Below are positions 1 to 64,000 of a stretch of DNA of 64,000 nucleotides, in pieces (within the stretch, counting starts at the first letter, position 1; each line of letters begins with the position of its first letter). The notes below the pieces were generated by a model that was not told the origin of the DNA, searched no databases, and saw nothing but the letters and a program-made list of their open reading frames with translations. The translations under genes were made by a program, and so were the position numbers. The DNA is from Tellurirhabdus bombi (GTDB lineage Bacteria > Bacteroidota > Bacteroidia > Cytophagales > Spirosomataceae): assembly GCF_021484805.1 (NCBI RefSeq), contig NZ_CP090557.1, positions 2,864,001 to 2,928,000 on the forward strand. The letters run 5' to 3'.

Positions 1-62
1 AAGCAAAAATCAGTTTCTAGGAAGGATGCTATAAGTATCCTGAAACTGAACACATTTTGCTT
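1..62. repeat. long imperfect stem-loop upstream of the bestrophin gene
   Basis: Three nested pairs of complementary arms are visible: AAGCAAAA (1-8) with TTTTGCTT (55-62), CAGTTTC (11-17) with GAAACTG (42-48), and AGGAT (23-27) with ATCCT (37-41). Together they could fold into one extended hairpin ending 8 nt before the ATG at 71. It may be a terminator of an upstream gene, a leader RNA structure or a relic repeat. The window edge prevents a decision. Confidence 0.4.
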
Positions 63-70
63 GGGTTAGT

Positions 71-1000
71 ATGATTTTGTACAAAAAAGACGATTGGTGG
101 AAAGCCATCTGGTTTTTCCACACAGGCGGTGCAGCTCGTTCTTTATGGAAACGATTAATCGCTGTTGCCGCTTATGTGACTACTATAACAATAGTTGAAC
201 TACGATTTGTTGATTTAAGTCTGGCCAACACCACAACAGAGTATTTTTCAGCTCTGGGAATTTTACTAGGACTTTTACTAGTATTTCGTACTAATACCGC
301 TTATGACCGCTTCTACGAAGGCCGTAGCTCCTGGGGGCTTTTAGTAAATACCAGCCGAAATATGGCGGCCATGCTAGGGGGTATTTTACCCCAGGAAGAC
401 CGGGCTAACCGCAAATTTTTTGCTAAGGCTATGTCCAATTTTGCTTTTGGACTTGCCAATCATCTTCGCAACATGGCTAACGTTACGGAACTAGAAGATC
501 TGGAAGACGGCAAGGAGTACATGCTTCACCACAGCGAGCACTTACCCGGCGCCATTGTGCTGCAAATGCGAATACGGCTTGAGGAGCTATACCGCGCTGG
601 CGTCATATCCGATGCGCAGTCAATCAACCTGAATGATGCAGTGATGGATTTCCTGAACGTGGCAGGCGTTTGCGAGCGCATCAAAAGCACGCCAATTCCT
701 TTTTCTTACAGCTTCATGATTAAGTTTCTGATCACCGTTTATGTGATCATACTGCCTTTTTCTATTCTGGAAGCCTATGGCTATCTAACCATCGTAGCGG
801 TTTTGGTAACGTCTTACGTGCTGGTGGGTCTGGAAATAATTGGTGAAGAAATTGAAGAACCATTTGGTTTAGAGCGTAATAACCTGCCCTTAAATCAACT
901 GTCTCAACTGATTCGAATAAATGTGCACGATCTGTTGCAGCTTCATCTACCCGTAGCCGAAAAAGAAGCAGCCCATACTGACTACGTGGTCGTTAACTGA
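71..1000 (+). CDS. bestrophin-family (RFP-TM) anion channel-like protein
   Basis: A 309-residue membrane protein of the bacterial bestrophin/YneE type, a family of pentameric inner-membrane anion or cation channels. The N-terminus (WWKAIWFFHTGGAAR) resembles the family's start. Hydrophobic stretches lie at about residues 25-45 and 58-75, the usual motif RTNTAYDRFYEGR follows the second, and a hydrophobic pair lies near 225-265 before the conserved acidic IGEEIEEPFG. Length is normal. The start at 71 sits directly after an upstream hairpin. The stop abuts the convergent rhodanese gene with no gap. The transported ion cannot be told from sequence. Confidence 0.85.
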   Translation: MILYKKDDWWKAIWFFHTGGAARSLWKRLIAVAAYVTTITIVELRFVDLSLANTTTEYFSALGILLGLLLVFRTNTAYDRFYEGRSSWGLLVNTSRNMAAMLGGILPQEDRANRKFFAKAMSNFAFGLANHLRNMANVTELEDLEDGKEYMLHHSEHLPGAIVLQMRIRLEELYRAGVISDAQSINLNDAVMDFLNVAGVCERIKSTPIPFSYSFMIKFLITVYVIILPFSILEAYGYLTIVAVLVTSYVLVGLEIIGEEIEEPFGLERNNLPLNQLSQLIRINVHDLLQLHLPVAEKEAAHTDYVVVN

Positions 1001-1309
1001 TTATACGTCTGTTTCCAGAATGCCGCCGTGCAGGTGGTAGATAGTCTTTTCCTGAAACTCAGGCTGGCGGCATAGGTCTTTGGCCGCGACGCGGCTGCGG
1101 ATCCCATTGGTGCAAATGACAACTACATTATGGTAGTCTACCAATTCATTTTTACGCTGGCGAATATCCGCCAACGGGATATTCAGACCACCTATGTTAA
1201 ACTCATCAAACTCCCATTCATCGCGTACATCCACCAATACCGTTGCGGGTTTTTCAATGAGCTGGTTCAATTCCTGAGTTGAAATATCCGTGTACGTTTT
1301 CATCATCAT
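1001..1309 (-). CDS. single-domain rhodanese-like protein
   Basis: A 102-residue stand-alone rhodanese fold. VDVRDEWEFDEFNIGG near residues 26-41 is the family's first conserved block, and CTNGIR (Cys66 to Arg71) forms a complete six-residue active-site loop with the catalytic cysteine that carries a persulfide sulfur. The protein is cytoplasmic with no signal peptide. Three in-frame ATGs (MMMK) sit at the start, so the true start could be any of 1309, 1306 or 1303. It is divergent from htpG and convergent with the bestrophin gene. The sulfur acceptor is unknown. Confidence 0.85.
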   Translation of the reverse strand: MMMKTYTDISTQELNQLIEKPATVLVDVRDEWEFDEFNIGGLNIPLADIRQRKNELVDYHNVVVICTNGIRSRVAAKDLCRQPEFQEKTIYHLHGGILETDV

Positions 1310-1452
1310 ACTTCAAAAACATACTTTCTGAAGGGAGGTTCCTGTTGCTGCAAAAAAAGGCTGTCTGTCAGTTTGTCAGAATAGCGTTTTTTGGAACGAG
1401 ATTTGAAAATGCGGCAATCATCACTAGTATTCAGTTAGTCTATCATTGAAAT

Positions 1453-3282
1453 ATGGAAGCAATCCAACACGAGAAAGGGCAGATTTCGATTCATACCGAG
1501 AACATCTTCCCAATTATCAAAAAATTTCTCTACTCTGACCACGAGATTTTCCTGCGCGAGCTGGTTTCCAATGCTGTAGATGCAACCCAGAAGCTAAAGA
1601 AACTGGCTTCTTTTGGGGAGTTTAATGGCGAACTGGGCGAATTGAAAGTGACCGTCAAGCTCGATAAAGAAGCCAAGACCATTACCGTTAGCGATCAGGG
1701 TATTGGTATGACGGCGGAAGAGATTAAAAAATACATCAACCAGATTGCTTTTTCCGGCGCTTCGGAATTTCTGGAAAAATACAAAGACAAGGTTGATGAC
1801 AAAGGAGCTATCATTGGCCACTTCGGATTAGGTTTCTACTCGGCGTTCATGGTAGCCGAACAAGTTGAGATCATTACGAAGTCATTCCGGGAGGGCAGCG
1901 AACCCGCGCGTTGGGTGTGCGATGGCTCAACGGAGTTTGAAATCACCTCCGCTGAACGGGCTGAGCATGGAACAGATGTCATTCTGCACATTGCACCTGA
2001 CTCAGAAGAGTTTCTGGACACGTCCAGGCTGCAAAGCATTCTCGAAAAATACGGAAAATTCCTGCCGGTTAGCATTGAATTTGACGGAAAAACAATCAAT
2101 AACACAGCGCCCATCTGGACCAAATCACCGTCGGAGCTGCAGGACGAAGATTACAAGAATTTCTACAAAGAGCTGTATCCATTCTCAGAAGAGCCTCTTT
2201 TCTGGATTCATCTCAACGTCGATTATCCGTTCAATCTGACAGGAGTTTTGTATTTCCCAAAAATCAAAAATGACTTTCAGATTCGGCGGGAGAAAATTCA
2301 ACTCTACAGTCGTCAGGTTTTTATTACGGATGAAGTTAAAGACATCGTTCCTGACTTCTTGATGCTCTTGCACGGGGTTATTGACTCGCCGGATATTCCA
2401 CTGAACGTTTCGCGGAGCTTCCTGCAATCAGATAGTAACGTTAAGAAAATCAACGGTTACATCACCCGGAAAGTAGCTGACAAACTGGCCGAAATGTTTC
2501 GGAATGACCGGGCCAGCTTCGAGCAGAAATTCGACGACATAGGCCTGTTTATCAAATATGGTATAATTTCGGACGAGAAGTTTTATGAAAAAGCCAAAGA
2601 TTTCAGTCTGGTAAAAACAGTAGACAATAAATTCTACACGTTCAACGAATTCCGCGAAGCCGTGCAGGCTAACCAGACTGACAAAAACGGAACGGTTACG
2701 TGGTTATACACAACGGATCGTCAGAAACAGGACGGTTTCATCGAATCTGCCCGGAAGCGGGGTTACGAAGTGTTGTTGATGGACAACGTTCTTGATCCGC
2801 ATTTTATCAACACACTGGAATCAAAACTGGAAAAGATCAGCCTGAAACGCGTTGACTCGGATACGCTGGATAAGTTGATTGACTCGGGGGTATCCAACGA
2901 AAGTGTATTGTCGGAAGACGATCAAAATAAATTAAAAACCTTGTTTGAAGCGGTAGCCAATGACAAAGCTGTGACTGTTTCGGTCGAGGCAATGCCAACC
3001 GATGAGTTACCAGTAACGATTACCTTACCTGAGTTCTTCCGCCGGATGAAAGACATGTCGGCGCTGGGTGGGGGAAATCAAATGATGTTTGGCGCGTTGC
3101 CTGACAGCTACAACCTGGCCGTTAATGCCAACCACCCGCTGGTAGATCGTATTCTGAAAGCAGATGAAGACGCCCAGAAGACACTGGCTAAGCAACTACT
3201 GGATCTGGCAAAATTGACCCAGGGAATGCTCTCTGGCGCTGACCTGACGGCTTTTGTTCGCCGTACAGCAGAAGGTTTGTAA
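1453..3282 (+). CDS. htpG: molecular chaperone HtpG (Hsp90 family)
   Basis: A 609-residue Hsp90 homologue, the normal bacterial length. The N-terminal GHKL ATPase domain (about residues 1-230) carries the ATP-binding motifs SNAVDA, DQGIGMT and GHFGLGFYS. The middle domain (about 230-490) includes GVLYFPK and the conserved run DSPDIPLNVSR, and the C-terminal dimerisation domain follows. HtpG is a cytosolic ATP-driven dimeric chaperone that remodels client proteins. It is monocistronic: a strong terminator follows at once and the upstream gene is divergent. Confidence 0.97.
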   Translation: MEAIQHEKGQISIHTENIFPIIKKFLYSDHEIFLRELVSNAVDATQKLKKLASFGEFNGELGELKVTVKLDKEAKTITVSDQGIGMTAEEIKKYINQIAFSGASEFLEKYKDKVDDKGAIIGHFGLGFYSAFMVAEQVEIITKSFREGSEPARWVCDGSTEFEITSAERAEHGTDVILHIAPDSEEFLDTSRLQSILEKYGKFLPVSIEFDGKTINNTAPIWTKSPSELQDEDYKNFYKELYPFSEEPLFWIHLNVDYPFNLTGVLYFPKIKNDFQIRREKIQLYSRQVFITDEVKDIVPDFLMLLHGVIDSPDIPLNVSRSFLQSDSNVKKINGYITRKVADKLAEMFRNDRASFEQKFDDIGLFIKYGIISDEKFYEKAKDFSLVKTVDNKFYTFNEFREAVQANQTDKNGTVTWLYTTDRQKQDGFIESARKRGYEVLLMDNVLDPHFINTLESKLEKISLKRVDSDTLDKLIDSGVSNESVLSEDDQNKLKTLFEAVANDKAVTVSVEAMPTDELPVTITLPEFFRRMKDMSALGGGNQMMFGALPDSYNLAVNANHPLVDRILKADEDAQKTLAKQLLDLAKLTQGMLSGADLTAFVRRTAEGL

Positions 3283-3298
3283 GGATTCCTGATACAAG

Positions 3299-3337
3299 CG
3301 AGAAACCCCGACCAACTTGGTCGGGGTTTCTCGTTTT
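3299..3337 (+). terminator. Rho-independent terminator of htpG
   Basis: A perfect 16-bp stem (left arm 3299-3314, right arm 3318-3333) with a 3-nt loop, followed by TTTT. It lies 17 nt after the htpG stop. Confidence 0.9.
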
Positions 3338-3369
3338 AAGAAGTAGTTGTTGCGCTTGAAGGTTAAGTC

Positions 3370-3888
3370 TTACAATGCTTTCATATACTTTTTCTCGTGC
3401 AGAGCGCGGGCTTGTCCAACCCAGTCTTCGCGCTCAATGCGGCCCGGAAAAAATTCTGTGATCTCGTTGATTTTCTGGATGTCTTCAGCAGTACAGTTCG
3501 CCAGTTGACGGAAAGTGTAAATATTTAGTGAGTGCAGCTTCTTCTCAAAGAAAGGACCAATCCCTGAAATGTCTTTTAAATCATCTGCCTCCAAGACAGA
3601 TGCGCGGCCAATGCGGTCGAAATTTAATTCACTAGAGCGGGCTGCAATGCGTTGTAAGACAGCATGATCATCATCCTGTACAATGGCGGAAAAGGTAGCC
3701 ATTTTTTGCTTGTATTCGAGACAGGTATTCAAAGCTGTTTCCTGCTCCTCTAATTGCTCTTGTAAATCGGTTGCCTTTCGGCTTAGAAGGAGATGTGCAA
3801 TTAAATAACCAACCAAGGCAGCGAAAGCCAGTAAAAGCAGGATTTCGGTGATAGCTACACCCTGGCTAAAAGGATCAAAGTTGAACAT
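3370..3888 (-). CDS. membrane-anchored coiled-coil protein with helix-hairpin-helix domain
   Basis: 172 residues. One transmembrane helix lies near residues 13-35, then a Glu/Gln-rich coiled coil (about 38-60), then a C-terminal segment reading DLKDISGIGPFFEKKL and TFRQLANCTAEDIQKI. That pattern matches the helix-hairpin-helix found at the C-terminus of small Bacteroidota membrane proteins. The N-terminus resembles that of the neighbouring 61-residue protein (both begin MFN, a short linker, one helix, a coiled coil), so the two look related. It sits downstream of an OmpA-domain gene on the same strand. The role is unknown; nucleic-acid or protein binding by the HhH region is inference. Confidence 0.75.
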   Translation of the reverse strand: MFNFDPFSQGVAITEILLLLAFAALVGYLIAHLLLSRKATDLQEQLEEQETALNTCLEYKQKMATFSAIVQDDDHAVLQRIAARSSELNFDRIGRASVLEADDLKDISGIGPFFEKKLHSLNIYTFRQLANCTAEDIQKINEITEFFPGRIEREDWVGQARALHEKKYMKAL

Positions 3889-3961
3889 TCGTTTTTAGTT
3901 TTAAAGTATGGTGTGAATAACTTAAGCGTTAGAAAATAAATCTAGTTGAGCAGTAAACAGG

Positions 3962-4147
3962 TTAATGTCCGAACTGACGACATTCTTGCAGGTCTATAGC
4001 TACGCTATGCAGTTTTTGCTCTAGCTGACGAATGTGATTTTTTCGGTTAACGTAACCAATGATAAAACCTAACGTACAAGCAACCAACAACATAATTAAG
4101 TGGTGTAGCGTTGCATCGGGCAAATGAAGAGGATTCAGGTTAAACAT
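3962..4147 (-). CDS. small single-pass membrane protein
   Basis: 61 residues with one predicted transmembrane helix at about residues 16-33 (LIMLLVACTLGFIIGYV) followed by a short basic/amphipathic stretch. It looks like a shortened relative of the 172-residue HhH protein downstream, lacking the HhH part. The start lies about 30 nt from the stop of the upstream OmpA gene, so the three probably share a transcript. I do not recognise a named family. It could be a degenerate duplicate. Confidence 0.6.
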   Translation of the reverse strand: MFNLNPLHLPDATLHHLIMLLVACTLGFIIGYVNRKNHIRQLEQKLHSVAIDLQECRQFGH

Positions 4148-4178
4148 ACGTCTGATGAATTTGGGTGAAATGAAAGGA

Positions 4179-5111
4179 TTATTTTATGACTACGATCGTT
4201 GCCCGCCGATTAGCCCGCCGACCTTCCGCTGTGTTATTAGAGGCCACGGGTTGAGCTTCTCCTTTTCCCGCAACCTCAATCTGGCTGGCAGAAATACCAG
4301 CTTTGATGAATTGTTCTTTCACGGCGTTGGCCCGCACTCGTGAAAGGGTAAGATTGATGCCTGGAGTGCCTACGTTATCGGTATAGCCGGTGATTCGAAG
4401 CTTTTGGTCAGGATGTTCGTTCAAAAATTGCTGTGCTTCGTTCAGGAAGGTCCGGGTGGCTTCAGTAGCGATATACGTAGTCTGACCTGTATTAAAATAA
4501 AGATTAACTGGCTCAAAGACAGAGCTGTACTTTTCAGCCTTTGCTAAAGTCTCTTCCTCGCTGGGTTTCTGGCCCTTAATTGTCAATTCGTCTAAAAAGG
4601 TGTACCGCATGGTATTGTAAAGACTATCTCCATTCGGTGAAAAGACTAAATCGGTAGCTTGTTTACCCTGGATTAGCAGTTGATTGGTTGCAACACCCCG
4701 CCGAATTAGAAAAGCACGTAGCGCTTCTGCACGGGCAATGCCAAGGTTAGGCTCGTTGGAAGAATTCTGTTCGTCAGCACCAAACAAGCCTGTCAGCAGT
4801 AATCGCCTGTTTGGATTATTTTTCAAATAAGTGGCTAGCGAATCGAGTACAGTTGAAACCGTATTCATGTCTAAAGAAGAACCTGATTTCGCAAAAGCCA
4901 GGTTATCCGGTGAGTTCAGAATGAAGTTGTTTCCATCGTTTAGGCTGGCTGCTGGTTTAATAAAGGTAGGTGCGGAAGAATTGGCAAAGGCCATAGGAGC
5001 AGGCGTATCGAAATTTGGACATAGTTGCTTAACGCGGCAAACATGCCAATAGGCAGAACCGCCCATCCATAGTAAAAGCAAAACGATCCAGGGCATTTTA
5101 TTGGTTAGCAT
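4179..5111 (-). CDS. OmpA-family peptidoglycan-associated protein with two OmpA-like domains
   Basis: 310 residues. An N-terminal hydrophobic segment (about 7-22, PWIVLLLLWMGGSAYW) works as a membrane anchor or signal. Residues about 90-150 form a divergent OmpA-like domain (RLLLTGLFG, GIARAEALRAFLIRRG). Residues about 200-310 form a canonical OmpA C-terminal domain with ITGYTDNVG, LSRVRANAVKEQFIKAG and GRRANRRATIVV, the peptidoglycan-binding signature. It probably tethers an envelope structure to the cell wall. It heads a leftward group with the two small coiled-coil membrane proteins. Confidence 0.85.
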   Translation of the reverse strand: MLTNKMPWIVLLLLWMGGSAYWHVCRVKQLCPNFDTPAPMAFANSSAPTFIKPAASLNDGNNFILNSPDNLAFAKSGSSLDMNTVSTVLDSLATYLKNNPNRRLLLTGLFGADEQNSSNEPNLGIARAEALRAFLIRRGVATNQLLIQGKQATDLVFSPNGDSLYNTMRYTFLDELTIKGQKPSEEETLAKAEKYSSVFEPVNLYFNTGQTTYIATEATRTFLNEAQQFLNEHPDQKLRITGYTDNVGTPGINLTLSRVRANAVKEQFIKAGISASQIEVAGKGEAQPVASNNTAEGRRANRRATIVVIK

Positions 5112-5216
5112 GGAAGGATGTTTAATTTGTTTCCGTTCTGACGCTAAGGAATGCGCGAAGTCTCGCTATTTCCAGAAAACAAATTGGGTTGAGTCCACCA
5201 TTCAATAATAGCAGTC

Positions 5217-5256
5217 ATAAAAAAAGCCTGACAATGTAAATTGTCAGGCTTTTTAT
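5217..5256 (-). terminator. terminator between rho and the OmpA gene
   Basis: A perfect 15-bp stem (5221-5235 with 5240-5254) and a 4-nt loop, flanked by A-rich sequence on the left and T-rich on the right, so it can work in both directions. On the minus strand it ends the rho transcript 14 nt after its stop codon. Confidence 0.9.
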
Positions 5257-5270
5257 TGAAGATTAAAATA

Positions 5271-7298
5271 TTATCGATTCATGGACACCAGGAATTCGTC
5301 GTTGTTACGCGTTCCCCGCATGCGGTCAAGCAGGAAGTCCATGGATTCCATTTGATTCATATCGGCCATGTGCTTGCGCAGAATCCAGACGCGCTGGAGC
5401 GTTTCTTTATCAAGCAGCAGATCTTCGCGGCGAGTACCAGATGCCGTTACGTCAACAGCCGGGAATACACGTTTGTTAGCCAGTTTACGGTCAAGCTGAA
5501 GTTCCATATTACCCGTACCTTTGAATTCTTCAAAGATAACTTCGTCCATTTTAGAACCTGTATCAATCAGAGCCGTGGCAATAATGGTCAGCGAACCTCC
5601 ATTTTCGACGTTCCGGGCTGCACCAAAGAAACGTTTCGGTTTGTGAAGCGCGTTGGCGTCAACCCCACCCGACAGAATTTTACCCGATGAGGGAACTACT
5701 GTATTGTAAGCCCGAGCTAGACGAGTGATCGAATCAAGCAGAATCACGACATCGTGACCACACTCAACCATGCGCTTGGCTTTTTCGAGAACCATGGCCG
5801 ATACTTTAACGTGCCGTTCAGCCTGCTCATCAAACGTAGAAGAAATCACTTCCGCCCGTACGCTGCGTGCCATGTCAGTTACTTCCTCGGGACGCTCATC
5901 AATCAGTAAAATAATAAGGTATACTTCCGGGTGATTTCTCGTGATGGCATTGGCAATGTCCTTAAGCAGAACGGTTTTGCCCGTTTTAGGCTGGGCCACA
6001 ATCATGCCCCGCTGGCCTTTACCAATCGGTGCAAACAGGTCTACAATACGGGTCGAATATTGGTCCGGCTTCGTGCTAAGATTCAGCTTTTCTTCGGGAA
6101 ACAGCGGAGTCAAATACTCGAATGGAATCCGGTCGCGTATTTCCTCTGTTGTTTTGCCATTTACGGAAGAGACGCGCAAAAGTGCAAAATACTTTTCACC
6201 TTCTTTAGGGGGGCGAATCTGGCCCCGCACCGTATCGCCGGTTTTCAAACCGAACAATTTAATTTGTGACGGTGATACATATATGTCGTCCGGACTGGCG
6301 AGGTAGTTATAGTCCGATGAGCGAAGAAAACCATAGCCTCCATCTGACATAATTTCCAGAACGCCTTCGTTCTCAATAATTCCGTCAAACTCGCGGATGT
6401 GCTGGTTATACTGACGGCGTATCCGGTTTGTGTATTCGTCGGGTCGGGCTGGCTGCCGTTGTTCCGGTTGTTGCTGCGGAACCGTTGGCTGAGCAGGCTG
6501 CTGGGCCGCTACTGATGCTGTTTCTTCCGAGTCAGACGTTGGAGCTGAGGCTTCCTGAAGTGGTTCATTTTCAGTAGGAGCGGTAAAAAATTCCTCTGTA
6601 TCTGGTTCTAATACAAGGTTAATAGCCGCTTCTTCAACTTCCCGTGAACGTTTGTTAGGCCGAGGTGCGTGAGCCGTAGGCTTGGTTGCTGGCGCCTCAG
6701 CCGGAGCATCGGGGGCGTCTTGGATAGAATCAGGGGCCTGTTCCGCTTGTGGACGTTCACTACCATCTCGCCGAATCCGTTGCCGCGACCGACGATTGTC
6801 AATGTCTATTTCTGCCGAAGCCGGTGCCGAAGCGGATGTTGCCTCTACCGATTCTTCGGTTTTAGGTTCTGTTAAAACCGGTTGGTTAACCCGGTTGCGA
6901 TTTTCTCCGTTACGACGATCGGTATTGGGCCGATCGGTACGGCGCTGTTGTTCAGGACGATTGCCTGTACTTTCGTTTTTGCGTTTCTGCTCGGTTGGGC
7001 GAGTTTCAGAAGCACTGGGTTTACTAATGGGTTGGGCGTCAACAGACTTATCAGCATCCGCTGGAGCTTCGGCGCGTGGGCGACGTCCACGGCGCTGGTT
7101 ATCCGCAGCGGGCGCGTCGGCTTCCGCAGAGCCATCAGCAGCGATCGGAGCAGCCTCAGGTGCAATAGCCTGCTGGTCTAAGATCTTGTAAATCAGCTCT
7201 TTCTTGTTATACTTGGAAATGTCGCGGATTTGGAATTTTTCGGCTATTGGCTTTAACTCAGACAATAGCATATTGTTTAGTTCTTCAATATTGTACAT
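5271..7298 (-). CDS. rho: transcription termination factor Rho with long N-terminal extension
   Basis: Hexameric RNA helicase that terminates transcription. I start it at the ATG giving [10 protein letters not shown], the usual Rho N-domain start, rather than six codons upstream. The product is about 675 residues against some 420 for typical Rho. The excess is a low-complexity Ala/Pro/Glu/Gln/Arg-rich stretch (about residues 45-300) between the Rho N-domain and the cold-shock RNA-binding domain ([16 protein letters not shown]). The ATPase core has PKTGKT (Walker A), [16 protein letters not shown] (Walker B) and SGGVDANAL. Bacteroidota Rho proteins often carry such insertions. A 317-nt leader precedes the gene, with no ORF I can support. 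Confidence 0.96.
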
Positions 7299-7615
7299 AA
7301 AGGCTAATAGAAGCAAAGAGGTGCTTTACTTATTGATAGTGAGCGTGTTGTGAACGAGTGTTGACCAAAGAGGATATTCTGATGCTTAAAAGAAACGACT
7401 ACTAAAACGTATAGTACAAGACAGTTAATTAACAAAAAGAAGTGGTAATTTGGTAGTTACGCGTCAGACTACTGAGTAGATCAAATTGCGGCTGATCTCA
7501 TGACAAGAACTGTTGCCACAATGTTAATACGAAACCCCTGATTTGTCAACAAAAAAAACGTCCTTGAAAAGAAATTGTTTTGGCTGGTGGCAAAAATATT
7601 TGCCTATGGCCCGGA
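7299..7615. other. 317-nt intergenic region / rho leader
   Basis: Lies between the MscS-like gene and rho, both read leftward. It probably holds the rho promoter and 5' leader. I see no convincing ORF, hairpin terminator or RNA gene. A long leader is common where Rho regulates its own transcription, but no element here proves that. Confidence 0.4.
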
Positions 7616-8785
7616 CTATTGTTCGAGTGGATGTTCTGACTGGTTGCGAAGATATAGCATCCGGGTCGGAAATGCAAGTTGTCCGTTATTATGGTGAACG
7701 ATATTGATTAACCGATAGTTCATTTCTTCTTTGATTCGGTTAAACTCGCGCCAGTCGGCAGTAGAAACGTAATATTGAATCAAAATATCCAGTGAACTTT
7801 CGTTGAAGCTATCAAATAAAATAAGGGCTGGATTGGCATTTGTCATCGGGTGATCCGCAAACAGTTGGCGAATCTCTTCCACAATGCGCTGAAGCGTTTC
7901 CGGCGGCGTATCAAGAGCCAGCCGAAGGGGGAATTTCGCGCGTCGCTGTCTGCGTTCAGTCAGGTTATCAAGCGATTGAGAAACCATTAGCCGGTTGGGA
8001 ACGGCAATAAGACTGCCTTCATCCGTGCGGAGGCGAGTGCTCCGAAAGCCAATTTTTTCGACGGTTCCGGTTACTTGATTAACGCCCGTTCCCGCCGTAA
8101 CGGTATCGCCGGTAACAAAAGGACGGTCAAGCAGAATAGCGAAAGAAGCAAACAAATTTTCGAGCGTTTCGCGGGCTGCCAACGCAATGGCCAAACCGCC
8201 AATACCAAGTCCGGTAACTAAGCCAATCACATTAACGCCGTATACCAGGCCCAGCGTGGCAAAACCACCGATAATGCAGACACTCAAAATAATCAGGTCG
8301 CGCAGGAAAGGCACGAGTTGATCGTCCAGCTTGGTCTCGGTCAGTTCGGCCCGGCGCTGAAAAATTAGCGCGAAGAATTTAATGGTTCGAACGCCCAGCC
8401 AGATCAGCACCAGCATAATGATTGTCTGGTAAAGACGGGCCACAATCTGGCGAGTGCCAAACTGGGTAATGGGTGGCCACTCCCAGGTGGAGGGAATAGA
8501 AAGAAGGCTGAAGGCGATGTAAACAACAACAAGCAGCAGCAAAATTTCAATGGGTTTGCGAACCAGACGGATAAATTCCGAGAGCGGAACGGCACTGGTT
8601 TTAGACCGCATTAAACCATAAAACGTCTTGCTCAAAATCGTGGAGACGTGTTTTTTGAGCAAGGTAACAGCCAGAATTAGGCCGGAGAACAAAAGAATAG
8701 TACCAATAGAGTTCTCCAGAATCTGGGGGCTGAACCATTGTTCCAACGTCTGCATGAATAGAAGCGGCGTGCTTTTTTCTGCCAA
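7616..8785 (-). CDS. MscS-family mechanosensitive ion channel
   Basis: 389 residues. Four hydrophobic segments precede the MscS signature GLGIGGLAIALAARETLENLFAS at about residues 190-215, the pore-lining helix and its exit. A beta domain follows (RPFVTGDTV to GFRSTRLRT) and then the alpha/beta C-terminal domain. Such channels open on membrane tension and release solutes after hypo-osmotic shock. Length suits a family member with one extra N-terminal helix pair. Another ATG at codon 11 (MQTLEQWF) is possible as start. Divergent from coaX. Confidence 0.9.
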   Translation of the reverse strand: MAEKSTPLLFMQTLEQWFSPQILENSIGTILLFSGLILAVTLLKKHVSTILSKTFYGLMRSKTSAVPLSEFIRLVRKPIEILLLLVVVYIAFSLLSIPSTWEWPPITQFGTRQIVARLYQTIIMLVLIWLGVRTIKFFALIFQRRAELTETKLDDQLVPFLRDLIILSVCIIGGFATLGLVYGVNVIGLVTGLGIGGLAIALAARETLENLFASFAILLDRPFVTGDTVTAGTGVNQVTGTVEKIGFRSTRLRTDEGSLIAVPNRLMVSQSLDNLTERRQRRAKFPLRLALDTPPETLQRIVEEIRQLFADHPMTNANPALILFDSFNESSLDILIQYYVSTADWREFNRIKEEMNYRLINIVHHNNGQLAFPTRMLYLRNQSEHPLEQ

Positions 8786-8878
8786 AATTCTGCAATGCCG
8801 CTTGGATTTACAATTTTTGCGGCGTCGTTTTCAGTCGATAAAAATAAAAGCGACTTTAAAATAATTTTATTGGTAAGT

Positions 8879-9607
8879 ATGAACGTAGCTATTGATTGGG
8901 GGAATACATCCATAAAAGTCGCCTGGTTTGACCAAAACCAACTGGTGCAGGCACGGCATAAGGTACTCCTGAGTGAGCTTAAACGTTTGTTGATGGATAG
9001 TCCAGCCGAGGCGATCATTGTTTCATCTACCAACCGGCCAGGCGAAGCATTGCGGGAGGAATTGGATTTGCCGACTGACTTTCCGCTGCTTACCCTAATA
9101 GGAACAACGCCGGTTCCGCTCGAAAAACATTATGATACGCCGCATACCCTTGGCGCTGATCGCGTGGCGGCGGCGGTTGGCGCTAAAGTCTTATTTCCAG
9201 ATGAAGACTGCCTGGTCATCGACATGGGTACCTGCATTACGTATGATGTGGTTGATGCAGCTTCTGTATTTCAAGGCGGTATGATTTCGCCGGGATTTCG
9301 GATGCGGTTTCAGGCCATGAATGCGTTTACTGAACGGCTACCGCTAGTCGAGCCCGAAGAACAACAGCCGCCGCTTCTGGCCAAAAACACGCGCCAGGCC
9401 ATGCAGGCGGGCGTTATCAATGGTTTACAGGCCGAACTCAACGGTATTCTGGAAAAGCACCGGCGGGAAAAGCCAGCCATCAAAGTATTGCTGTGCGGTG
9501 GCGATGCTCCATTTTTTGAGGCTAGCCTGAAGCCTTCTCTTTTTACCGTGCCAGATCTCGTACTGATTGGCCTGAATCGTATTTTGACTTATAACCTTAT
9601 GTCTTAA
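8879..9607 (+). CDS. coaX: type III pantothenate kinase
   Basis: Catalyses ATP-dependent phosphorylation of pantothenate, the first step to coenzyme A. The start at 8879 gives MNVAIDWGNTSIKVAWF, the exact family start with phosphate-loop Asp6 and GNT at 8-10. The frame is open 28 codons further upstream, but that sequence overlaps the divergent promoter region and does not resemble the family. Other motifs are GADRVAAAVGAK, DMGTCITYDVV and GGMISPG. 242 residues is typical. The stop overlaps the convergent histidine kinase stop by 4 nt. Confidence 0.95.
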   Translation: MNVAIDWGNTSIKVAWFDQNQLVQARHKVLLSELKRLLMDSPAEAIIVSSTNRPGEALREELDLPTDFPLLTLIGTTPVPLEKHYDTPHTLGADRVAAAVGAKVLFPDEDCLVIDMGTCITYDVVDAASVFQGGMISPGFRMRFQAMNAFTERLPLVEPEEQQPPLLAKNTRQAMQAGVINGLQAELNGILEKHRREKPAIKVLLCGGDAPFFEASLKPSLFTVPDLVLIGLNRILTYNLMS

Positions 9608-12600
9608 TTATTTTCTTCTATCGGTTGGGTTACTGGGAGAATAATGTGAAATATGGAGCCTACATTTTCTTCGGATTCGGCGTAAATCACGCCCTGGTGG
9701 TTCTGGACTATTTTCCGGCACAAAGCGAGACCAATGCCCGAACCAGGGTAAATATGGCGCGTATGTAGCCGCTTGAAAACCTCAAAAATGCGTTCGGCAT
9801 ACTCCGCCTGAAACCCAATGCCGTTGTCGGTAAACGTAATGTCGTAATAGATGCCCTCTACCTGCAACAGATTGTAGGATTTTGCTTCTTCAGACGTTAA
9901 TTCACGGGACTGGATCGTAATGAGTGGAGCTACCGGAGTTCCTTCGTCGCTTACTTTCGTAAACTTGAGGGCATTGTTTAGCAAGTTATAAAATAGCTGA
10001 TTCATCTGAAGCTGAACCGCTTCGATAATTGGCAATGGCCCAACGACAACCTGCGCGCCTTTTTCCTCAATCGCCAGTTCAAAATCAGTGATTACATTCT
10101 GAATCGTCACGCTTAAATCCGTAGGTCGCACATTACGTTCCGCTTTTAGTAGTCGGGAAAATTCCAGCAAGTCCTTTATTAACAGAGACATGCGCTCAGA
10201 AGACCCAATGATTTTTGCCAATGTTGCTTTGACATCCTGAGGTAGGGTGGATGTGTTGTTAAGCATTTCGGAGAAAAGGCGAATTTTCCGCAAAGGTTCC
10301 TGAAGGTCGTGCGAGGCCACGTAGGCGTATTGCTCCAACTCCTGATTGGATTGTTGCAAATGCAGATTGACCTCCTGAAGGTGCAGGTTGGCGCTGTTTA
10401 ACTCTTCGGTGCGCAGCTGGACCAGTTTTTCCAGTTCCTGTTCGACTTGCTTCTGGGTCGTAATGTCCTGGGCCGTTCCATTGAAAAGGTATGCCTTCGT
10501 TTGCTCGTTGAAAAAAGCCTGCCCCTGCGAATGAATGATGCGGCGCTGACCCGTTTGCCGATTCGTAACAATGTATTCAAGGTCATAACTACCTTCCTGC
10601 TCTGGCACCAAAACTTGCTCTAAAGCGTGAATGAGGCGGGGGCGGTCGGCCACATCAATGGCCTGAAGCATGGTTTCGAAGCTATTTTCGTGCTCAGAAA
10701 AGCCAAACCACGACTTCATCCGAGTGGAAAAAATGATCCTGCCCGTTGCTGGATTAAGGCTCCAGGTACCCAGCTTCGCTAATTCAATGGCGTTCCGTAG
10801 GCCAGCTTCCGCCTCAATGATGGTTTGGCGGCTATAAACCTGCGTAGAGATATCGGTTGCCATGTTTAAGACGGCAAAAACTGTTCCCTCGGCGTTTCGC
10901 AAGGGCTTGTATGTAAAATTAAAATAGAATGATTGCAGCTGGCCGTCAACAACAAGGTCGGCTTTACTTTCGTCGGTTTGATACGTAACACCTGTGGTAT
11001 AAACGTCTTTCAGTAACTGTAAGAATGGCTGGCCATCCAACTCAGGTAAAGCTTCTCGCAACGATTTACCAATCACAGAGTCATCTTTACCCCATAACTT
11101 GACCATCGCTTCGTTTGCCAGCCGGATAGTCATATTTTCTCCTTCATAAAGAGCGGTGGCCATCGGCGCTTCCAAAATCAGTTGGCGGAACCGTCTTTCG
11201 CTTTCTTCCAGCTCCTTTTTGGCCTTGATCTGCGCGGTTACTTCAGTGGCCATGATGATGACGCCACTTACCGTTCCATCACTTTCCCGCGCCGGAGAAT
11301 AGACAAAATTGAAATAATGGTCTTCTAACTGGTCATTTCGCTTTAACTGCGTCGGGGTCTCAAAGCCATAGTATGGAATGCCCGTTTTGTAAACAGACCG
11401 CAGCAACTCGGGAAATGGCTGACCAGCTAGTTCTGGCAAAGCATCCAGAATGGGTTTGCCAATAGTCCACTCGGATTTACCCCAGAGTTCCAGCAACATG
11501 GCATTTGCCGACTCAACCACAAAGTTGTCTCCTCGTACGATGCCGATGGCAACCGGTGCCTGGGTAATCATATTGCGGAACCGTTTTTCGCTTTCTATCA
11601 GCGCCTTCCGTGCTTCTTTTTCCGGTCTTAAATCCCGGGATATCGTGGCTCTGCCGAGTGGATTTTTCGTTACCGGATCAACAATAATGAGCGAGTTGGC
11701 ATGTACAGGAATGGCCTTACCCGTCTTAAAATGCTGGTATAAAATTTCGCCCGACCATTTGCCCTGCTCGCGTAAACTGGTACTAACTTCGTTTTTCACC
11801 CTGTCTACTTCTTCGGGCATGACAAATTCGGTGTTTATTCGCCGGATTTCGTCGGAATCGTCCAGGCCTACCATGCGTTTGGCAGAGGCATTGAGGTAGG
11901 AGACATGGCCATCAAGGTCGGACAGGCTAATAAAATCAGAGCTGTTTTCAACCAGCGAAATAAGCTTCTGTTGCTCTTCACGGGCGATGACTTCATCGTT
12001 AATGTCCTGAACGATAGCAATAACGCTCTCTGGAATACCGTCCTCGCTGCGGATTAGCGAAGCATCGGCTTTAACCCAGATGGTGCTGCCATCCTTGCGC
12101 AAATAGCGCCGTTCGACAGTAAACGAAGGAATTTTACCTTCCAGCAAACGGCGCAGTAGAACGGCAATCCGGGGAATATCTTCTGGGTGAGAAATAGCCG
12201 TTGAGTTGTGGTTATAAAGTTCTTCCGGCGTGTACCCGACAATGGTACTATAGGCTTTATTGGTAAGTAGATAATGACCCTGAACATCCGTAATAACAAT
12301 TCCGACCGACGCATTGTCAAAGGCGGTTTGGAAACGGCGTTCAACGTCTTTCAGGGCGGCGTCTTTGCGTTTTATTTCGGAGTTATCGAGGGCCGTTCCG
12401 GCGAAGCGGTAGGCTACGCCCTGTTCATTAAAATAGGCTTTTCCTTTACACCGGACCCAGCGCAGTTTTTTGTCTTCGGCACCGATGGTTCGAAATTCGA
12501 GATCGTAGTTGCCATCCGAAGCAGGATTAAGCGCCCAATCTACAGCCTCTTTAACAAGCTCCTGGTCATCAGGGTGAATGTGTTGTAAAACGTTTTCATA

Positions 12601-13152
12601 ATTAGTCTGATGGTTGGCCGAAAAACCATAAAGTTCCTGACAGCGGCGATCCCAATTAACTGTATGTCGGATGGGGTCAAGGTCCCAGGTACCCATTTCG
12701 GCAGCTTCCAAGGCCAGAAGCCGCTGGTCTTCACTTTCTTTCTGGAGTTGCTGCTGACGGATGCGTTCGGAAATATCCATCATGGCGCCCACCATCCGGA
12801 TGGCTTTCCCGTCTTTGTGAATGGTGTAGCCCCGGTCAAGAATGTGCGCGTAAGTGCCGTCGGCTCGCCGAAAACGGTATTCGGCGGCCCAGTTTGTTCC
12901 GCCGTGGTCAATGGTTGTATGAATGGCATGAACAACCCGATCTCGGTCATCCGCATGAATGTTTTCATACCAGGCGTCGGCATGAGTCCGAATGTCATAG
13001 CCAAATATGGCCTTGAAGCCGGGATTCCACCAGACGTAATTGGTCTCTAGATTCCAATCCCAAATGGCATCATGTGTCGCTTTTGCCAAAAGCTCAAACC
13101 GTTCATTAGCCGTTGTTAAATCTTCTTCGAATGGCTTTTCCCCGCCTGTCAT
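9604..13152 (-). CDS. cytoplasmic sensor histidine kinase with seven PAS domains
   Basis: 1182 residues with no transmembrane segment. Seven successive PAS/PAC units can be recognised by their starts (for example ATHDAIWDWN, AAEMGTWDLD, ASVGIVITD, SSDFISLSD, APVAIGIVRG, APMATALYEG, AKLGTWSLN), covering roughly residues 15-915. A coiled coil with LHLQEVNLHLQQSNQELEQ leads to the HisKA box ASHDLQEPLRKI with the phospho-accepting His, then the HATPase domain with NNALKF (N box), DNGIGF (G1) and GSGIGLAL (G2). PAS5 and PAS6 are very similar to each other, pointing to internal duplication. There is no receiver domain and no adjacent response regulator, so the partner is unknown. Confidence 0.93.
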   Translation of the reverse strand: MTGGEKPFEEDLTTANERFELLAKATHDAIWDWNLETNYVWWNPGFKAIFGYDIRTHADAWYENIHADDRDRVVHAIHTTIDHGGTNWAAEYRFRRADGTYAHILDRGYTIHKDGKAIRMVGAMMDISERIRQQQLQKESEDQRLLALEAAEMGTWDLDPIRHTVNWDRRCQELYGFSANHQTNYENVLQHIHPDDQELVKEAVDWALNPASDGNYDLEFRTIGAEDKKLRWVRCKGKAYFNEQGVAYRFAGTALDNSEIKRKDAALKDVERRFQTAFDNASVGIVITDVQGHYLLTNKAYSTIVGYTPEELYNHNSTAISHPEDIPRIAVLLRRLLEGKIPSFTVERRYLRKDGSTIWVKADASLIRSEDGIPESVIAIVQDINDEVIAREEQQKLISLVENSSDFISLSDLDGHVSYLNASAKRMVGLDDSDEIRRINTEFVMPEEVDRVKNEVSTSLREQGKWSGEILYQHFKTGKAIPVHANSLIIVDPVTKNPLGRATISRDLRPEKEARKALIESEKRFRNMITQAPVAIGIVRGDNFVVESANAMLLELWGKSEWTIGKPILDALPELAGQPFPELLRSVYKTGIPYYGFETPTQLKRNDQLEDHYFNFVYSPARESDGTVSGVIIMATEVTAQIKAKKELEESERRFRQLILEAPMATALYEGENMTIRLANEAMVKLWGKDDSVIGKSLREALPELDGQPFLQLLKDVYTTGVTYQTDESKADLVVDGQLQSFYFNFTYKPLRNAEGTVFAVLNMATDISTQVYSRQTIIEAEAGLRNAIELAKLGTWSLNPATGRIIFSTRMKSWFGFSEHENSFETMLQAIDVADRPRLIHALEQVLVPEQEGSYDLEYIVTNRQTGQRRIIHSQGQAFFNEQTKAYLFNGTAQDITTQKQVEQELEKLVQLRTEELNSANLHLQEVNLHLQQSNQELEQYAYVASHDLQEPLRKIRLFSEMLNNTSTLPQDVKATLAKIIGSSERMSLLIKDLLEFSRLLKAERNVRPTDLSVTIQNVITDFELAIEEKGAQVVVGPLPIIEAVQLQMNQLFYNLLNNALKFTKVSDEGTPVAPLITIQSRELTSEEAKSYNLLQVEGIYYDITFTDNGIGFQAEYAERIFEVFKRLHTRHIYPGSGIGLALCRKIVQNHQGVIYAESEENVGSIFHIILPVTQPIEENN

Positions 13153-13469
13153 CGGTCAAATTAATTAATGCACAAATTAGCAAAATTGGAGGCATTAAAC
13201 CGTGGGCTGCTTCGGTTCTTTCCTTTTTTGCTAACGAATTCAATAGGCTTTGCATCGTTGGCGCGGTTTCCGGAGTACTGTTCTAAACCGAGTCCGGCTT
13301 TTTTATTACCTTTGTACGCCGAAACCTATACTTTGGGTTCTTTACCCGCGTTTACAGGTATATGACTCGGTATCAAATCATTTAGTATACAAATAGTCGA
13401 ACTGTAATTTTTACCGTAACGCGCTGTAAAGGAGCTTATTGATACAACAGCGTAACATGCTCAAATCTA
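13153..13469. other. 317-nt intergenic region between kinase and outer-membrane protein genes
   Basis: A divergent region holding at least one Bacteroidota-type -7 box on the plus strand (13307-13314). An open frame at 13168-13365 has no family resemblance or supporting start context and is not called. Confidence 0.4.
13307..13314 (+). promoter_or_regulatory. probable -7 box for the 13470 gene
   Basis: TACCTTTG matches the Bacteroidota housekeeping -7 consensus TAnnTTTG. It would give a leader of about 150 nt before the ATG at 13470. No clear -33 TTG at ideal spacing was confirmed. Confidence 0.45.
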
Positions 13470-14774
13470 ATGTCAACTTGTCGTAAAGGCGTTTCTTCAC
13501 TTTTCTATACCAGTCTGTTATTGATCGGCTTAAGTCCACTCGCTTCGCAAGGGCAAGGACTCGGCAACTCCCCCTACACCTCGCAAGGCATCGGAGAACT
13601 TTACGGAGATAATAATATCTGGAACATGGGAATGGGCGGTATTGGAGTATCCAATGCCAATGGTTTCCACTTGAATACGTCTAATCCGGCTTTGCTGGCC
13701 CGAAACCGGAACACCGTTTTTGAAGTAGGTTTGCTGGGACAGGTAAAGTCAATTGCCGATCAAGTCCAGTCGCAACGGGATTTTGGAGCCAATTTAAGTT
13801 ATCTCGCCTTGGGCTTTCCGGTAAAAAACCGCTGGTCAATGGGAATTAGCCTGCGGCCTTACAGTTTTGTGGATTACAACACAACTACGTATCAGCGCGT
13901 ACCGGGAACAATTTACGACTCCCGTTCTTCCTACATCGGTCGCGGGGCTCTTAATAAAGCCACATTCACCAACGGTTTTCACCTGGGTAAAAACTTCTAT
14001 GCAGGGGTTGAAGGCGCTTTCCTGTTTGGTAATGCCACTTATGATTCGGAATCGCAGTTACTGATTAATTTGATTGATGATGTTATTGTAACCCGATCTA
14101 CGCAAACGACTTACAGCGATGTTTCCTGGCGATTGGGCGCTGCGTGGCGGCCAAAGCTAAATAAAGACTGGTATTTGAATGTTGGCGCTACTCTGGAGCC
14201 GCAGACTAAAATTCGCGGCCGCGAAACAGATACCTACCAGCAATTTTTGCCCGGTTCGGGTGACACAGGGGCGAAAACACCTTTGTCATTGGCAGACACG
14301 GTACGTTCGAACCAGGGCGGTCGCCTGACGCTCCCCTCCAAGATGCGAGCCGGATTTTCCTTCGAAAAAGCACTTAAGCTGACGGTTGGCGTCGACGTAA
14401 CGTACCAGCAATGGTCAAAATACCAAACGCTGAGCGGACAATCGGGGAATTTGAAAGATAGCTACTCGGTCGCTGCCGGCCTTGAATTTCTGCCAAACGT
14501 AACCTCAAGCAACTACCTCAATCTAATTAGTTACCGCCTGGGGGCTTATTATACCCAATTGCCTAACGTTGTCAATGGAAAACAATTGACGGATATGGGA
14601 GGGAGCTTAGGGTTCTCGTTGCCAGTAGGGCGCTTTGTCAATTCAATAACGTTGTCCGTTATGGCAGGTCAGCGGGGCGTTCTAACGGATAACCAGATCC
14701 GGGAACGCTATGGAAAAATCGGATTGAGCCTGTCGCTTAACGACCGTTGGTTCCAGCGTTATAAAGTTGATTAA
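13470..14774 (+). CDS. outer-membrane beta-barrel protein, function unknown
   Basis: 434 residues with a signal peptide (hydrophobic stretch about residues 11-24, cleavage near ASQGQG). The mature protein is rich in alternating hydrophobic/polar strands and aromatic residues, and begins with GNSPYTSQGIGEL, a start common in Bacteroidota barrel proteins related to the FadL/PorV-like group. It probably forms an outer-membrane barrel. A terminator 36 nt after its stop separates it from lptC. The substrate is unknown. Confidence 0.7.
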   Translation: MSTCRKGVSSLFYTSLLLIGLSPLASQGQGLGNSPYTSQGIGELYGDNNIWNMGMGGIGVSNANGFHLNTSNPALLARNRNTVFEVGLLGQVKSIADQVQSQRDFGANLSYLALGFPVKNRWSMGISLRPYSFVDYNTTTYQRVPGTIYDSRSSYIGRGALNKATFTNGFHLGKNFYAGVEGAFLFGNATYDSESQLLINLIDDVIVTRSTQTTYSDVSWRLGAAWRPKLNKDWYLNVGATLEPQTKIRGRETDTYQQFLPGSGDTGAKTPLSLADTVRSNQGGRLTLPSKMRAGFSFEKALKLTVGVDVTYQQWSKYQTLSGQSGNLKDSYSVAAGLEFLPNVTSSNYLNLISYRLGAYYTQLPNVVNGKQLTDMGGSLGFSLPVGRFVNSITLSVMAGQRGVLTDNQIRERYGKIGLSLSLNDRWFQRYKVD

Positions 14775-14809
14775 CGTTTATTAAGATTTTTAAGTGAACC
14801 CAGGTAGAG

Positions 14810-14843
14810 CGCATTCTGTTTTAGAAGACAGAATGCGTTTTTT
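14810..14843 (+). terminator. Rho-independent terminator after the outer-membrane protein gene
   Basis: A 10-bp stem (14810-14819 with 14828-14837), an 8-nt loop and a TTTTTT run. It lies just upstream of the chosen lptC start, which argues against the longer lptC frame from 14794. Confidence 0.85.
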
Positions 14844-14853
14844 GTATGAGACT

Positions 14854-15414
14854 ATGAGCCAGAAATTACACCAACTTTTCACTATAGCAGCGGTAAGTCT
14901 CCTGGTCGGGCTGACGGCCTGCGAGGATAAACAGGCGGTTAAGAAAGGAAAGCCATATACCGGGCCGTTGGAAGAGATCAACAACGTGCAGGTACTGTAC
15001 AGCGAAGCTGGTTTGTTAAAAGTAAAGATGACCACGCCTTTGCAGTTAAAGTACGAGAGTAAGGATTTGATTTATCCTAAACCGGTGAACATTGAGTTTT
15101 ATGGTCCCAACCAAGAGGTAATGACTACCCTGCGGGCGGATTCAGGCCGGTACATGAATGATAAAAACATGTACAAGGTGATGGGTAACGTGGTAGTTGT
15201 CAACAAGGCAAAAAACGAACAGCTCAAAACCGACGAGTTGAACTGGAATCCGGTAACGAAAAAGGTGTATACCGAAAAGCGCGTGAATATCCTGCTGAAA
15301 AATACGGGTGAGCGTCTTGACGGCGACGGATTAGACTCAAATCAGGATTTTTCGGATTATTCCATCCGACAGCCGCGAGGCGTTTTTCGAATCGAGCCCG
15401 GTACTGGTATTTAG
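14854..15414 (+). CDS. lptC: LPS export periplasmic protein LptC
   Basis: Lipoprotein of about 186 residues. The start at 14854 gives MSQKLHQLFTIAAVSLLVG followed by LTAC, a clean lipobox. Longer in-frame starts (14794, 14833) would run through a terminator hairpin. The C-terminal part shows LptC/OstA-like beta-jellyroll text: YPKPVNIEFYG, TLRADSGRYMNDKNMYKVMG, KTDELNWNPVTKKVYTEK. LptC links the LptB2FG inner-membrane exporter to the periplasmic LptA bridge carrying lipopolysaccharide. In Bacteroidota it is often lipidated, as here. Confidence 0.88.
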   Translation: MSQKLHQLFTIAAVSLLVGLTACEDKQAVKKGKPYTGPLEEINNVQVLYSEAGLLKVKMTTPLQLKYESKDLIYPKPVNIEFYGPNQEVMTTLRADSGRYMNDKNMYKVMGNVVVVNKAKNEQLKTDELNWNPVTKKVYTEKRVNILLKNTGERLDGDGLDSNQDFSDYSIRQPRGVFRIEPGTGI

Positions 15415-15418
15415 CCAC

Positions 15419-15907
15419 TTAAGGCGTTTGAGGCACGCATTGATCCAGCACTTTGCCGACATCTTTAACCTCTGAGATGGTTTTCTCGTTGCCCCATTCG
15501 TTGTAAATGTAGGTGACAATCTCCGCAACTTCGATGTTTGCCAGTTGTGGATTGGCGGGCATGGGACGGTTGTAGGGGCGTCCATTGACGACAATAGAAT
15601 CACTTAGACCGTGCCGGATCAGGCAAATTACTTTTTCCTTATTCCGTAAGTAATCAGAGCCATTAATGGGTGGGTACAGGGCCGCCAGCCCTTTGCCATC
15701 GGTTTGATGACAATTGCTGCAATGCTCTTTGTAAAGCTGTTGACCAGCAACAAAATATTTCTCCCGCTTCAGTTCTTCCTCACTTTGGCAAGCAAGCAGG
15801 AACGGTAGGCAGAAGTACAAAGGCAGCAAACAAGGGCGAAAAAGAAGAGACTTTATCAGCCCTTGTTTGTTGCGTATATTTTGACTTTGTGTGGTGAAAT
15901 AGCTCAT
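15419..15907 (-). CDS. c-type cytochrome lipoprotein
   Basis: 162 residues. A hydrophobic N-terminal signal ends in a lipobox (LLACQS near residue 40). One haem c site CSNCH occurs near residue 60, and a candidate Met ligand lies in RPMPANP. The region around GLAALYPPINGSDYL is typical of class I cytochrome c domains in Bacteroidota. It is an electron carrier anchored in the periplasm. The start codon overlaps the stop of the upstream SCO gene by 4 nt, so translation is coupled and a shared role in respiration or oxidase copper supply is likely. Confidence 0.9.
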   Translation of the reverse strand: MSYFTTQSQNIRNKQGLIKSLLFRPCLLPLYFCLPFLLACQSEEELKREKYFVAGQQLYKEHCSNCHQTDGKGLAALYPPINGSDYLRNKEKVICLIRHGLSDSIVVNGRPYNRPMPANPQLANIEVAEIVTYIYNEWGNEKTISEVKDVGKVLDQCVPQTP

Positions 15908-16548
15908 TTTTTATACTCGGCCAGCAACCGATCCATATCCCTCATCAGCTTATCAACACCCTCTTCTGTAGTGCCATCGTACATGCCACGAACATGCTTT
16001 TCTTTATCAACGAGCACAAAATGGCCGCTATGAAGTAAACCACCGGGAGCGCCTTTGTCTTCCTGAGCAACCACCATGTAGTTTTTGCCGTGCGCAAACA
16101 TCTTCTCTTTGTCGCCCGTCACAAATTGCCATTGTGCGCTTTTTATGCCTAGCCCATCCGAAAATTCTTTTAGAACGGCTGGTGTATCATGCTGTGGATC
16201 AATAGTATGTGACAAAAGCATGATGTCGGGATTATCTTTATATTTGTCGTAAACCCGTTTCATCTGCGTTTTCATTTTAGGGCAGATGGTCGGGCAGGAG
16301 ACGAAGAAGAAATCAGCCACGTAAATTTTGCCATCGAGCGTTTTATTGGTTACGGGCAGGCTATCCTGGTTGGTAAATTCAAAGGCTGGAATTTCGTGAT
16401 AAATGGTATCAACTACAGTTTTTCCATCCACTTCTTTGGTGGTGGTTTCGCGCTCTCCGTAAATAGGCAATCGATCGTCAGACGATGAACAGGCAAACAG
16501 ACCGGTGGCCAGTACTACAGTACTAAAAAATTTACTGACAATTTTCAT
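15904..16548 (-). CDS. SCO1/SenC family copper chaperone lipoprotein
   Basis: 214 residues with a thioredoxin-like fold. Lipobox LFACSS lies near residue 20. The copper-binding motif is CPTIC (within VSCPTICPKMK), and the third ligand is probably the His in HSGHFVLVDK or KHVRG. SCO proteins deliver copper to the CuA centre of cytochrome oxidase. It is co-directional and overlapping with a cytochrome c gene, which fits that role. Length is typical. Confidence 0.92.
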   Translation of the reverse strand: MKIVSKFFSTVVLATGLFACSSSDDRLPIYGERETTTKEVDGKTVVDTIYHEIPAFEFTNQDSLPVTNKTLDGKIYVADFFFVSCPTICPKMKTQMKRVYDKYKDNPDIMLLSHTIDPQHDTPAVLKEFSDGLGIKSAQWQFVTGDKEKMFAHGKNYMVVAQEDKGAPGGLLHSGHFVLVDKEKHVRGMYDGTTEEGVDKLMRDMDRLLAEYKK

Positions 16549-16602
16549 AAAATAGAGGATCTTACCTTAAAAAAGACAAGCTAATGGCTGCTTTCGTTCC
16601 GC

Positions 16603-17052
16603 TTAAGGTTGGCTTTCCAGGTACTTTTTCGCCCGGTCAATGCTCTGGTTGGTTTTTTCCTTAACCCGCGAAATCTTTTGCTTTTCCAGATTCAGGTATT
16701 CTGTCGCTTTAGACTCGTCCAGACTTTTGAGGGTATCCGCTTTGTACTGATACATCCACTCCGACATTAAGCTATCGGCTTCAACCAACGATTGGTTTAT
16801 CATAATCCCCTCGTTAATCCGATCCTGTAACGGAACGGTCAGCTTATTGGTTTTGGCAGTACTATCTATCATGATAAGCTGCTCACTAATCTGGCCTTTG
16901 AGCTGCATAAGCTCTTCCATGCGCGGCATGACCTCATCGTGAACGGCCATAACTTCAGCTTCTAACTTTTCGACTCCTTCTTTACTTTCTGATTTACAGG
17001 CGGCTAAAGATAAAAGGGCAAAACAGGTTACGGTGATGGTTACTTTTTTCAT
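16603..17052 (-). CDS. small helical lipoprotein
   Basis: 149 residues. The signal peptide ends in LSLAACKS, a lipobox. The remainder is almost wholly alpha-helical and highly charged (KLEAEVMAVHDEVMPRMEELMQLKG and on), with coiled-coil potential. Comparable Bacteroidota lipoproteins carry the loose database name 'viral A-type inclusion protein'. It lies 20 nt downstream of recN and upstream of SCO on the same strand. Function unknown. Confidence 0.7.
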   Translation of the reverse strand: MKKVTITVTCFALLSLAACKSESKEGVEKLEAEVMAVHDEVMPRMEELMQLKGQISEQLIMIDSTAKTNKLTVPLQDRINEGIMINQSLVEADSLMSEWMYQYKADTLKSLDESKATEYLNLEKQKISRVKEKTNQSIDRAKKYLESQP

Positions 17053-17072
17053 AGATATAGTAAGCTAAACCG

Positions 17073-18740
17073 TCAGCGCGTTTTAGGGGCGGCTGACAAA
17101 ATTTCACGCGCGTTACTGATGACTTTTTTCGAGGGGTTGTTTCCGCCAATCATCTGCGCAATCTCCTGAACCCGTTCGTCGAAGTTCAGTTTTTTAATCT
17201 GGCTAACTGTTTTATTGCCAGAATGGTCTTTGTAAACAAAATAGTGAGCCGCACCCTGCGCGGCGATTTGGTGCAGGTGCGTAATGGCAATAATCTGGTG
17301 ATTGTGCGCCATATCCTGCATCATATTTCCCATTTTGATCGCGATTTCACCGGACACGCCAGTATCGATCTCGTCAAAGATAATGGTTGGCATCGAGCGT
17401 TTGCTAGCGAGAATGTATTTAATCGCCATCATCAAGCGGGAGAATTCACCTCCAGAGGCAACATTTTTGAGCTGCTGGGGCTTTACGCCTTTGTTCGCGC
17501 TGAAAAGAAACGAAATAGTATCGATTCCGTTGGTTGTCGGCTTGCCTGTTTCCGACGAGATAGCCAAAGAGGCGTTTGGCATGCCCAGATCATTCAGCAA
17601 ACTGCCAATTTCTTTTTCAATTAGTGGCAACACCTCTTTACGTGAGTTCGACAGCGTTTGCGCACTTTGAGTCAATTGTTGTAAGGCATCGTCCGCACTG
17701 GCTTTGGCCGCGGCGATTTCGTCATCCAGATTTAATACTTTACTAACCTTTCGCTCCAGTTCGGCCTGAATGGCAAGCAATTCCTGAACGGTTTTTGCCT
17801 GGTGTTTTGTCTGTAAATTATAGACCAGATTCAGGCGTTCGCGGACGGTTTCGGCGCGGGTTTCATTGGTCTCAACGCCCTCTTGCTCTGTGCTGATTTC
17901 ACCGGCTAAATCCCTTAATTCAATCAGTGAGCTTTGAGCACGGTCGCGCAATTGCTCAAATTGATCCGATAAGCGGCTTATGTAATTCAGGTTGCTAACT
18001 ACGCTTTTGAGGTAAACAACCACCGACTGCTCGGCATTGTCCAGGTAATCATAAGATAGCTGAAGGCGCTCCCGAATCACTTCGGCATTTTCGAGGACAT
18101 TCAATTCCTGCTCGAGTTGTTCCTGCTCGTCGGGTTGTAGCGTTAGTTTAGCGAGTTCTTCGTACAAAAAATTGTTGTAGTCAAACTCCTTCTTCATCTG
18201 GGAGGCCTCGTTCAGCAACTGGTCGTAGGCTTCCTGTTTCTGGCGGTATGCCCGGTAATCAACGCGATATTGACGCAATAATTCGTCATTTTGCGCGTAG
18301 GTATCGACAATCTGTAACTGAAAATCATTGGATCCCAGCAGAACAGAATCGTGCTGGGAGTGAATGTCCATCATCTGGCTGGTCACGCGTCGGAGCGTCT
18401 CCAGGTTGACGGGCGTATCATTGATGAAAGCTCTTGTTTTGCCGGTTGTGCTAATTTCACGCCTAACTACGCAGGTTTGCTCATAATCCAGATCTTCTTC
18501 CTCGAATATATTTTCAATGATATAGCCGGAAATGTCAAATGTCCCCTCAATAACGCATTTTTCGGTAGCGTTATAAAGAACTTTGGTATCAGCGCGATTG
18601 CCTAACAGCAACCCAAGCGCGCCCAGCATGATTGATTTTCCCGCGCCCGTCTCACCCGTAATGATGTTGAGGGAGCGGTCTGGTTTAATTTCCAGTTGTT
18701 GAATCAGCGCGTAATTTTTTATTAGTAAATGCGATAGCAT
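17073..18740 (-). CDS. recN: DNA repair protein RecN
   Basis: An SMC-like ATPase of 555 residues that acts in double-strand break repair. Walker A is GETGAGKS at residues 29-36, the ABC signature region is ASGGEFSRLMMAIK, Walker B is TIIFDEIDTGVSGE, and ITHLHQIAAQG contains the switch His. A long coiled coil fills the middle. Length is normal. It belongs to a conserved Bacteroidota neighbourhood (bamD, rpoZ, coaBC, porD, recN). Confidence 0.97.
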   Translation of the reverse strand: MLSHLLIKNYALIQQLEIKPDRSLNIITGETGAGKSIMLGALGLLLGNRADTKVLYNATEKCVIEGTFDISGYIIENIFEEEDLDYEQTCVVRREISTTGKTRAFINDTPVNLETLRRVTSQMMDIHSQHDSVLLGSNDFQLQIVDTYAQNDELLRQYRVDYRAYRQKQEAYDQLLNEASQMKKEFDYNNFLYEELAKLTLQPDEQEQLEQELNVLENAEVIRERLQLSYDYLDNAEQSVVVYLKSVVSNLNYISRLSDQFEQLRDRAQSSLIELRDLAGEISTEQEGVETNETRAETVRERLNLVYNLQTKHQAKTVQELLAIQAELERKVSKVLNLDDEIAAAKASADDALQQLTQSAQTLSNSRKEVLPLIEKEIGSLLNDLGMPNASLAISSETGKPTTNGIDTISFLFSANKGVKPQQLKNVASGGEFSRLMMAIKYILASKRSMPTIIFDEIDTGVSGEIAIKMGNMMQDMAHNHQIIAITHLHQIAAQGAAHYFVYKDHSGNKTVSQIKKLNFDERVQEIAQMIGGNNPSKKVISNAREILSAAPKTR

Positions 18741-18785
18741 ATAGGAATATCCTCATGAGATAAACAATGCCAGGTAAGCTCCGGT

Positions 18786-19013
18786 TCAGAATGGAGCCAC
18801 CTCGTCGAACACTACTTCGTCAATTTCCGCAACGGGGACAGTATGCCGGTGACCAATGTTGTCACGCAAGCTTAGTTGGCTCTCCTGGACAGCGGTCAGA
18901 CGCCCGTGTAGCGTTCGACCATCCAGAAACACCAGATTAACTTCGGTTCCCGTTAGGCGAGCAGTTTGTTCGAGAAGGTTTGCTGCCCGGATGCGAATTA
19001 AACGTTTACCCAT
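18786..19013 (-). CDS. small Sm-like (Hfq/LSm-type) fold candidate
   Basis: 75 residues. A short N-terminal helix (RIRAANLLEQTARL) is followed by a five-strand-like pattern: GTEVNLVFLDGR, TLHGRLTAVQE, SQLSLRDN, HRHTVPVAEIDEVVFDE. The helix plus DG turn, HGRL strand and final I..V strand match the layout of Sm-fold proteins such as Hfq. That assignment rests on pattern only: the Hfq Sm2 motif (YKH) is not clearly present. It lies between porD and recN on the same strand. It may bind RNA or may be an Sm-like protein-interaction module. Confidence 0.6.
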   Translation of the reverse strand: MGKRLIRIRAANLLEQTARLTGTEVNLVFLDGRTLHGRLTAVQESQLSLRDNIGHRHTVPVAEIDEVVFDEVAPF

Positions 19014-19091
19014 GAAATTACACCGGATTTTCGATGTATAATGAATGAAAATTAATAAGTACCGAAATTAGTGATTCAAATGGAAGAACGA

Positions 19092-20003
19092 TCAGCGAAG
19101 CAATTTTCGGTAAAGTTCGGTTTTGCTAGGGTCGAGTGACGAAAGTACAGTAAAGGCTTTCTGCCGTTCATCGCGCGTTCCTTCATACAGAATGTTGTAA
19201 AGTTCCTCGCCCTTGGCATCAAAGAACGTATTGATAACGATGGAGTTAGGGCGTTGCTGGCTAACTTGTTGGATCGCTGACAATACTCCAATAACCTGCT
19301 GCCGTGAGCCAGCCGGATTCTGTGCAAACGTATCCAGCGCTTGCCGATGATACGTATAAAGCGCTTCGTGAAAAGGAATAAATTGCTGGCTTTGCAGGTT
19401 TTCAATCATCCAGTAGCGATTTCTTAAATCACCCTGTGCATTCCAGCCTGCACCGCTCGGAGCCAGGTTCATGATATTGAAAGCACGCTGGTAAAAAGGT
19501 TTTCCGCCTTGTTTCCCGAACGTATCATAATCGGTGCCCAGAATGATCATGGCGTGAAAAGCCAGCAGCGAGGTTAACTCGTTCTGGTAGGTGTTTTCGT
19601 TGAAATACATGGGGTCGTTCTGGCGGTAATTAAAATTGAACGTATTGTCCATGTATCGTAGCGTAACGGTTTCATAGCCAGTGCCATAAACCGGTCGCGT
19701 AACCAGTATCTGTGTACGACATTCGTATGTATTTTGTACCGGAACGCGGATAACATTAATCTGCAACCGGCAATTAATTCGTTCTTCAGGGCTGTAATTG
19801 TCGTTTGTCCAGCGGCGATTATTCATAAAATCCGTAATGAACGCCTGAAGCTGGGGAAAAATCTGCCGGTCTGTGGATGCTTTAAAATCCGTTTGCTCGG
19901 TATTGATAATCACCTGGCAATTCAGTTCCTGGGCATGAACCTGCCTACCGAGCAGGCAGAGCAGAAGGACAGCAAGAAGCGATAGTATAGATGTTGGTTT
20001 CAT
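19092..20003 (-). CDS. porD: type IX secretion protein PorD (DUF4835)
   Basis: 303 residues with a cleavable signal peptide (LLAVLLLCLLG, cleavage near VHAQ). ELNCQVIINTEQ at the mature N-terminus, FMNNRRWTND, YGTGYETVTLRYMDN and AFHAMIILGTDYDTFG are the hallmark blocks of DUF4835, the family of Porphyromonas PorD needed for T9SS function. Position between coaBC and recN is the conserved Bacteroidota arrangement. The stop of coaBC and this start overlap by 4 nt. The biochemical role of PorD is not settled. Confidence 0.88.
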   Translation of the reverse strand: MKPTSILSLLAVLLLCLLGRQVHAQELNCQVIINTEQTDFKASTDRQIFPQLQAFITDFMNNRRWTNDNYSPEERINCRLQINVIRVPVQNTYECRTQILVTRPVYGTGYETVTLRYMDNTFNFNYRQNDPMYFNENTYQNELTSLLAFHAMIILGTDYDTFGKQGGKPFYQRAFNIMNLAPSGAGWNAQGDLRNRYWMIENLQSQQFIPFHEALYTYHRQALDTFAQNPAGSRQQVIGVLSAIQQVSQQRPNSIVINTFFDAKGEELYNILYEGTRDERQKAFTVLSSLDPSKTELYRKLLR

Positions 20004-21211
20004 GCGATTGATACCTCTTTTTCCACAAGTTGCAGCAAATCAGCGGCCACTTCATCTTTCGATTTCAGAGCAAACTCGTGAATCTTTTCCTTTTTATCAA
20101 TAACGGTAATTTTGTTGGTATCGTGTCCAAACCCAGCCCCTGAATCGCGTAAGGAGTTAAGAACAATAAAGTCGAAATTTTTGCGGTGAAGTTTATTAAT
20201 GGCATTAGCCAGTTCGTCATTGGTTTCAAGCGCAAAACCAACCATAAACTGGTCTGCGCGTTTCTGCTTTCCTAAAGTAGCGGCAATATCAATCGTTCGG
20301 CTCAACTCAATGTTAAAATGGGCGTCTTGCTTCTTGATCTTTTGCGTGGCTGGGTGAGCGGGAGTATAGTCGGCCACGGCAGCAGCCAATATAATGATGT
20401 CTGCTCTAGAAAAGTGCTCGGAAGTAGCCTCAAACATCTCCTGCGCTGAACGCACCGAAAGCCGCCGAATCGCGGGATCGGGGAGAGGCAACGCCGTCGG
20501 ACCGCTAACGAGGGTGACCGTAGCGCCCGCCTGAGCAAAGGCTTTAGCGAGGGCATAGCCCATTTTACCAGAAGAGTGATTGCTAATAAATCGTACCGGA
20601 TCGATGGGTTCCTGCGTGGGTCCAGCCGTGATCAGAACGTGTTTAGTCGCCAGAAGGGACCGATGAGCGAAGTAACGCTCCAACTCCTGAATAATGTGTT
20701 CTGGCTCGGCCAACCGGCCTTCGCCAACTAAACCGCTGGCTAGCTCGCCGTGTTCAGCTCGAATAACTCGATTACCAAATGATTCCAGCCGTTGTAGGTT
20801 CTCTACAGTAGTGGGGTGGCGGTACATATCCAGATCCATAGCCGGAGCTACAAAAACCGGACACTTGGCGGACAGGTAAACAGCCGACAGCAGATCATCA
20901 CAAAAGCCATGTGCCATTCGGGCCAGCGTATGGGCGGAGGCCGGAGCAATTACCACCAAATCAGCCCATAAGCCCAATTCAACGTGGTTGTTCCAACTGC
21001 CTGTCTCGTCATGGACAAACTGGGTCAGCACCGGTTTTTTCGAAAGGGTAGCCAGCGTTAAAGGGGTAATAAAATCCGTAGCGGCTTTGGTCATTACCAC
21101 CTGAACTTCCGCGCCTGCTTTCACCAGAAGCCGAATGAGAAGGGCCGATTTATAGGCGGAGATGCTACCAGTTACGCCCAGTAAGATCCTTTTACCCGTA
21201 AGTAGAGACAT
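20000..21211 (-). CDS. coaBC: bifunctional phosphopantothenoylcysteine decarboxylase / synthase
   Basis: Makes phosphopantetheine from phosphopantothenate and cysteine in coenzyme A synthesis. I start at the ATG giving MSLLTGKRILLGVTGSISAYK, the family start; 14 upstream codons have no family resemblance. The N-terminal flavoprotein decarboxylase (about residues 1-185) has VTGSISAYKS and APAMDLDMY (PAMN-like). The C-terminal synthase has ITAGPTQEPIDPVRFISNHSSGKMG. 403 residues is standard. Another CoA gene, coaX, lies elsewhere in the window. Confidence 0.95.
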   Translation of the reverse strand: MSLLTGKRILLGVTGSISAYKSALLIRLLVKAGAEVQVVMTKAATDFITPLTLATLSKKPVLTQFVHDETGSWNNHVELGLWADLVVIAPASAHTLARMAHGFCDDLLSAVYLSAKCPVFVAPAMDLDMYRHPTTVENLQRLESFGNRVIRAEHGELASGLVGEGRLAEPEHIIQELERYFAHRSLLATKHVLITAGPTQEPIDPVRFISNHSSGKMGYALAKAFAQAGATVTLVSGPTALPLPDPAIRRLSVRSAQEMFEATSEHFSRADIIILAAAVADYTPAHPATQKIKKQDAHFNIELSRTIDIAATLGKQKRADQFMVGFALETNDELANAINKLHRKNFDFIVLNSLRDSGAGFGHDTNKITVIDKKEKIHEFALKSKDEVAADLLQLVEKEVSIA

Positions 21212-21233
21212 AAATGGAGAAGGCTTAATGACA

Positions 21234-21299
21234 AAGACGCTACGTCTGCACAAGATTCGCTGAAAATTTCAGGGCGAACTTTTACAGACGTAGCGTCTT
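21234..21299. repeat. inverted repeat between rpoZ and coaBC
   Basis: A perfect 15-bp inverted repeat: AAGACGCTACGTCTG (21234-21248) and its complement (21285-21299), with a 36-nt spacer. Each arm is itself near-palindromic (AGACG-3 nt-CGTCT), so the site may be a mobile intergenic repeat as well as an intercistronic hairpin. No U tract follows, so it is not a classical terminator. Confidence 0.7.
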
Positions 21300-21328
21300 G
21301 CAATTAGAGGATCGTCTTTACGTTAGAA

Positions 21329-21643
21329 CTAGTTGGTCGCGTCCTGATCGGTATAACGCCACTGTACTTTATCGTCCAGAAATTCGTCGGTTGCCAGCGT
21401 TGTTGGCTTTGGCAGCCGTTCGTAATATTTTGAAATCTCGATTTGCTCGCGGTTCTCGAAAACTTCTTCAAGATTATCTACTGCCGAAGCAAACTCAGAA
21501 AGTTTGTTGCTGAGTTCTTCTTTCATGCGGGTAGATATCTGCCGTGCGCGTTTAGAAACTACCGATACAGATTCATATAAGTTACCGGTTTTAGCGGCGA
21601 TTGTATCCGCGTCGCGCGTAGTCAGTGAAGGATTAGATGCCAT
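21329..21643 (-). CDS. rpoZ: RNA polymerase omega-like subunit (RpoZ/Rpb6 family)
   Basis: 104 residues. TRDADTIAAKTGNLYESVSVVSKRARQI matches the Bacteroidota omega-like family in which the N-terminal helix pair and the SKRARQI motif correspond to the Rpb6/omega core. In this phylum the gene sits between bamD and coaBC, as here. Omega assists folding of the beta-prime subunit and assembly of RNA polymerase. The start follows the bamD stop by 14 nt. Confidence 0.85.
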   Translation of the reverse strand: MASNPSLTTRDADTIAAKTGNLYESVSVVSKRARQISTRMKEELSNKLSEFASAVDNLEEVFENREQIEISKYYERLPKPTTLATDEFLDDKVQWRYTDQDATN

Positions 21644-21657
21644 ATCGTTTGTACTGC

Positions 21658-22545
21658 TTAATTTGATGCTGTTGCTGTTGAGACTTTGCCGGCAGGCTGT
21701 GATTCAGGCTTTTTCTCTTTTTCTTCTTTGTTGATGCGTTCCAGTTCTTTCTGGCTATCTGTAAACAGCTTTTCTGCCGTGCGGGCATATTTGCTGTTTG
21801 GGTATTTATCAACAAATCCCTGATAAAAAGTAACCACTTCCTGGTACCGTTCTTTCTGCTTTTCTACCGAGCTATTTTGCGCCAGGCTATGCTGGGCATC
21901 AACCCGTAAATAAGCTAATTCTTCATTAAAACCGGAGTCTGGGTATTCGCGCTGAAAATTGTTGATAGACACGACGGCTGACCGGTAATTAGCGATATTT
22001 GCCGCGCTGGTTTTATAATATAGTTTGGCCTTATCGTATGATTTACGCTCTAGCTTATTGCGCAGATCCAGAATCATGGTGGTACATTCCTTGCTAAAGG
22101 GGCTGGTTGGGAATGTGTTAACAAAATCCTGAAGAGCGGCAACGGCGGTCAGTGAGTTAGACTGATCCAGGTTGTAACTCGGTGAATCCTTATACAGAGA
22201 AAGCGCATACATATACATGGCTTCCTGGGCATAATCGCTTCGCGCAAATGTTTCGTAAAACTGCTTGAAGTGAAAAGACGACAATTGGTAATTTCCCTGG
22301 TGGTACTCGGTGTAGGCCCGGTAAAATTGGGCCATTTCTGACTCGGTACTTCCTTTTAGGATGGGTATAATTTCTTCAAACAATAGACCAGATCGGTACC
22401 AGTCTCCTTTTTTGAAATAACTAACGGCAGCTTGATATTTCTCAACGTCCGTCCCCTTTTTCTGAAGTTTCTGAAATGGGCTGCACGAAGCCAAAAACAC
22501 CAGCAACGCCACTCCAATAATCCCTGCTCTCCGACAATGTTGCAT
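21658..22545 (-). CDS. bamD: outer membrane protein assembly lipoprotein BamD
   Basis: A TPR lipoprotein of the BAM machine that inserts beta-barrel proteins. The chosen ATG gives MQHCRRAGIIGVALLVFLASC, with a lipobox; ten upstream codons add nothing family-like. TPR-type helices follow (KYQAAVSYFKKGDWYRS, EMAQFYRAYTEYHQGNYQLS, YAQEAMYMYALSLYKD). 295 residues is within the Bacteroidota range. It leads the leftward operon with rpoZ, coaBC and porD. Confidence 0.9.
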   Translation of the reverse strand: MQHCRRAGIIGVALLVFLASCSPFQKLQKKGTDVEKYQAAVSYFKKGDWYRSGLLFEEIIPILKGSTESEMAQFYRAYTEYHQGNYQLSSFHFKQFYETFARSDYAQEAMYMYALSLYKDSPSYNLDQSNSLTAVAALQDFVNTFPTSPFSKECTTMILDLRNKLERKSYDKAKLYYKTSAANIANYRSAVVSINNFQREYPDSGFNEELAYLRVDAQHSLAQNSSVEKQKERYQEVVTFYQGFVDKYPNSKYARTAEKLFTDSQKELERINKEEKEKKPESQPAGKVSTATASN

Positions 22546-22635
22546 AAGACTGCAAAAATAATAAAAATCAGCCAAATCACTATTATTCAGATAACGAAGA
22601 TCGGATTGAAATAGTGCAGTAGCGGTGAATGCAAA

Positions 22636-22694
22636 CCGCCGCTATGGTTGAAGTCCGGGTAGTGAAACACCCTAAACTTCGCGTATAGCGGCGG
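22636..22694. repeat. hairpin between bamD and the T9SS protein gene
   Basis: Perfect 10-bp arms CCGCCGCTAT (22636-22645) and ATAGCGGCGG (22685-22694) with further inner pairing (GAAGT with ACTTC). It follows the stop of the leftward gene at 22711. It may be a terminator lacking a strong U tract, or an intergenic repeat. Confidence 0.55.
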
Positions 22695-22710
22695 CCTTGT
22701 TATAAATTAC

Positions 22711-23358
22711 TTACTGGTGTCGAACTAAAAACTTTTTGGTAGCAACCTTCTTGCCATCCAGCGAAAGCGTATAAAAATAAACGCCATTGTTCCAATCACG
22801 GGTTGGTATACGAAGCCTGCGGTCACTGCGGTCAAGGGAGTGCTCAGCAACAGGCGACCCAAGTACGTTAGACAGTAAAATTTTAGCCTCGTTAACGTTT
22901 CCTATTATTTGAAAATCTACCTCCGCATAATCTTCAACAACTGGATTAGGGTAAATATTTGAGACGGAAATTCGTTCATTGGCAAACATCCGTTCTTCCG
23001 ATTTCTTCGATTCTTCAGCCGTTGAATGACGTGTTTCAGCCACTGAGGCGCTGCTGGCTTCTGAGGAGGTTGCCCGGGCTAGCACTTTAGGCGTCGAAGA
23101 AGAAAGCAGTTTCGTGCGGAAATATTCACTAATGGCCGTATTCTTTCGAACAGTCACACCACGATCAGGTACATTAACAGCAGATTGCTTTAAAAAAGGC
23201 AATTTCTTAGAGGAAATATCACGCTGCTCGGTCGAAGCAGGTTTTCGCCCCATTTCTAATCGGCTTTTAGGCGTACTATCTGTCTGAGCCTGTAAGCTCG
23301 TCGACAGCAGCAAGGCTAGTCCGGTTAAACAAAAATATAATTGTATAGATTTTTTCAT
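22711..23358 (-). CDS. secreted protein with T9SS type A sorting domain
   Basis: 215 residues. A signal peptide (LTGLALLLSTSLQAQ) is followed by about 110 residues of low-complexity, Ser/Lys/Glu-rich sequence with no recognised domain. A C-terminal Por secretion tail (about 135-215) starts at ISVSNIYPNPVVEDYAEV and ends with GVYFYTLSLDGKKVATKKFLV. The tail directs type IX secretion and surface attachment. The passenger is too short and simple to assign a function. Confidence 0.82.
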   Translation of the reverse strand: MKKSIQLYFCLTGLALLLSTSLQAQTDSTPKSRLEMGRKPASTEQRDISSKKLPFLKQSAVNVPDRGVTVRKNTAISEYFRTKLLSSSTPKVLARATSSEASSASVAETRHSTAEESKKSEERMFANERISVSNIYPNPVVEDYAEVDFQIIGNVNEAKILLSNVLGSPVAEHSLDRSDRRLRIPTRDWNNGVYFYTLSLDGKKVATKKFLVRHQ

Positions 23359-23463
23359 AGTTGGTACTCTTCATAGTAGGGTGGATATATGTGCCCACCA
23401 CAAACATATTAAAAAAAAAAGGAAAGCAAACGAGCACTTCCTTAAAAAATTGCAATATTTTTA

Positions 23464-25188
23464 TTATTTGTCTATTAGAACTGTTTTACCCCCCAAAGGT
23501 TTAGCCGAAACAGTGGTTTTTAATGACTTTTCCTTTGGCTTTTCAAGTTGCTTGTCCGGTTTATTCTCCAAGCCTAAGACTTGAGCTTTAGTCGGTTGGT
23601 CCTCTTTTCGCCAATTAAAGCCATCCAATTGCTTTTTTCCATCCCGTAATTCATGAGGTGGCACAAACTGCGAATCTGGTTGACCGATAAACTTAATATT
23701 TTTCACTTTCCGGTCGTCAAATCGAATGTTCATCTTGCTGCACTGGACGTGATTCATTCCCACTAATTTATTTTTTTCGTCCAGCGCGAAATAGTTGCTT
23801 TCTCCATTGCCTTCTACTACAACCAGCTCAATATCGGAGCGATCAAATTTGGGTTTATAATCGAAATATGCCGTAATGCTTCGTCCTTTGACCTGGTTGA
23901 ATTGTTGCAAGGTATCTTGAGATATGACAAAAGATTTGGTCCGAAGATACATAGTATGGATACGATTATTTTTCAGCTTGGCAGTCATAGAGTCTGCCTC
24001 CATCTGATAATTCGTGCTCCAAACAATCGGATCACGGAAAAAATAGATGGTTGAATCGGCCGTTTCATAGACAATAGAATCGCATTTACTCTGTAGGTCA
24101 GATTTGAAGATCAATACGTTATGATGACCAATCAATCTTCGTTTTGTATTATTTGCTGTGGTGCTACCGGGCTTGGTGATTTTAGGATTTTTGTCTGGTA
24201 TTTCGAACGACCAAAGTGTGTCCGCACGCATAAAAAGTGTATCTGCTCCACTAATACTTTGCACGACCGCATTCCCAACCATGCGCGCTACGCCAGCCTG
24301 TCGGTTATAGCGGCCAAAATTGCCCGTTAAGGTTGTCTTATCATTTTTAGCAACGAGAACCACATTTCCTTTTGCTACATAAAATTCGCTGGTGCTATTG
24401 CCACCAAGTGAATCACCCGTCAGGGTATATTTGTCCGTTTCTACGGTTGCGCGGCGCTGGAAATTAGAGACTCGGGAAATGGTGTTGTACTGGCCTTCTT
24501 TGGCAATCAGGGTCCCATCCTTACTGATGATTTTCGTTGGCCCCTGAAACGTTGCAATTTTGGTCAGCGAGTTATAGAGCAGCGAATCGGCTGTTAGTGT
24601 ATACTTGGGGTTAACAATTTTGACATTCCGGCGAAATTCGAATTGTTTGGTTTGGGTATAGTAATCGCCTTCCCGACTCGTCAGGATATTTTCGCTATCT
24701 ATGATGCGGCCATTCACCGGATAGCTGGCTTTCCCAATGGCCATATCGTAGTTGAGGCGCTGGGTTGTAAGCGTCATTTTACGGTCGCGGAGTACCACGT
24801 TTCCGCGTACATTTGCCTGCCGATTTGCTCCGTAATAATACATTGTGTCACCTTTTACGCTAACCGTATCGCCCTGCACCATGCGGGCGTGTCCGTACGC
24901 TTCAATTGTGTTGGTCGTCCGGTTCTGAATGGCCCGGTCGCAATACATGAGCGCGCCTTTGTGTTTCAAAACCACATTACCCGTCAGTTCGCGGACCTCT
25001 TCACTGCCGGTTTTTAACCCTTTTAAGGTTTGAGCGCGGACAATTTCGACCACATCGTCACCCGCGGCTGGCTGACTAACCTGCGCCTGGGCGCTACCCA
25101 CAAAGAAGCTTAGGAGTATCGTTAGAATACCCTGGACAATTCTGTTATTAATGACCCGATGTACCGGTAAATCGTTGCAACTCATCAC
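23464..25188 (-). CDS. OstA/LptA-like organic solvent tolerance protein
   Basis: 574 residues with a signal peptide (ILLSFFVGSAQAQ). Repeated OstA-type beta-jellyroll strands run through most of the length: VLKHKGALMYCDRA, ARMVQGDTVSVKGDTMYYYG, TQRLNYDMAIGKASYP, ATFQGPTKIISKDGTLIAKEGQYNT. This is the Bacteroidota OstA-like family related to LptA and the LptD N-terminus, thought to form the periplasmic LPS bridge. It lies apart from lptC in the window. The C-terminal 60 residues are Lys/Pro-rich and not part of the fold. Confidence 0.85.
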   Translation of the reverse strand: MMSCNDLPVHRVINNRIVQGILTILLSFFVGSAQAQVSQPAAGDDVVEIVRAQTLKGLKTGSEEVRELTGNVVLKHKGALMYCDRAIQNRTTNTIEAYGHARMVQGDTVSVKGDTMYYYGANRQANVRGNVVLRDRKMTLTTQRLNYDMAIGKASYPVNGRIIDSENILTSREGDYYTQTKQFEFRRNVKIVNPKYTLTADSLLYNSLTKIATFQGPTKIISKDGTLIAKEGQYNTISRVSNFQRRATVETDKYTLTGDSLGGNSTSEFYVAKGNVVLVAKNDKTTLTGNFGRYNRQAGVARMVGNAVVQSISGADTLFMRADTLWSFEIPDKNPKITKPGSTTANNTKRRLIGHHNVLIFKSDLQSKCDSIVYETADSTIYFFRDPIVWSTNYQMEADSMTAKLKNNRIHTMYLRTKSFVISQDTLQQFNQVKGRSITAYFDYKPKFDRSDIELVVVEGNGESNYFALDEKNKLVGMNHVQCSKMNIRFDDRKVKNIKFIGQPDSQFVPPHELRDGKKQLDGFNWRKEDQPTKAQVLGLENKPDKQLEKPKEKSLKTTVSAKPLGGKTVLIDK

Positions 25189-25303
25189 GAAATAATTCCC
25201 TGCTTTTTTACTTCTGGAAGCGGATTAACTTTTTTGCCTTCTTCCGGAACATATTGTGTTATTTTCACGCTACAAAACTACGGCTTCGGTCTGAAACCCA
25301 ACG

Positions 25304-26650
25304 ATGCGAGACGCGTTTTTAAGCTTTCTTAACAAAGAACAACTTTTCCAACCAACTGATTCAGTGCTTTTGGCCGTTAGCGGCGGAATTGATTCTGTGG
25401 CCATGGTAGACCTGTTTCTGGCAACGGAAGTTTCGGTGGGGATTGCGCATGTCAATTTTGGGTTGCGCGGCGAAGAATCTGAGGGCGACGAACAATTTGT
25501 GCGGGACCTAGCGAAGCGACACAGCATTCCCTTTTATACTACCCGTTTTAATACCTTATCGCTCGCCAGTGAGCAAGGAGTCTCTACGCAAATGATGGCC
25601 CGGCAACTGCGGTATGACTGGTTTGGACAACTCGCCAGGGAATATGGCTATAGCTGCGTGGCAACCGCCCACCATAGCGATGATAATCTCGAAACGGTGC
25701 TGTTAAATTTGATTCGTGGTACGGGCGTAGCAGGTTTACGTGGTATTTCGGTTCAGCAGGACTTTCCGTGGGGGCGCCTGGTCCGACCGCTTTGGTTTGC
25801 TAGCCGGGCTGATCTTGAGCAGTATGTGCAGGAGCAGGGTTTGCCCTGGCGCGAAGATAGCTCTAATGTGGAGGATAAATACCGGCGGAATCGGTTGCGC
25901 CACCAGGTTGTGCCGGTATTGAAAGAGCTGAATCCGAATCTACTGCAAACAATCCAGGCTACGTACGAGCGAGTGGGAGCGGCTGAGAATTTAGTGGAGC
26001 AAGCACTGAGTCATTCCTGGAAAGCACTTATTCAGCAGCAGGGTGAGCGCCTGTTTATTCCTTTGCAAGCGCTTCAGGCACTACCGGAATGGCCCTTCAG
26101 ACTATCCGAATGGTTACGGCCATTTGGGTTTCGTTATGCGCAAATTCAGCCGATAGCCGAAGCGGTTCGCGGAACGTCGTTTGGCCAAACGTTTGAGTCG
26201 GGGACGCACCGGATTCTGCGGGATCGCGAAGCCTTGGTGATTACCCCGAAAGGGGCCAACGAAACAACGGAAATAAGTCTGGATCAGTTGCCAACGGAGC
26301 CTCTACGGATAGATGAGCATCTTTCGTTGGTATTTAGTTGCCAGGAAAAGCCAACTGATTTTATCATTCCGGCTGATGCGCGGGTGGCTTGTCTGGACGC
26401 TGATCAAGTGAAGTGGCCCTTAACCATTCGTCGGTGGCGGGCGGGAGACCGTTTTCAGCCGCTGGGAATGAAAGGTAGTCAGGCAATTGGAGATTGGTTT
26501 ACGAACCGAAAAATCGCACTTCACAAGCGGGAATCCAGTTATGTGCTCTTGTCGGGAGAGACGATTGTCTGGTTGATTGGCTACCGAATTGATAACCGGT
26601 TTCGCCTGCAAGAACAAACCCATAAGTTGTTATTTATTAAGGTATTGTAA
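25304..26650 (+). CDS. tilS: tRNA(Ile)-lysidine synthase
   Basis: Converts C34 of the CAU-anticodon isoleucine tRNA to lysidine so that it reads AUA. The PP-loop motif SGGIDS is at residues 26-31, and ATAHHSDDNLETVLLNLIRGTG follows. The C-terminal domain with WRAGDRFQPLGMKGSQAIGDWFTNRKI completes the family. 448 residues is normal. A tRNA with CAU anticodon is present later in the window. Divergent from the OstA-like gene. Confidence 0.96.
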   Translation: MRDAFLSFLNKEQLFQPTDSVLLAVSGGIDSVAMVDLFLATEVSVGIAHVNFGLRGEESEGDEQFVRDLAKRHSIPFYTTRFNTLSLASEQGVSTQMMARQLRYDWFGQLAREYGYSCVATAHHSDDNLETVLLNLIRGTGVAGLRGISVQQDFPWGRLVRPLWFASRADLEQYVQEQGLPWREDSSNVEDKYRRNRLRHQVVPVLKELNPNLLQTIQATYERVGAAENLVEQALSHSWKALIQQQGERLFIPLQALQALPEWPFRLSEWLRPFGFRYAQIQPIAEAVRGTSFGQTFESGTHRILRDREALVITPKGANETTEISLDQLPTEPLRIDEHLSLVFSCQEKPTDFIIPADARVACLDADQVKWPLTIRRWRAGDRFQPLGMKGSQAIGDWFTNRKIALHKRESSYVLLSGETIVWLIGYRIDNRFRLQEQTHKLLFIKVL

Positions 26651-26708
26651 CTTAAATGTTACTCTTGATGGTTATTATTTAACTTATTGATTTCTAGCAA
26701 ATTGGCTT

Positions 26709-26716
26709 TATTTTTG
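26709..26716 (+). promoter_or_regulatory. probable -7 box for the PorE-like gene
   Basis: TATTTTTG fits TAnnTTTG. It lies 120 nt upstream of the chosen ATG at 26837 and so favours that start over the longer frame beginning at 26687. Confidence 0.4.
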
Positions 26717-26836
26717 TGGTTAAATAATTTGCTGGCTACTTCGCCTGTTATTAACTTGGTAAGTTTTTTAATTGGCATTTTGGCATCTATTTTGTTACCT
26801 GCTAGGCGAATGATCAGAATTAATTCGATATCTTCT

Positions 26837-29107
26837 ATGAAACCTTTACGATTGTTGGTGGCTTGTGTTTGCTTGTGCTTACTGGCGCTAAATGGGTATG
26901 CGCAGAGCACACGGCTACGATCTGCCAACAAGCAGTTTGAAACGATGAGTTATCTCAACGCTGCCCGGGGGTACGAAGATTTTTTGCGGTCAGATAAGAA
27001 AAAAGACCCTGCGGAAACCCAGGAAGCGCTTACCAAACTAGCTTACAGCTACCGCTTATTGCAGGATTCGCGGAATGCAGAACGGGTGTATGCAGACCTG
27101 ATTCGGGATTTTCCAGACACAGATTCCAAAAATTACCTTTACTACGCACAAGCGCTGGCTTCCAACGGAAAATACCGGGAGTCGCAAAAGCTATATAGCC
27201 AGTACGGAGAAAAACAAACCAATGACCTCCGGGGGCGAACGTTTACGGTGTCTTACATGGACATGAGTAAATTTTATCAGGATTCTGCGTCCTACAAGGT
27301 TGATTTTCTGCCGATCAACTCCCGACAGGCCGATTTCAGCCCGATGTACTATCAGGGTGGATTGGTTTTTGTTTCAGGGCGTGAAGAATCAGGCATCATC
27401 AAGCGGATCTTTCAGTGGAACCAGACGCCTTTTTTTGATTTGTATTTCCAGCCAGATACCACCGAGTTAGTACGCATAGTTGATCCGGTACGAACGAGTG
27501 CGTTAGGAGGAGGGAATACAACGGCGGATGCGGCTAAGGAGCCTAAGCCGCTCCCTCTTTCGCGGACGGAAGTCTTTAGCCGGACGTTAAATACTAAATA
27601 CCACGAAGGGCCGGTTACTTTTTTCAAAGACCAATCAAAACTGATTTTTACCCGGAACAATACCAGTAAAGGCAAAAATGGGAAAAGCTCGGAAGGGGTG
27701 CGGAAGTTGAAACTGTTTATTGCCGAAAATGACAACGGAAGTTGGCGCAATGCAGAAGAGTTGCCTTTTTGCTCCAATGAATACTCAACGGGGCACCCGG
27801 CTTTATCGCCTGATGATACCAAGCTCTACTTCGTGTCGGACATGCCCGGCGGCTACGGTGGAACGGATATTTACGTTGTCGAATACAATAACGGCCAGTG
27901 GGGAACGCCAGTCAACATGGGCAAGGAAATCAATACGGAGGGCAATGAAATGTTTCCCTTCGTTGATCCAAACGGCCATCTTTATTTTGCCTCCGACGGT
28001 CATGAAGGCTTGGGGGGGCTAGATATTTTCTTTGCCGAACTGCACGAGGGCGTTGCTTACAAAGGCGTTAAGAACCTGGGCGCACCGATTAATTCGGAAA
28101 AAGATGATTTCGGATTGATTACGGATAAAAACCGCAAGTCGGGTTATTTCAGCAGCAACCGGAAACAGGGCATTTACGACGATGATATTTACCGCTTCAG
28201 TCGGGTTTGCAAGCAAATGGATGTGCTGGTGTTTGACGCCAAGACCCAAAAACCAATTTCGCTGGCCGACGTAAGAACCTTGCGAAACGGCGTTAATCAG
28301 GATTTGCGCCTGACCAGTGCCGAGGGACGGACAACGTTCTGTCTGGCTGGCAATACCGAGTATGAGTTTCGGGCTATCAAAGAAGGATATTCGCCCAATA
28401 CGGTTCGTTTTTCAACCTTAACGCAGTCCCAGAACCCGGTCATGTCGGTGTCTATTTATCTGGAAAAAACAGAAAATACACTCGTTAAAGGAACCGTTAA
28501 AACAGAGGTGAACCAACGCCCGGCGGAAGGAGTGCAAGTTATTCTGCGCAACGAAAAAGACAAGTCGGAGCAGAGCGTGACAACTGGCCCCGATGGGAAG
28601 TACGAGTTTGAAATGAAACCGGGAGCGCCTTATACCATTACAACCCAAAAAAATCGGTATGCGACCAATAAAGAACAATTGCCTAAAATGAAGCCCGGAA
28701 AAAATCCGAAAGTCATTGAAAGCGATCAGGGTTTATATGGAGAAGGGGATATTTTTGAACTAAAAAATATCTATTACGATTACGGAAAATTCTTCATTCG
28801 GCCAACGGCCGCCCGCGAGCTGGATCGGGTAGTAAGCATCCTGAAAAAATACCCGGCCATGAAAATCGAAGTGCGTTCGCACACCGATAGCCGCGCAACG
28901 GATACGTTTAATCTGCGTTTGTCGGAAAACCGCGCTCGCGCTGCGGTAGATTACATGGTGTCGCGGGGAATTGAGCCGGCACGGTTGACTGCCCAGGGGC
29001 TGGGTGAAACCGAACTGGTTAATGGCTGTGAAGATGGCGTAAAATGTGCTGAGCGGGACCACCAGCTCAACCGACGAACTGAATTTAAGGTTCTAGCGGT
29101 TAAGTAA
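26837..29107 (+). CDS. PorE-like OmpA-family protein with TPR and beta-propeller
   Basis: The start at 26837 gives MKPLRLLVACVCLCLLALNG, a signal peptide cleaved after YAQ; the frame is open 50 codons upstream without resembling a protein start. Domain order in the 756-residue product: TPR-like helices (about 25-115); a PD40-type propeller (GHPALSPDDTKLYFVSD and FPFVDPNGHLYFASDG repeats, about 155-455); a carboxypeptidase-regulatory-like beta domain (VKGTVKTEVNQRPAEGVQV); and a C-terminal OmpA peptidoglycan-binding domain (RSHTDSRATD, LSENRARAAVDYM). That order is the architecture of T9SS PorE. Several such paralogues are usual per genome, so the T9SS role is inferred. Confidence 0.85.
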   Translation: MKPLRLLVACVCLCLLALNGYAQSTRLRSANKQFETMSYLNAARGYEDFLRSDKKKDPAETQEALTKLAYSYRLLQDSRNAERVYADLIRDFPDTDSKNYLYYAQALASNGKYRESQKLYSQYGEKQTNDLRGRTFTVSYMDMSKFYQDSASYKVDFLPINSRQADFSPMYYQGGLVFVSGREESGIIKRIFQWNQTPFFDLYFQPDTTELVRIVDPVRTSALGGGNTTADAAKEPKPLPLSRTEVFSRTLNTKYHEGPVTFFKDQSKLIFTRNNTSKGKNGKSSEGVRKLKLFIAENDNGSWRNAEELPFCSNEYSTGHPALSPDDTKLYFVSDMPGGYGGTDIYVVEYNNGQWGTPVNMGKEINTEGNEMFPFVDPNGHLYFASDGHEGLGGLDIFFAELHEGVAYKGVKNLGAPINSEKDDFGLITDKNRKSGYFSSNRKQGIYDDDIYRFSRVCKQMDVLVFDAKTQKPISLADVRTLRNGVNQDLRLTSAEGRTTFCLAGNTEYEFRAIKEGYSPNTVRFSTLTQSQNPVMSVSIYLEKTENTLVKGTVKTEVNQRPAEGVQVILRNEKDKSEQSVTTGPDGKYEFEMKPGAPYTITTQKNRYATNKEQLPKMKPGKNPKVIESDQGLYGEGDIFELKNIYYDYGKFFIRPTAARELDRVVSILKKYPAMKIEVRSHTDSRATDTFNLRLSENRARAAVDYMVSRGIEPARLTAQGLGETELVNGCEDGVKCAERDHQLNRRTEFKVLAVK

Positions 29108-29123
29108 GAACGCGTTCTTTCAT

Positions 29124-29174
29124 CATTCGGGAGATCCATGAGCCATGCTGCTTAGGGGCCTCCCGAATTTTAGT
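29124..29174 (+). terminator. terminator of the PorE-like gene
   Basis: Arms ATTCGGGAG (29125-29133) and CTCCCGAAT (29160-29168) form a perfect 9-bp stem followed by TTTTAG. The 26-nt loop is long, so this is a moderate call. Confidence 0.65.
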
Positions 29175-29312
29175 TTCTTCCCAAAAATGCCCTTTTTGTT
29201 ACTCGCCAGGCTGTTTGTGCATCTTCTAGTGAATGGAATGGGCAGACATACTTAAAATATACTACTTTCGTTGCAAAAGAATAGCCTCCAGCTCACATCT
29301 CACCGACATCCT

Positions 29313-29435
29313 ATGCCTAACGAAACTGATCTACCTTCTTTTGTTCGCTCCTGGCGTCAGCTTTACGCCATCGTTATCGGTAGCCTGATACTGGAAATCG
29401 TCTTTTTCTACGGATTTATGCGTTATTTCTCATGA
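29313..29435 (+). CDS. 40-residue single-pass membrane protein, symporter partner
   Basis: A short frame read directly from the bases: 40 residues beginning MPNETDLPSFVRSW, then one hydrophobic helix (LYAIVIGSLILEIVFFYGFM). Its TGA overlaps the ATG of the following symporter gene (ATGA), the mark of translational coupling. Comparable tiny membrane proteins precede sodium/solute symporter genes in other bacteria, but this match is by arrangement only. It may be an accessory subunit. Confidence 0.7.
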   Translation: MPNETDLPSFVRSWRQLYAIVIGSLILEIVFFYGFMRYFS

Positions 29436-31135
29436 GTAGTCTGGATTGGCTGGTCCTGGTTGGAACGCTGGCCGTCATTACTATTTATGGACTAGTCCGG
29501 AGCCGGGGTAATAAAAACATGGATGATTACCTGCTGGCCGGAAATTCGCTGCCCTGGTACCACGTTTGTTTGTCAGTGATGGCAACCCAAGCCAGTGCGG
29601 TTACTTTTTTGTCGGCACCGGGGCAGGCCTATACCGACGGAATGCGGTTTGTCCAGTTTTATTTTGGTCTGCCTCTGGCGATGGTTGTTCTGGCCGTCAC
29701 CTTTGTTCCCATTTTTCACAAACTGAAAGTTTTTACGGCCTACGAATACCTGGAGTCGCGTTTTGACGCCCGGGTTCGTGTGTTGACTGCCTTGCTTTTT
29801 CTGATTCAGCGAGGTCTATCAACGGGTCTGTCTATTTACGCGCCTTCGATCATTCTGTCAACAATTTTAGGATGGAATATCTACTGGACCAATATCCTCA
29901 TGGGGGGAATTGTGCTGATGTATACAGTCACCGGCGGTACAAAGGCCATTTCGTATACCCACCTTCAACAAATGCTGATTGTAACGCTGGCCATGTTTCT
30001 GGCGGGCTGGATGACAGTTCATTTAATGCCCGATGAGATCGGGTTTACGGACGCCTTGCAGGTGGCCGGAAAATCCGGGCGGCTCAATACCATCGACCTG
30101 AAATTTGACCCTGATAGCCGCTACAATGTCTGGTCGGGCTTAATTGGTGGCTTTTTCTTGCAGCTATCTTATTTTGGGACCGATCAGTCGCAGGTGGGGC
30201 GCTACCTGACAGGGCAGACGGTAGGGCAGAGTCGGTTGGGTCTACTAGCCAACGGGATGCTAAAAATTCCCATGCAGTTTCTGATTCTCTTGGCAGGTGT
30301 GCTGGTTTTTGTTTTCTACCAATTCCAGCCGTCGCCTATCTTCTTCAACAAAGTCGAAACGGATGCGCTGAAAAAAAGCCCTTACGCCGCTCAGTACCAC
30401 CAGTTGGAGCAGCAGCACACCCAACTTGAAACCCAACGCCAGCAAGCGATTATAAGCCTGAATAAGGCTTTGAACAACGACAATGAGCGTGCCGTTGAGG
30501 AAGCAAGAACGTTAATTCAGACCACCGATACGCAGGAGCGAAGCATCAAGCAGCAAACCGTCGATCTGATCAAGAAAAACAATCCAGCCGCTGATGTTAG
30601 CGACGTCAATTACATTTTCCTTCGCTTTGTGCTCGATTATTTGCCGCATGGCTTAATTGGCTTACTGATTGCGGTAATATTCAGCGCCTCGATGGGCTCC
30701 ATTGCGGCGGCGTATAATTCCTTGGCTTCAACGACCGTCGTTGATATCTACAAGCGGCTGATTCGGCAGAAAAGCGAAGACAAGCATTACCTGCTGGCTT
30801 CGAAGGTATCGACCGTTATCTGGGGCGTATTCTGCATTTTTGTGGCTCAATTCGCCAACCGCCTGGGAAGCATGATTGAGGCCGTTAATATTCTGGGCTC
30901 GCTGTTTTATGGCGTTATTCTGGGAATATTTCTGATTGCTTTTTACTGCAAATCCATTGGGCCGAAAGCCACGTTCTGGGCGGCTATATTAGGTGAGATC
31001 CTGGTAGTACTTTGCTATTACTACGAAGTGACGGCGTTTTTATGGCTTAACGTGATCGGTTGCCTGCTTGTCGTTGGAATTGCCTGGATTTTAAAAATGA
31101 TGCTGGGAGAAAAAGCGCCCGTCCCAAGCGACTAA
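29432..31135 (+). CDS. sodium:solute symporter (SSS family)
   Basis: 567 residues with about 13 hydrophobic helices. DDYLLAGNSLPWYHVCLSVMATQASAVTFLSAPG and the GTDQSQVGRYLTG region are hallmark SSS segments. An unusual soluble insertion of some 80 residues (about 305-385), rich in Gln, Glu and Lys and with coiled-coil character (YHQLEQQHTQLETQRQQA), interrupts the transmembrane region. It probably imports a sugar, amino acid or carboxylate with sodium; the substrate cannot be told. It is translationally coupled to the 40-residue protein upstream and ends in a bidirectional terminator. Confidence 0.92.
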   Translation: MSSLDWLVLVGTLAVITIYGLVRSRGNKNMDDYLLAGNSLPWYHVCLSVMATQASAVTFLSAPGQAYTDGMRFVQFYFGLPLAMVVLAVTFVPIFHKLKVFTAYEYLESRFDARVRVLTALLFLIQRGLSTGLSIYAPSIILSTILGWNIYWTNILMGGIVLMYTVTGGTKAISYTHLQQMLIVTLAMFLAGWMTVHLMPDEIGFTDALQVAGKSGRLNTIDLKFDPDSRYNVWSGLIGGFFLQLSYFGTDQSQVGRYLTGQTVGQSRLGLLANGMLKIPMQFLILLAGVLVFVFYQFQPSPIFFNKVETDALKKSPYAAQYHQLEQQHTQLETQRQQAIISLNKALNNDNERAVEEARTLIQTTDTQERSIKQQTVDLIKKNNPAADVSDVNYIFLRFVLDYLPHGLIGLLIAVIFSASMGSIAAAYNSLASTTVVDIYKRLIRQKSEDKHYLLASKVSTVIWGVFCIFVAQFANRLGSMIEAVNILGSLFYGVILGIFLIAFYCKSIGPKATFWAAILGEILVVLCYYYEVTAFLWLNVIGCLLVVGIAWILKMMLGEKAPVPSD

Positions 31136-31140
31136 CAAAG

Positions 31141-31172
31141 ACAAAAGGCCCGTCGTATGGCGGGCCTTTTGT
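31141..31172. terminator. bidirectional terminator
   Basis: A perfect 12-bp stem (31141-31152 with 31161-31172) and 8-nt loop between convergent genes. Arms carry AAAA on one side and TTTT on the other. Confidence 0.85.
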
Positions 31173-31188
31173 AAATTGGGCATCAGAA

Positions 31189-32079
31189 TTACTTCTTCTT
31201 TTTCTTTACCAACTGTGCTGGTTTAGGCAGTGCCGCCTGAAAGTCACTAACATTCTTGGCGATGGCGTCCTTAAAGAAGCCGAATGATTGATCGCCAGAC
31301 GTTTCGCCCAAGGCCAATGCCTTCTGAGCGAGGGGCAACGCTTCGGCTACCTTTCCCATTTTAGCCAGAATTTGTGCTTTGGTCCACACATTCCGGTAGG
31401 TTTCCTTCAAACCGATGGATTTATCTACCCAAGCCAACGCCTGATCCAGATTACGGCCTTTTGACAGGCTCCAGTTAGCTGCCTGCGTTAAAACCGCTGG
31501 GTCTTCGGGTTTCTCGGCTACGGCTTTCTCCAGGTTTTCCTGAGCGGTCTCGTTCACATCAACGCGAAGATCAGCGGCAGCTTTGATGTTTGCCCAGGCG
31601 ATATTTAGCTTTGCTGTACTGTCAGTTAGGTCACTGAAACCAATGAAGAACGATTCTACTTTTTCGTTGCTGGGAGTGGCCTTGATTTTTACACGCAGCG
31701 CATCTTCTTCCTGTTTGTAAGCGTCGGTGCTGGCGGACGTATTTTTGTTGAAAATCAGCGTCCATTCACCTTGGGCCGGAATTGTAAAGAGCGAGTAAGT
31801 GCCAGCCGTAAGTTTTTCTCCTTCTACCACCACATCAGTAGTTGTCTGGAAAGTCGTTGCGGAGTTAGCACCGGTCCGCCAGAGCTGGCCATAAGGCACT
31901 AGCTGACCAAAAATTTCGCGGCCTTTTACCGCGGGACGTGAATATTTTACCGTAAAATCGGTCACGCCAACAGTCTGCACACTCGTTGCGCCAGGACTTG
32001 GCTGAGGAAGCTTGATTTGGGCGGTAGCCAACTGAGCAACAAGGCAAAGCGCGGCTGCCTGGAGGAGTAATTTCTTCAT
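31189..32079 (-). CDS. DUF2911 secreted protein with TPR-like C-terminus
   Basis: 296 residues. A signal peptide (LLQAAALCLVAQLATAQ) is followed by DUF2911 (about 25-180) with PSPGATSVQTVGVTDFTVKYSRP, GQLVPYGQLWRTGANSATT and GTYSLFTIPAQGEWTLIFNK. A C-terminal helical region (about 185-285) has TPR-like repeats (LTQAANWSLSKGRNLDQALAWVDKSI). DUF2911 proteins are common in Bacteroidota and of unknown function. The C-terminus ends in KKKK, which is odd for an exported protein but reads directly from the bases. Confidence 0.85.
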   Translation of the reverse strand: MKKLLLQAAALCLVAQLATAQIKLPQPSPGATSVQTVGVTDFTVKYSRPAVKGREIFGQLVPYGQLWRTGANSATTFQTTTDVVVEGEKLTAGTYSLFTIPAQGEWTLIFNKNTSASTDAYKQEEDALRVKIKATPSNEKVESFFIGFSDLTDSTAKLNIAWANIKAAADLRVDVNETAQENLEKAVAEKPEDPAVLTQAANWSLSKGRNLDQALAWVDKSIGLKETYRNVWTKAQILAKMGKVAEALPLAQKALALGETSGDQSFGFFKDAIAKNVSDFQAALPKPAQLVKKKKK

Positions 32080-32162
32080 TGCTTATAGATTAAAAGTAAC
32101 AAGTGGTTTTAACAACTACGAAATTGCGTCTTTTCGCTCAGAAAGAAAAACGGGACAGCGCT

Positions 32163-32170
32163 TAACTTTG
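32163..32170 (+). promoter_or_regulatory. -7 box immediately before the NUDIX start
   Basis: TAACTTTG matches TAnnTTTG exactly and ends 5 nt before the ATG at 32176. The transcript would start at or next to the initiation codon. Confidence 0.55.
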
Positions 32171-32175
32171 TGGTT

Positions 32176-32730
32176 ATGCATCGTCAAACTCTACTTTCTT
32201 TACTGGAAGCCTACACGCCTGCCGACACGAATGAGCAGGCGATGTGGCAAGAAACCCTTCACTTTGTGCAAAATCAGCCGGACTGTTTTCAGCGTACCTT
32301 GTTGATTGGCCACATTACTGGATCAGCCTGGCTTGTTAGCCCAGATCGGCAGCAGGCAGTTTTAATTCACCACCGGAAGCTGGACCGTTGGTTTCAAGCG
32401 GGAGGGCATTGTGACGGCGATCCGAACGTTGCAGCCGTGGCGCGTCGCGAAGCAGAAGAGGAAACTGGCTTACTCAGACTGCACTTACTCAACTCCGCTG
32501 TATTCGATGTAGATGTTCATCCTATCCCGGAACGAGGCGCTGAGCCAGCGCATTATCATTATGACATTCGTTTTCTGTTTGAGGCTGATCCCGCCGAGCC
32601 GTTCACGCATACTGCCGAAACAAAAGACATCCGTTGGGTACCCCTGGAAGCCATCAACGCCTTGACCGATTCCGAATCGATCCTGCGTATGGTCCGTAAA
32701 ACGAAAAGCAATAACCTTATGGGTCAGTAA
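32176..32730 (+). CDS. NUDIX hydrolase
   Basis: 184 residues. The Nudix box runs GHCDGDPNVAAVARREAEEETGL: the REAEEETG core with its metal-binding Glu residues is intact, while the first box Glu is replaced, a substitution seen in the subfamily with a GGHxDGD pattern. It hydrolyses a nucleoside diphosphate linked to another moiety; the substrate is unknown. I prefer the ATG at 32176 over a GTG at 32170 because a -7 promoter box overlaps the latter. The transcript may be leaderless. Confidence 0.88.
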   Translation: MHRQTLLSLLEAYTPADTNEQAMWQETLHFVQNQPDCFQRTLLIGHITGSAWLVSPDRQQAVLIHHRKLDRWFQAGGHCDGDPNVAAVARREAEEETGLLRLHLLNSAVFDVDVHPIPERGAEPAHYHYDIRFLFEADPAEPFTHTAETKDIRWVPLEAINALTDSESILRMVRKTKSNNLMGQ

Positions 32731-32795
32731 ATTAGGGAAATCTCCATTTTTATTAGAATGTTATTAGAATTGATATTAACTACAAACGTAGTAGA

Positions 32796-32803
32796 TAGTT
32801 TTG
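32796..32803 (+). promoter_or_regulatory. -7 box for the 32857 gene
   Basis: TAGTTTTG fits TAnnTTTG, with a TTG 23 nt upstream. It predicts a leader of about 45 nt. Confidence 0.45.
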
Positions 32804-32856
32804 TTGTTATATTGTCAAGTCGTTAAGACTAAGTACAACAAAACCACAGAAACACT

Positions 32857-33261
32857 ATGAAACCTTCATTGCTTACCTTGGCCGGTGTGCTGGCGATAGC
32901 ATTGACCATACCTGCATTTGCGCAAGACAATTCGAATAATAATGTAATGGTCTCACCACATAATTATAAGCATCCTGACAAAGCCAAAGCGGCGGCTCCA
33001 TCGCAAGCCAATATCGAATTCAGGAGGGCAAAAGTGAAAGATCAGAACATAGCGAGCTACCGGGAGCAACAACGTCGCGGTGGTCAGTTAGAATCGGCAA
33101 TTGCTGTTCCGGCCAGTTCGATGGCTTCGGTAAATCGCAATTATAAGCAGCAAAACAACCTGGTGAAAGGCAAGACGGCAAAAGCTGCTCCTGTCGAGGT
33201 AGCGGTTAAAACGCCGGTTCCAGCACCGCAGGTTGAAACGGCCGATAACACGGGGAATTAA
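32857..33261 (+). CDS. small secreted protein of unknown function
   Basis: 134 residues with a clear signal peptide (LTLAGVLAIALTIPAFAQ). The mature part is basic, Asn/Gln/Lys-rich, and apparently unstructured, with the tail AAPVEVAVKTPVPAPQVE being Pro/Val-rich. There is no recognised domain. It has its own promoter and a terminator. It may be a periplasmic or surface-coating protein; function unknown. Confidence 0.7.
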   Translation: MKPSLLTLAGVLAIALTIPAFAQDNSNNNVMVSPHNYKHPDKAKAAAPSQANIEFRRAKVKDQNIASYREQQRRGGQLESAIAVPASSMASVNRNYKQQNNLVKGKTAKAAPVEVAVKTPVPAPQVETADNTGN

Positions 33262-33285
33262 ACTTCATAAATAGACTATACCAGA

Positions 33286-33317
33286 AAGCCGCTTCATTAC
33301 GAGGCGGCTTTTTTCAT
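33286..33317 (+). terminator. terminator of the 32857 gene
   Basis: AGCCGCTTC and GAGGCGGCT pair (one wobble) around a 5-nt loop, followed by TTTTTT. Confidence 0.8.
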
Positions 33318-33334
33318 TTAGTGGCAGAATACTA

Positions 33335-34984
33335 TTACTGCTTCAGTAGTTTTACAGTACGTTGCGCAGCGTTGTTAGAAAGAGTTAGAAAGTACATGCC
33401 TGGTGCCAGCCGTAAGGGGCTTAACGTCAGATTGGCCACTTGATCCGTTGAATACCGTTGTTTCCAGATCACCTGTCCGGTTACGCTGGTTAACGTGGCA
33501 TCCATAACCTGATTCAAGGGAAGCTCGTTCCATAACACGGTCAGTCGGTCGGCGTCGGTAAACGGATTTGGGTAAATCTGGAACGAAAATTTTTCGTTGG
33601 CAAACGTGCTGGCTCGGCTAAAATGCGGTATGCCATAACCTAGCTCGGCGTCGGGCGTGCCATATTGACTACCCGACTGCCGCAAACTTTCAATGATTTG
33701 CTGGGCCGACAGGCGCGGGAAGGCTTGCCACAAACCGGTCGCCAGAGCGGCTACTAAAGGAGCCGAAAAAGAGGTGCCGTTACCCGTGGCGATGCTGCCG
33801 CCGGGTGTGCCAAGCACGGTGCCAAGTCCCGTAGCAACCAAATCGGGTTTGACACGTCCGTCTGAAGTGGGTCCAAAGGAACTGAAAGAGGCTTTTCGGC
33901 CCTCGACATTGACGGCCCCGATGGCCAACACCGTAGCGACATCGGCAGGTGGGGCAATGTATTTCCAGTTACTAGCCCCTTCATTGCCCGCCGAAACGAC
34001 CACAACCATGCCTGCTTCCGACGCCCAGCGAGCCGCCCGACTCACCAGTGTAGTCTGTCCATCGAGGTCTTTGTACGTGTGATTTTGAGCTGGGTCATCA
34101 AAGGTGGTATAGCCTAAAGACGAGTTGATTACGTCGGCACCGGTGCTGTCAGCATATTCCGCGCCTAGCAACCAGTTGGCTTCTTCGATGGGCATTTCGG
34201 AGCCGCCTTCTTCCGTTCGAAGCAGTAGATATGAAGCCCGGTAAGCAGGGCCGATTAACTGGCTTTCGGAATACCCCGCCATAATCGATAATACATTCAG
34301 ACCGTGCGAGTCATCTTCGTAAACGCTGGATTCTTTCCGAACAAAATCATACGTGCCAACAATCTTGTTATCCTGAAACAGGTGTTGTAGGTAAGGCATG
34401 GTATTCGCATTGCGGAAGCCCGCGTCCAAAATAGCCACCAGCATCCCTTCGCCGTGAAACCCCTTTTCGTGCATTTTGTCAACTCCAATCTGAACCAGCT
34501 GGTTGGTGGAAATACCGTACGAAGTTGGCCCTTCCATGCCGTCTAGTTTGCTTGCTGATCGATTTTGAGTAGCGGTAGTTGGAGGCGATAAAGTATAACT
34601 GGCCCGAACATTACCCAATGCCCGGTTATTTTCAATGCCTTTTACAAAGGGGAGCGCCTGTACCTTGGCCAGCGTTGCTTCGTCGGACTGGATAAGCACG
34701 GCATTGCTCCAACGCGAGGTAAACCAGACCGTTGCGCCCGCGGCCCGGATGGCACTTACGTAGGACGGGTTAACAGGCAAATCGCGTTCGGTTAAGGCAA
34801 TGTTTTGCTTGTTGCGTCGCTGAATAGACCGCACCGATAGAAACTGTTCTGGTCGTGCAATCGAATAAGGCGAATTGGCTTTATCAGTCAAAAGGACGAG
34901 GTATTTGCGGGAAGTTGTTTGCGCCCAAATTTCAGTGGTAACCAAAGTCAGAACCAGAGAAAGCAGCAGTATCGTCTTTTTCAT
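33335..34984 (-). CDS. S8-family subtilisin-like serine protease with T9SS sorting domain
   Basis: 549 residues. A signal peptide (LLSLVLTLVTTEIWAQ) is followed by an inhibitor-like prodomain (about 25-110). The S8 catalytic domain carries its triad in AILDAGF (Asp), DDSHGLNV (His) and NGTSFSAPLVAAL (Ser). The C-terminal sorting tail begins at FQIYPNPFTDAD and ends with GMYFLTLSNNAAQRTVKLLKQ. It is a secreted or cell-surface protease exported by the T9SS. It lies 25 nt downstream of a lipoprotein gene, probably in one transcript. Confidence 0.94.
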   Translation of the reverse strand: MKKTILLLSLVLTLVTTEIWAQTTSRKYLVLLTDKANSPYSIARPEQFLSVRSIQRRNKQNIALTERDLPVNPSYVSAIRAAGATVWFTSRWSNAVLIQSDEATLAKVQALPFVKGIENNRALGNVRASYTLSPPTTATQNRSASKLDGMEGPTSYGISTNQLVQIGVDKMHEKGFHGEGMLVAILDAGFRNANTMPYLQHLFQDNKIVGTYDFVRKESSVYEDDSHGLNVLSIMAGYSESQLIGPAYRASYLLLRTEEGGSEMPIEEANWLLGAEYADSTGADVINSSLGYTTFDDPAQNHTYKDLDGQTTLVSRAARWASEAGMVVVVSAGNEGASNWKYIAPPADVATVLAIGAVNVEGRKASFSSFGPTSDGRVKPDLVATGLGTVLGTPGGSIATGNGTSFSAPLVAALATGLWQAFPRLSAQQIIESLRQSGSQYGTPDAELGYGIPHFSRASTFANEKFSFQIYPNPFTDADRLTVLWNELPLNQVMDATLTSVTGQVIWKQRYSTDQVANLTLSPLRLAPGMYFLTLSNNAAQRTVKLLKQ

Positions 34985-35009
34985 TGCCGTAAAGCCTATT
35001 ATAATTTAG

Positions 35010-35687
35010 TTATGGTTTTCCGTACGACCGTAGCCGGACAAACTGCCGAATTCCAAAATCAATCTGTCCCGATCCAACGCAGCTAGGCGTTGACGAGCAG
35101 AACTGAAGCTGGATGCGTTCGCGGTAAATCATGCCGACTGTTCGGGCGTATACTTCCACTCGCTTATCCTGATTAACCAGCGTTGAGTCGTTTTGTTGAA
35201 GAATCGTGACAGTCTCTGGAAACGTCTGATTCAGAACGCTGAAAGGCTGCCTCATATTGCGAAATTGATAGTCATCCGCCCCCAGCGTATTAAAAGCATT
35301 TCCGTTCCATAACGATTGATCATCAACGGGGAAAATTAGTTTAACATAATCCAGATTATTGTCTGTCCGAATCAGCTGATCATGGCTTAAACGAACGCTG
35401 CTGATGGAGTCAGGTTGCCAGGCTTGATTTTCGGTAGAACGGCGGGAACGCTCAAGCCGGTAAGTGGCAGCTCCCAATGATGTGGTAAGCTCTTCGCGGA
35501 TTTGGTAGGTTCGGTTAATCGGTGCTGCCCCCAATGAATACTGTTGTTCTGTTACATCATAAATCCAGAAACGACCTGTTTCCAAAGGAAAAAAATCGTA
35601 ACCTGCCGCAACCGGCTCCGTTTTGGATTGGCAAGTAATCAGACAAAAAGAAAGCAAAACAAGTAGGGATAGATAGGAATATTTCAT
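35010..35687 (-). CDS. lipoprotein of unknown function
   Basis: 225 residues. The signal peptide ends in the lipobox LITCQS. The mature part begins YDFFPLETGRFWIYDV, a start frequent in Bacteroidota lipoproteins made of beta strands. There is no catalytic motif. Upstream of and probably co-transcribed with the S8 protease, so it could help its folding or surface retention; that is inference from position. Confidence 0.7.
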   Translation of the reverse strand: MKYSYLSLLVLLSFCLITCQSKTEPVAAGYDFFPLETGRFWIYDVTEQQYSLGAAPINRTYQIREELTTSLGAATYRLERSRRSTENQAWQPDSISSVRLSHDQLIRTDNNLDYVKLIFPVDDQSLWNGNAFNTLGADDYQFRNMRQPFSVLNQTFPETVTILQQNDSTLVNQDKRVEVYARTVGMIYRERIQLQFCSSTPSCVGSGQIDFGIRQFVRLRSYGKP

Positions 35688-35734
35688 AGACCCAAATTAG
35701 CTTTTTTTGCTCAAATCAGTTCGACTAATTTCAA

Positions 35735-35775
35735 TAAAAAAGGTCGCGTTAGCTGCTTAGACAACGCGACCTTTC
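35735..35775 (-). terminator. terminator of glnS
   Basis: AAGGTCGCGTT (35740-35750) and AACGCGACCTT (35763-35773) form a perfect 11-bp stem. On the minus strand a T run follows. It lies 20 nt beyond the glnS stop. Confidence 0.85.
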
Positions 35776-35792
35776 TATAAAGAAGAACTAGT

Positions 35793-37481
35793 TTATCCCT
35801 TTTTCTGGACTTTGCCCCAGCTATCTTTCAAGGTCACCGTCCGGTTGAAAACCAGTTTATCGGGCGTTGAGTCTGGATCAACAAAGAAATACCCTTTGCG
35901 CATAAACTGAACACTACCGCTGGGTGGAGATACCTTCAGGCTTGGCTCAACCAGTCCGCGCACGGTAACCAGTGATTCAGGATTGATAAATGTCTTAAAA
36001 TCACCTTCTTCGCTGGACGGATCTTCAACGGTTAGCAGGCGATCATACAGGCGAACTTCGGCCTCGACCGCATCGGCCACTGAAACCCAGTGAATCGTTC
36101 CTTTGACATTGATGCCCGACGTGTCTGAACCTGAGCGACTTTCAGGAATATACGTACAATGCAGCTCCGTTACCTCGCCTGCCTCGTTCTTGATGGCTTC
36201 CTCGCATTTAATGATATACGCGCCCTTCAGCCGAACCAGCCCGCCGGGAAACAAACGGAAATATTTTTTCGGTGGATTTTCCAGGAAGTCTTCCCGTTCA
36301 ATCCAGATTTCCCGACTAAATGGCACGTCCCGATCGCCCGCTTCCGGATCTTCAGGGTTGTTTTCAACGTGAAGCGTTTCTGTTTTTCCTTCGGGGTAGT
36401 TGGTAATCACCACTTTAATGGGGTTCTCATCCAACACGGCCATAACGCGGGGAGCCGTTTTGTTAAGCTCTTCGCGGATACAGAATTCCAGCAGTCCGAC
36501 ATCAATCAGGTTTTCGCGCCGCGCAATCCCAATCCGGTCGGCGAACTCCCGAATGCTCGAAGGAGTGTAGCCCCGCCGACGCAGCCCCGAAATCGTTGGC
36601 ATCCGTGGGTCGTCCCAACCACTAACGTATCGTTCGTTAACCAGTTGCAGAAGCTTCCGCTTGGACATAACCGTGTAGGTCAGATTCAGTCGGGCGAATT
36701 CGATTTGTCGCGAAGGAAAAATCTCCAGCTGATCAATGTACCACTCGTAAACCGGGCGGTGCACTTCAAATTCGAGCGTACAAAGCGAGTGCGTAATTCC
36801 TTCGATAGAGTCCGACTGGCCGTGCGCGAAATCGTACATGGGGTAAATACACCATTTGTCGCCCGTCCGGTGATGATGCGCATGTTTGATGCGGTACATG
36901 ATCGGATCGCGGAAATGCATGTTTGGCGAGGCCATGTCTATTTTGGCCCGTAACACCTTTTGTCCGTCGGCAAAGTCACCGTTTTTCATTTTCCGAAACA
37001 GGTCGAGGTTTTCCTCTACTGTCCGGCTGCGGAAAGGGCTTTCCTGACCGGGTTCCGTGGGCGTTCCTTTTTGCGCGGCAATTTGCTCGGCGGTTGAATC
37101 ATCCACATACGCCAATCCTTTCTCAATCAGCCGCTCGGCAAAAAGGTACAGCTGATCAAAATAATTAGACGCGTAAAATTCATTTTCCCAGTCGAAGCCC
37201 AACCAGCGAACATCGGCCTTGATGGATTCTACGTATTCGGTATCTTCCGTGATCGGATTCGTATCATCGAAACGGAGGTTGGTTTTACCGCCGTATTTAT
37301 CGGCCAGGCCAAAATTCAGACAAATCGACTTGGCATGCCCAATATGTAAATAGCCGTTTGGCTCGGGTGGAAAGCGCGTGTGAATTCGGCCACCATTCTT
37401 ACCGCTGGCAATGTCTTCTTCGACAATTTGTTCAATAAAGTTGAGCGAACGCTCGGCGGGTTCTTTTGGTGCTTCCGTCAT
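35793..37481 (-). CDS. glnS: glutamine--tRNA ligase
   Basis: Class I aminoacyl-tRNA synthetase. I start at the ATG giving [20 protein letters not shown], preceded on the coding strand by GGGAG at good spacing; the frame runs 42 codons further but through the terminator of the next gene. HIGH motif: [26 protein letters not shown]. The GlnRS-specific C-terminal beta-barrels are present ([31 protein letters not shown]). 562 residues is the usual length. Confidence 0.96.
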
Positions 37482-37582
37482 GGATTGTACTCCCTTGTTT
37501 AATGCCCCGAAAATACACTGATTGACCGGAATTGACAAACGAAACCTCGCGGTAGCCGTAAGATTCGCGGGCAGATGGTTAC

Positions 37583-37613
37583 AAAAAAAGCCCATCCAAA
37601 AAGGCATGGGCTT
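37583..37613 (-). terminator. terminator of the 37653 gene
   Basis: AAGCCCAT (37588-37595) and ATGGGCTT (37606-37613) pair, with a further CC/GG inside the loop. The A run at 37583-37589 is the U tract on the minus strand. Confidence 0.8.
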
Positions 37614-37652
37614 CGCATTTCGATGTACTAAAGGTTTAGTACAAGATTATGC

Positions 37653-38162
37653 TTATTTTTTCTCAATAATGGCGTCGTTGGTTCCAATCAGGTAAACTAC
37701 GGTTTTGTTGTTGGCAGCAGCAGTTACCCGCCAGCCCGTCAGAAGTCCATTGGCCACAACGGCCTTGACCATCTGGATAGCAGCGCCAGGCATGTCCTTC
37801 ATCACCACCTGCATGGTAGATGTTGGTAAAAAAGTAAGTGGAACATCTTCTTCGCCATTCTTGAACGCGCCATTGGCATTTACGTAGATAACGCGATTCA
37901 TTGACCCATCCCGTAAGGATACAAGCCACCCGTCGCTGGTGTATTGCTGACCGCGCAGGTCCGTGGCGTTTGGATAGGCAGAACGTACACTTTGGTAAAT
38001 AGCGGGATTCAGACCTGAGTTAGAGGCATCCCGAATAATCTCATCGTCATCCCGGCTACAGCTTGGCATCGATACTGAAAGAACTACCAGCATGAGCGCA
38101 ATAAAGCCTTGCTTAAACGAGGTCCATACAAAATTGGCTGGCATAAAATTCAGGTGTTTCAT
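37653..38162 (-). CDS. PepSY-like lipoprotein
   Basis: 169 residues. A signal segment (GFIALMLVVLSVSMPSC) provides a lipobox. The mature part, about 130 residues, has a PepSY-like pattern (AIYQSVRSAYPNATDLRGQQYTSDGWLVSLRDG) then beta strands (NRVIYVNANGAFKNGEEDV). Related Bacteroidota proteins are annotated as PepSY-like or putative beta-lactamase-inhibitor-like domains. A later ATG (MPANF) could also start it. Function unknown. Confidence 0.65.
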   Translation of the reverse strand: MKHLNFMPANFVWTSFKQGFIALMLVVLSVSMPSCSRDDDEIIRDASNSGLNPAIYQSVRSAYPNATDLRGQQYTSDGWLVSLRDGSMNRVIYVNANGAFKNGEEDVPLTFLPTSTMQVVMKDMPGAAIQMVKAVVANGLLTGWRVTAAANNKTVVYLIGTNDAIIEKK

Positions 38163-38283
38163 TTTAAGTATTGTTTACAGAGAAATGGTTATTATCAAGA
38201 TATCTATAAAACATCATCGTTTTACGGATGTTCAAAATATAGTACAGTTTGTTTATTTTTCCTTTTTTGGCCACAAATAACAA

Positions 38284-38351
38284 AAGCGCAGATTGGGTGA
38301 ATTCAGCGATCCCAACTAGTTGAAATCCGTTAACCCACCCAATCTGCGCTT
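38284..38351 (-). terminator. long-armed inverted repeat, probable terminator of the DUF4920 gene
   Basis: A perfect 16-bp inverted repeat (38284-38299 with 38336-38351) with a 36-nt loop. On the minus strand the stem is followed by TTTGTTATTTG. The loop is long for a terminator but the position, 16 nt beyond the stop, fits. Confidence 0.7.
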
Positions 38352-38367
38352 CTGCCTGACTAATTTC

Positions 38368-38823
38368 TTATTTCTTTACGATCACACCGTCAGCCACAAA
38401 CGTAACGGCTTTCTCTGGTTCGGTGATGGCCGCAATTTCTTCTTTGCTCTTCTTGGCATCTTCGGCGTAATGACGCAGTTCGCTTACGGAAGTGGTGGTA
38501 GTTTGCGCTGTCCCTTCAAAAACAACATTTTTTCCCACGATGTCTTTCGGTACAAAGAAACCATAATCGCGGAAGGTTACCCGCATGGTTTGGCCGTCGG
38601 TCGTTTTTACTTTCATCCAGCAACCAGCCATCTTACAAACGGACTCAACAGTGCCCTCAACCTTAGCGGGGAGGGATTTCTGATTACCAATTTTGCTAAC
38701 CAGTTGTGAGGCCGGAATGGCGTTATCAGTCGTAATTTTTTTGCCGTGGTAGCTGTAGTTATCCTGGGCCATTGCGCCAAATGTAATGCCGAGCGCCAGG
38801 CACCATGTCAAAAGGTGCTTCAT
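38368..38823 (-). CDS. DUF4920 domain-containing secreted protein
   Basis: 151 residues with a signal peptide (LTWCLALGITFGAMAQ). The mature part shows the DUF4920 pattern: GKKITTDNAIPASQLVSKI, KVEGTVESVCKMAGCWMKVK, MRVTFRDYGFFVPKDIVGK. The paired Cys in CKMAGCWM may bind metal or haem-related ligands; related proteins resemble small OB-like periplasmic domains. Monocistronic. Function unknown. Confidence 0.82.
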   Translation of the reverse strand: MKHLLTWCLALGITFGAMAQDNYSYHGKKITTDNAIPASQLVSKIGNQKSLPAKVEGTVESVCKMAGCWMKVKTTDGQTMRVTFRDYGFFVPKDIVGKNVVFEGTAQTTTTSVSELRHYAEDAKKSKEEIAAITEPEKAVTFVADGVIVKK

Positions 38824-38966
38824 ACGATTTGTTTATTTAGAATGATACAAAAGTAATACATGAACGCCTAATTTCTAAGCTGGATAAGAACTATAATTGG
38901 CTAGTAATCCGGTAATAGTTAATTCATTACAGTGACAAGAAACAGCTGGCTATCCGCGCTGGCCTT

Positions 38967-41900
38967 TTATTTTAATACTTCTACCCAACCCTTGCATTTC
39001 ACGCCTTTGGGGGTTGTAAGCAAATAATAATACGTGCCGTGGGCCGCATTATTTCCCCAATTGTTAGCGTAGCTGTCAGCTCGGTATATAAGCTTGCCCC
39101 AACGGTTGAAAATCTCCAGTTGTGCGCCCGAAAAGCCTACGTTAAATATGTCATTTTTGCCGTCATTGTTGGCCGTGACTACGTTGGGAATCTCGCCCAG
39201 ATTTTCCACCTCAACGGGCAGGTTTAAGGAAATTGAACACCCATTTTTGTAAGCGGTTGCTGTAATGGTATATTGACCGGAATGCGGGTATTGATAAGGG
39301 TCAATATTGGCCGTGCTGAGCGTGTCGCCGTTGCCCATCACCCAGCGGAAGGAGTCGGCTCCCTGGGTGCGGTTGGTGAGTTGCACCTGCATGGGCTTTC
39401 CGCAGTCATTACTGGTTTGCAGCTCAACCGCAGGTTTGAACGAGTCGTCAATCTGCACCGTAACCGTCCGTTGAACCCGGCAACCATATTGGTTTGTCAT
39501 GGTAACCGTATAGGGAGTTGTCGTTTCGGGCGTGGCGATGGGATTGGCAATTGTGGTGCTGCTCAGCGTGGGCGACGGATTCCAGGCGTAGGTTGTGGCT
39601 CCTTCCGCTTTCAACTGAATGCTTCGACCAGCGCAAATGGATGTATCGGCACTCACCTTGAATGAAGCCGGAAATATTTTGATTACCTGTTGCGCAACAT
39701 CGACGACCTTGCAAGTCATTTTGTTATACGCCTTCAACACGATGGTATACTCGCCCGCCTTGTCGAATGTGTGAGTGGCCTGCGCGGGATTGGTTGACGT
39801 GCCTCGCCCGCTGAAATCCCATTCGTAGGTAATGCCTCCTTCGCTGGTATTGACAAACGTGAGCGATAGGGGAGCGCACCCTTCAACGACGCCTTTTTTA
39901 GTCCCTTCGTACGTGTCGAAAGCGGCTTTTAACCGATCAATATCAAATTTAAAGGCCGCATTGTTGCAGTTGGTGCTTCGGTTCTCCCGTGACCAGGCTT
40001 GGGGGGGTGCCGGAAAGCGAGTGCCTCCGCACGCACAGGCGGCGTGGTAAATAACACCACTCTTATCGAATCGGCAAGTGCCACCATCCACGTGATCGCC
40101 CCGGTCGGCTTCGGTGCTGTCGGCAGGGCTTTCACTGCCAAAATAGGTGGCGTAAAGCAGGGATCGCGCTTTTCGTTCGAGGACCGCAAGCCAGAAATTA
40201 TTGCCATTGGTTTTTGTCTTAAACGCCCCCTGGGTAACCGGTAGTCCAACGGTGCTGCTCCGCGTGTTATTGATGGTTCGAATATTGACGATGCCACCCC
40301 AGCCCGACAGGTAGATATTGCCGCATTCATTGACTAACAGCGCCGTCGGCGCAATGTCGGGTGCCGCTCGACCTGAACCAACGGTAGTTGAGAAATAAGT
40401 TCGGGAAAGCGTTTTATCCAGCGCGTGAATAAACTGGCAGCTGTTGGCATTTCGGTAAACACTGTCTGTGGTGGTATAACGACCATTGGTAAGTCCGAAA
40501 ACGTGCACATTTTCCTCGTTGTCCAGATCCAGCAGGTAAGCCGCGTCGGCATTGGCCGTACCCAGGTAAGTAAGGTTTGTTAACTGCTGATTCACAAATT
40601 TGGCGACGAAACCATCTTCCAGACCGGCGGTTCCACCCAACTGCCTGTTAAGCGCTTGATTATGAACAGGTAAGTCGGTGCTGCGTGAAACACCGCAGAC
40701 GTACAAAGCACCCGATGGAGCCAGTTTAAGCCCATAAAGCGCATCGTACCGATCTCCGCCGACCAGCGTACTCCATTGCAGAACCGACAGATCAGGCGAA
40801 AGTGAAAAGACAACGCCCTCCTGGCCACCAGCAACAGTAGAGCGGGAGGGTTTTACGAGCGGGAAATTACTTGATGTCGTGACACTGCAAACGTAGACAT
40901 TGCCAGCAGCATCAGTCATGACCTCCCCCCGAAATGGATCGCCGTAATTGCGAATTTGCAACTGGCTAACCTGGCCTAGCCCATCATTGGCACTGCCGCC
41001 AATCAAGGTTCCGGCGAGCAGATTCCGACCCGTTGCATCCAGTTTAGCAACAAACAAATCACTGCCCTGCGTAAATTCGAAGCCATCCATCGGCGTGATC
41101 GACGACCCTCCGTTGAATTGTCGCTGAAAGGCATTGGTGGACGTGGGAAAGTTGTTGGAGGCAGTACTTCCTAAGATAAGCAGTTCATTGGCGGCGTTGA
41201 CCCAGATGCTATGCGGAACCTCGACGCTTCGTCCCCCAATGTAGGTGGCGTAAAGCAACTGCTGACCATTAGGGCTAAATTTCATAATGGCTACATCAAC
41301 CACTTCCGCAAACTTCACCTGATAAGCTCCGGTAGAGACCGGAAATTGATTGCCAAAAGCGGTGCCGCCAGAATAAAGATTGCCTCCGGTGTCGTAGGTA
41401 GCCGTGTGTCCCCAGTTATCAGAAACAGAGCCTGAGTACGTGGAAAAAATAAGGGTGGGGTCAACCGTAAGGGTTTTGCTTTTGTCGAATTCTTTAGGAA
41501 AATGAAAACTTGCTGTAGAGCCGTTCACGCGCCATTCGGTGGCAACGTCGCCTTGGTCAGTGTAGCTATAGGGTTTGGCCTCGCGGAAGGGAAGGAGGCT
41601 GGTTTCAATCAGTAATTGCTCCTTGTCAATTTTTACGCGTTCGGCGCCGTCATAGCGAAGCTGAATGCGGGATGGATCGGCACCTGGCCGTACGATAAAT
41701 TCGTATTTTAATGTCTGATAATAGGCAAAAAGACGTAAATCAATACCTGGATAAACGTCATGATAAACAATCTCCCCGAACAGGGAGGCATCACTAGCCC
41801 AGCGCTTTGGGTCGTTACCAAAAAGGTAGTTTATGTGTTGACTGCTTGGCTTCAAGGCCTCTATTTGGGTGGTCTGGCTGCCTTCCAGAATCATTTCGAC

Positions 41901-42200
41901 ACCATGGGCGCGAATTTTGGCCGACTCATCAGGCGGGGTGCTGCTCGTTCGGGCGGTGGGTTGAGCAGGCCGACGCGTATGAATGGCACCAACAGCGGCA
42001 GCGTCGTAAAAGACGTAGTGAAGCGACCCTTTTTTTAAAAACAGGTAACCCCCCGGTAAATCGGCCCGGTAAAGCACATCATCTGCCCATTGGCCTTTAT
42101 TCTGCACAAAGCTAACCGCAGCAGGCTGATCGAGGGCCTGGCTGGCTAGCGGAAAAAGCAGCAACCAAAACACACATAATAAGGTAAAGCTTCGAAACAT
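38967..42200 (-). CDS. giant T9SS type B secreted protein with SBBP repeats and PKD domain
   Basis: 1077 residues. A signal peptide (LLCVFWLLLFPLASQA) is followed by a DUF7948-like N-terminal domain (about 30-250) with FVQNKGQWADDVLYRADLPG. A region of SBBP-type beta-propeller repeats follows (YATYIGG, ATLIGGSANDGLGQ, STLVGGDRYDAL and others), then a PKD domain (about 765-850, THTFDKAGEYTIVLKAYN), further Ig-like strands, and a C-terminal gliding-motility-type tail (NVVTANNDGKNDIFNV to GTYYYLL). The tail is the CHU_C/type B signal. Probably a surface adhesin or motility-related protein; exact role unknown. Confidence 0.88.
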   Translation of the reverse strand: MFRSFTLLCVFWLLLFPLASQALDQPAAVSFVQNKGQWADDVLYRADLPGGYLFLKKGSLHYVFYDAAAVGAIHTRRPAQPTARTSSTPPDESAKIRAHGVEMILEGSQTTQIEALKPSSQHINYLFGNDPKRWASDASLFGEIVYHDVYPGIDLRLFAYYQTLKYEFIVRPGADPSRIQLRYDGAERVKIDKEQLLIETSLLPFREAKPYSYTDQGDVATEWRVNGSTASFHFPKEFDKSKTLTVDPTLIFSTYSGSVSDNWGHTATYDTGGNLYSGGTAFGNQFPVSTGAYQVKFAEVVDVAIMKFSPNGQQLLYATYIGGRSVEVPHSIWVNAANELLILGSTASNNFPTSTNAFQRQFNGGSSITPMDGFEFTQGSDLFVAKLDATGRNLLAGTLIGGSANDGLGQVSQLQIRNYGDPFRGEVMTDAAGNVYVCSVTTSSNFPLVKPSRSTVAGGQEGVVFSLSPDLSVLQWSTLVGGDRYDALYGLKLAPSGALYVCGVSRSTDLPVHNQALNRQLGGTAGLEDGFVAKFVNQQLTNLTYLGTANADAAYLLDLDNEENVHVFGLTNGRYTTTDSVYRNANSCQFIHALDKTLSRTYFSTTVGSGRAAPDIAPTALLVNECGNIYLSGWGGIVNIRTINNTRSSTVGLPVTQGAFKTKTNGNNFWLAVLERKARSLLYATYFGSESPADSTEADRGDHVDGGTCRFDKSGVIYHAACACGGTRFPAPPQAWSRENRSTNCNNAAFKFDIDRLKAAFDTYEGTKKGVVEGCAPLSLTFVNTSEGGITYEWDFSGRGTSTNPAQATHTFDKAGEYTIVLKAYNKMTCKVVDVAQQVIKIFPASFKVSADTSICAGRSIQLKAEGATTYAWNPSPTLSSTTIANPIATPETTTPYTVTMTNQYGCRVQRTVTVQIDDSFKPAVELQTSNDCGKPMQVQLTNRTQGADSFRWVMGNGDTLSTANIDPYQYPHSGQYTITATAYKNGCSISLNLPVEVENLGEIPNVVTANNDGKNDIFNVGFSGAQLEIFNRWGKLIYRADSYANNWGNNAAHGTYYYLLTTPKGVKCKGWVEVLK

Positions 42201-42229
42201 AGAGTCGGCTTAAACACTGAAAAGTACTT

Positions 42230-42237
42230 TAAAGATA
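42230..42237 (-). promoter_or_regulatory. -7-like box for the giant T9SS gene
   Basis: On the minus strand TATCTTTA differs at one position from TAnnTTTG. It lies 29 nt upstream of the ATG at 42200. Confidence 0.35.
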
Positions 42238-42295
42238 CACCAATTCCTGACTCCCTCGCGATGCAAAGGGTTGCAAGATGCTCGATAAAAACAAA

Positions 42296-42910
42296 TTATT
42301 TCCAGCGTGTAATGTCGACTATGTTAGGGCAGAAGTCGTATTCGTCGGGTTGATTGGAGCCGATGAGTAAAATGGGAGTAGTTAGTTTCCGAACCTGTTC
42401 CTGGTACCAGCTAACGCCCTGGCGGTCAAGGTTAGAGGTGGGCTCGTCCAGAATAACAACCGAGGCTTCGGAACAAAAGGCAAGTCCGAGTTTAACGCGT
42501 TGTTTCATGCCCGACGAAAAAGCTTTGATTTCCTTGTGGCGGGCGTGATCCAGAAACATCAGTTCGGTAAGCTGATGCGGTGTAAGGCCGTCTTTAAACG
42601 GTTTGAACGACTGGTGAAACGTGAGCAGCTCCGTGAGTGTCAGCTCTTCGATTAATTCCAGATAGGGCGCAGCGATAACAATATGCTGGTACCAGCTATC
42701 AATATCCAGCTTTTTGCCGTTCAGTTGGTATATGATCTCGCCTTCCGTCGCGGGAATTGCGCCGGAAAGCACTTGCAGGAGGGTTGATTTTCCACTCCCG
42801 TTTGGTCCGACGAAGGTGTAGCTCTGACCCTTTTCCAGCGTCAATGCGACATCCCGAAAGATCCATTCCCGCCGAAACCGCTTTCCAACCCGCTCAATGC
42901 TGATATTCAT
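42296..42910 (-). CDS. ABC transporter ATP-binding protein
   Basis: 204 residues from the ATG giving MNISIERVGKRFRREWIF. Walker A is GPNGSGKS, the signature is FSSGMKQRVKLGLA, and Walker B is SVVILDEPTSNLD. The upstream 12 codons of open frame lie inside a hairpin and are not included. It is the last gene of the lipid A operon in this window. No permease is adjacent, so the transported substrate is unknown; the same lpxA-to-ABC order is common in Cytophagales. Confidence 0.92.
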   Translation of the reverse strand: MNISIERVGKRFRREWIFRDVALTLEKGQSYTFVGPNGSGKSTLLQVLSGAIPATEGEIIYQLNGKKLDIDSWYQHIVIAAPYLELIEELTLTELLTFHQSFKPFKDGLTPHQLTELMFLDHARHKEIKAFSSGMKQRVKLGLAFCSEASVVILDEPTSNLDRQGVSWYQEQVRKLTTPILLIGSNQPDEYDFCPNIVDITRWK

Positions 42911-42917
42911 ACGCTGT

Positions 42918-42967
42918 AATGAGTAATGAGTTGTGGAAATAGCCATTTCCTACCCTCATTACTCATT
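42918..42967. repeat. intercistronic hairpin between lpxA and the ABC gene
   Basis: Perfect 13-bp arms AATGAGTAATGAG (42918-42930) and CTCATTACTCATT (42955-42967), plus an inner 6-bp pair GGAAAT/ATTTCC with a 4-nt loop. It could limit read-through, stabilise the upstream mRNA, or be a dispersed repeat element. Confidence 0.7.
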
Positions 42968-42972
42968 TAAAA

Positions 42973-43767
42973 CTAGTCTCCAACTTCCCGGCCCGATGGC
43001 CCTTTCATGATGCCTCGTTCGGAATTGCGAATGAAATTCACGATCTCGTCGCGTTCATTGGAAGGGGGCAATTCCAATTCGATAAGCGACATCGCCTCGG
43101 CGTTGTTCAGGCCGCGCAGGTAGATGTAGCGGTAGATATTTTGGACTTCGTTAATCTTCTCGTTCGAATAACCCCGCCGTCTCAAACCAATGGAGTTAAT
43201 ACCGGCATAGGTAAGGGGCTCACGGGCCGCTTTGGTAAACGGCGGAACATCTTTCCGCACCAGCGAACCGCCGGAAACCATCGAGTGAGCACCTATTTTT
43301 ACAAATTGATGTACCGAGCTCGATCCACCGATGATACTCCAGTCACCCAGATGGACGTGTCCGCCCATCTGTACATTATTGACAATGATGCAGTTATCGC
43401 CGATCCGGCAGTCGTGGGCGATGTGGGCATAAGCCATCACCAAACAGTCTTTACCGATCTCGGTTTTCCAATGTTCCTCGGTTCCCCGGCTAATGGTCGC
43501 ATACTCCCGGATGGTGGTGTTATCACCAATGTAAGCGCGGGTGTACTCTCCTTTAAACTTTAAATCCTGGGGAGTGGACGAGATGACAGCACCGGGATAA
43601 ATCTTGCAATTTTTACCGATACGAGCACCTTCGTTAATCACGGCGTGCGAACCAATCCAAGTCCCTTCGCCGATTTCAACATCTTTATGGACAATAGCAA
43701 AAGGCTCAACGACAACATTTTGGGCTAATTTTGCCTCTGGGTGGATATATGCAAGGGGTTGAATCAT
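42973..43767 (-). CDS. lpxA: UDP-N-acetylglucosamine O-acyltransferase
   Basis: First step of lipid A synthesis, transferring a 3-hydroxyacyl chain from ACP to UDP-GlcNAc. The start at 43767 gives MIQPLAYIHPEAKLAQNVVV, the family start; 27 upstream codons are intergenic repeat. Left-handed beta-helix hexapeptides are plain (IGEGTWIGSHAVINEGARIGKNC), with the catalytic His region AYAHIAHDCRIGDNCI, and a C-terminal helical domain (NVQNIYRYIYLRGLNNAEA-like). 264 residues is typical. Confidence 0.95.
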   Translation of the reverse strand: MIQPLAYIHPEAKLAQNVVVEPFAIVHKDVEIGEGTWIGSHAVINEGARIGKNCKIYPGAVISSTPQDLKFKGEYTRAYIGDNTTIREYATISRGTEEHWKTEIGKDCLVMAYAHIAHDCRIGDNCIIVNNVQMGGHVHLGDWSIIGGSSSVHQFVKIGAHSMVSGGSLVRKDVPPFTKAAREPLTYAGINSIGLRRRGYSNEKINEVQNIYRYIYLRGLNNAEAMSLIELELPPSNERDEIVNFIRNSERGIMKGPSGREVGD

Positions 43768-43792
43768 GGGTTGCATAGGACAGTGTGCCACA

Positions 43793-43826
43793 GGCAGTTT
43801 GCAGAAAGCAGGTTGCATAAACTGCC
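43793..43826. repeat. short hairpin between lpxC/fabZ and lpxA
   Basis: GGCAGTTT (43793-43800) and AAACTGCC (43819-43826) form a perfect 8-bp stem. The surrounding 95 nt is rich in variants of ACTGCC, resembling the repeat-rich intergenic sequence seen in many Cytophagales genomes. Confidence 0.5.
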
Positions 43827-43861
43827 CACTGCCAGCCACTTGCTGCAACTGTTTACTTCAT

Positions 43862-45256
43862 TCATTTCTTTTTGACAAGACTAGCAATCATTTCTGCTTC
43901 GCAAACGAGTTGCCCCGCTACGTAGCCACGACCCTGCATTTTTACAATGCCTCGTTTCATGGGTGATATAAATTCACAACGAAAAATGACGGTGTCTCCG
44001 GGTAAAACGTTGCGACGAAAACGACAATTTTCTATACCAATTAAATAAGGCCAGTAATTTTCTGGATCAGGAACAGAGGTAAGTACCAGAATACCACCTG
44101 TTTGAGCCATCGCTTCTAATTGCAAAACGCCAGGCATAACCGGGTTGCCCGGGAAGTGACCCATGAAGAATTGCTCATTGATCGTTACATTTTTGATACC
44201 AACAACGCTGCTTTTGTCCAGAGCGATGATCTTATCGATCATCTGGAACGGGTAGCGGTGGGCCAGCAGGTCGGCAATTTGCTGAATATCAAAAACCGGT
44301 GGCTGCTTCGGATCGTACGTAGGTACGGTGTTAGCCGCTGTTTTCTGCATCAATTTCTTGATCTTCTTCGCAAATGCTACGTTGGCAGCGTGGCCAGGGC
44401 GAGCCGCCAGAATCTGGGCCTTGATCGGTCGTCCCACGAGCGCCAGATCTCCCACGAGATCAAGCAGCTTGTGACGCGCCATCTCGTTCGGATAATGCAG
44501 CTTCAGGTTGTTCAAAATTCCTTCCTGCCGATTAACGCCCACTTTCGATTTGTTAAGCAGTCCAGCGAGGTAGTCTAATTCACCTTCTTCAACATCGCGG
44601 TCAACAATGACAATCGCATTCGTCAAGTCGCCGCCTTTGATCAGGTTTTGCTTGTAGAGCATTTCCAGCTCGTGCAGGAAAACAAACGTCCGGCACATGG
44701 CAATATCGCTGGAGAACTGGGTAATGTCGTTCAGGGACGCGTGCTGGCTGGTAATAACCCGTGAGTTATAATCGACCATCACCGTAAGCCGGTAGTCGTT
44801 TAGGGGTAGAGCCGCAATTTCAATATCCTTATCGGGATTTTTGTAATGTACGTACTCATTGATTTCGAAGTAGTTACGGGTAGCGTTCTGTTCTTCAACG
44901 CCAGCATCTTCTAAGGCTTCAATGAATTTGATGGAGCTACCATCCATGATCGGTGGTTCGGGACCATCGAGCTGAATCAGGATGTTATCCAGTTGCAGAC
45001 CAACCAGTGCGGCCAGGGTATGTTCAACCGTGTGAACCCGGGCGCCGCTTTGTTCGATGGTGGTTCCGCGCGAAAGATCGACCACATTATCAACGTCGGC
45101 ATCGATGATGGGCTGTCCGGGGAGGTCTACGCGTTGAAATTTATAACCATGATTCGGTGGCGCTGGCAGGAAAGTCATCGTTGCCTGAACGCCCGTATGC
45201 AGGCCAACGCCTGATACAGAGACCGCCTTCTGGATGGTTTGTTGCTTTGTATTCAT
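43862..45256 (-). CDS. lpxC/fabZ: bifunctional UDP-3-O-acyl-GlcNAc deacetylase / 3-hydroxyacyl-ACP dehydratase
   Basis: A fused gene typical of Bacteroidota. Residues about 1-310 are LpxC, the zinc deacetylase that commits lipid A synthesis: HTVEHTLAAL and HKLLDLVGDLAL carry the zinc and catalytic residues. Residues about 320-464 are FabZ: HRYPFQMIDKII, and GHFPGNPVMPGVLQLEAMAQ with the active-site His and Glu. The start ATG at 45256 gives MNTKQQTIQKAVSVSGVGLH. It lies between lpxD and lpxA, all leftward. Confidence 0.96.
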   Translation of the reverse strand: MNTKQQTIQKAVSVSGVGLHTGVQATMTFLPAPPNHGYKFQRVDLPGQPIIDADVDNVVDLSRGTTIEQSGARVHTVEHTLAALVGLQLDNILIQLDGPEPPIMDGSSIKFIEALEDAGVEEQNATRNYFEINEYVHYKNPDKDIEIAALPLNDYRLTVMVDYNSRVITSQHASLNDITQFSSDIAMCRTFVFLHELEMLYKQNLIKGGDLTNAIVIVDRDVEEGELDYLAGLLNKSKVGVNRQEGILNNLKLHYPNEMARHKLLDLVGDLALVGRPIKAQILAARPGHAANVAFAKKIKKLMQKTAANTVPTYDPKQPPVFDIQQIADLLAHRYPFQMIDKIIALDKSSVVGIKNVTINEQFFMGHFPGNPVMPGVLQLEAMAQTGGILVLTSVPDPENYWPYLIGIENCRFRRNVLPGDTVIFRCEFISPMKRGIVKMQGRGYVAGQLVCEAEMIASLVKKK

Positions 45257-45308
45257 GTATGCTTTTACCAATTAAGAGCTTGTTGATGCGTTGACAAGCT
45301 GGTTAGGT

Positions 45309-46337
45309 TTAGTTTTTCTGCTTGGCTTCCAGTTCCTGAACGCGTTTTTCCAGAGCTGGCAGCTTACGAAAGACGGCAAGAGAACGGAGATTTTCGTTTA
45401 TGTCGGTGGCAGGAGAGCCTTTGAGGGTCGTTCCTTCTTGTTTCACCGATTTACCAATACCCGATTGAGCGCCTACTTTTGTTCCATTAGCGACGGAAAT
45501 ATGGCCAACAATGCCAACCTGACCAGCAATGACGCATTTCTCGCCAATCTTGGTTGAGCCCGACACGCCACTTTGCGCTGCAATAACGGTATGTTTTCCG
45601 ATTTCGACATTATGCCCAATCATAACCAGGTTGTCGATTTTGACGCCCTGTCGAATAACAGTCGAACCCATGGTGGCGCAATCGATGGTGGAGCCAGCGC
45701 CAATGCTGACATCATCTTCCAGAACGACGTTGCCTAACTGCGGAATGGTATGGTATGAGCCGTCGGGTTGCGGAGCAAATCCGAAACCATCACTGCCAAT
45801 AACAGCGTTGGCGTGAATAATGCAATTTTGCCCGATAACGGCGTTGTCGTAAATTTTAACCCCAGCGTAGATGATGGTATTCGCCCCGACTGTAACGTTG
45901 TTGCCAAGATAAGCATGGGGGTATATTTTGACGTTATTTCCAATGCGGCTGTTAGCGCCGACATAAGAAAAAGCCCCCCGGTATACCTGCTCACCTACCG
46001 TAGCTCCGTTGCCTAAAAAAGCGGGTTCTTCAACCCCTATCCGTACCGAATTAACTAGTTTATTGACTTCCTGAAGGAGTTGCGTAAAGGCAGAATAGGA
46101 GTTATCTACGAAAATAAGCGTTGTCTGAACGGCTTGTTTGGGCTGAAATGACTTGTCAACAATAACCGCTGAGGCGGCAGTTGAATACAGATGCGATTCG
46201 TATTTAGGATTTGCTAAGAAAGAGATGCTACCTTCTTTACCCTCATCAATCTTGGATAGTTGGCTGATTTTCAATGTTTCATCGCCTTCAATAGTCCCAT
46301 TAAGCAAGGTCGCAATCTGCTTTATTGTAAATTCCAT
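45309..46337 (-). CDS. lpxD: UDP-3-O-(3-hydroxyacyl)glucosamine N-acyltransferase
   Basis: Third step of lipid A synthesis, adding the N-linked acyl chain. 342 residues. The N-terminal uridine-binding domain (about 1-100) is followed by left-handed beta-helix hexapeptides (GNGATVGEQVYRGAFSYVGAN, NVTVGANTIIYAGVKI) and the catalytic His region in DNLVMIGHNVEIGKH. A C-terminal helix (VQELEAKQKN) closes the trimer. First of the lpx genes after the HD gene. Confidence 0.96.
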   Translation of the reverse strand: MEFTIKQIATLLNGTIEGDETLKISQLSKIDEGKEGSISFLANPKYESHLYSTAASAVIVDKSFQPKQAVQTTLIFVDNSYSAFTQLLQEVNKLVNSVRIGVEEPAFLGNGATVGEQVYRGAFSYVGANSRIGNNVKIYPHAYLGNNVTVGANTIIYAGVKIYDNAVIGQNCIIHANAVIGSDGFGFAPQPDGSYHTIPQLGNVVLEDDVSIGAGSTIDCATMGSTVIRQGVKIDNLVMIGHNVEIGKHTVIAAQSGVSGSTKIGEKCVIAGQVGIVGHISVANGTKVGAQSGIGKSVKQEGTTLKGSPATDINENLRSLAVFRKLPALEKRVQELEAKQKN

Positions 46338-46436
46338 AGAGTTATACAGGCCAATAGTAGCGGCTAGCCTGGTTCACGATATTAAGCCGCTAAGGTAGAC
46401 AACAAGTAGGACTATTAATAGACCTGTCGGATAATT

Positions 46437-47675
46437 TCAGGAAAATGAAAGGTTTTTAGCCCAACAGACATAGTATCTTCGGACAATGTTTGTCAATGCT
46501 TTGATGCTGGGCAGATCGGAAGCATCGGCAATATCAACCAGTCGATTATCTTTACGTTTAATGACGATGTTGTCAATAGCGGGTAGATAAGCCGCGTTGG
46601 TCGCGACGCCTTCAACCATAAAATAGGACAATTCGTCGTTAGGAATGCCTTTGGCCAAGAGTTGCATTTCGATCTCCTCAACCAGTTCTCCAGCGAAGGG
46701 TTCGCTGGATAGCATGATCTTGAACAAGCGTCGATCGAGCAGCATCTTGCAAAGCGACGACAAAATAAAATCGTCGTGCAAACTCCAGGATTTAATGCTG
46801 GCCCAGATGTCGTAATCGTCTAGTTGGGTGAATGCTTCCAGATAAGCGGGGCTCTGCTGAAAATTTTCCAGCGTAACGTCTTGCGATAAAAATAGCTTTA
46901 GGCAGGGAAATACGCTCGTCAATTTATTCTGGCTAATCAGAAAGCGTGCCCGACGAATAATTTGGAGCAACATGGATTCGGCACAAATTGACGTCTTGTG
47001 CAGATAAACCTGCCAGTACATGAGTCGGCGGGCGTTCAGAAAATTCTCAATGCTTAAAATTCCTTTGGCTTCCACAACGAGTTGATCGTCTACCAAATCC
47101 AGCATTTTAATGATCCGATCGGCGCCGATGGTTCCTTCCGCAACCCCTGTATAGAAGCAATCGCGGTTGAGGTAATCCATGCGGTCCATGTCCAGTTGGC
47201 TGGAAATCAGCTGGTGGAAAAAAGGCCGGTGGTAAGATCCCTCAAACATTTTAATAGCCAGCTGGAGCGCACCCTTAAACTGCCGGTCCAATTCGTGCAT
47301 GAGCAACAGCGAGAGGCTTTCGTGGTGTACCCCGTTGAGAATAGCGTATTCCAACACGTGCGAGAAGGGTCCATGGCCAATATCGTGCAGCAGAATCGCC
47401 ACCTGGGCGGCTTCGCATTCCTGATCGTTGATAAGGTGTCCTTTTCCCCGTAGCGTTTGAATGGCCTGGCCCATCAGGTGCATCGCGCCGAGGGCGTGGT
47501 GAAAGCGGGTATGAAGGGCGCCCGGATAGACAAACTCCGACATTCCCAGCTGTTTAATGCGGCGTAAACGCTGAAAATAAGGATGTTCGACTAGGTCAAA
47601 TATCAGATCGCTGGGAATACTGATAAATCCGTAGACGGGATCGTTAAGGATTTTTTTCTTGTTCGGACTGGTCAA
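46437..47675 (-). CDS. HD-domain phosphohydrolase (SAMHD1/dGTPase-like group)
   Basis: 412 residues starting with a TTG codon. The sequence NDPVYGFISIPSDLIFDLVEHPYFQRLRRIKQLG is the conserved start of this family, and there is no upstream ATG before a promoter box, so TTG is the likely start. The HD metal motifs are HTRFHHALG and LLHDIGHGPFSHVLE, with a downstream Asp in DMDRMDYLNRD. Family members act on nucleotides or are uncharacterised. In Bacteroidota this gene regularly precedes lpxD, as here, without a proven link. Confidence 0.9.
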   Translation of the reverse strand: MTSPNKKKILNDPVYGFISIPSDLIFDLVEHPYFQRLRRIKQLGMSEFVYPGALHTRFHHALGAMHLMGQAIQTLRGKGHLINDQECEAAQVAILLHDIGHGPFSHVLEYAILNGVHHESLSLLLMHELDRQFKGALQLAIKMFEGSYHRPFFHQLISSQLDMDRMDYLNRDCFYTGVAEGTIGADRIIKMLDLVDDQLVVEAKGILSIENFLNARRLMYWQVYLHKTSICAESMLLQIIRRARFLISQNKLTSVFPCLKLFLSQDVTLENFQQSPAYLEAFTQLDDYDIWASIKSWSLHDDFILSSLCKMLLDRRLFKIMLSSEPFAGELVEEIEMQLLAKGIPNDELSYFMVEGVATNAAYLPAIDNIVIKRKDNRLVDIADASDLPSIKALTNIVRRYYVCWAKNLSFS

Positions 47676-47698
47676 ATGGCTGCGGAGAAAGTGATTGG

Positions 47699-47706
47699 CA
47701 AATATA
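47699..47706 (-). promoter_or_regulatory. -7 box for the HD-domain gene
   Basis: On the minus strand TATATTTG, an exact TAnnTTTG, 23 nt upstream of the TTG start. It supports the TTG at 47675 as the real start. Confidence 0.5.
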
Positions 47707-47757
47707 CCACCAAACGAAGCATATTGTTCTAGATATTAATTTTGGAGGGAGCGCGGC

Positions 47758-47788
47758 TTTGAAAATGGCAAAAAGAGTTGTAAAATTG
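47758..47788 (+). promoter_or_regulatory. promoter of the tRNA gene
   Basis: A -33 TTTG (47758-47761) and, 19 nt later, TAAAATTG (47781-47788; one mismatch to TAnnTTTG) precede the tRNA by 29 nt. Confidence 0.55.
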
Positions 47789-47817
47789 CGGACGATTTGC
47801 TGTTTCGACAGCAATCA

Positions 47818-47891
47818 GGGCCCATAGCTCAGTCGGTTAGAGCATCTGACTCATAATCAGGTGGTCGCAGGTTCGAGCCCTGCTGGGCCCA
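47818..47891 (+). tRNA. tRNA with CAU anticodon (Ile2 or elongator Met)
   Basis: A 74-nt cloverleaf. The acceptor stem GGGCCCA (47818-47824) pairs with TGGGCCC (47884-47890), with A73 as discriminator. The anticodon arm has loop CTCATAA and anticodon CAT at 47852-47854. The T arm carries GGTTCGAGCC. No CCA is encoded. It is not an initiator tRNA by its paired acceptor end. CAU may be lysidine-modified Ile2 (tilS is present) or elongator Met; sequence alone does not settle it. Confidence 0.95.
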
Positions 47892-47901
47892 CTTCAGAAT
47901 C

Positions 47902-47940
47902 AAGCACTTAGCAGAAATGTTAAGTGCTTTTTTGTTTTTT
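47902..47940 (+). terminator. terminator of the tRNA gene
   Basis: AAGCACTTA (47902-47910) and TAAGTGCTT (47921-47929) form a perfect 9-bp stem followed by TTTTTGTTTTTT. Confidence 0.9.
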
Positions 47941-47942
47941 CT

Positions 47943-47981
47943 GGCCTACAAATGTGCCTACATTTCGGTTGTAGGCACATT
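47943..47981. other. candidate attachment-site arm repeats
   Basis: GCCTACA occurs directly at 47944 and 47956, and as its complement TGTAGGC at 47970, within 40 nt; AATGTGCCTAC (47951-47961) and GTAGGCACATT (47971-47981) form a perfect 11-bp inverted repeat. Repeats of this kind beside a tRNA edge resemble arm-type binding sites of tyrosine integrases. It also overlaps the 3' end of the 49-residue gene. Confidence 0.4.
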
Positions 47982-48107
47982 GATATTCTCGGAATCGGCT
48001 TCATTTTCCCGTTTCTCTTCCAGGGGAAATGCCTCGTTAATCTGACGTATCTGCTCGTCTCTTTCTTCGTCGGTAAATGGCTTAATCTCTTTTTTTACTC
48101 TGCTCAT
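47958..48107 (-). CDS. 49-residue acidic/charged protein downstream of the repressor
   Basis: Read from the bases: 49 residues beginning MSRVKKEIKPFTDEERDEQ, ending VPTTEM, charged throughout and probably helical. The start is 12 nt downstream of the repressor stop on the same strand, so the two form an operon. The stop lies inside the repeat region at the element edge. No family is recognised. Possible roles are a small regulator or excisionase-like helper; neither is supported by a motif. Confidence 0.55.
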   Translation of the reverse strand: MSRVKKEIKPFTDEERDEQIRQINEAFPLEEKRENEADSENINVPTTEM

Positions 48108-48119
48108 TTCAAGGTTGTT

Positions 48120-48386
48120 TTAGAAAGATACTTCGGACTTATCAAGCTTCATTGGTCCCTTGCCAGTGAATATATACGTTGGGTTCAATGTCGGATATAG
48201 CGCCAGCAATTCGGCCACGGATTCAAAGCTTAGGTACGTCTTATCGTTGATGTGATTATAAAACTTTTCGGCACGACTCAGCCCTAGCTTTTTGGCCGCA
48301 CCCAATATTGAATCCCCTTGAGCCTTGATGGCATCTTCTAAATAACGTCCTTGGGTTATTCCTTTTCGTTGATTGCGTCGGTTCAT
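48120..48386 (-). CDS. HTH phage repressor-like protein
   Basis: 88 residues with a helix-turn-helix (about residues 25-60: DSILGAAKKLGLSRAEKFYNHI) and the C-terminal phrase NPTYIFTGKGPM, which is typical of XRE-type phage repressors in Bacteroidota. It reads away from the GIY-YIG gene, with a perfect 17-bp inverted repeat between the two genes. It probably represses both directions and keeps the prophage quiet. There is no peptidase domain, so induction would need another mechanism. Confidence 0.85.
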   Translation of the reverse strand: MNRRNQRKGITQGRYLEDAIKAQGDSILGAAKKLGLSRAEKFYNHINDKTYLSFESVAELLALYPTLNPTYIFTGKGPMKLDKSEVSF

Positions 48387-48415
48387 AATTAAAAGTAAGC
48401 AAAGGGAATATTTTT

Positions 48416-48462
48416 ACAATACCTATGCGTAATAATTATTGATTGTTACGCATAGGTATTGT
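48416..48462. promoter_or_regulatory. perfect 17-bp inverted-repeat operator
   Basis: ACAATACCTATGCGTAA (48416-48432) and its exact complement (48446-48462) flank a 13-nt AT-rich spacer. It lies between the divergent repressor and GIY-YIG genes, and its right half sits between the -33 and -7 boxes of the rightward promoter. It is the likely operator of the HTH repressor. Confidence 0.8.
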
Positions 48463-48469
48463 ATATTTG
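48443..48469 (+). promoter_or_regulatory. rightward early promoter
   Basis: TTG at 48443-48445 and TATATTTG at 48462-48469, 16 nt apart, fit the Bacteroidota -33/-7 pattern. The right arm of the operator fills the spacer, so bound repressor would block it. Confidence 0.6.
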
Positions 48470-48502
48470 GGTAGAGTTTCAGCGAATCCAACGAGCAGTT
48501 AT

Positions 48503-49048
48503 ATGCAGAGTTTTACTGATCATCTAGATTTAATACAAATAATCCAATTCTATCAAAGGCTTGAAGCTCTTACCGGAATATACTATTTGCTGGATGATAA
48601 GCAGCAAGTCATATATGTAGGACAGACAGTGAATCTATACGATAGGCTACCAGTTCATAGGGACAAAGTTTTTACCTCGTTCAGTTTCTTTCCTTGTGCT
48701 ATTGAGGATTTAAAAAAGCTTGAACAAGAGGCGATTATTTATTTCAACCCAAAACTTAATCGTTGTCTTGGGGCTGCTTCTCAATTAGGCTACTGGTCTC
48801 GACTAAGGATCTGTAATGAACTAAGGTTGACAATATCTGCATTTAAAGCTCTTAAGCGAGTCTTTGGGCTTACTCCTGTTACAGAGTTTAGAGGCATCTA
48901 CTATTACGAACAAGAAGCAATAAGCGCCTGGAAAGAAAAGTGGACGGCTAGGCTAATGGGCGCTCATATTGTACTTCGGACTGATCGATACTCTGCAATC
49001 GTGATGCGAGAAAACGGGTCTGTTTATGTCTCCAATAAGAATCCATAG
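48503..49048 (+). CDS. GIY-YIG nuclease-domain protein
   Basis: 181 residues from the ATG at 48503 (MQSFTDHLDL). The frame is open back to 48443, but that overlaps the promoter. GIY-YIG landmarks: GIYYLL (25-30), YVG (38-40), Arg48 and a Glu near residue 76 in KLEQEAIIYFNPKLN. The C-terminal part (about 95-181) may be a DNA-binding helix bundle (ELRLTISAFKALKRVFG). It is the first gene under the early promoter. It could be a homing-type or repair nuclease, or a defence/anti-defence factor. Confidence 0.78.
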   Translation: MQSFTDHLDLIQIIQFYQRLEALTGIYYLLDDKQQVIYVGQTVNLYDRLPVHRDKVFTSFSFFPCAIEDLKKLEQEAIIYFNPKLNRCLGAASQLGYWSRLRICNELRLTISAFKALKRVFGLTPVTEFRGIYYYEQEAISAWKEKWTARLMGAHIVLRTDRYSAIVMRENGSVYVSNKNP

Positions 49049-49074
49049 CAAATCAATCGCTAAAACTTAAAGCC

Positions 49075-49695
49075 ATGAAAGACTTAACTGCTGAACAACA
49101 ACTGCTCATTAAAAAGCCGCTGCCTGCCGAGGCCGTCAAGCCGCATCCGACCAAGCAAGGTATGTCGACGATTAAGGCTATTTACGTGACAGAACGGCTT
49201 AACGACGTTTTTGGAATCGGTAAATGGACCATAAAAACCGATTTGCTTCCCGCGACTGCCGACGGTAGCTTATTTACCATCAGGTCTTATACAACTTCAA
49301 ACGGGAAGGAACGGACGGAATATTTTGCCGTTGCTAAAACGGTACTGGAAATTCCGGATTATGGCATTCACTATGAATGCATCGCTGGAGCGTCAAACGA
49401 CGATATGGGTGATGCGGCAAAAGGAGCAGCTACGGACGCCATCACCAAAATCTGTTCGTATATGGGGATTGGGATTGATGTCTTCAAAGGCCAGCATGAT
49501 CAGGCGCTGAAAATGGAAGAGGCGCGGGTAAAGCTGGAGATTAGCAAAGCGGCGATGGGTATCAAGAAATGCGAAACCGTCGAGCAATTGAAAGATATCA
49601 AAGCAAAATTGCCCGAATACGTGCTCAATAGCCGTGATTTTAAAGAAGCAGCCACGGAAAGATTCAACCAGATCAATGAGAAATCAGCGGTGTGA
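49075..49695 (+). CDS. Rad52/Rad22-type single-strand annealing protein
   Basis: 206 residues. STIKAIYVTERLNDVFGIGKWTIKTD and YECIAGASNDDMGDAAKGAATDAITKICSYMGIG match the phage single-strand annealing proteins of the Rad52 group in pattern. Such proteins anneal complementary strands during phage recombination. The C-terminal 60 residues are a charged helical extension. The next gene encodes an SSB-like protein, a usual partner. Confidence 0.8.
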   Translation: MKDLTAEQQLLIKKPLPAEAVKPHPTKQGMSTIKAIYVTERLNDVFGIGKWTIKTDLLPATADGSLFTIRSYTTSNGKERTEYFAVAKTVLEIPDYGIHYECIAGASNDDMGDAAKGAATDAITKICSYMGIGIDVFKGQHDQALKMEEARVKLEISKAAMGIKKCETVEQLKDIKAKLPEYVLNSRDFKEAATERFNQINEKSAV

Positions 49696-49804
49696 AATAA
49701 CTCAATACGCGTTTGAATTGAGGAGAATGACTATCTATTCTGCGGACTGAGGTTGACAGGAACTTTGCTCACATTTACTTCTTAAAGTACGTAAACAACA
49801 ACCA

Positions 49805-50161
49805 ATGGAAATTAAGGGTATCGTAAAAATCATTTTTCCTGAAACGTCCGGACAGAGTAAGAAAGGTACTTGGACCAAACAGGAAATATTAATTACTCAA
49901 AATGAGGATAAATTTCCTTCCGATGTGATCGTGACTTATTTCAGCAATAAAGATGCGTCAGGGCTTGCGCCTGGTCAGGCGGTTAAAGTGCAGGTGAGTG
50001 CATCCAGTAAGGAGTACAATGGGCGGTGGTATACTGTGCTCAAGGCGTATAGTACTGAGAAGATAGGGGAGGCACCGAGGCAAGAAAGTAGGTCGTCTTC
50101 AATTGAACAAATGGGGAGTGATGCGTTGAATAATTCTGGACCTGATGAATTGCCCTTTTAA
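49805..50161 (+). CDS. DUF3127 OB-like protein with SSB-type C-terminal tail
   Basis: 118 residues. Residues 1-85 match the DUF3127 pattern: MEIKGIVKIIFPETSGQSKKG, WTKQEILITQ, FPSDVIVTYF, PGQAVKVQVSASSKEYNGRWYTVLKAY, all consistent with an OB fold. The C-terminus is a flexible linker ending PDELPF, close to the DDDIPF tail by which bacterial SSB recruits partner proteins. Placed directly after the annealing protein. It may take the place of a phage SSB; ssDNA binding is inference. Confidence 0.8.
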   Translation: MEIKGIVKIIFPETSGQSKKGTWTKQEILITQNEDKFPSDVIVTYFSNKDASGLAPGQAVKVQVSASSKEYNGRWYTVLKAYSTEKIGEAPRQESRSSSIEQMGSDALNNSGPDELPF

Positions 50162-50164
50162 AGC

Positions 50165-50680
50165 ATGTCAATAATCAAAATCATTTCAGGCGGCCAAACA
50201 GGTGTCGACCAGATTGGCTTAGCTGTTGCCCAGTCGCTCAGCATTGCGACTGGTGGCACGGCGCCGCAAGGTTATTTAACCGAAGATGGTCCAAACCCTA
50301 GCCTTGCTGAGTTCGGTTTAACCCAGCACTTCAGTTCGAAATACCCGCCCCGCACCCGTCAAAACGTACTGGATAGTGATGGAACCGTAATGTTTGGGGA
50401 AAACAGCGGAGGTACGGCATTAACAATCAAAATTGCGGCTGAACTGGGCAAGCCTTACATTCATAACCCAACGGCCGAGGAGCTGCGCGCCTGGATTAAG
50501 CAGCGTGGCATTCAAATATTGAACGTAGCAGGCACGCGGGGGAGTAAGTTACCGATGAGCGATGCGCATAAATACGCCGAAATCCTCGTGAAGGCCTTAA
50601 TGCTGCCTGACTTGCCGACCCTTTACGCTACTTATATTGCAACCGTGAAGCGGAAGATTAAGTTAATGACACGGAACTAA
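50165..50680 (+). CDS. putative molybdenum-carrier-like SLOG-superfamily protein
   Basis: 171 residues with a Rossmann-like fold. SGGQTGVDQIGLAVAQ near the N-terminus, TGGTAPQGYLTEDG, DGTVMFGENSGGTALTI and GTRGSKLP match the 'putative molybdenum carrier' family (PF12694), a member of the SLOG superfamily that binds nucleotides or nucleotide-derived ligands. It begins 4 nt after the DUF3127 stop. In a phage the role is not known: nucleotide metabolism or interference with host nucleotide signalling are both possible. Confidence 0.82.
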   Translation: MSIIKIISGGQTGVDQIGLAVAQSLSIATGGTAPQGYLTEDGPNPSLAEFGLTQHFSSKYPPRTRQNVLDSDGTVMFGENSGGTALTIKIAAELGKPYIHNPTAEELRAWIKQRGIQILNVAGTRGSKLPMSDAHKYAEILVKALMLPDLPTLYATYIATVKRKIKLMTRN

Positions 50681-50693
50681 TCGTAAAAAATGA

Positions 50694-50957
50694 TCAATCC
50701 TCTGTTGAGAGGTCTTCTTTGATCGTCAATATCATGTCATTAGTTATTTTATCGGATCGGCAACAAGAGATTTTAAGATTATGCTCCTGTAGAATAGCAT
50801 CAATAAGGCTGAACTTACTTTTATAACGCTGATCAAAAAATAGAATGATACCATCCTGCTGCTCTGTCAAGTTCATGCGATCAATTGGATACACTTCATT
50901 CTCTTCAAGAGAAGCAAATATATCAAGTACTGTAGACAAAGGCCGGTTGAATATCAT
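50694..50957 (-). CDS. 87-residue protein of unknown function
   Basis: 87 residues, mixed alpha/beta composition (IDRMNLTEQQDGIILFFDQRY), no signal peptide or recognised motif. It reads against its neighbours and has its own exact TAnnTTTG -7 box 30 nt upstream. The opposite orientation suggests a separate cargo or regulatory gene of the prophage. Confidence 0.55.
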   Translation of the reverse strand: MIFNRPLSTVLDIFASLEENEVYPIDRMNLTEQQDGIILFFDQRYKSKFSLIDAILQEHNLKISCCRSDKITNDMILTIKEDLSTED

Positions 50958-50986
50958 TACTAAATACCTACATATAATAACTAAGG

Positions 50987-50994
50987 CAAATCTA
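50987..50994 (-). promoter_or_regulatory. -7 box for the 50694 gene
   Basis: On the minus strand TAGATTTG, an exact TAnnTTTG, 30 nt upstream of the ATG at 50957. Confidence 0.5.
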
Positions 50995-51076
50995 TTATAT
51001 CCTATAAAACAATGGCTGCAAAATAAAGCATTTACTTTATAGAACGCGACGCAACTCAGTCATAGAATGCAAACAG

Positions 51077-51100
51077 AACCGGCAAATCAGCCGGTTTTTT
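51077..51100 (+). terminator. Rho-independent terminator upstream of umuD
   Basis: AACCGGC and GCCGGTT pair around a 6-nt loop, followed by TTTTTT. No rightward gene ends nearby, so it may end the early transcript after the SLOG gene or a small RNA. Confidence 0.75.
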
Positions 51101-51120
51101 GTGTTAATACTGTCCTTTTG

Positions 51121-51176
51121 TGTTACAAATCAAACATTTTAGTAACATTATTTGTAGTATATATTTTTTCTGTTAC
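51121..51176. promoter_or_regulatory. candidate operator of umuDC
   Basis: TGTTAC (51121-51126) and GTAACA (51142-51147) form a spaced inverted repeat, and a third TGTTAC lies at 51171-51176. They flank the probable -7 box TATATTTT (51160-51167) of umuD. This is a plausible SOS or repressor site; no Bacteroidota LexA box was matched. Confidence 0.45.
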
Positions 51177-51225
51177 ATATTGTAGTTGTTTTGTTTTATA
51201 CATCCTCACTCATCACCAATATGTT

Positions 51226-51684
51226 ATGATAAATCAATTCCATCTACAGGATCGTTTGTCGCCTGAAAGCTTTTACAAGGCTAAGGTTGGCAAGCGTCTG
51301 CCTATCCCTTTCTTTGAAAGCAAGGTAGCTGCTGGCTTTCCTTCCCCGGCCGAGAATCACATTGAAAAGGTATGCGACCTGAATGAACTCTGTATTACCG
51401 ACAAGGAAGCCACGTACTTCGTCCGGGTGGGTGGTGATAGTATGTCCGGTGACCGGATTGAACCGGGTGACGTTTTGATCGTGGACTGCACCAGGGAGCA
51501 CGTCGAGGGAAAAGTCGTCGTAGTCTGGCTGAACGGTGACCATGCCGTGAAGCGGATGCAGCGGCTGAAAGAGATGGTTGTGCTACACTCTTCGAATCCG
51601 AAGTACGCGCCAATTTTCGTGCATCCAGGCGATGATTTCCGGCTTTTTGGAGTTGTTACGCACGTCATACAGAAACTAGCATGA
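51226..51684 (+). CDS. umuD: UmuD-like SOS mutagenesis protease
   Basis: 152 residues from the ATG at 51226 (MINQFHLQDRL); the longer frame runs through a terminator. The LexA/UmuD autocleavage site Ala36-Gly37 lies in KVAAGFPSPAE. The catalytic dyad is Ser72 (GGDSMSGDRIEPGD) and Lys109 (DHAVKRM). Cleaved UmuD activates the UmuC polymerase for translesion synthesis. Its stop overlaps the umuC start by 4 nt. Phage-borne umuDC is common. Confidence 0.92.
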   Translation: MINQFHLQDRLSPESFYKAKVGKRLPIPFFESKVAAGFPSPAENHIEKVCDLNELCITDKEATYFVRVGGDSMSGDRIEPGDVLIVDCTREHVEGKVVVVWLNGDHAVKRMQRLKEMVVLHSSNPKYAPIFVHPGDDFRLFGVVTHVIQKLA

Positions 51685-52937
51685 TAGCGATCATGGACTG
51701 CAACAACTTCTACGTTAGTTGCGAGCGTAGTTTTAATCCGGGACTGGAAAACAGGCCTGTCATCGTTTTGAGTAATAACGATGGTTGCGTGATTGCCCGC
51801 TCGAATGAGGCAAAAGATATTGGCGTAAAGATGGGAACGCCTTACCACGAGATAAACGAACTCATTGATTCGGCTCAGATTCAGGTGTTCAGTTCGAACT
51901 ACGTCCTTTACGGGGACATGTCATCGCGGGTGATGGCTATCCTGGCTCGGTTTGTGGAAACGATCGAAGTGTATTCCATCGATGAGGCGTTTCTGGATTT
52001 ATCGCGCGAACCCGATCCCGAAGCTTTTTGCCGGAATCTGCGCGAAACAATCAGCCAGTGGACGCGCATCCCGGTATCGTTCGGCATTGCACCCACGAAA
52101 ACCTTGGCGAAGGTGGCCAACAAGTTAGCGAAGAAAGACCCAAGCACGGGCGGTGTATTGGCGCTCCGACACGCTGATCAGATACGAGACGCGCTGATGG
52201 CTTTTCCGATTGGAGATTTATGGGGCATTGGGTACCGGTTTGAGTCGATGTTGAAGCGAAATGAAATCAAAACCGCCTGGGAACTCAGCCAAACCGACGA
52301 AGATTGGATCAACGAGCGAATGACGGTAAACGGCCTACGACTGGTGTACGAGCTCAGGGGTATACCCGTCAAGCTGCTGGAATTAGAGCCTGCCAAGAAA
52401 AAAAATATTTGTGTCGCTCCATCCTTCGGAGTTGGCGTTCCTGATCTGGCCCGGCTCCGTATGGCGTTGGCAACCTATCTGGCCAGAGCATCCGAAAAGC
52501 TTAGAAAACAGGAGTCGGCAGCGACCAGCATCACGGTTTTTGTCCATACCAACCGGTTCAAGAAGAATGCGAAGCATTATTACAATTCCCGCACGGTTAT
52601 CCTACCCCATCCCTCCAGTAGCAATACCGAGCTACTAAAATACGCCAGCGCTGCCTTGGACGAAATTTTTCAGTTCGGATACGAGTATCAGAAATTAGGC
52701 ATCTTTCTAAACGATCTGGTACCAGACGACCACCGACAGATCAATCTGTTCACCGAGTTGCCGGATGAAAAGTTAGCCGCCCTCAGTAAAGCGGTTGATG
52801 GGATAAATCGACAGTTTGGCCGGGATAAGGTGCGTCTGGCCGCTCAGGGCTACGATAGAACCTGGCCAATGAAACAAAAGTGGCTATCAAGATGCTACAC
52901 CACGCGCTGGAAAGATATTCTAGTAACAAAGGGATAA
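51681..52937 (+). CDS. umuC: UmuC-like Y-family DNA polymerase
   Basis: 418 residues, standard length. Catalytic carboxylates are in AIMDCNNFYVSCER and EVYSIDEAFLDL. SFGIAPTKTLAKVANKLAKK is the nearby fingers/thumb motif, and the HhH region is LWGIGYRFESML. The C-terminal little-finger domain and UmuC-type tail (NLFTELPDEKLAALSKAVDGIN) are present. It performs error-prone replication past lesions. Translationally coupled to umuD. Confidence 0.95.
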   Translation: MIAIMDCNNFYVSCERSFNPGLENRPVIVLSNNDGCVIARSNEAKDIGVKMGTPYHEINELIDSAQIQVFSSNYVLYGDMSSRVMAILARFVETIEVYSIDEAFLDLSREPDPEAFCRNLRETISQWTRIPVSFGIAPTKTLAKVANKLAKKDPSTGGVLALRHADQIRDALMAFPIGDLWGIGYRFESMLKRNEIKTAWELSQTDEDWINERMTVNGLRLVYELRGIPVKLLELEPAKKKNICVAPSFGVGVPDLARLRMALATYLARASEKLRKQESAATSITVFVHTNRFKKNAKHYYNSRTVILPHPSSSNTELLKYASAALDEIFQFGYEYQKLGIFLNDLVPDDHRQINLFTELPDEKLAALSKAVDGINRQFGRDKVRLAAQGYDRTWPMKQKWLSRCYTTRWKDILVTKG

Positions 52938-53071
52938 TCTCTCTTATTTGTATTATTTACCCGCTTAACCTATCGTAAAAGCCAGCTATATCCTAGTGAA
53001 CTTTCAATATGTGTGCTACATATCAAAAATATTATTATATATAGTAAATCGATAATAGTATTAAAAGCGAT

Positions 53072-53911
53072 CTATTTAAAGAAATAATTCAATTTTGCCC
53101 TATCAATACTGTTAGCCTTTTTTAAGGCTAATTCTATTATATCATCAATGGATAGAGGATTAATATAGCTACTAGGAAATTCTGATACTCTCAAATAACT
53201 TATCTTTTTATTTTCAACTAAATAATTAAAAATAAAAGTATTTTCCTCAAATTGTTCATAAATGATAGCGTCATAAACTAAATCAAATGGATAACCCATA
53301 TTTAAATCATTTGAGAAGTTTTCTATTAAGCCGCTGCCTATTGACAGGCAATTAGTATGTTTATTTAATAAGTCAATATTTTTTCGAAGGAAAAATAGAG
53401 TTGGATCATAAGCGAAAAAGCCTGCATCAACAAAAGTTGCTTTTAATTCATTAATATTGTATGGTTGTGTAATCCGAATGTCAGAGCAAGAAGCTTTTAG
53501 TACATCAGCTATTTTAATATTATCATCAGTATTTGAGTTAATACCAAAAGAAGTAATCCTCTTTTCAGAGGAATTATATATAGGTAAGAATACTTTTTTG
53601 CTTACTGCTGATATCTTTTCTGTCCCATAAATATAATCTATATATTCAAATAGAAAAGTCATAAGGCTAGACTGGCCTTGATGAGCATTTTCTTTTATTC
53701 CTTTGAAATGATTAAGCATCTCAGTTACACTTAGTCCATATGCTAAGTTAGTAGCGATTACAGCACCTATTGATGTGCCAATTAAAAAATCAAAATGCTT
53801 AGAAAAGCTGATGTTAAGCTCTTTCTCAATATATGAAATTATATGCAAAGAATATACACCCTTCACACCTCCAGCATCAAGCGATAGTATGTTTTTATTT
53901 TTGGTCTTCAT
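53072..53911 (-). CDS. patatin-like phospholipase
   Basis: 279 residues from the ATG at 53911 (MKTKNKNILSLDAGGVKG); longer starts run back through the upstream gene. The oxyanion loop is DAGGVKG (12-18), the nucleophile elbow GTSIGA has Ser47, and the second catalytic residue is Asp162 in VDAGF. All key patatin residues are present, so it is probably an active lipase. The gene is visibly AT-rich next to the surrounding genes. It overlaps the upstream membrane-protein gene by 17 nt. Patatins of this size serve as membrane-degrading effectors in several anti-phage systems. Confidence 0.87.
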   Translation of the reverse strand: MKTKNKNILSLDAGGVKGVYSLHIISYIEKELNISFSKHFDFLIGTSIGAVIATNLAYGLSVTEMLNHFKGIKENAHQGQSSLMTFLFEYIDYIYGTEKISAVSKKVFLPIYNSSEKRITSFGINSNTDDNIKIADVLKASCSDIRITQPYNINELKATFVDAGFFAYDPTLFFLRKNIDLLNKHTNCLSIGSGLIENFSNDLNMGYPFDLVYDAIIYEQFEENTFIFNYLVENKKISYLRVSEFPSSYINPLSIDDIIELALKKANSIDRAKLNYFFK

Positions 53912-54599
53912 AATTCCAATAATAATCAAACCAATGGTTATAGAATGAAAAATAATGGTTAGTGATTTTATTTTTAATTTTGTGCTCAATATATATATAT
54001 GGTTTATTTGAACCATACATTTTATCATTTGTAATTTCAGTAAAGCCCAAGAAAAGATATTTATTATTAATCATCAAGCCATGGAAAACTAATGGAAAAT
54101 CATATTTTCGAGCAGCAAACTTAATGTTTTGTCTGGTTTTATTCTTTAGTAAAAGTAAATCTAATCTTTTGTGAGATGATTTTATAAATTCAGATTGTAT
54201 GTTACTATCTCCATTTATTAAGGGAGCAATATGATTTGAATCAGAATTTATTATTAGGCCTCTATACGAAAATGAAAGCTTATTGCTTTTGTTGTACATA
54301 TCATCTGCAAGATTAGCTAGATCTGGTAATATCTTTTCTAGATCTAAACCAACATTCTTAATTTGAATCGGATATCCTTTGTTAAACTCATCTTGTAATA
54401 TTTGTTTTAATTTCTTCCACATATCATCGTAATTTTCCATGACATCTAGGGAAGGATTAAATTTGTATAAATTTTTTGCTACTCCTTTTAATGAAATATT
54501 TCTTACAAACAGAGTAAGGACAGCAGCTATTCCACCTATTATTGTAAAAATGCTAGATAAGTTTCCAAGACCAAATAGGTCAAACGGCTTCGCTTCCAT
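53895..54599 (-). CDS. membrane-anchored protein upstream of the patatin gene
   Basis: 234 residues. One transmembrane helix lies near residues 16-33 (IFTIIGGIAAVLTLFV). The soluble part ends in a pattern with DLLLLKN, then YDFPLVFHGLMINNKYLFLGF, then YIYIEH and NHWFDYYWNY, which recalls a PLD-like/DUF5919-type sensor fold found in other bacterial proteins. There is no HKD catalytic motif, so it would be a binding rather than cleaving domain. It overlaps the patatin start by 17 nt; the two are AT-rich and clearly a unit. Possible sensor for the lipase. Confidence 0.65.
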   Translation of the reverse strand: MEAKPFDLFGLGNLSSIFTIIGGIAAVLTLFVRNISLKGVAKNLYKFNPSLDVMENYDDMWKKLKQILQDEFNKGYPIQIKNVGLDLEKILPDLANLADDMYNKSNKLSFSYRGLIINSDSNHIAPLINGDSNIQSEFIKSSHKRLDLLLLKNKTRQNIKFAARKYDFPLVFHGLMINNKYLFLGFTEITNDKMYGSNKPYIYIEHKIKNKITNHYFSFYNHWFDYYWNYEDQK

Positions 54600-54607
54600 A
54601 TTTTTAT

Positions 54608-54615
54608 TATATTTG
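54608..54615 (+). promoter_or_regulatory. -7 box for the 54632 gene
   Basis: TATATTTG, an exact TAnnTTTG, 16 nt before the ATG at 54632 in the short divergent gap. Confidence 0.5.
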
Positions 54616-54631
54616 ATTAAAAGCTAAAAAA

Positions 54632-54877
54632 ATGAACTACAAGATAGAATATCCAGTATTTGAAAGTGAGTGGGAGGAGAGCCGCTTCATCAATTGGTGC
54701 AATGGACATCTCTTGTTTAAGGATTACCTGATTTCAGTCGAGGACTTAAATATCAGAGGGTATATAAACAGGAATCTACAAAAAGGAGACGTCAAATTTA
54801 GTTTGATACTTGAGTATACAAATATCAACACATTAGATGACGTTGAGTCAATTGTAGAAACTATAGAACAGAGATAG
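54632..54877 (+). CDS. 81-residue protein of unknown function
   Basis: 81 residues, acidic and aromatic-rich (EYPVFESEWEESRFINWCNGHLLF), no recognised domain. It is transcribed away from the membrane/patatin pair with only 32 nt between starts, so they may share regulation. AT-rich like that pair. It could be a third component of the cassette or an unrelated phage gene. Confidence 0.55.
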   Translation: MNYKIEYPVFESEWEESRFINWCNGHLLFKDYLISVEDLNIRGYINRNLQKGDVKFSLILEYTNINTLDDVESIVETIEQR

Positions 54878-55603
54878 TAATTAAAGTCACAAAGCCCTTA
54901 CCTACTTGAATGTTCAAATAAATAGAGCTTTTGTTGAATGAATAATTTTCGCTAGCACCTTAAAGTAAATTTTAACCAATCTTGTTAGCTCACAAATATT
55001 AACAAGATAGTATGATTCGTCAATTTATATATTTTCATTTTATCAGTACAGAAATAACTACGTTTTTATCATACGGTAAAAAGTGATTATACTTTGTAGA
55101 TATATCAAGGGATTAAGAATATTTAAAAAATATACTATGTTGTGTTTTTTTTATTGTCTTTGGGTTACAAACCTAAATTAAATATGACAAATAAAGGGGA
55201 GGGTGTTTGTCTTATATTGTATTTGTGTTTACAATAGATTTAGAAAGTAGTACTAGCCATGCACAAAGTAATTTGCAGGCCGATTCTTCAACATTAGTAG
55301 AAAATTATTCAGTGATCAGGTAGTATAAAGATTTATTCAAAAGACCTCTTCTGATCTTTTAAGTATACATTAAAATATGTTAATGTAACTAGTTGTTGCA
55401 TACTATAACGAATCATCTAAATCGATATTATTTTGTAATTGTATATGTATTGATATTTATAAGTACAAGTGTATATTTGCCTACCGCTATTAGCGCCGTA
55501 AAACTTGTACTTGAACGTTATAGGAAAAGATCAGAAGCCCGGCTGATACCCACAGCGCGGGCATATTCTGTACACGGCATAAAGGCGGCTACTATCTTTT
55601 AGT
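54878..55603. other. 726-nt AT-rich non-coding region with phage promoter
   Basis: No ORF above about 25 codons with sensible sequence on the plus strand. A frame at 55393-55602 is open but its promoter box lies inside it, so it is not called. A perfect 9-bp inverted repeat, ATCTTGTTA (54979-54987) with TAACAAGAT (55000-55008), occurs early. Candidates are a late promoter region, a small RNA or a packaging site. Confidence 0.5.
55450..55479 (+). promoter_or_regulatory. probable promoter of the packaging/tail operon
   Basis: TTG (55450-55452) and TATATTTG (55472-55479) are 19 nt apart, a good Bacteroidota match. The next start is the terminase small subunit at 55604, giving a leader of about 120 nt. 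Confidence 0.55.
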
Positions 55604-56068
55604 ATGCCAGCGCCAGAAGGAAATCAGTTTTGGAAGATACGAAGTAAGCATGGCCGTGATAAGCTATTTGCTACTCCTGATTTGCTTTGGGAGGCAGCAG
55701 CAGAGTATTTCGAATGGTGCGACGCTAATCCGTGGGTTAAAGTAGATTTCAAAGGAAAAGACGCTGAACGGGTACAACTTCCTACCTCAAGACCCTACAC
55801 CATTGAAGCCTTTTGCTTGTACTGTAATACGACGAGTAGTTGGTTTCGAGAGTTCAGAAAGAACGCTCCTGAAGATTTTTTGTCGGTCATTACGCGTATA
55901 GAAGAGATCATTCGAAATCAAAAGTACGAGGGGGCAGTTGTAGGCGCTTACAATGCCAACATCATCTCCCGTGATCTCGGATTAAGTGAGAAATTCGAGC
56001 AGACCGGGTCGGTCACCATCAATGTGAAACGTCAACGCAAAGAACGACCGAAACACGATGGAGATTGA
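55604..56068 (+). CDS. phage terminase small subunit
   Basis: 154 residues. The N-terminus APEGNQFWKIRSKHGRDKLF and the middle AAEYFEWCDANPW, YTIEAFCLYCNTTSSWFREFRKN, then KYEGAVVGAYNANIISRDLGL match the P22 gp3-like small terminase in Bacteroidota phages. It recognises phage DNA and delivers it to the large subunit. It overlaps the large subunit start by 11 nt. Confidence 0.88.
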   Translation: MPAPEGNQFWKIRSKHGRDKLFATPDLLWEAAAEYFEWCDANPWVKVDFKGKDAERVQLPTSRPYTIEAFCLYCNTTSSWFREFRKNAPEDFLSVITRIEEIIRNQKYEGAVVGAYNANIISRDLGLSEKFEQTGSVTINVKRQRKERPKHDGD

Positions 56069-57323
56069 CCTGATCCTGCCCGAACTACACGAAGCGCAAC
56101 AATACATTGTTGACAATGCTCTTCGCTTCAACGCGCTTCGCTGCGGACGGCGCTTTGGAAAGAGTGACTTAGCCAAAGACCTGCTTATCGAAACGGCGCT
56201 GGATCATTCCATGTCAGCGGCCTACTTCAACGCTACCTATAAACTGATGGCTCAGTTCTGGGACGAGTTCAACGATATGATTGAACCGATTCGAACGGAC
56301 AAGGATGAGCAGCAAAAGACTATCTGGTTGCTGGGTGGTGGTCGAATTGACTTCTGGTCACTTCAGGATAAGAACGCTGGTCGTGGTCGGAAGTACAAAC
56401 GGGTGATTGTTGATGAGGCGGCCATGGCGGATGATTTAGAAACCGCCTGGACGCAGTGTATTCGGCCAACACTAACAGACTTCAAAGGAGACGCCTTTTT
56501 TATGTCGACGCCGAAGGGTCGGCAGAACTACTTCTACAAGTTGTGTCAAAATGGAGGCATGAAGCCGGGGTGGAAGGAATTTCATTATAAAACCGTCGCT
56601 AACCCGTACATCGATCCGGCGGAGGTCCTGGATGCCAAAAACGATTTGGATCTATTAACCTTTCAGCAGGAGTACGAAGCCGAGTTTGTAGAGCTGGCGG
56701 GTAATCTCTACTTCAAGATCAAAGAGGCGGTCAATCTCAAAACCGGTACAGTTTTCGATCCGAAGCAACCGGTTTACGTAAGCATGGACTTTAACAAGGT
56801 GAATTCGGTGACCATTCGTCAAAAGCAGAATGGCGCGCTGGTTTATCTGGAAGAGATTCATCAGGGTGGGGATGAGGAAGATTTAGAGGCGATCTGTAAG
56901 CAACTGGCTACCCGGTTCGGTCGCTACTTAATCATGTTTACGGGTGATGCATCCGGTAACAGTGCTTCTGCCTATACGACCGGCAATAAATCTGCCTGGA
57001 GCCTTATCAAAGGCTACATGGCCAAGTATGGCGCTAACTTCTGTGACTATATGGCCGTTCCTCTGAGCAATCCCTCGACAGCTAGTAGTCGATTCATCTG
57101 CAACTCGCTTATCAAGCACTATGGTGCAAAACTTATTATCGATCGGGATAAATGCCCCATTCTGGCTTCTGATGTAGTCCGAATGAAAACAGCCTCGGAT
57201 GGAGGTTTAGATAAGCCTGACTGTGATAAGTATGACTATGGTCATATAGGCGATTGCTTCCGCTACGACCTGGTAAACTTCGAATACACCACTTTCAAAG
57301 AAATCAGCAAGACAGCATGGTAA
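56058..57323 (+). CDS. phage terminase large subunit
   Basis: 421 residues. Walker A is GRRFGKS (30-36), Walker B is RVIVDE (Asp119-Glu120). The C-terminal RNase H-like nuclease has Asp residues in YVSMDFNK, TGDASG and GHIGDCFRYD. It pumps DNA into the prohead and cuts it. Length is near the family norm. The following small gene starts within its last codons. Confidence 0.94.
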   Translation: MEIDLILPELHEAQQYIVDNALRFNALRCGRRFGKSDLAKDLLIETALDHSMSAAYFNATYKLMAQFWDEFNDMIEPIRTDKDEQQKTIWLLGGGRIDFWSLQDKNAGRGRKYKRVIVDEAAMADDLETAWTQCIRPTLTDFKGDAFFMSTPKGRQNYFYKLCQNGGMKPGWKEFHYKTVANPYIDPAEVLDAKNDLDLLTFQQEYEAEFVELAGNLYFKIKEAVNLKTGTVFDPKQPVYVSMDFNKVNSVTIRQKQNGALVYLEEIHQGGDEEDLEAICKQLATRFGRYLIMFTGDASGNSASAYTTGNKSAWSLIKGYMAKYGANFCDYMAVPLSNPSTASSRFICNSLIKHYGAKLIIDRDKCPILASDVVRMKTASDGGLDKPDCDKYDYGHIGDCFRYDLVNFEYTTFKEISKTAW

Positions 57324-57517
57324 AACACTACTTAATAGCCGATTGGCTACTCACCATCGTCGTTCTCATCCTGGCTTTGTGGTCGGCTGCACTGCTGGTT
57401 TACGGCGTGTTCTGGGCTATCGAGCGTCGCACTGTCCGTTTTCGAAGCAAGTACAAAGATGATGAGTACGAGTGTATTACTGACTGGGACACGATTTTAA
57501 GCAAGCAAGATGACTAA
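57317..57517 (+). CDS. 66-residue membrane protein
   Basis: Starts at the ATG inside the terminase stop region (57317), giving MVKHYLIADWLLTIVVLILALW with one transmembrane helix (residues about 9-33), then a basic and acidic tail (RTVRFRSKYKDDEYE). An open frame 21 codons longer exists but would overlap the terminase in another frame. It overlaps the next gene by 8 nt. Not a recognised holin, but the size and one helix would allow that. Confidence 0.6.
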   Translation: MVKHYLIADWLLTIVVLILALWSAALLVYGVFWAIERRTVRFRSKYKDDEYECITDWDTILSKQDD

Positions 57518-58487
57518 TCCATTTACTACCCTTGTCGGACTGAAAGACGTCACCACAGCCGTCAGCTACGTCAATGATCTGCCTGGTCTTTCGACTGAGC
57601 TCGTCGAAGCCTTGGAAACCAGCGATGCGCCGGATGCCAAAGCTGTCTGGGACCGTACGCACCGGGCCGCCCTTGATCGGACGATCTCTGAAATTGAGGG
57701 ACTGTTGGCCAAAGAAGCCAACTACAACTCCGTTCTGGCACAAATGGAACAGCCGCAACCGCTAGACGGGGTTTCGGAGCCTGCCCTTTGCTTCAACGGA
57801 GTCACTATTGAGGTTCCTGCTTCGCCAAACAGCCGGTTGCGCTTAATGAACCTGACGTTCATGGCCAACATCGAGTCATCAGTAAATGCTGAACTCGTTA
57901 TCATCGATTTAAAGCGCAAGCCGCATCGGGAGCTTCAGCGTATGACTCACTTGGTCCTGCCCGGTGTCAATACGTTGCCAATTGGTATTGATCATAACAT
58001 TGCTCTCTTAGAAAGCCCTCGCCTTTTTATTGGCATTAAGTCAACGTCTTTGTCACTAGTCAAGTTGTCTGAGCCAACGTGGAGTGTGTGTAACGACTCG
58101 TACAAGGTAGCTAAAGCACAGTATGTTGAAAGTGTAGCAGCATGCATAACGAACGAGAACCTACCGGCTTGTTACGTCTACCTCGAAGCTGAGCACCAGC
58201 GTACCCTGGCCGCAGTACTGCCCCGTTTCGCTCAGCAGTTGCGCTTTGCCTACCTGAATCTTTGTGGATCACTCCTGATGACGGAAAAATTAGGCTCGCC
58301 CAACTTCAACCTGTTCACCAACACGAACCGCGAATTCACTATTGAGCAGGAAGCCGCATTGGAAAAGCAGTTCAAGTCGTCCTTGAAGCCGGTCGTTCGA
58401 CTCATTAGGGATCACCTGATGCAGGTCGGCAATCTGAAGCCCAACGCTGATGACCAGGCCGGGTACTATAGCGGCTCATTCGTTTAA
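57510..58487 (+). CDS. 325-residue phage protein of unknown function
   Basis: 325 residues, no signal peptide or obvious transmembrane helix. The N-terminal 100 residues are acidic and helical (LSTELVEALETSDAPDAKAVW), the middle is beta-rich (MTHLVLPGVNTLPIGIDHNI), and the C-terminus is helical. Where a portal protein would usually sit, it does not match the portal or capsid folds I know. Possibly a structural protein of a divergent head. Confidence 0.5.
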   Translation: MTNPFTTLVGLKDVTTAVSYVNDLPGLSTELVEALETSDAPDAKAVWDRTHRAALDRTISEIEGLLAKEANYNSVLAQMEQPQPLDGVSEPALCFNGVTIEVPASPNSRLRLMNLTFMANIESSVNAELVIIDLKRKPHRELQRMTHLVLPGVNTLPIGIDHNIALLESPRLFIGIKSTSLSLVKLSEPTWSVCNDSYKVAKAQYVESVAACITNENLPACYVYLEAEHQRTLAAVLPRFAQQLRFAYLNLCGSLLMTEKLGSPNFNLFTNTNREFTIEQEAALEKQFKSSLKPVVRLIRDHLMQVGNLKPNADDQAGYYSGSFV

Positions 58488-58510
58488 GCAACCATTGTCA
58501 GAATAATATA

Positions 58511-58750
58511 ATGAAAGCATCCGAAGCGAAAAGGCTTGCAGAGCAGGCAAAAGAGAAAGTTGAACCCATTGATCAGGCGCAACTCGACCGCATCTATCAG
58601 GACATCCAAGTTCATGCCAATAATGGCGCTGTCCAACTTGAAACCTATGAAGTGATAAAGAAACCCGTCTTGGATCGACTTGAACAGGATGGTTATAAAA
58701 TCATTTCTGAACGAAGAATTGGCGGTAAGCGGACTATTCGCTGGCAATAA
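58511..58750 (+). CDS. 79-residue protein of unknown function
   Basis: 79 residues, mostly charged helices (EAKRLAEQAKEKVEPIDQAQLDRIYQD) and a short C-terminal beta hairpin (ISERRIGGKRTIRW). It lies between the 325-residue protein and the Acb2-like gene. No family is recognised. Confidence 0.5.
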   Translation: MKASEAKRLAEQAKEKVEPIDQAQLDRIYQDIQVHANNGAVQLETYEVIKKPVLDRLEQDGYKIISERRIGGKRTIRWQ

Positions 58751-58810
58751 TTCGCACAACGGCATTATGCCATTCAATCAATCATCGTAACCAATTTAAC
58801 TACCAATACA

Positions 58811-59050
58811 ATGAGTCAAACTATCGGAGAAGAGCGCGTACGTATGGCGTTCAACCCATCTAAAACCGACGAAGTGTCGCAAATCAAACAGGATTCAGCC
58901 GCGCTGATCAACAAGATCAACGCGATTCCGGTACCGGAAAAGCTCGCCAATAATCCAGGCGAATTCCTGCGACTGAAAGCACTGGCCTTGACAGCCGTCG
59001 AAGAAGCGTCAATGTGGGCAGTCAAGGCGGCCACTATCCATCTGGGTTAA
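58811..59050 (+). CDS. Acb2/Tad1-hairpin (DUF7681)-like cyclic-nucleotide sponge candidate
   Basis: 79 residues with two helices predicted. GEERVRMAFNPSKTDEVSQIKQ at the N-terminus and FLRLKALALTAVEEASMWAVKAAT at the C-terminus match the recurrent Acb2/Vs.4 pattern (FNPS start, A...EEA.MWAVKA end) in order and spacing. Acb2 proteins assemble into hexamers that bind cyclic di- and trinucleotides and so block CBASS immunity. The match is from memory of the family, without a database search. It lies in the structural gene block, not next to known anti-defence genes. Confidence 0.72.
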   Translation: MSQTIGEERVRMAFNPSKTDEVSQIKQDSAALINKINAIPVPEKLANNPGEFLRLKALALTAVEEASMWAVKAATIHLG

Positions 59051-59094
59051 TCCATCTCATTTTCCAAACCTTAAAACTCAATTTCGCTTTAATC

Positions 59095-59394
59095 ATGTTT
59101 GTTCTCAATATCTCTCTTTTGGCCAGCATACTTCTGTCGCTGTCCACGCTGCTTTATCGCATGGTTCACCGGGATAATAAGCGGTTCGCTAAACCCTTAC
59201 TCATCAAAACTCCACCGGGTCGGCTGGGTACAGTGAAGATTGCAACCCTCCAGTTCTTGGAAGTGCTAATCAAGGCTATGATTAAGCTCTTCGGTGGTTC
59301 TGCCTGGCGCAGCGGGGGCTCATTGATTGCCTCTATGTTGGTGACTGCAATTTTGATGTCAGTCCTGTTTGGGCGGGGCATTTTACAAGCGTAG
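59095..59394 (+). CDS. 99-residue two-helix membrane protein
   Basis: Starts at the ATG at 59095 (MFVLNISLLASILLSLSTLLY). Two hydrophobic segments (about 3-21 and 75-95) flank a basic middle with RLGTVKIATLQFLEVLIKAMIKLFGG. The frame is open 27 codons upstream, overlapping the Acb2-like gene stop, so the later start is better. Possible holin-like or envelope protein; no family recognised. Confidence 0.5.
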   Translation: MFVLNISLLASILLSLSTLLYRMVHRDNKRFAKPLLIKTPPGRLGTVKIATLQFLEVLIKAMIKLFGGSAWRSGGSLIASMLVTAILMSVLFGRGILQA

Positions 59395-59422
59395 AACTTA
59401 TAAGCAAGAGCTAACATAAGAT

Positions 59423-59466
59423 GCCCGTAAGCTTAATCATAGAAATTCATAATTAAGCTTACGGGC
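59423..59466. repeat. perfect 15-bp inverted repeat
   Basis: GCCCGTAAGCTTAAT (59423-59437) and its exact complement (59452-59466) flank a 14-nt loop. It lies between two small membrane-protein genes. No U tract on either side, so it is more likely an operator, attenuator or RNA-stability element than a standard terminator. Confidence 0.7.
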
Positions 59467-59483
59467 TAAACCTTACATAAAGA

Positions 59484-59651
59484 ATGACCGCTATCACTAT
59501 CACCTGTATTGTACTGAGCCTGATCATTGCTATCATTTTGACCACTGCGGTGGTGGATATGGAGCATGTGAATGGCCGGCGCTTCGTTCTTGGCGTTGCT
59601 CTATTGCTTTTACTGAACGCGATCAACCAAATCATTCTCATCTACCGCTGA
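59484..59651 (+). CDS. 55-residue two-helix membrane protein
   Basis: Read from the bases: 55 residues starting MTAITITCIVLSLIIAIILTTAVV, then a short polar turn and a second hydrophobic stretch (FVLGVALLLLLNAINQIILI). Its TGA overlaps the next ATG by one base (TGATG). Small two-helix proteins here may be holin or spanin parts, or small tail-operon membrane proteins. Confidence 0.6.
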   Translation: MTAITITCIVLSLIIAIILTTAVVDMEHVNGRRFVLGVALLLLLNAINQIILIYR

Positions 59652-60121
59652 TGTATTCATTCGAGTCAAACGCCGAAGATGTGTTCAGGGACCTGCTTCG
59701 ATCAGTCGAGCGTGCTGAGAATGGAATGCAGGACAACCTCCGCATCGCCGCTCATGATGCCCTGGCCATTATTGCGGATCGCGTCCAGCAGTCAGGGCAA
59801 GGGATCAACTCTCGGCTAGTTACCAAAGCAGTGATTCGAAGTGGCGTCTACTCCCGGCAGCATAGTAAGCGCCGGTCTGAGCGTGGAAGGCAAACGAACC
59901 ATGTGGATTTGACCCTGGAAGGCGATTTGATGCGGAATTGGGATGTGCTGTCTGTGTCTCCGAAAGAGGCTATCGTCGGCTTTCGGGATGATCGCTCAGC
60001 TGACATTGCAGGCTATCAGGAAGCCTACTACGGCCAACCGATTTTTGACCTGTCGGATAAAGAACAAAGCCAGATTGTAGACGGCATTGCTGAACGATTG
60101 ATAGATGATTTACGACAATGA
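59651..60121 (+). CDS. probable tail completion / HK97 gp10-like protein
   Basis: 156 residues. VRRAENGMQDNLRIAAHD-like N-terminal helix (actual text VERAENGMQDNLRIAAHD), then IIADRVQQSGQ and beta-rich text with DLMRNWDVLSVSPKEAIVGF, then a C-terminal helical region. The order and size resemble HK97 gp10-type tail completion proteins in prophages, which sit just before the tail terminator. It overlaps the next gene by 4 nt. Confidence 0.5.
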   Translation: MYSFESNAEDVFRDLLRSVERAENGMQDNLRIAAHDALAIIADRVQQSGQGINSRLVTKAVIRSGVYSRQHSKRRSERGRQTNHVDLTLEGDLMRNWDVLSVSPKEAIVGFRDDRSADIAGYQEAYYGQPIFDLSDKEQSQIVDGIAERLIDDLRQ

Positions 60122-60636
60122 TTAATGAACGAATTGAGCAGATCAATGCTCTGATTACCGAGGCGCTTGGCGAAAGAAATACTCAGGTTGTTGGTATAGC
60201 CAAAACCATGTTTGACCAGCAGACAAGCCGGCAAGGATTGTTTCTGCCTGATGGCAAGACCCGTATTACGCCTAACAACAAAATGGCCTGGCAATCCTGT
60301 CACTTGATGGCTGGTGGCCGGACGGCTAATTCGCGGCTATGGGGTACGCAGCGCTCCTACTTCTTCGGGCTCAATATGATCCTGATCGGTGTGTGCAAAT
60401 CGGCGTCCGGCCTCACAACTGCGTTATCCGCTTTATCGGAAATTGATTCGATTCTGGTTGAAGGCTTCGACAATGACACGCTGTCGGTGCTGGATCGCTA
60501 CTGGAAGCTGCCAGCCAACAAAGATCAGAATCACGATCCGGCATGGTGGGCATTTGCTATTCGCTACACCATTCAGGATGTGAGCGATGACGACTTTAAT
60601 GAATTCACCCACCTTATAGATAACTCAGACGTATGA
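60118..60636 (+). CDS. probable tail terminator-like protein
   Basis: 172 residues. The fold pattern (short helix, QTSRQGLFLPDGK, a hydrophobic helix MILIGVCKSASGLTTALSALSEIDSI, and a C-terminal WWAFAIRYTIQDVS strand) resembles phage tail terminator proteins by size and position. Four-nucleotide overlaps on both sides. The assignment is mainly from context. Confidence 0.42.
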   Translation: MINERIEQINALITEALGERNTQVVGIAKTMFDQQTSRQGLFLPDGKTRITPNNKMAWQSCHLMAGGRTANSRLWGTQRSYFFGLNMILIGVCKSASGLTTALSALSEIDSILVEGFDNDTLSVLDRYWKLPANKDQNHDPAWWAFAIRYTIQDVSDDDFNEFTHLIDNSDV

Positions 60637-61334
60637 TCAAAGCTTTTCGTGATGCACTTGAAGCCGGACTAATTGAACCAGCTAGCTTGCCTGATGGCAA
60701 ACCATTTATTGTCGAGGGTATTCAGTACTACCAAGCCACTGAAAAAGGAAGAAGCCTGATGATGTATCGGCATCATCGCTTTTCCGACCTCCTGCGCAGG
60801 CACGATATCTTCAAGCTGTCGGATGATTTGCTGACTACTTCGCTGCAAACGATGCAGCATAACCTCACCGTGGCGCTGGCTCAGTTTGATCTCGACTTTG
60901 AGCAGGCGCAGGATAACCTGCGTCGTTTTCTCTATACGGTCGAACACCTGGAACAGCGGCACAACTTTGGTCTGGACATCGCGCAGGTCTACGACATCGC
61001 GTCTGTCTGGTTCTTCTCCGAAGAGGAAGATCCTCAGGGCATAGATGCTGGATTGCATCAGAATAAAGTTGAGGCTTGGCTTCGTCACCCGCATCTCTAC
61101 GGACTATTCCTAAGCTTGCCGATCGGTAAGTTCGTGCCGGTTGAGGAGCTATTCGATCTCAAGACGCTGGAAAAGTTGCGAGACATGAACATTGCGGAGG
61201 TGATTGACCTGAATTTGATGGTGAAGGACCTAACGCCGGAAGATCAAGTGGCCCTCGATGCCCGTCGCAAAACGCTGCTTAATTACGAAGCGACCCTGAA
61301 AGCACTTACCACCCCTAACTCCGCCGCCGAATGA
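60633..61334 (+). CDS. tail-assembly chaperone candidate, copy 1
   Basis: 233 residues. It begins MIKAFRDALEAGLIEPASLPDGKPF and shares its whole layout with the next gene: a beta-rich start (PFIVEGIQYYQA), a helical middle, then an acidic WFFSEEEDPQG motif and RHPHLYGLFLSLPIG near the end. The two genes are tandem paralogues. Place before the tape measure gene suggests a tail-assembly chaperone. Overlaps of 4 nt on both sides. Confidence 0.5.
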   Translation: MIKAFRDALEAGLIEPASLPDGKPFIVEGIQYYQATEKGRSLMMYRHHRFSDLLRRHDIFKLSDDLLTTSLQTMQHNLTVALAQFDLDFEQAQDNLRRFLYTVEHLEQRHNFGLDIAQVYDIASVWFFSEEEDPQGIDAGLHQNKVEAWLRHPHLYGLFLSLPIGKFVPVEELFDLKTLEKLRDMNIAEVIDLNLMVKDLTPEDQVALDARRKTLLNYEATLKALTTPNSAAE

Positions 61335-62077
61335 TCAAAGCCTTTCAGGAAGCCCTAGAACAAGGGTTTATCCAAAAAGCCAGCCTACCCGATGGCCGTC
61401 CGTTTATTATAGGAGGAGTTCAGTATTACGAAGCTACTGGTAGTGGCACTAATTTAATGATGGGACGCTTCCACGCGTTCACGGACACGCTGCGTAAACA
61501 CGACACCTTGAAACTAAACAGCGAACTGTTTCGCGTTACCCTGCAAGGTTTTAAAAGCCTGATCCGTACGGCTCTTTCTCAGTACAGTATCGACCCGGAG
61601 CGGGCGCAGGAGAATATCCAGCAGTGCCAGTACACGTTGACTCGTCTCCGGGAGCGGCGCCTGTTGGGAATTGATGTGTCCATGATTTACGAAGCGGCGG
61701 CCATCTGGTTTTTTGGAGAGGATGAAGACCCGGCCACGGTAAGTTCGGATATCAACCAGAAGAAGATTGATGAGTGGCTACTTCATCCCGAATTGTACGC
61801 TTTTTTTTTGAACACGCCTTTCGGTCGCTTTCTACCCTCGTCCGGGCTTGTCGATCCCGGTACCCTGACCTATATCCAGAGCGTAAATCGGGAGGAGATA
61901 TTCAGATTGAGCATTCAGTTATTGAAATCACCGCAATCTGGGCTGACGAACGCCACGACTTCAGCTATCGAATCACTCAGGGAAACCCTGCTGCGATGCG
62001 ACAGTTTGATCGATTCACGGTTGAGCAGTACCACGACTACGCCGCCGCCTGGCTCCGGGATGAGCGACGAAAAGTAG
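61331..62077 (+). CDS. tail-assembly chaperone candidate, copy 2, with possible -1 frameshift
   Basis: 248 residues, paralogous to the gene before it (MIKAF start, ASLPDGRPFIIGG, IWFFGEDEDPATV, LLHPELYAFFLNTPFGRF). It contains a run of nine T at 61801-61809, read in frame as GCT TTT TTT TTG, which fits the T TTT TTT slippery heptamer. The -1 frame from there is open to 62139, past its own stop. Such a G/GT-type frameshift is typical of the gene before a phage tape measure. Confidence 0.52.
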   Translation: MIKAFQEALEQGFIQKASLPDGRPFIIGGVQYYEATGSGTNLMMGRFHAFTDTLRKHDTLKLNSELFRVTLQGFKSLIRTALSQYSIDPERAQENIQQCQYTLTRLRERRLLGIDVSMIYEAAAIWFFGEDEDPATVSSDINQKKIDEWLLHPELYAFFLNTPFGRFLPSSGLVDPGTLTYIQSVNREEIFRLSIQLLKSPQSGLTNATTSAIESLRETLLRCDSLIDSRLSSTTTTPPPGSGMSDEK

Positions 62078-62139
62078 AGGAAGCCGAAAAGCGAAGCGGC
62101 AAAAGTAAACCGGCATTCAATCTGGAAGCCGAGCAGTAA
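61807..62139 (+). CDS. -1 frame extension (candidate T part of a G/GT frameshift product)
   Basis: The -1 frame relative to the gene at 61331 is open from before the T run to a TAA at 62139, 62 nt past the main stop. A slip at 61801-61807 would join about 159 residues to about 110 more. The last 75 residues (ITAIWADERHDFSYRI, FDRFTVEQYHDYAAAWLRDERRK) read like real protein. The 25 residues just after the slip are Arg/Ser-rich and read like a frame shadow, so a later slip or an internal start near 61900 is also possible. Confidence 0.45.
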   Translation, partial: FEHAFRSLSTLVRACRSRYPDLYPERKSGGDIQIEHSVIEITAIWADERHDFSYRITQGNPAAMRQFDRFTVEQYHDYAAAWLRDERRKVEEAEKRSGKSKPAFNLEAEQ

Positions 62140-62165
62140 ACAACAATCACTATCCGTAACTTGAG

Positions 62166-64000
62166 ATGTCTTTTCGTCAGGAAAATGTCCGTGTCGTTAT
62201 TCAGTCTGTCTCTGATCTGCCTACCGTCGCGGAACAGTATGAGCAGTTAATTAGTCTGACTCAGCGGCAAGCGCAGGAATCTGCCAAAGCGGCGGCTTCT
62301 ATGAAAAGTGAATTTAGTAAGCTCACTGATGCGCAAAAGGCTGAACTGGCTCAACAGACCGCCACTCAGAAAGCCGAATTGCAGCAGCAAGGGGCGGCCC
62401 AACGTGCCGAACTGCAGCAGCAGAACACCGCTTTTCGGGCCGAGAAAGCGCAGGAAACCGCCGCTTTTAAAGCCGAGGAGGAACGAAAGACAGCCATTCA
62501 GAAGAATGAACTGTCGGAACGAAAAGCCTTACTGGATCAACAGACCTCGGCCACCAAAGCGGAAGCCCAGCAGCAGACGACAATTGTCCGCGGGGAACAG
62601 GAGCGCCAAACCGCCGCTCAAAAAGCCGAGTTGTCTGAGCGCAAGGCCTTACTCGACCAACAGACCGCCGTTGTAAAATCTGAAGTAGCCCAGCAGACCG
62701 CCGTTATTAAAGCCGAGCAGGATCGCCAAACCGCGATTCTTCGCGAAGAAGAGCGCCGTCGGACCATGCTCTTAAAGTCCGAACTGGCCGAAGCCAGAAC
62801 GGAGTATGGCAGCCTTACGGATACCGTGAAGGATTATGCCGCCGTGATTGCCGCCGCTTTCACCTTTGGCGAGATCAAGCAGTTCGGGATGGACGTTATC
62901 GATGCTAAATCGAAAATTGATCAACTGAAGATTGCGCTGGATGTGATGTTGGGAAGCAAACGCGAATCCAACGCAATCTATCAGGAGATTGTTCGCGTGG
63001 CCAAGGAAACCCCATTTACGTTAGAAGAATTAACCGAGAATGCGGTGAAGCTGAAAGGCTTCGGCGTCGAGACTAAAAACCTCATCCCGGATATGTTGGC
63101 CTTGGGGAACATGGCCGCAGCTGTGGGAAAAGACAAGCTCCCGCAGATGACTTTAGCCCTGGGACAGGTGGCCGCAACAGGCCGTTTAATGGGCGACGAG
63201 TTGAATCAATTCGTCGAGGCTGGTGTGCCCATGTATGACCTTTTGGCAGCCTCAATGGGCAAAACCCGGAAGGAGGTTGATGATTTGGCCAAGGCGCACC
63301 AGATCAGCTTCAAGGATATTGAGAAAGCCATTTTGGAGTCGTCCGAGAAGGGCGGCAAGTATTACCAGATGATGGCTCTCCAGTCGAAAACGCTGGGTGG
63401 CGAGGTGTCAAACCTGTCTGATCGCTTCTTTCTGGCTAAAGCGAAGATCGGAGACTTCTTCGAGGGTGAATTGAAGGGCGGAATCAAAATGTTGGGCGAC
63501 TTTATGGACGCCACCATTGGTTCGGATAACGCCATCAAGCGAACACTAAGCACCATTGCCTCAGCGGTTGCGGCATATGGTACCTGGCGAATAGCAACTA
63601 ACGCGCAGGCAATCGCTTCGACAGCCAATAAGGTAGTTACCGAGGCGTTAAGCTTGACCACCGGCACTTTAAACCTGGTGATGATCACAGCTACCCGTTC
63701 CACCGAGGGTTTCACCCGGGCGCAACAGGAATCGGCTGTAGCGGCTCGCTCCACGTGGGCAACCCTGGCCGCTAACCCTATCGGTGCTCTTGTAACAGTG
63801 GTTGGGCTGGCTGTGTCTGCCTACTTTGCTTTTCAGGCGGCAAACCAAAAAGTGACCGAGACGATGGGTGAGCAGGAGTACGCCCTAAAGCGGGAGCAGG
63901 AAGAAATGAATCGCCTGGCAGAGGCTGCTACGAACGCGTCCGATACAACCGGACGCCGAAAGCAGCTTATCGAGCAGTTGCTTGCCCGTTACCCAGATTA
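62166..64000 (+). CDS. phage tail tape measure protein, partial (3' end beyond window)
   Basis: Read from the bases: ATG at 62166, open for 611 codons to the window end. Residues about 55-220 are a long coiled coil with near-repeats KAEL/KNELSERKALLDQQT (62502 and 62622 are 120 nt apart). Residues about 250-430 match the tape-measure N-terminal domain (IYQEIVRVAKETPFTLEEL, LPQMTLALGQVAATGRLMGDELNQF, GVPMYDLLAASMGKTRKEV). A hydrophobic segment follows near 530-555. It sets tail length and helps DNA ejection. Confidence 0.9.
   Translation, partial: MSFRQENVRVVIQSVSDLPTVAEQYEQLISLTQRQAQESAKAAASMKSEFSKLTDAQKAELAQQTATQKAELQQQGAAQRAELQQQNTAFRAEKAQETAAFKAEEERKTAIQKNELSERKALLDQQTSATKAEAQQQTTIVRGEQERQTAAQKAELSERKALLDQQTAVVKSEVAQQTAVIKAEQDRQTAILREEERRRTMLLKSELAEARTEYGSLTDTVKDYAAVIAAAFTFGEIKQFGMDVIDAKSKIDQLKIALDVMLGSKRESNAIYQEIVRVAKETPFTLEELTENAVKLKGFGVETKNLIPDMLALGNMAAAVGKDKLPQMTLALGQVAATGRLMGDELNQFVEAGVPMYDLLAASMGKTRKEVDDLAKAHQISFKDIEKAILESSEKGGKYYQMMALQSKTLGGEVSNLSDRFFLAKAKIGDFFEGELKGGIKMLGDFMDATIGSDNAIKRTLSTIASAVAAYGTWRIATNAQAIASTANKVVTEALSLTTGTLNLVMITATRSTEGFTRAQQESAVAARSTWATLAANPIGALVTVVGLAVSAYFAFQAANQKVTETMGEQEYALKREQEEMNRLAEAATNASDTTGRRKQLIEQLLARYPD
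62502..62741 (+). repeat. two 120-nt imperfect repeats inside the tape measure gene
   Basis: The coiled-coil unit starting KNELSERKALLDQQT at 62502 recurs as KAELSERKALLDQQT at 62622, exactly 40 codons later, with many shared bases (for example GCCTTACT and CAACAGACC). A weaker, earlier copy begins at 62370 (KAELQQQ). The pattern points to tandem duplication within the tape measure. Confidence 0.75.

Follow-up and report, generated by a model that had tools for sequence, protein, structure and literature searches.

Does a small gene among the structural genes of a Bacteroidota prophage encode a sponge for the cyclic nucleotide signals of antiviral defence? The question is raised by a short ORF in a 64,000 nt stretch of Tellurirhabdus bombi DNA, in the following called the window. 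A sequence-only reading of this DNA had described the product as having the layout of Acb2, the protein that is named Vs.4 in phage T4. According to three papers (PMC12043709, PMC10286901, PMC11044969), the studied Acb2 proteins are hexamers that hold cyclic di- and trinucleotides uncut in two kinds of pocket.

Assignment to the Acb2 family

The ORF was found on the plus strand where the sequence-only reading had placed it; it has an ATG start and a product of 79 residues (Table 1). A Pfam search matched the product to PF24729.2, the Acb2/Tad1 hairpin family (DUF7681), with an E-value of 7.7e-12 and 45.7 bits compared to a curated cut-off of 27, i.e. the proposed membership is backed by a significant profile match. 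The match covers residues 15-75 of the protein and positions 3-57 of the 58 profile positions. As positive controls, PaMx33 Acb2 (ORF24) and T4 Acb2 (Vs.4) reached 66.1 and 71.4 bits on the same family. At E-values up to 10 the protein matched no Pfam family besides PF24729, and thus neither Tad2 (PF11195) nor Acb4 (PF13876), which are also phage nucleotide sponges. The 2023 defence-system library of PADLOC gave no match to it.

All 30 members of our alignment, i.e. the window protein, a second copy from the host genome and 28 viral relatives, matched PF24729. Comparing the profile of these 30 members with that of 25 Acb2 proteins of the PaMx33/T4 type provided a probability of 95.6 and an E-value of 1.1e-8 over 60 columns, with Lys26 paired to Lys26 and Lys72 to Arg85. 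In a single pairwise comparison by BLASTP, 13 of 30 residues were common to the window protein and Vs.4 (E 1e-5); the comparison with PaMx33 Acb2 was insignificant (E 0.10). Among the sequences of solved structures Vs.4 was recovered weakly, with an E-value of 0.78 when a single sequence was the query and, in second place, of 0.085 with the profile. Neither this match nor the top match of the profile search, the designed repeat protein 7mcd (E 5.7e-5), was given weight; the 7mcd score adds up from four identical weak repeats, each of which falls short by itself.

The ORF does not represent a chance reading frame, since PF24729 is matched above cut-off, relatives are encoded in 510 viral stretches and the second copy is conserved at the protein level. 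That the 79-residue protein is a member of the Acb2 family, in a divergent branch, is well supported by its sequence.

Table 1. Positions of the acb2-like gene, its predicted elements, the neighbouring genes in the window and the second copy in the host genome.
Feature	Position	Strand	Basis
acb2-like gene, 79 aa, Acb2/Tad1 hairpin domain	58811..59050	+	PF24729.2 + AlphaFold2 model
Short N-terminal helix, residues 5-9	58823..58837	+	DSSP on model
Phe14 codon, column of T4 Acb2 Tyr8 / PaMx33 Tyr11	58850..58852	+	MAFFT alignment through intermediates
First hairpin helix, residues 20-37, with invariant Lys26 (codon 58886-58888)	58868..58921	+	model + alignments
Second hairpin helix, residues 50-74, with conserved EASMWAVKAAT stretch	58958..59032	+	model + alignments
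Terminase small subunit	55604..56068	+	phrog_606 E 3.3e-40
Terminase large subunit	56058..57323	+	phrog_2 E 4.7e-31
Short ORF, hydrophobic N-terminal segment, exact start unsure	57254..57517	+	translation; no PHROGs match
325-aa protein	57510..58487	+	no match in PHROGs, Pfam, PADLOC
79-aa protein directly upstream of the acb2-like gene	58511..58750	+	phrog_28265 E 0.0033
99-aa hydrophobic protein directly downstream of the acb2-like gene	59095..59394	+	translation; no match
55-aa hydrophobic ORF	59484..59651	+	translation
Tail-like protein	59651..60121	+	phrog_6195 E 8.1e-5
Tape-measure protein, extends past window	62166..64000	+	PF20155 TMP_3 E 3.7e-29
Second acb2 copy, 75 aa	G000:C1:359914-360141		56/74 residues identical (76%) to window protein

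Compared to the known members, PaMx33 Acb2 (Pseudomonas phage; PDB 8h2x, 'Structure of Acb2') is likewise a single small domain with the PF24729 hairpin, and its Lys26 and C-terminal RxxxxxxT....M...(K/R)A pattern align with the window protein. It is longer, however (93 residues), and ends with a QPxxF tail that is missing here. With T4 Acb2 (PDB 7uq2) the window protein shares a nearly identical EASMWA(V/C)(K/R)A stretch, the C-terminal EASMWA..A agreeing letter for letter with Vs.4. Relatives from Flavobacterium phages (elemo and FCV/FCOV groups), which infect the same host phylum, are 47% identical over the whole protein; they are annotated as hypothetical proteins and lie near replication or recombination genes. 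Tad1 and the window protein share the Pfam name of their C-terminal hairpin. Tad1 carries an N-terminal beta-sheet domain, as stated in PMC12043709, whereas in the window protein the FNPS motif is preceded by just 13 residues, with no such domain.

Predicted fold and the putative pocket residues of the FNPS branch

Modelling with AlphaFold2 from the 30-sequence alignment resulted in a pLDDT of 95.2 and a pTM of 0.81. In the model DSSP assigns three helices (Table 1) and no strand, such that the two-helix hairpin expected by the sequence-only reading is confidently predicted. The Acb2 protomer itself consists of a short N-terminal helix and two long antiparallel helices, according to PMC12043709. 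Since the model is all-helical, with a short helix and a hairpin, the predicted layout is that of Acb2 rather than Tad1. Together with the PF24729 match, the predicted hairpin supports the Acb2-like reading of the protein.

A Foldseek search of viral models returned Acb2/Tad1 hairpin proteins as the best three matches, names that probably derive from the same Pfam family and are as such not independent of the PF24729 match. The top match (E 4.3e-5, TM 0.84 on the query) was the only one with an E-value below 0.001. Against the PDB, Foldseek found no match at E 0.001 or better and 8h2x was absent among the best 50; small helical hairpins are poor queries. The structural comparison with 8h2x_F gave a Z of 5.3 and an rmsd of 3.3 for 61 aligned residues, at rank 24 among tied unrelated hairpins.

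The layout ascribed to Acb2/Vs.4 had been based on two motifs, and both are present: FNPS at residues 14-17 and LTAVEEASMWAVKAAT at residues 60-75. FNPS, however, is foreign to the Acb2 proteins of PaMx33 and T4, which have GYRDLS and GYKPHT at this place. While the consensus of the 30 branch rows reads GExRVRxxFNPS...V..IK..xAxLI...RLKALAxT..EEAAMWAVKAAT, that of the PaMx33 type is MDNQHKKIKGYRDLSQxEIDLMNxIK...KTxLQTGxMxxVRAVAQPxSF. By its sequence FNPS is a mark of a divergent branch, not of the Acb2 proteins studied so far.

The two forms are connected by two intermediates from host-family genomes, GEQRIRKEYRPLTIEES and DRFRQQYTPVTDQQ, which match PF24729 at 42.8 and 51.2 bits. Since they join FNPS to GYRDLS, Phe14 can be aligned with T4 Tyr8 and PaMx33 Tyr11. 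This column contains Phe in 5 and Tyr in 7 rows of a 12-row MAFFT alignment that includes PaMx33, T4 and the intermediates, and within the branch alignment Phe14 is invariant (30/30 rows). Lys26 is kept throughout both alignments (12/12 and 30/30 rows); in PaMx33 Acb2 this residue is a ligand contact. The stretch from the aromatic residue to Lys26 is three residues shorter in the FNPS branch.

The T4 pocket has been probed by mutation: the Panoptes paper (PMC12657218) reports that binding of cyclic dinucleotides by T4 Acb2 is disrupted by the change Y8A, and describes Phe82 as stacking on the ligand. In the column of T4 Phe82 the window protein has Thr75 and PaMx33 has Ala. Since PaMx33 Acb2 is a proven Acb2, the absence of Phe82 does not exclude function, and this residue does not define the family. 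By its alignment Phe14 would be a natural variant of a pocket residue whose change to Ala kills binding in T4. If the branch binds such ligands, the Phe14 form would reveal which part of the tyrosine matters.

A third branch was seen at host-family loci (L238, L240-L245), with the pattern TFGQKAVGLxFNPSGDDAV...AQMWAVKALTWKD and one member carrying AQMRAVKALTWND. It is present in 7 of the 12 related loci examined, and the one member checked matched PF24729 at 33.3 bits.

Prophage setting, second copy and relatives

The acb2-like gene is separated by 60 nt from the 79-aa ORF upstream and by 44 nt from the 99-aa ORF downstream. All neighbours are on the plus strand and form a one-way run from the terminase subunits to tail-like and tape-measure genes, which continues beyond the window. 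The setting between small membrane-protein genes and tail genes given by the sequence-only reading was borne out by the translations, which show short hydrophobic ORFs on either side, and by the matches to phrog_6195 and PF20155. The gene is of phage or prophage origin, with terminase, tail and tape-measure genes around it and relatives in viral collections. The T4 gene differs in its setting, being found among the vs/regB genes, and the PaMx33 gene, which adjoins ORF23, a 'structural protein', runs in the opposite direction to the structural genes.

Two paralogue-like neighbours follow at 60633-61334 and 61331-62077 (both +), both beginning with MIKAF..ALE.G.I..ASLPDG.PFI..G.QYY.AT. For the first, searches of Pfam, PHROGs and PADLOC were all negative, as were those of PADLOC and Pfam for the second. 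In the host genome beyond the window, after the tail region, a 653-aa gene (L117:14349-16310) and a 385-aa gene (L117:18561-19718) are candidates for portal and capsid by size and order, with no PHROGs or Pfam match at the thresholds used. If they are portal and capsid, the head genes of this prophage would come after its tail genes.

The host genome contains exactly two matches to PF24729 at E 0.001 or better, the window gene and the second copy. The latter resides in another, mostly dissimilar prophage, where it follows a virion structural protein gene (phrog_7231, E 4e-38) and precedes a tape-measure gene (phrog_18891, E 1e-83). When 56 kb of the first prophage region and 60 kb of the second were aligned by blastn, no more than three matches reached E 1e-5: one in a recombinase-like gene, one of 741 nt, and one covering 206 nt of acb2, the flanks of which differ between the prophages. 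Between the copies the codon positions 1, 2 and 3 are identical in 59, 65 and 29 of 74 codons; the nonsynonymous distance is 0.18 and synonymous sites are saturated. The concentration of change at third codon positions indicates that the protein has been kept by selection. Between these two prophages acb2 behaves as a movable cargo gene.

The 510 viral stretches with relatives were identified by search patterns, and the best 80 of the 510 were taken. The genome collection provided 29 loci, among them Spirosoma oryzae (61%), Dyadobacter, Paraflavitalea and many Alphaproteobacteria; 7 of the 29 are copies within one Rhodobacteraceae metagenome assembly. The seven contigs concerned (L102-L108) share blocks of 10-20 kb at 99.2-99.8% identity, a pattern that resembles multiple copies or integrations of a single phage. 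Within the host family, 14 of 222 genomes have a PF24729 match.

Finding the gene in a Bacteroidota prophage had been regarded as widening the known context of the family. The position between terminase and tail genes is real, but since Flavobacterium phages make up 146 of the 150 phage records matched at E 0.01, a Bacteroidota setting was already in the databases. Our literature search, with most subscription papers outside its scope, found no paper on Acb2 in Bacteroidota nor on PF24729/DUF7681; the on-topic work on anti-CBASS proteins in Bacteroidetes concerns Acb4 and its homologues in phages of this phylum. We do not claim the Bacteroidota branch as unpublished: the member itself is new, the family is known.

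A general rule that acb2 belongs to structural operons was rejected, as relatives also adjoin replication, lysis and nucleotide-metabolism genes. For 150 of the 186 listed immediate neighbours, with figures from the 25 commonest families, genes for heads and DNA packaging predominated, but portal, head protease, endolysin, endonuclease and PhoH were each found in 3/150, and further families comprise nucleases, ribonucleotide reductase and chaperonin. When 30 genes of the two prophages were compared with 109 loci, almost nothing recurred: apart from a few single matches, the only repeat was TerL of the second prophage (9/109 loci). Among 92 neighbours in related genomes, drawn from 12 of the 15 PF24729 matches in the host family outside the own genome, terminase, HNH endonuclease and others each occurred in at most 2.

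Some relatives lie close to a second sponge gene, and one of the immediate neighbours scanned was itself a Tad2-like protein. Tad2-like genes (PF11195) were detected in 4 of 50 viral records of the FNPS branch (50 out of an initial list of 67; two of the four positive ones are fragments, 8.5 and 10.7 kb long). They are located on the same strand as acb2 at distances of 17, 33, 251 and 596 nt (L025, L057, L063 and L072). No Tad2 was found in the window's own genome. The association independently supports an anti-defence role. The Tad2-like and acb2 pairs are possibly sponge cassettes, which would suggest ready-made sets against several signalling defences.

Proposed role and its alternatives

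Taking family, predicted fold and setting together, we consider it likely that the gene product is a phage sponge of the Acb2 family carried among late genes. By analogy to the studied members, the 79-residue hairpin would assemble into a small oligomer (a hexamer in those members), the pockets of which would hold cyclic oligonucleotide alarm signals from CBASS or related cyclases. Suicide effectors would then stay off and the phage could finish its cycle. Given the position of the gene within the terminase-to-tail run, the sponge gene is probably expressed along with the particle genes once the prophage is induced; the late-gene placement fits an action after prophage induction. Oligomer, ligand, binding, late expression and anti-defence effect are all steps that we infer.

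A target for such a sponge exists in the host family, since the CD-NTase domain PF18144 was detected in 48 of 222 genomes, 46 of them over the cut-off. It was found in 8 of 14 genomes with PF24729 compared to 40 of 208 others (Fisher P 0.003), and over the cut-off in 7 of 14 compared to 39 of 208 (P 0.011), both without control for kinship and genome size. We take this co-occurrence as a hint only.

The sponge could also belong to the same family and serve another signal, for example Thoeris-type cyclic ADP-ribose, the cyclic oligoadenylate of type III CRISPR, or trinucleotides only. PF24729 also covers the hairpin of Tad1, which holds Thoeris-type cyclic ADP-ribose, and the putative pocket region deviates from that of the studied members by the Tyr-to-Phe change, the shorter stretch before Lys26 and the loss of T4 Phe82; in addition, no PF18144 cyclase was found in the host genome itself. 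On the other hand Lys26 does not vary, an aromatic ring is retained at position 14, the N-terminal part of Tad1 is missing, and PF18144 is commoner in genomes with PF24729, as given above with its lack of control. Overall we regard another signal as unlikely.

Much less probable still is that the product serves in head or tail assembly, as a small protein with an Acb2-like helical hairpin by coincidence. Such a protein would suit the location between terminase and tail genes here and the one flanked by virion-protein and tape-measure genes in the second prophage, and the minor head protein phrog_13900 is the commonest PHROGs family among the immediate neighbours of relatives (7/150). An assembly protein would however hardly be one of three DNA stretches common to two prophages, with unlike flanks, nor would it be expected beside the ERF and exonuclease genes for recombination of the Flavobacterium elemo phages or the SSB gene of Flavobacterium phage FCV-1.01; moreover, the profile match is to characterised Acb2 proteins. 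That the gene is a decayed or unused remnant of a defective prophage is hardly credible given its open frame and copies that differ mostly at third codon positions.

Within the favoured reading as an Acb2-family sponge, the window gene itself is a fairly ordinary example. If its branch binds CBASS signals, the range of proven sponges would extend to many 'hypothetical' phage proteins, including those of Flavobacterium columnare phages. We advance only tentatively, as a rather doubtful proposal, that the FNPS branch forms a separate, movable arm of Acb2 that has its own ligand range and is distributed over phages of Bacteroidota and Alphaproteobacteria. At times it would be paired with Tad2 in a two-gene cassette, and in certain prophages it would be wired into the late structural genes, such that the sponge would be made, or even packaged, along with the CBASS-triggering particles.

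The window also contains an A+T-rich island immediately upstream of the terminase genes, with 26-33% GC over 53000-55499 compared to 45-54% around it. Its minus-strand interval 53072-54599 carries a patatin-like phospholipase gene (PF01734, E 6.3e-14; PADLOC effector 'Phospholipase', E 8.7e-30), beside which no cyclase was found, and, overlapping it, the gene of a 234-aa orphan with a hydrophobic N-terminus (model pLDDT 34.5). For the orphan no clear relative emerged: one broken 33% match besides itself was obtained in 395 genomes and none in viral contigs or plasmids. The nearest solved structures of the phospholipase are a cUMP-AMP-activated phospholipase (E 2.1e-12) and CapV (E 5.8e-9). The prophage may carry both a CBASS-like effector and a sponge for CBASS signals.
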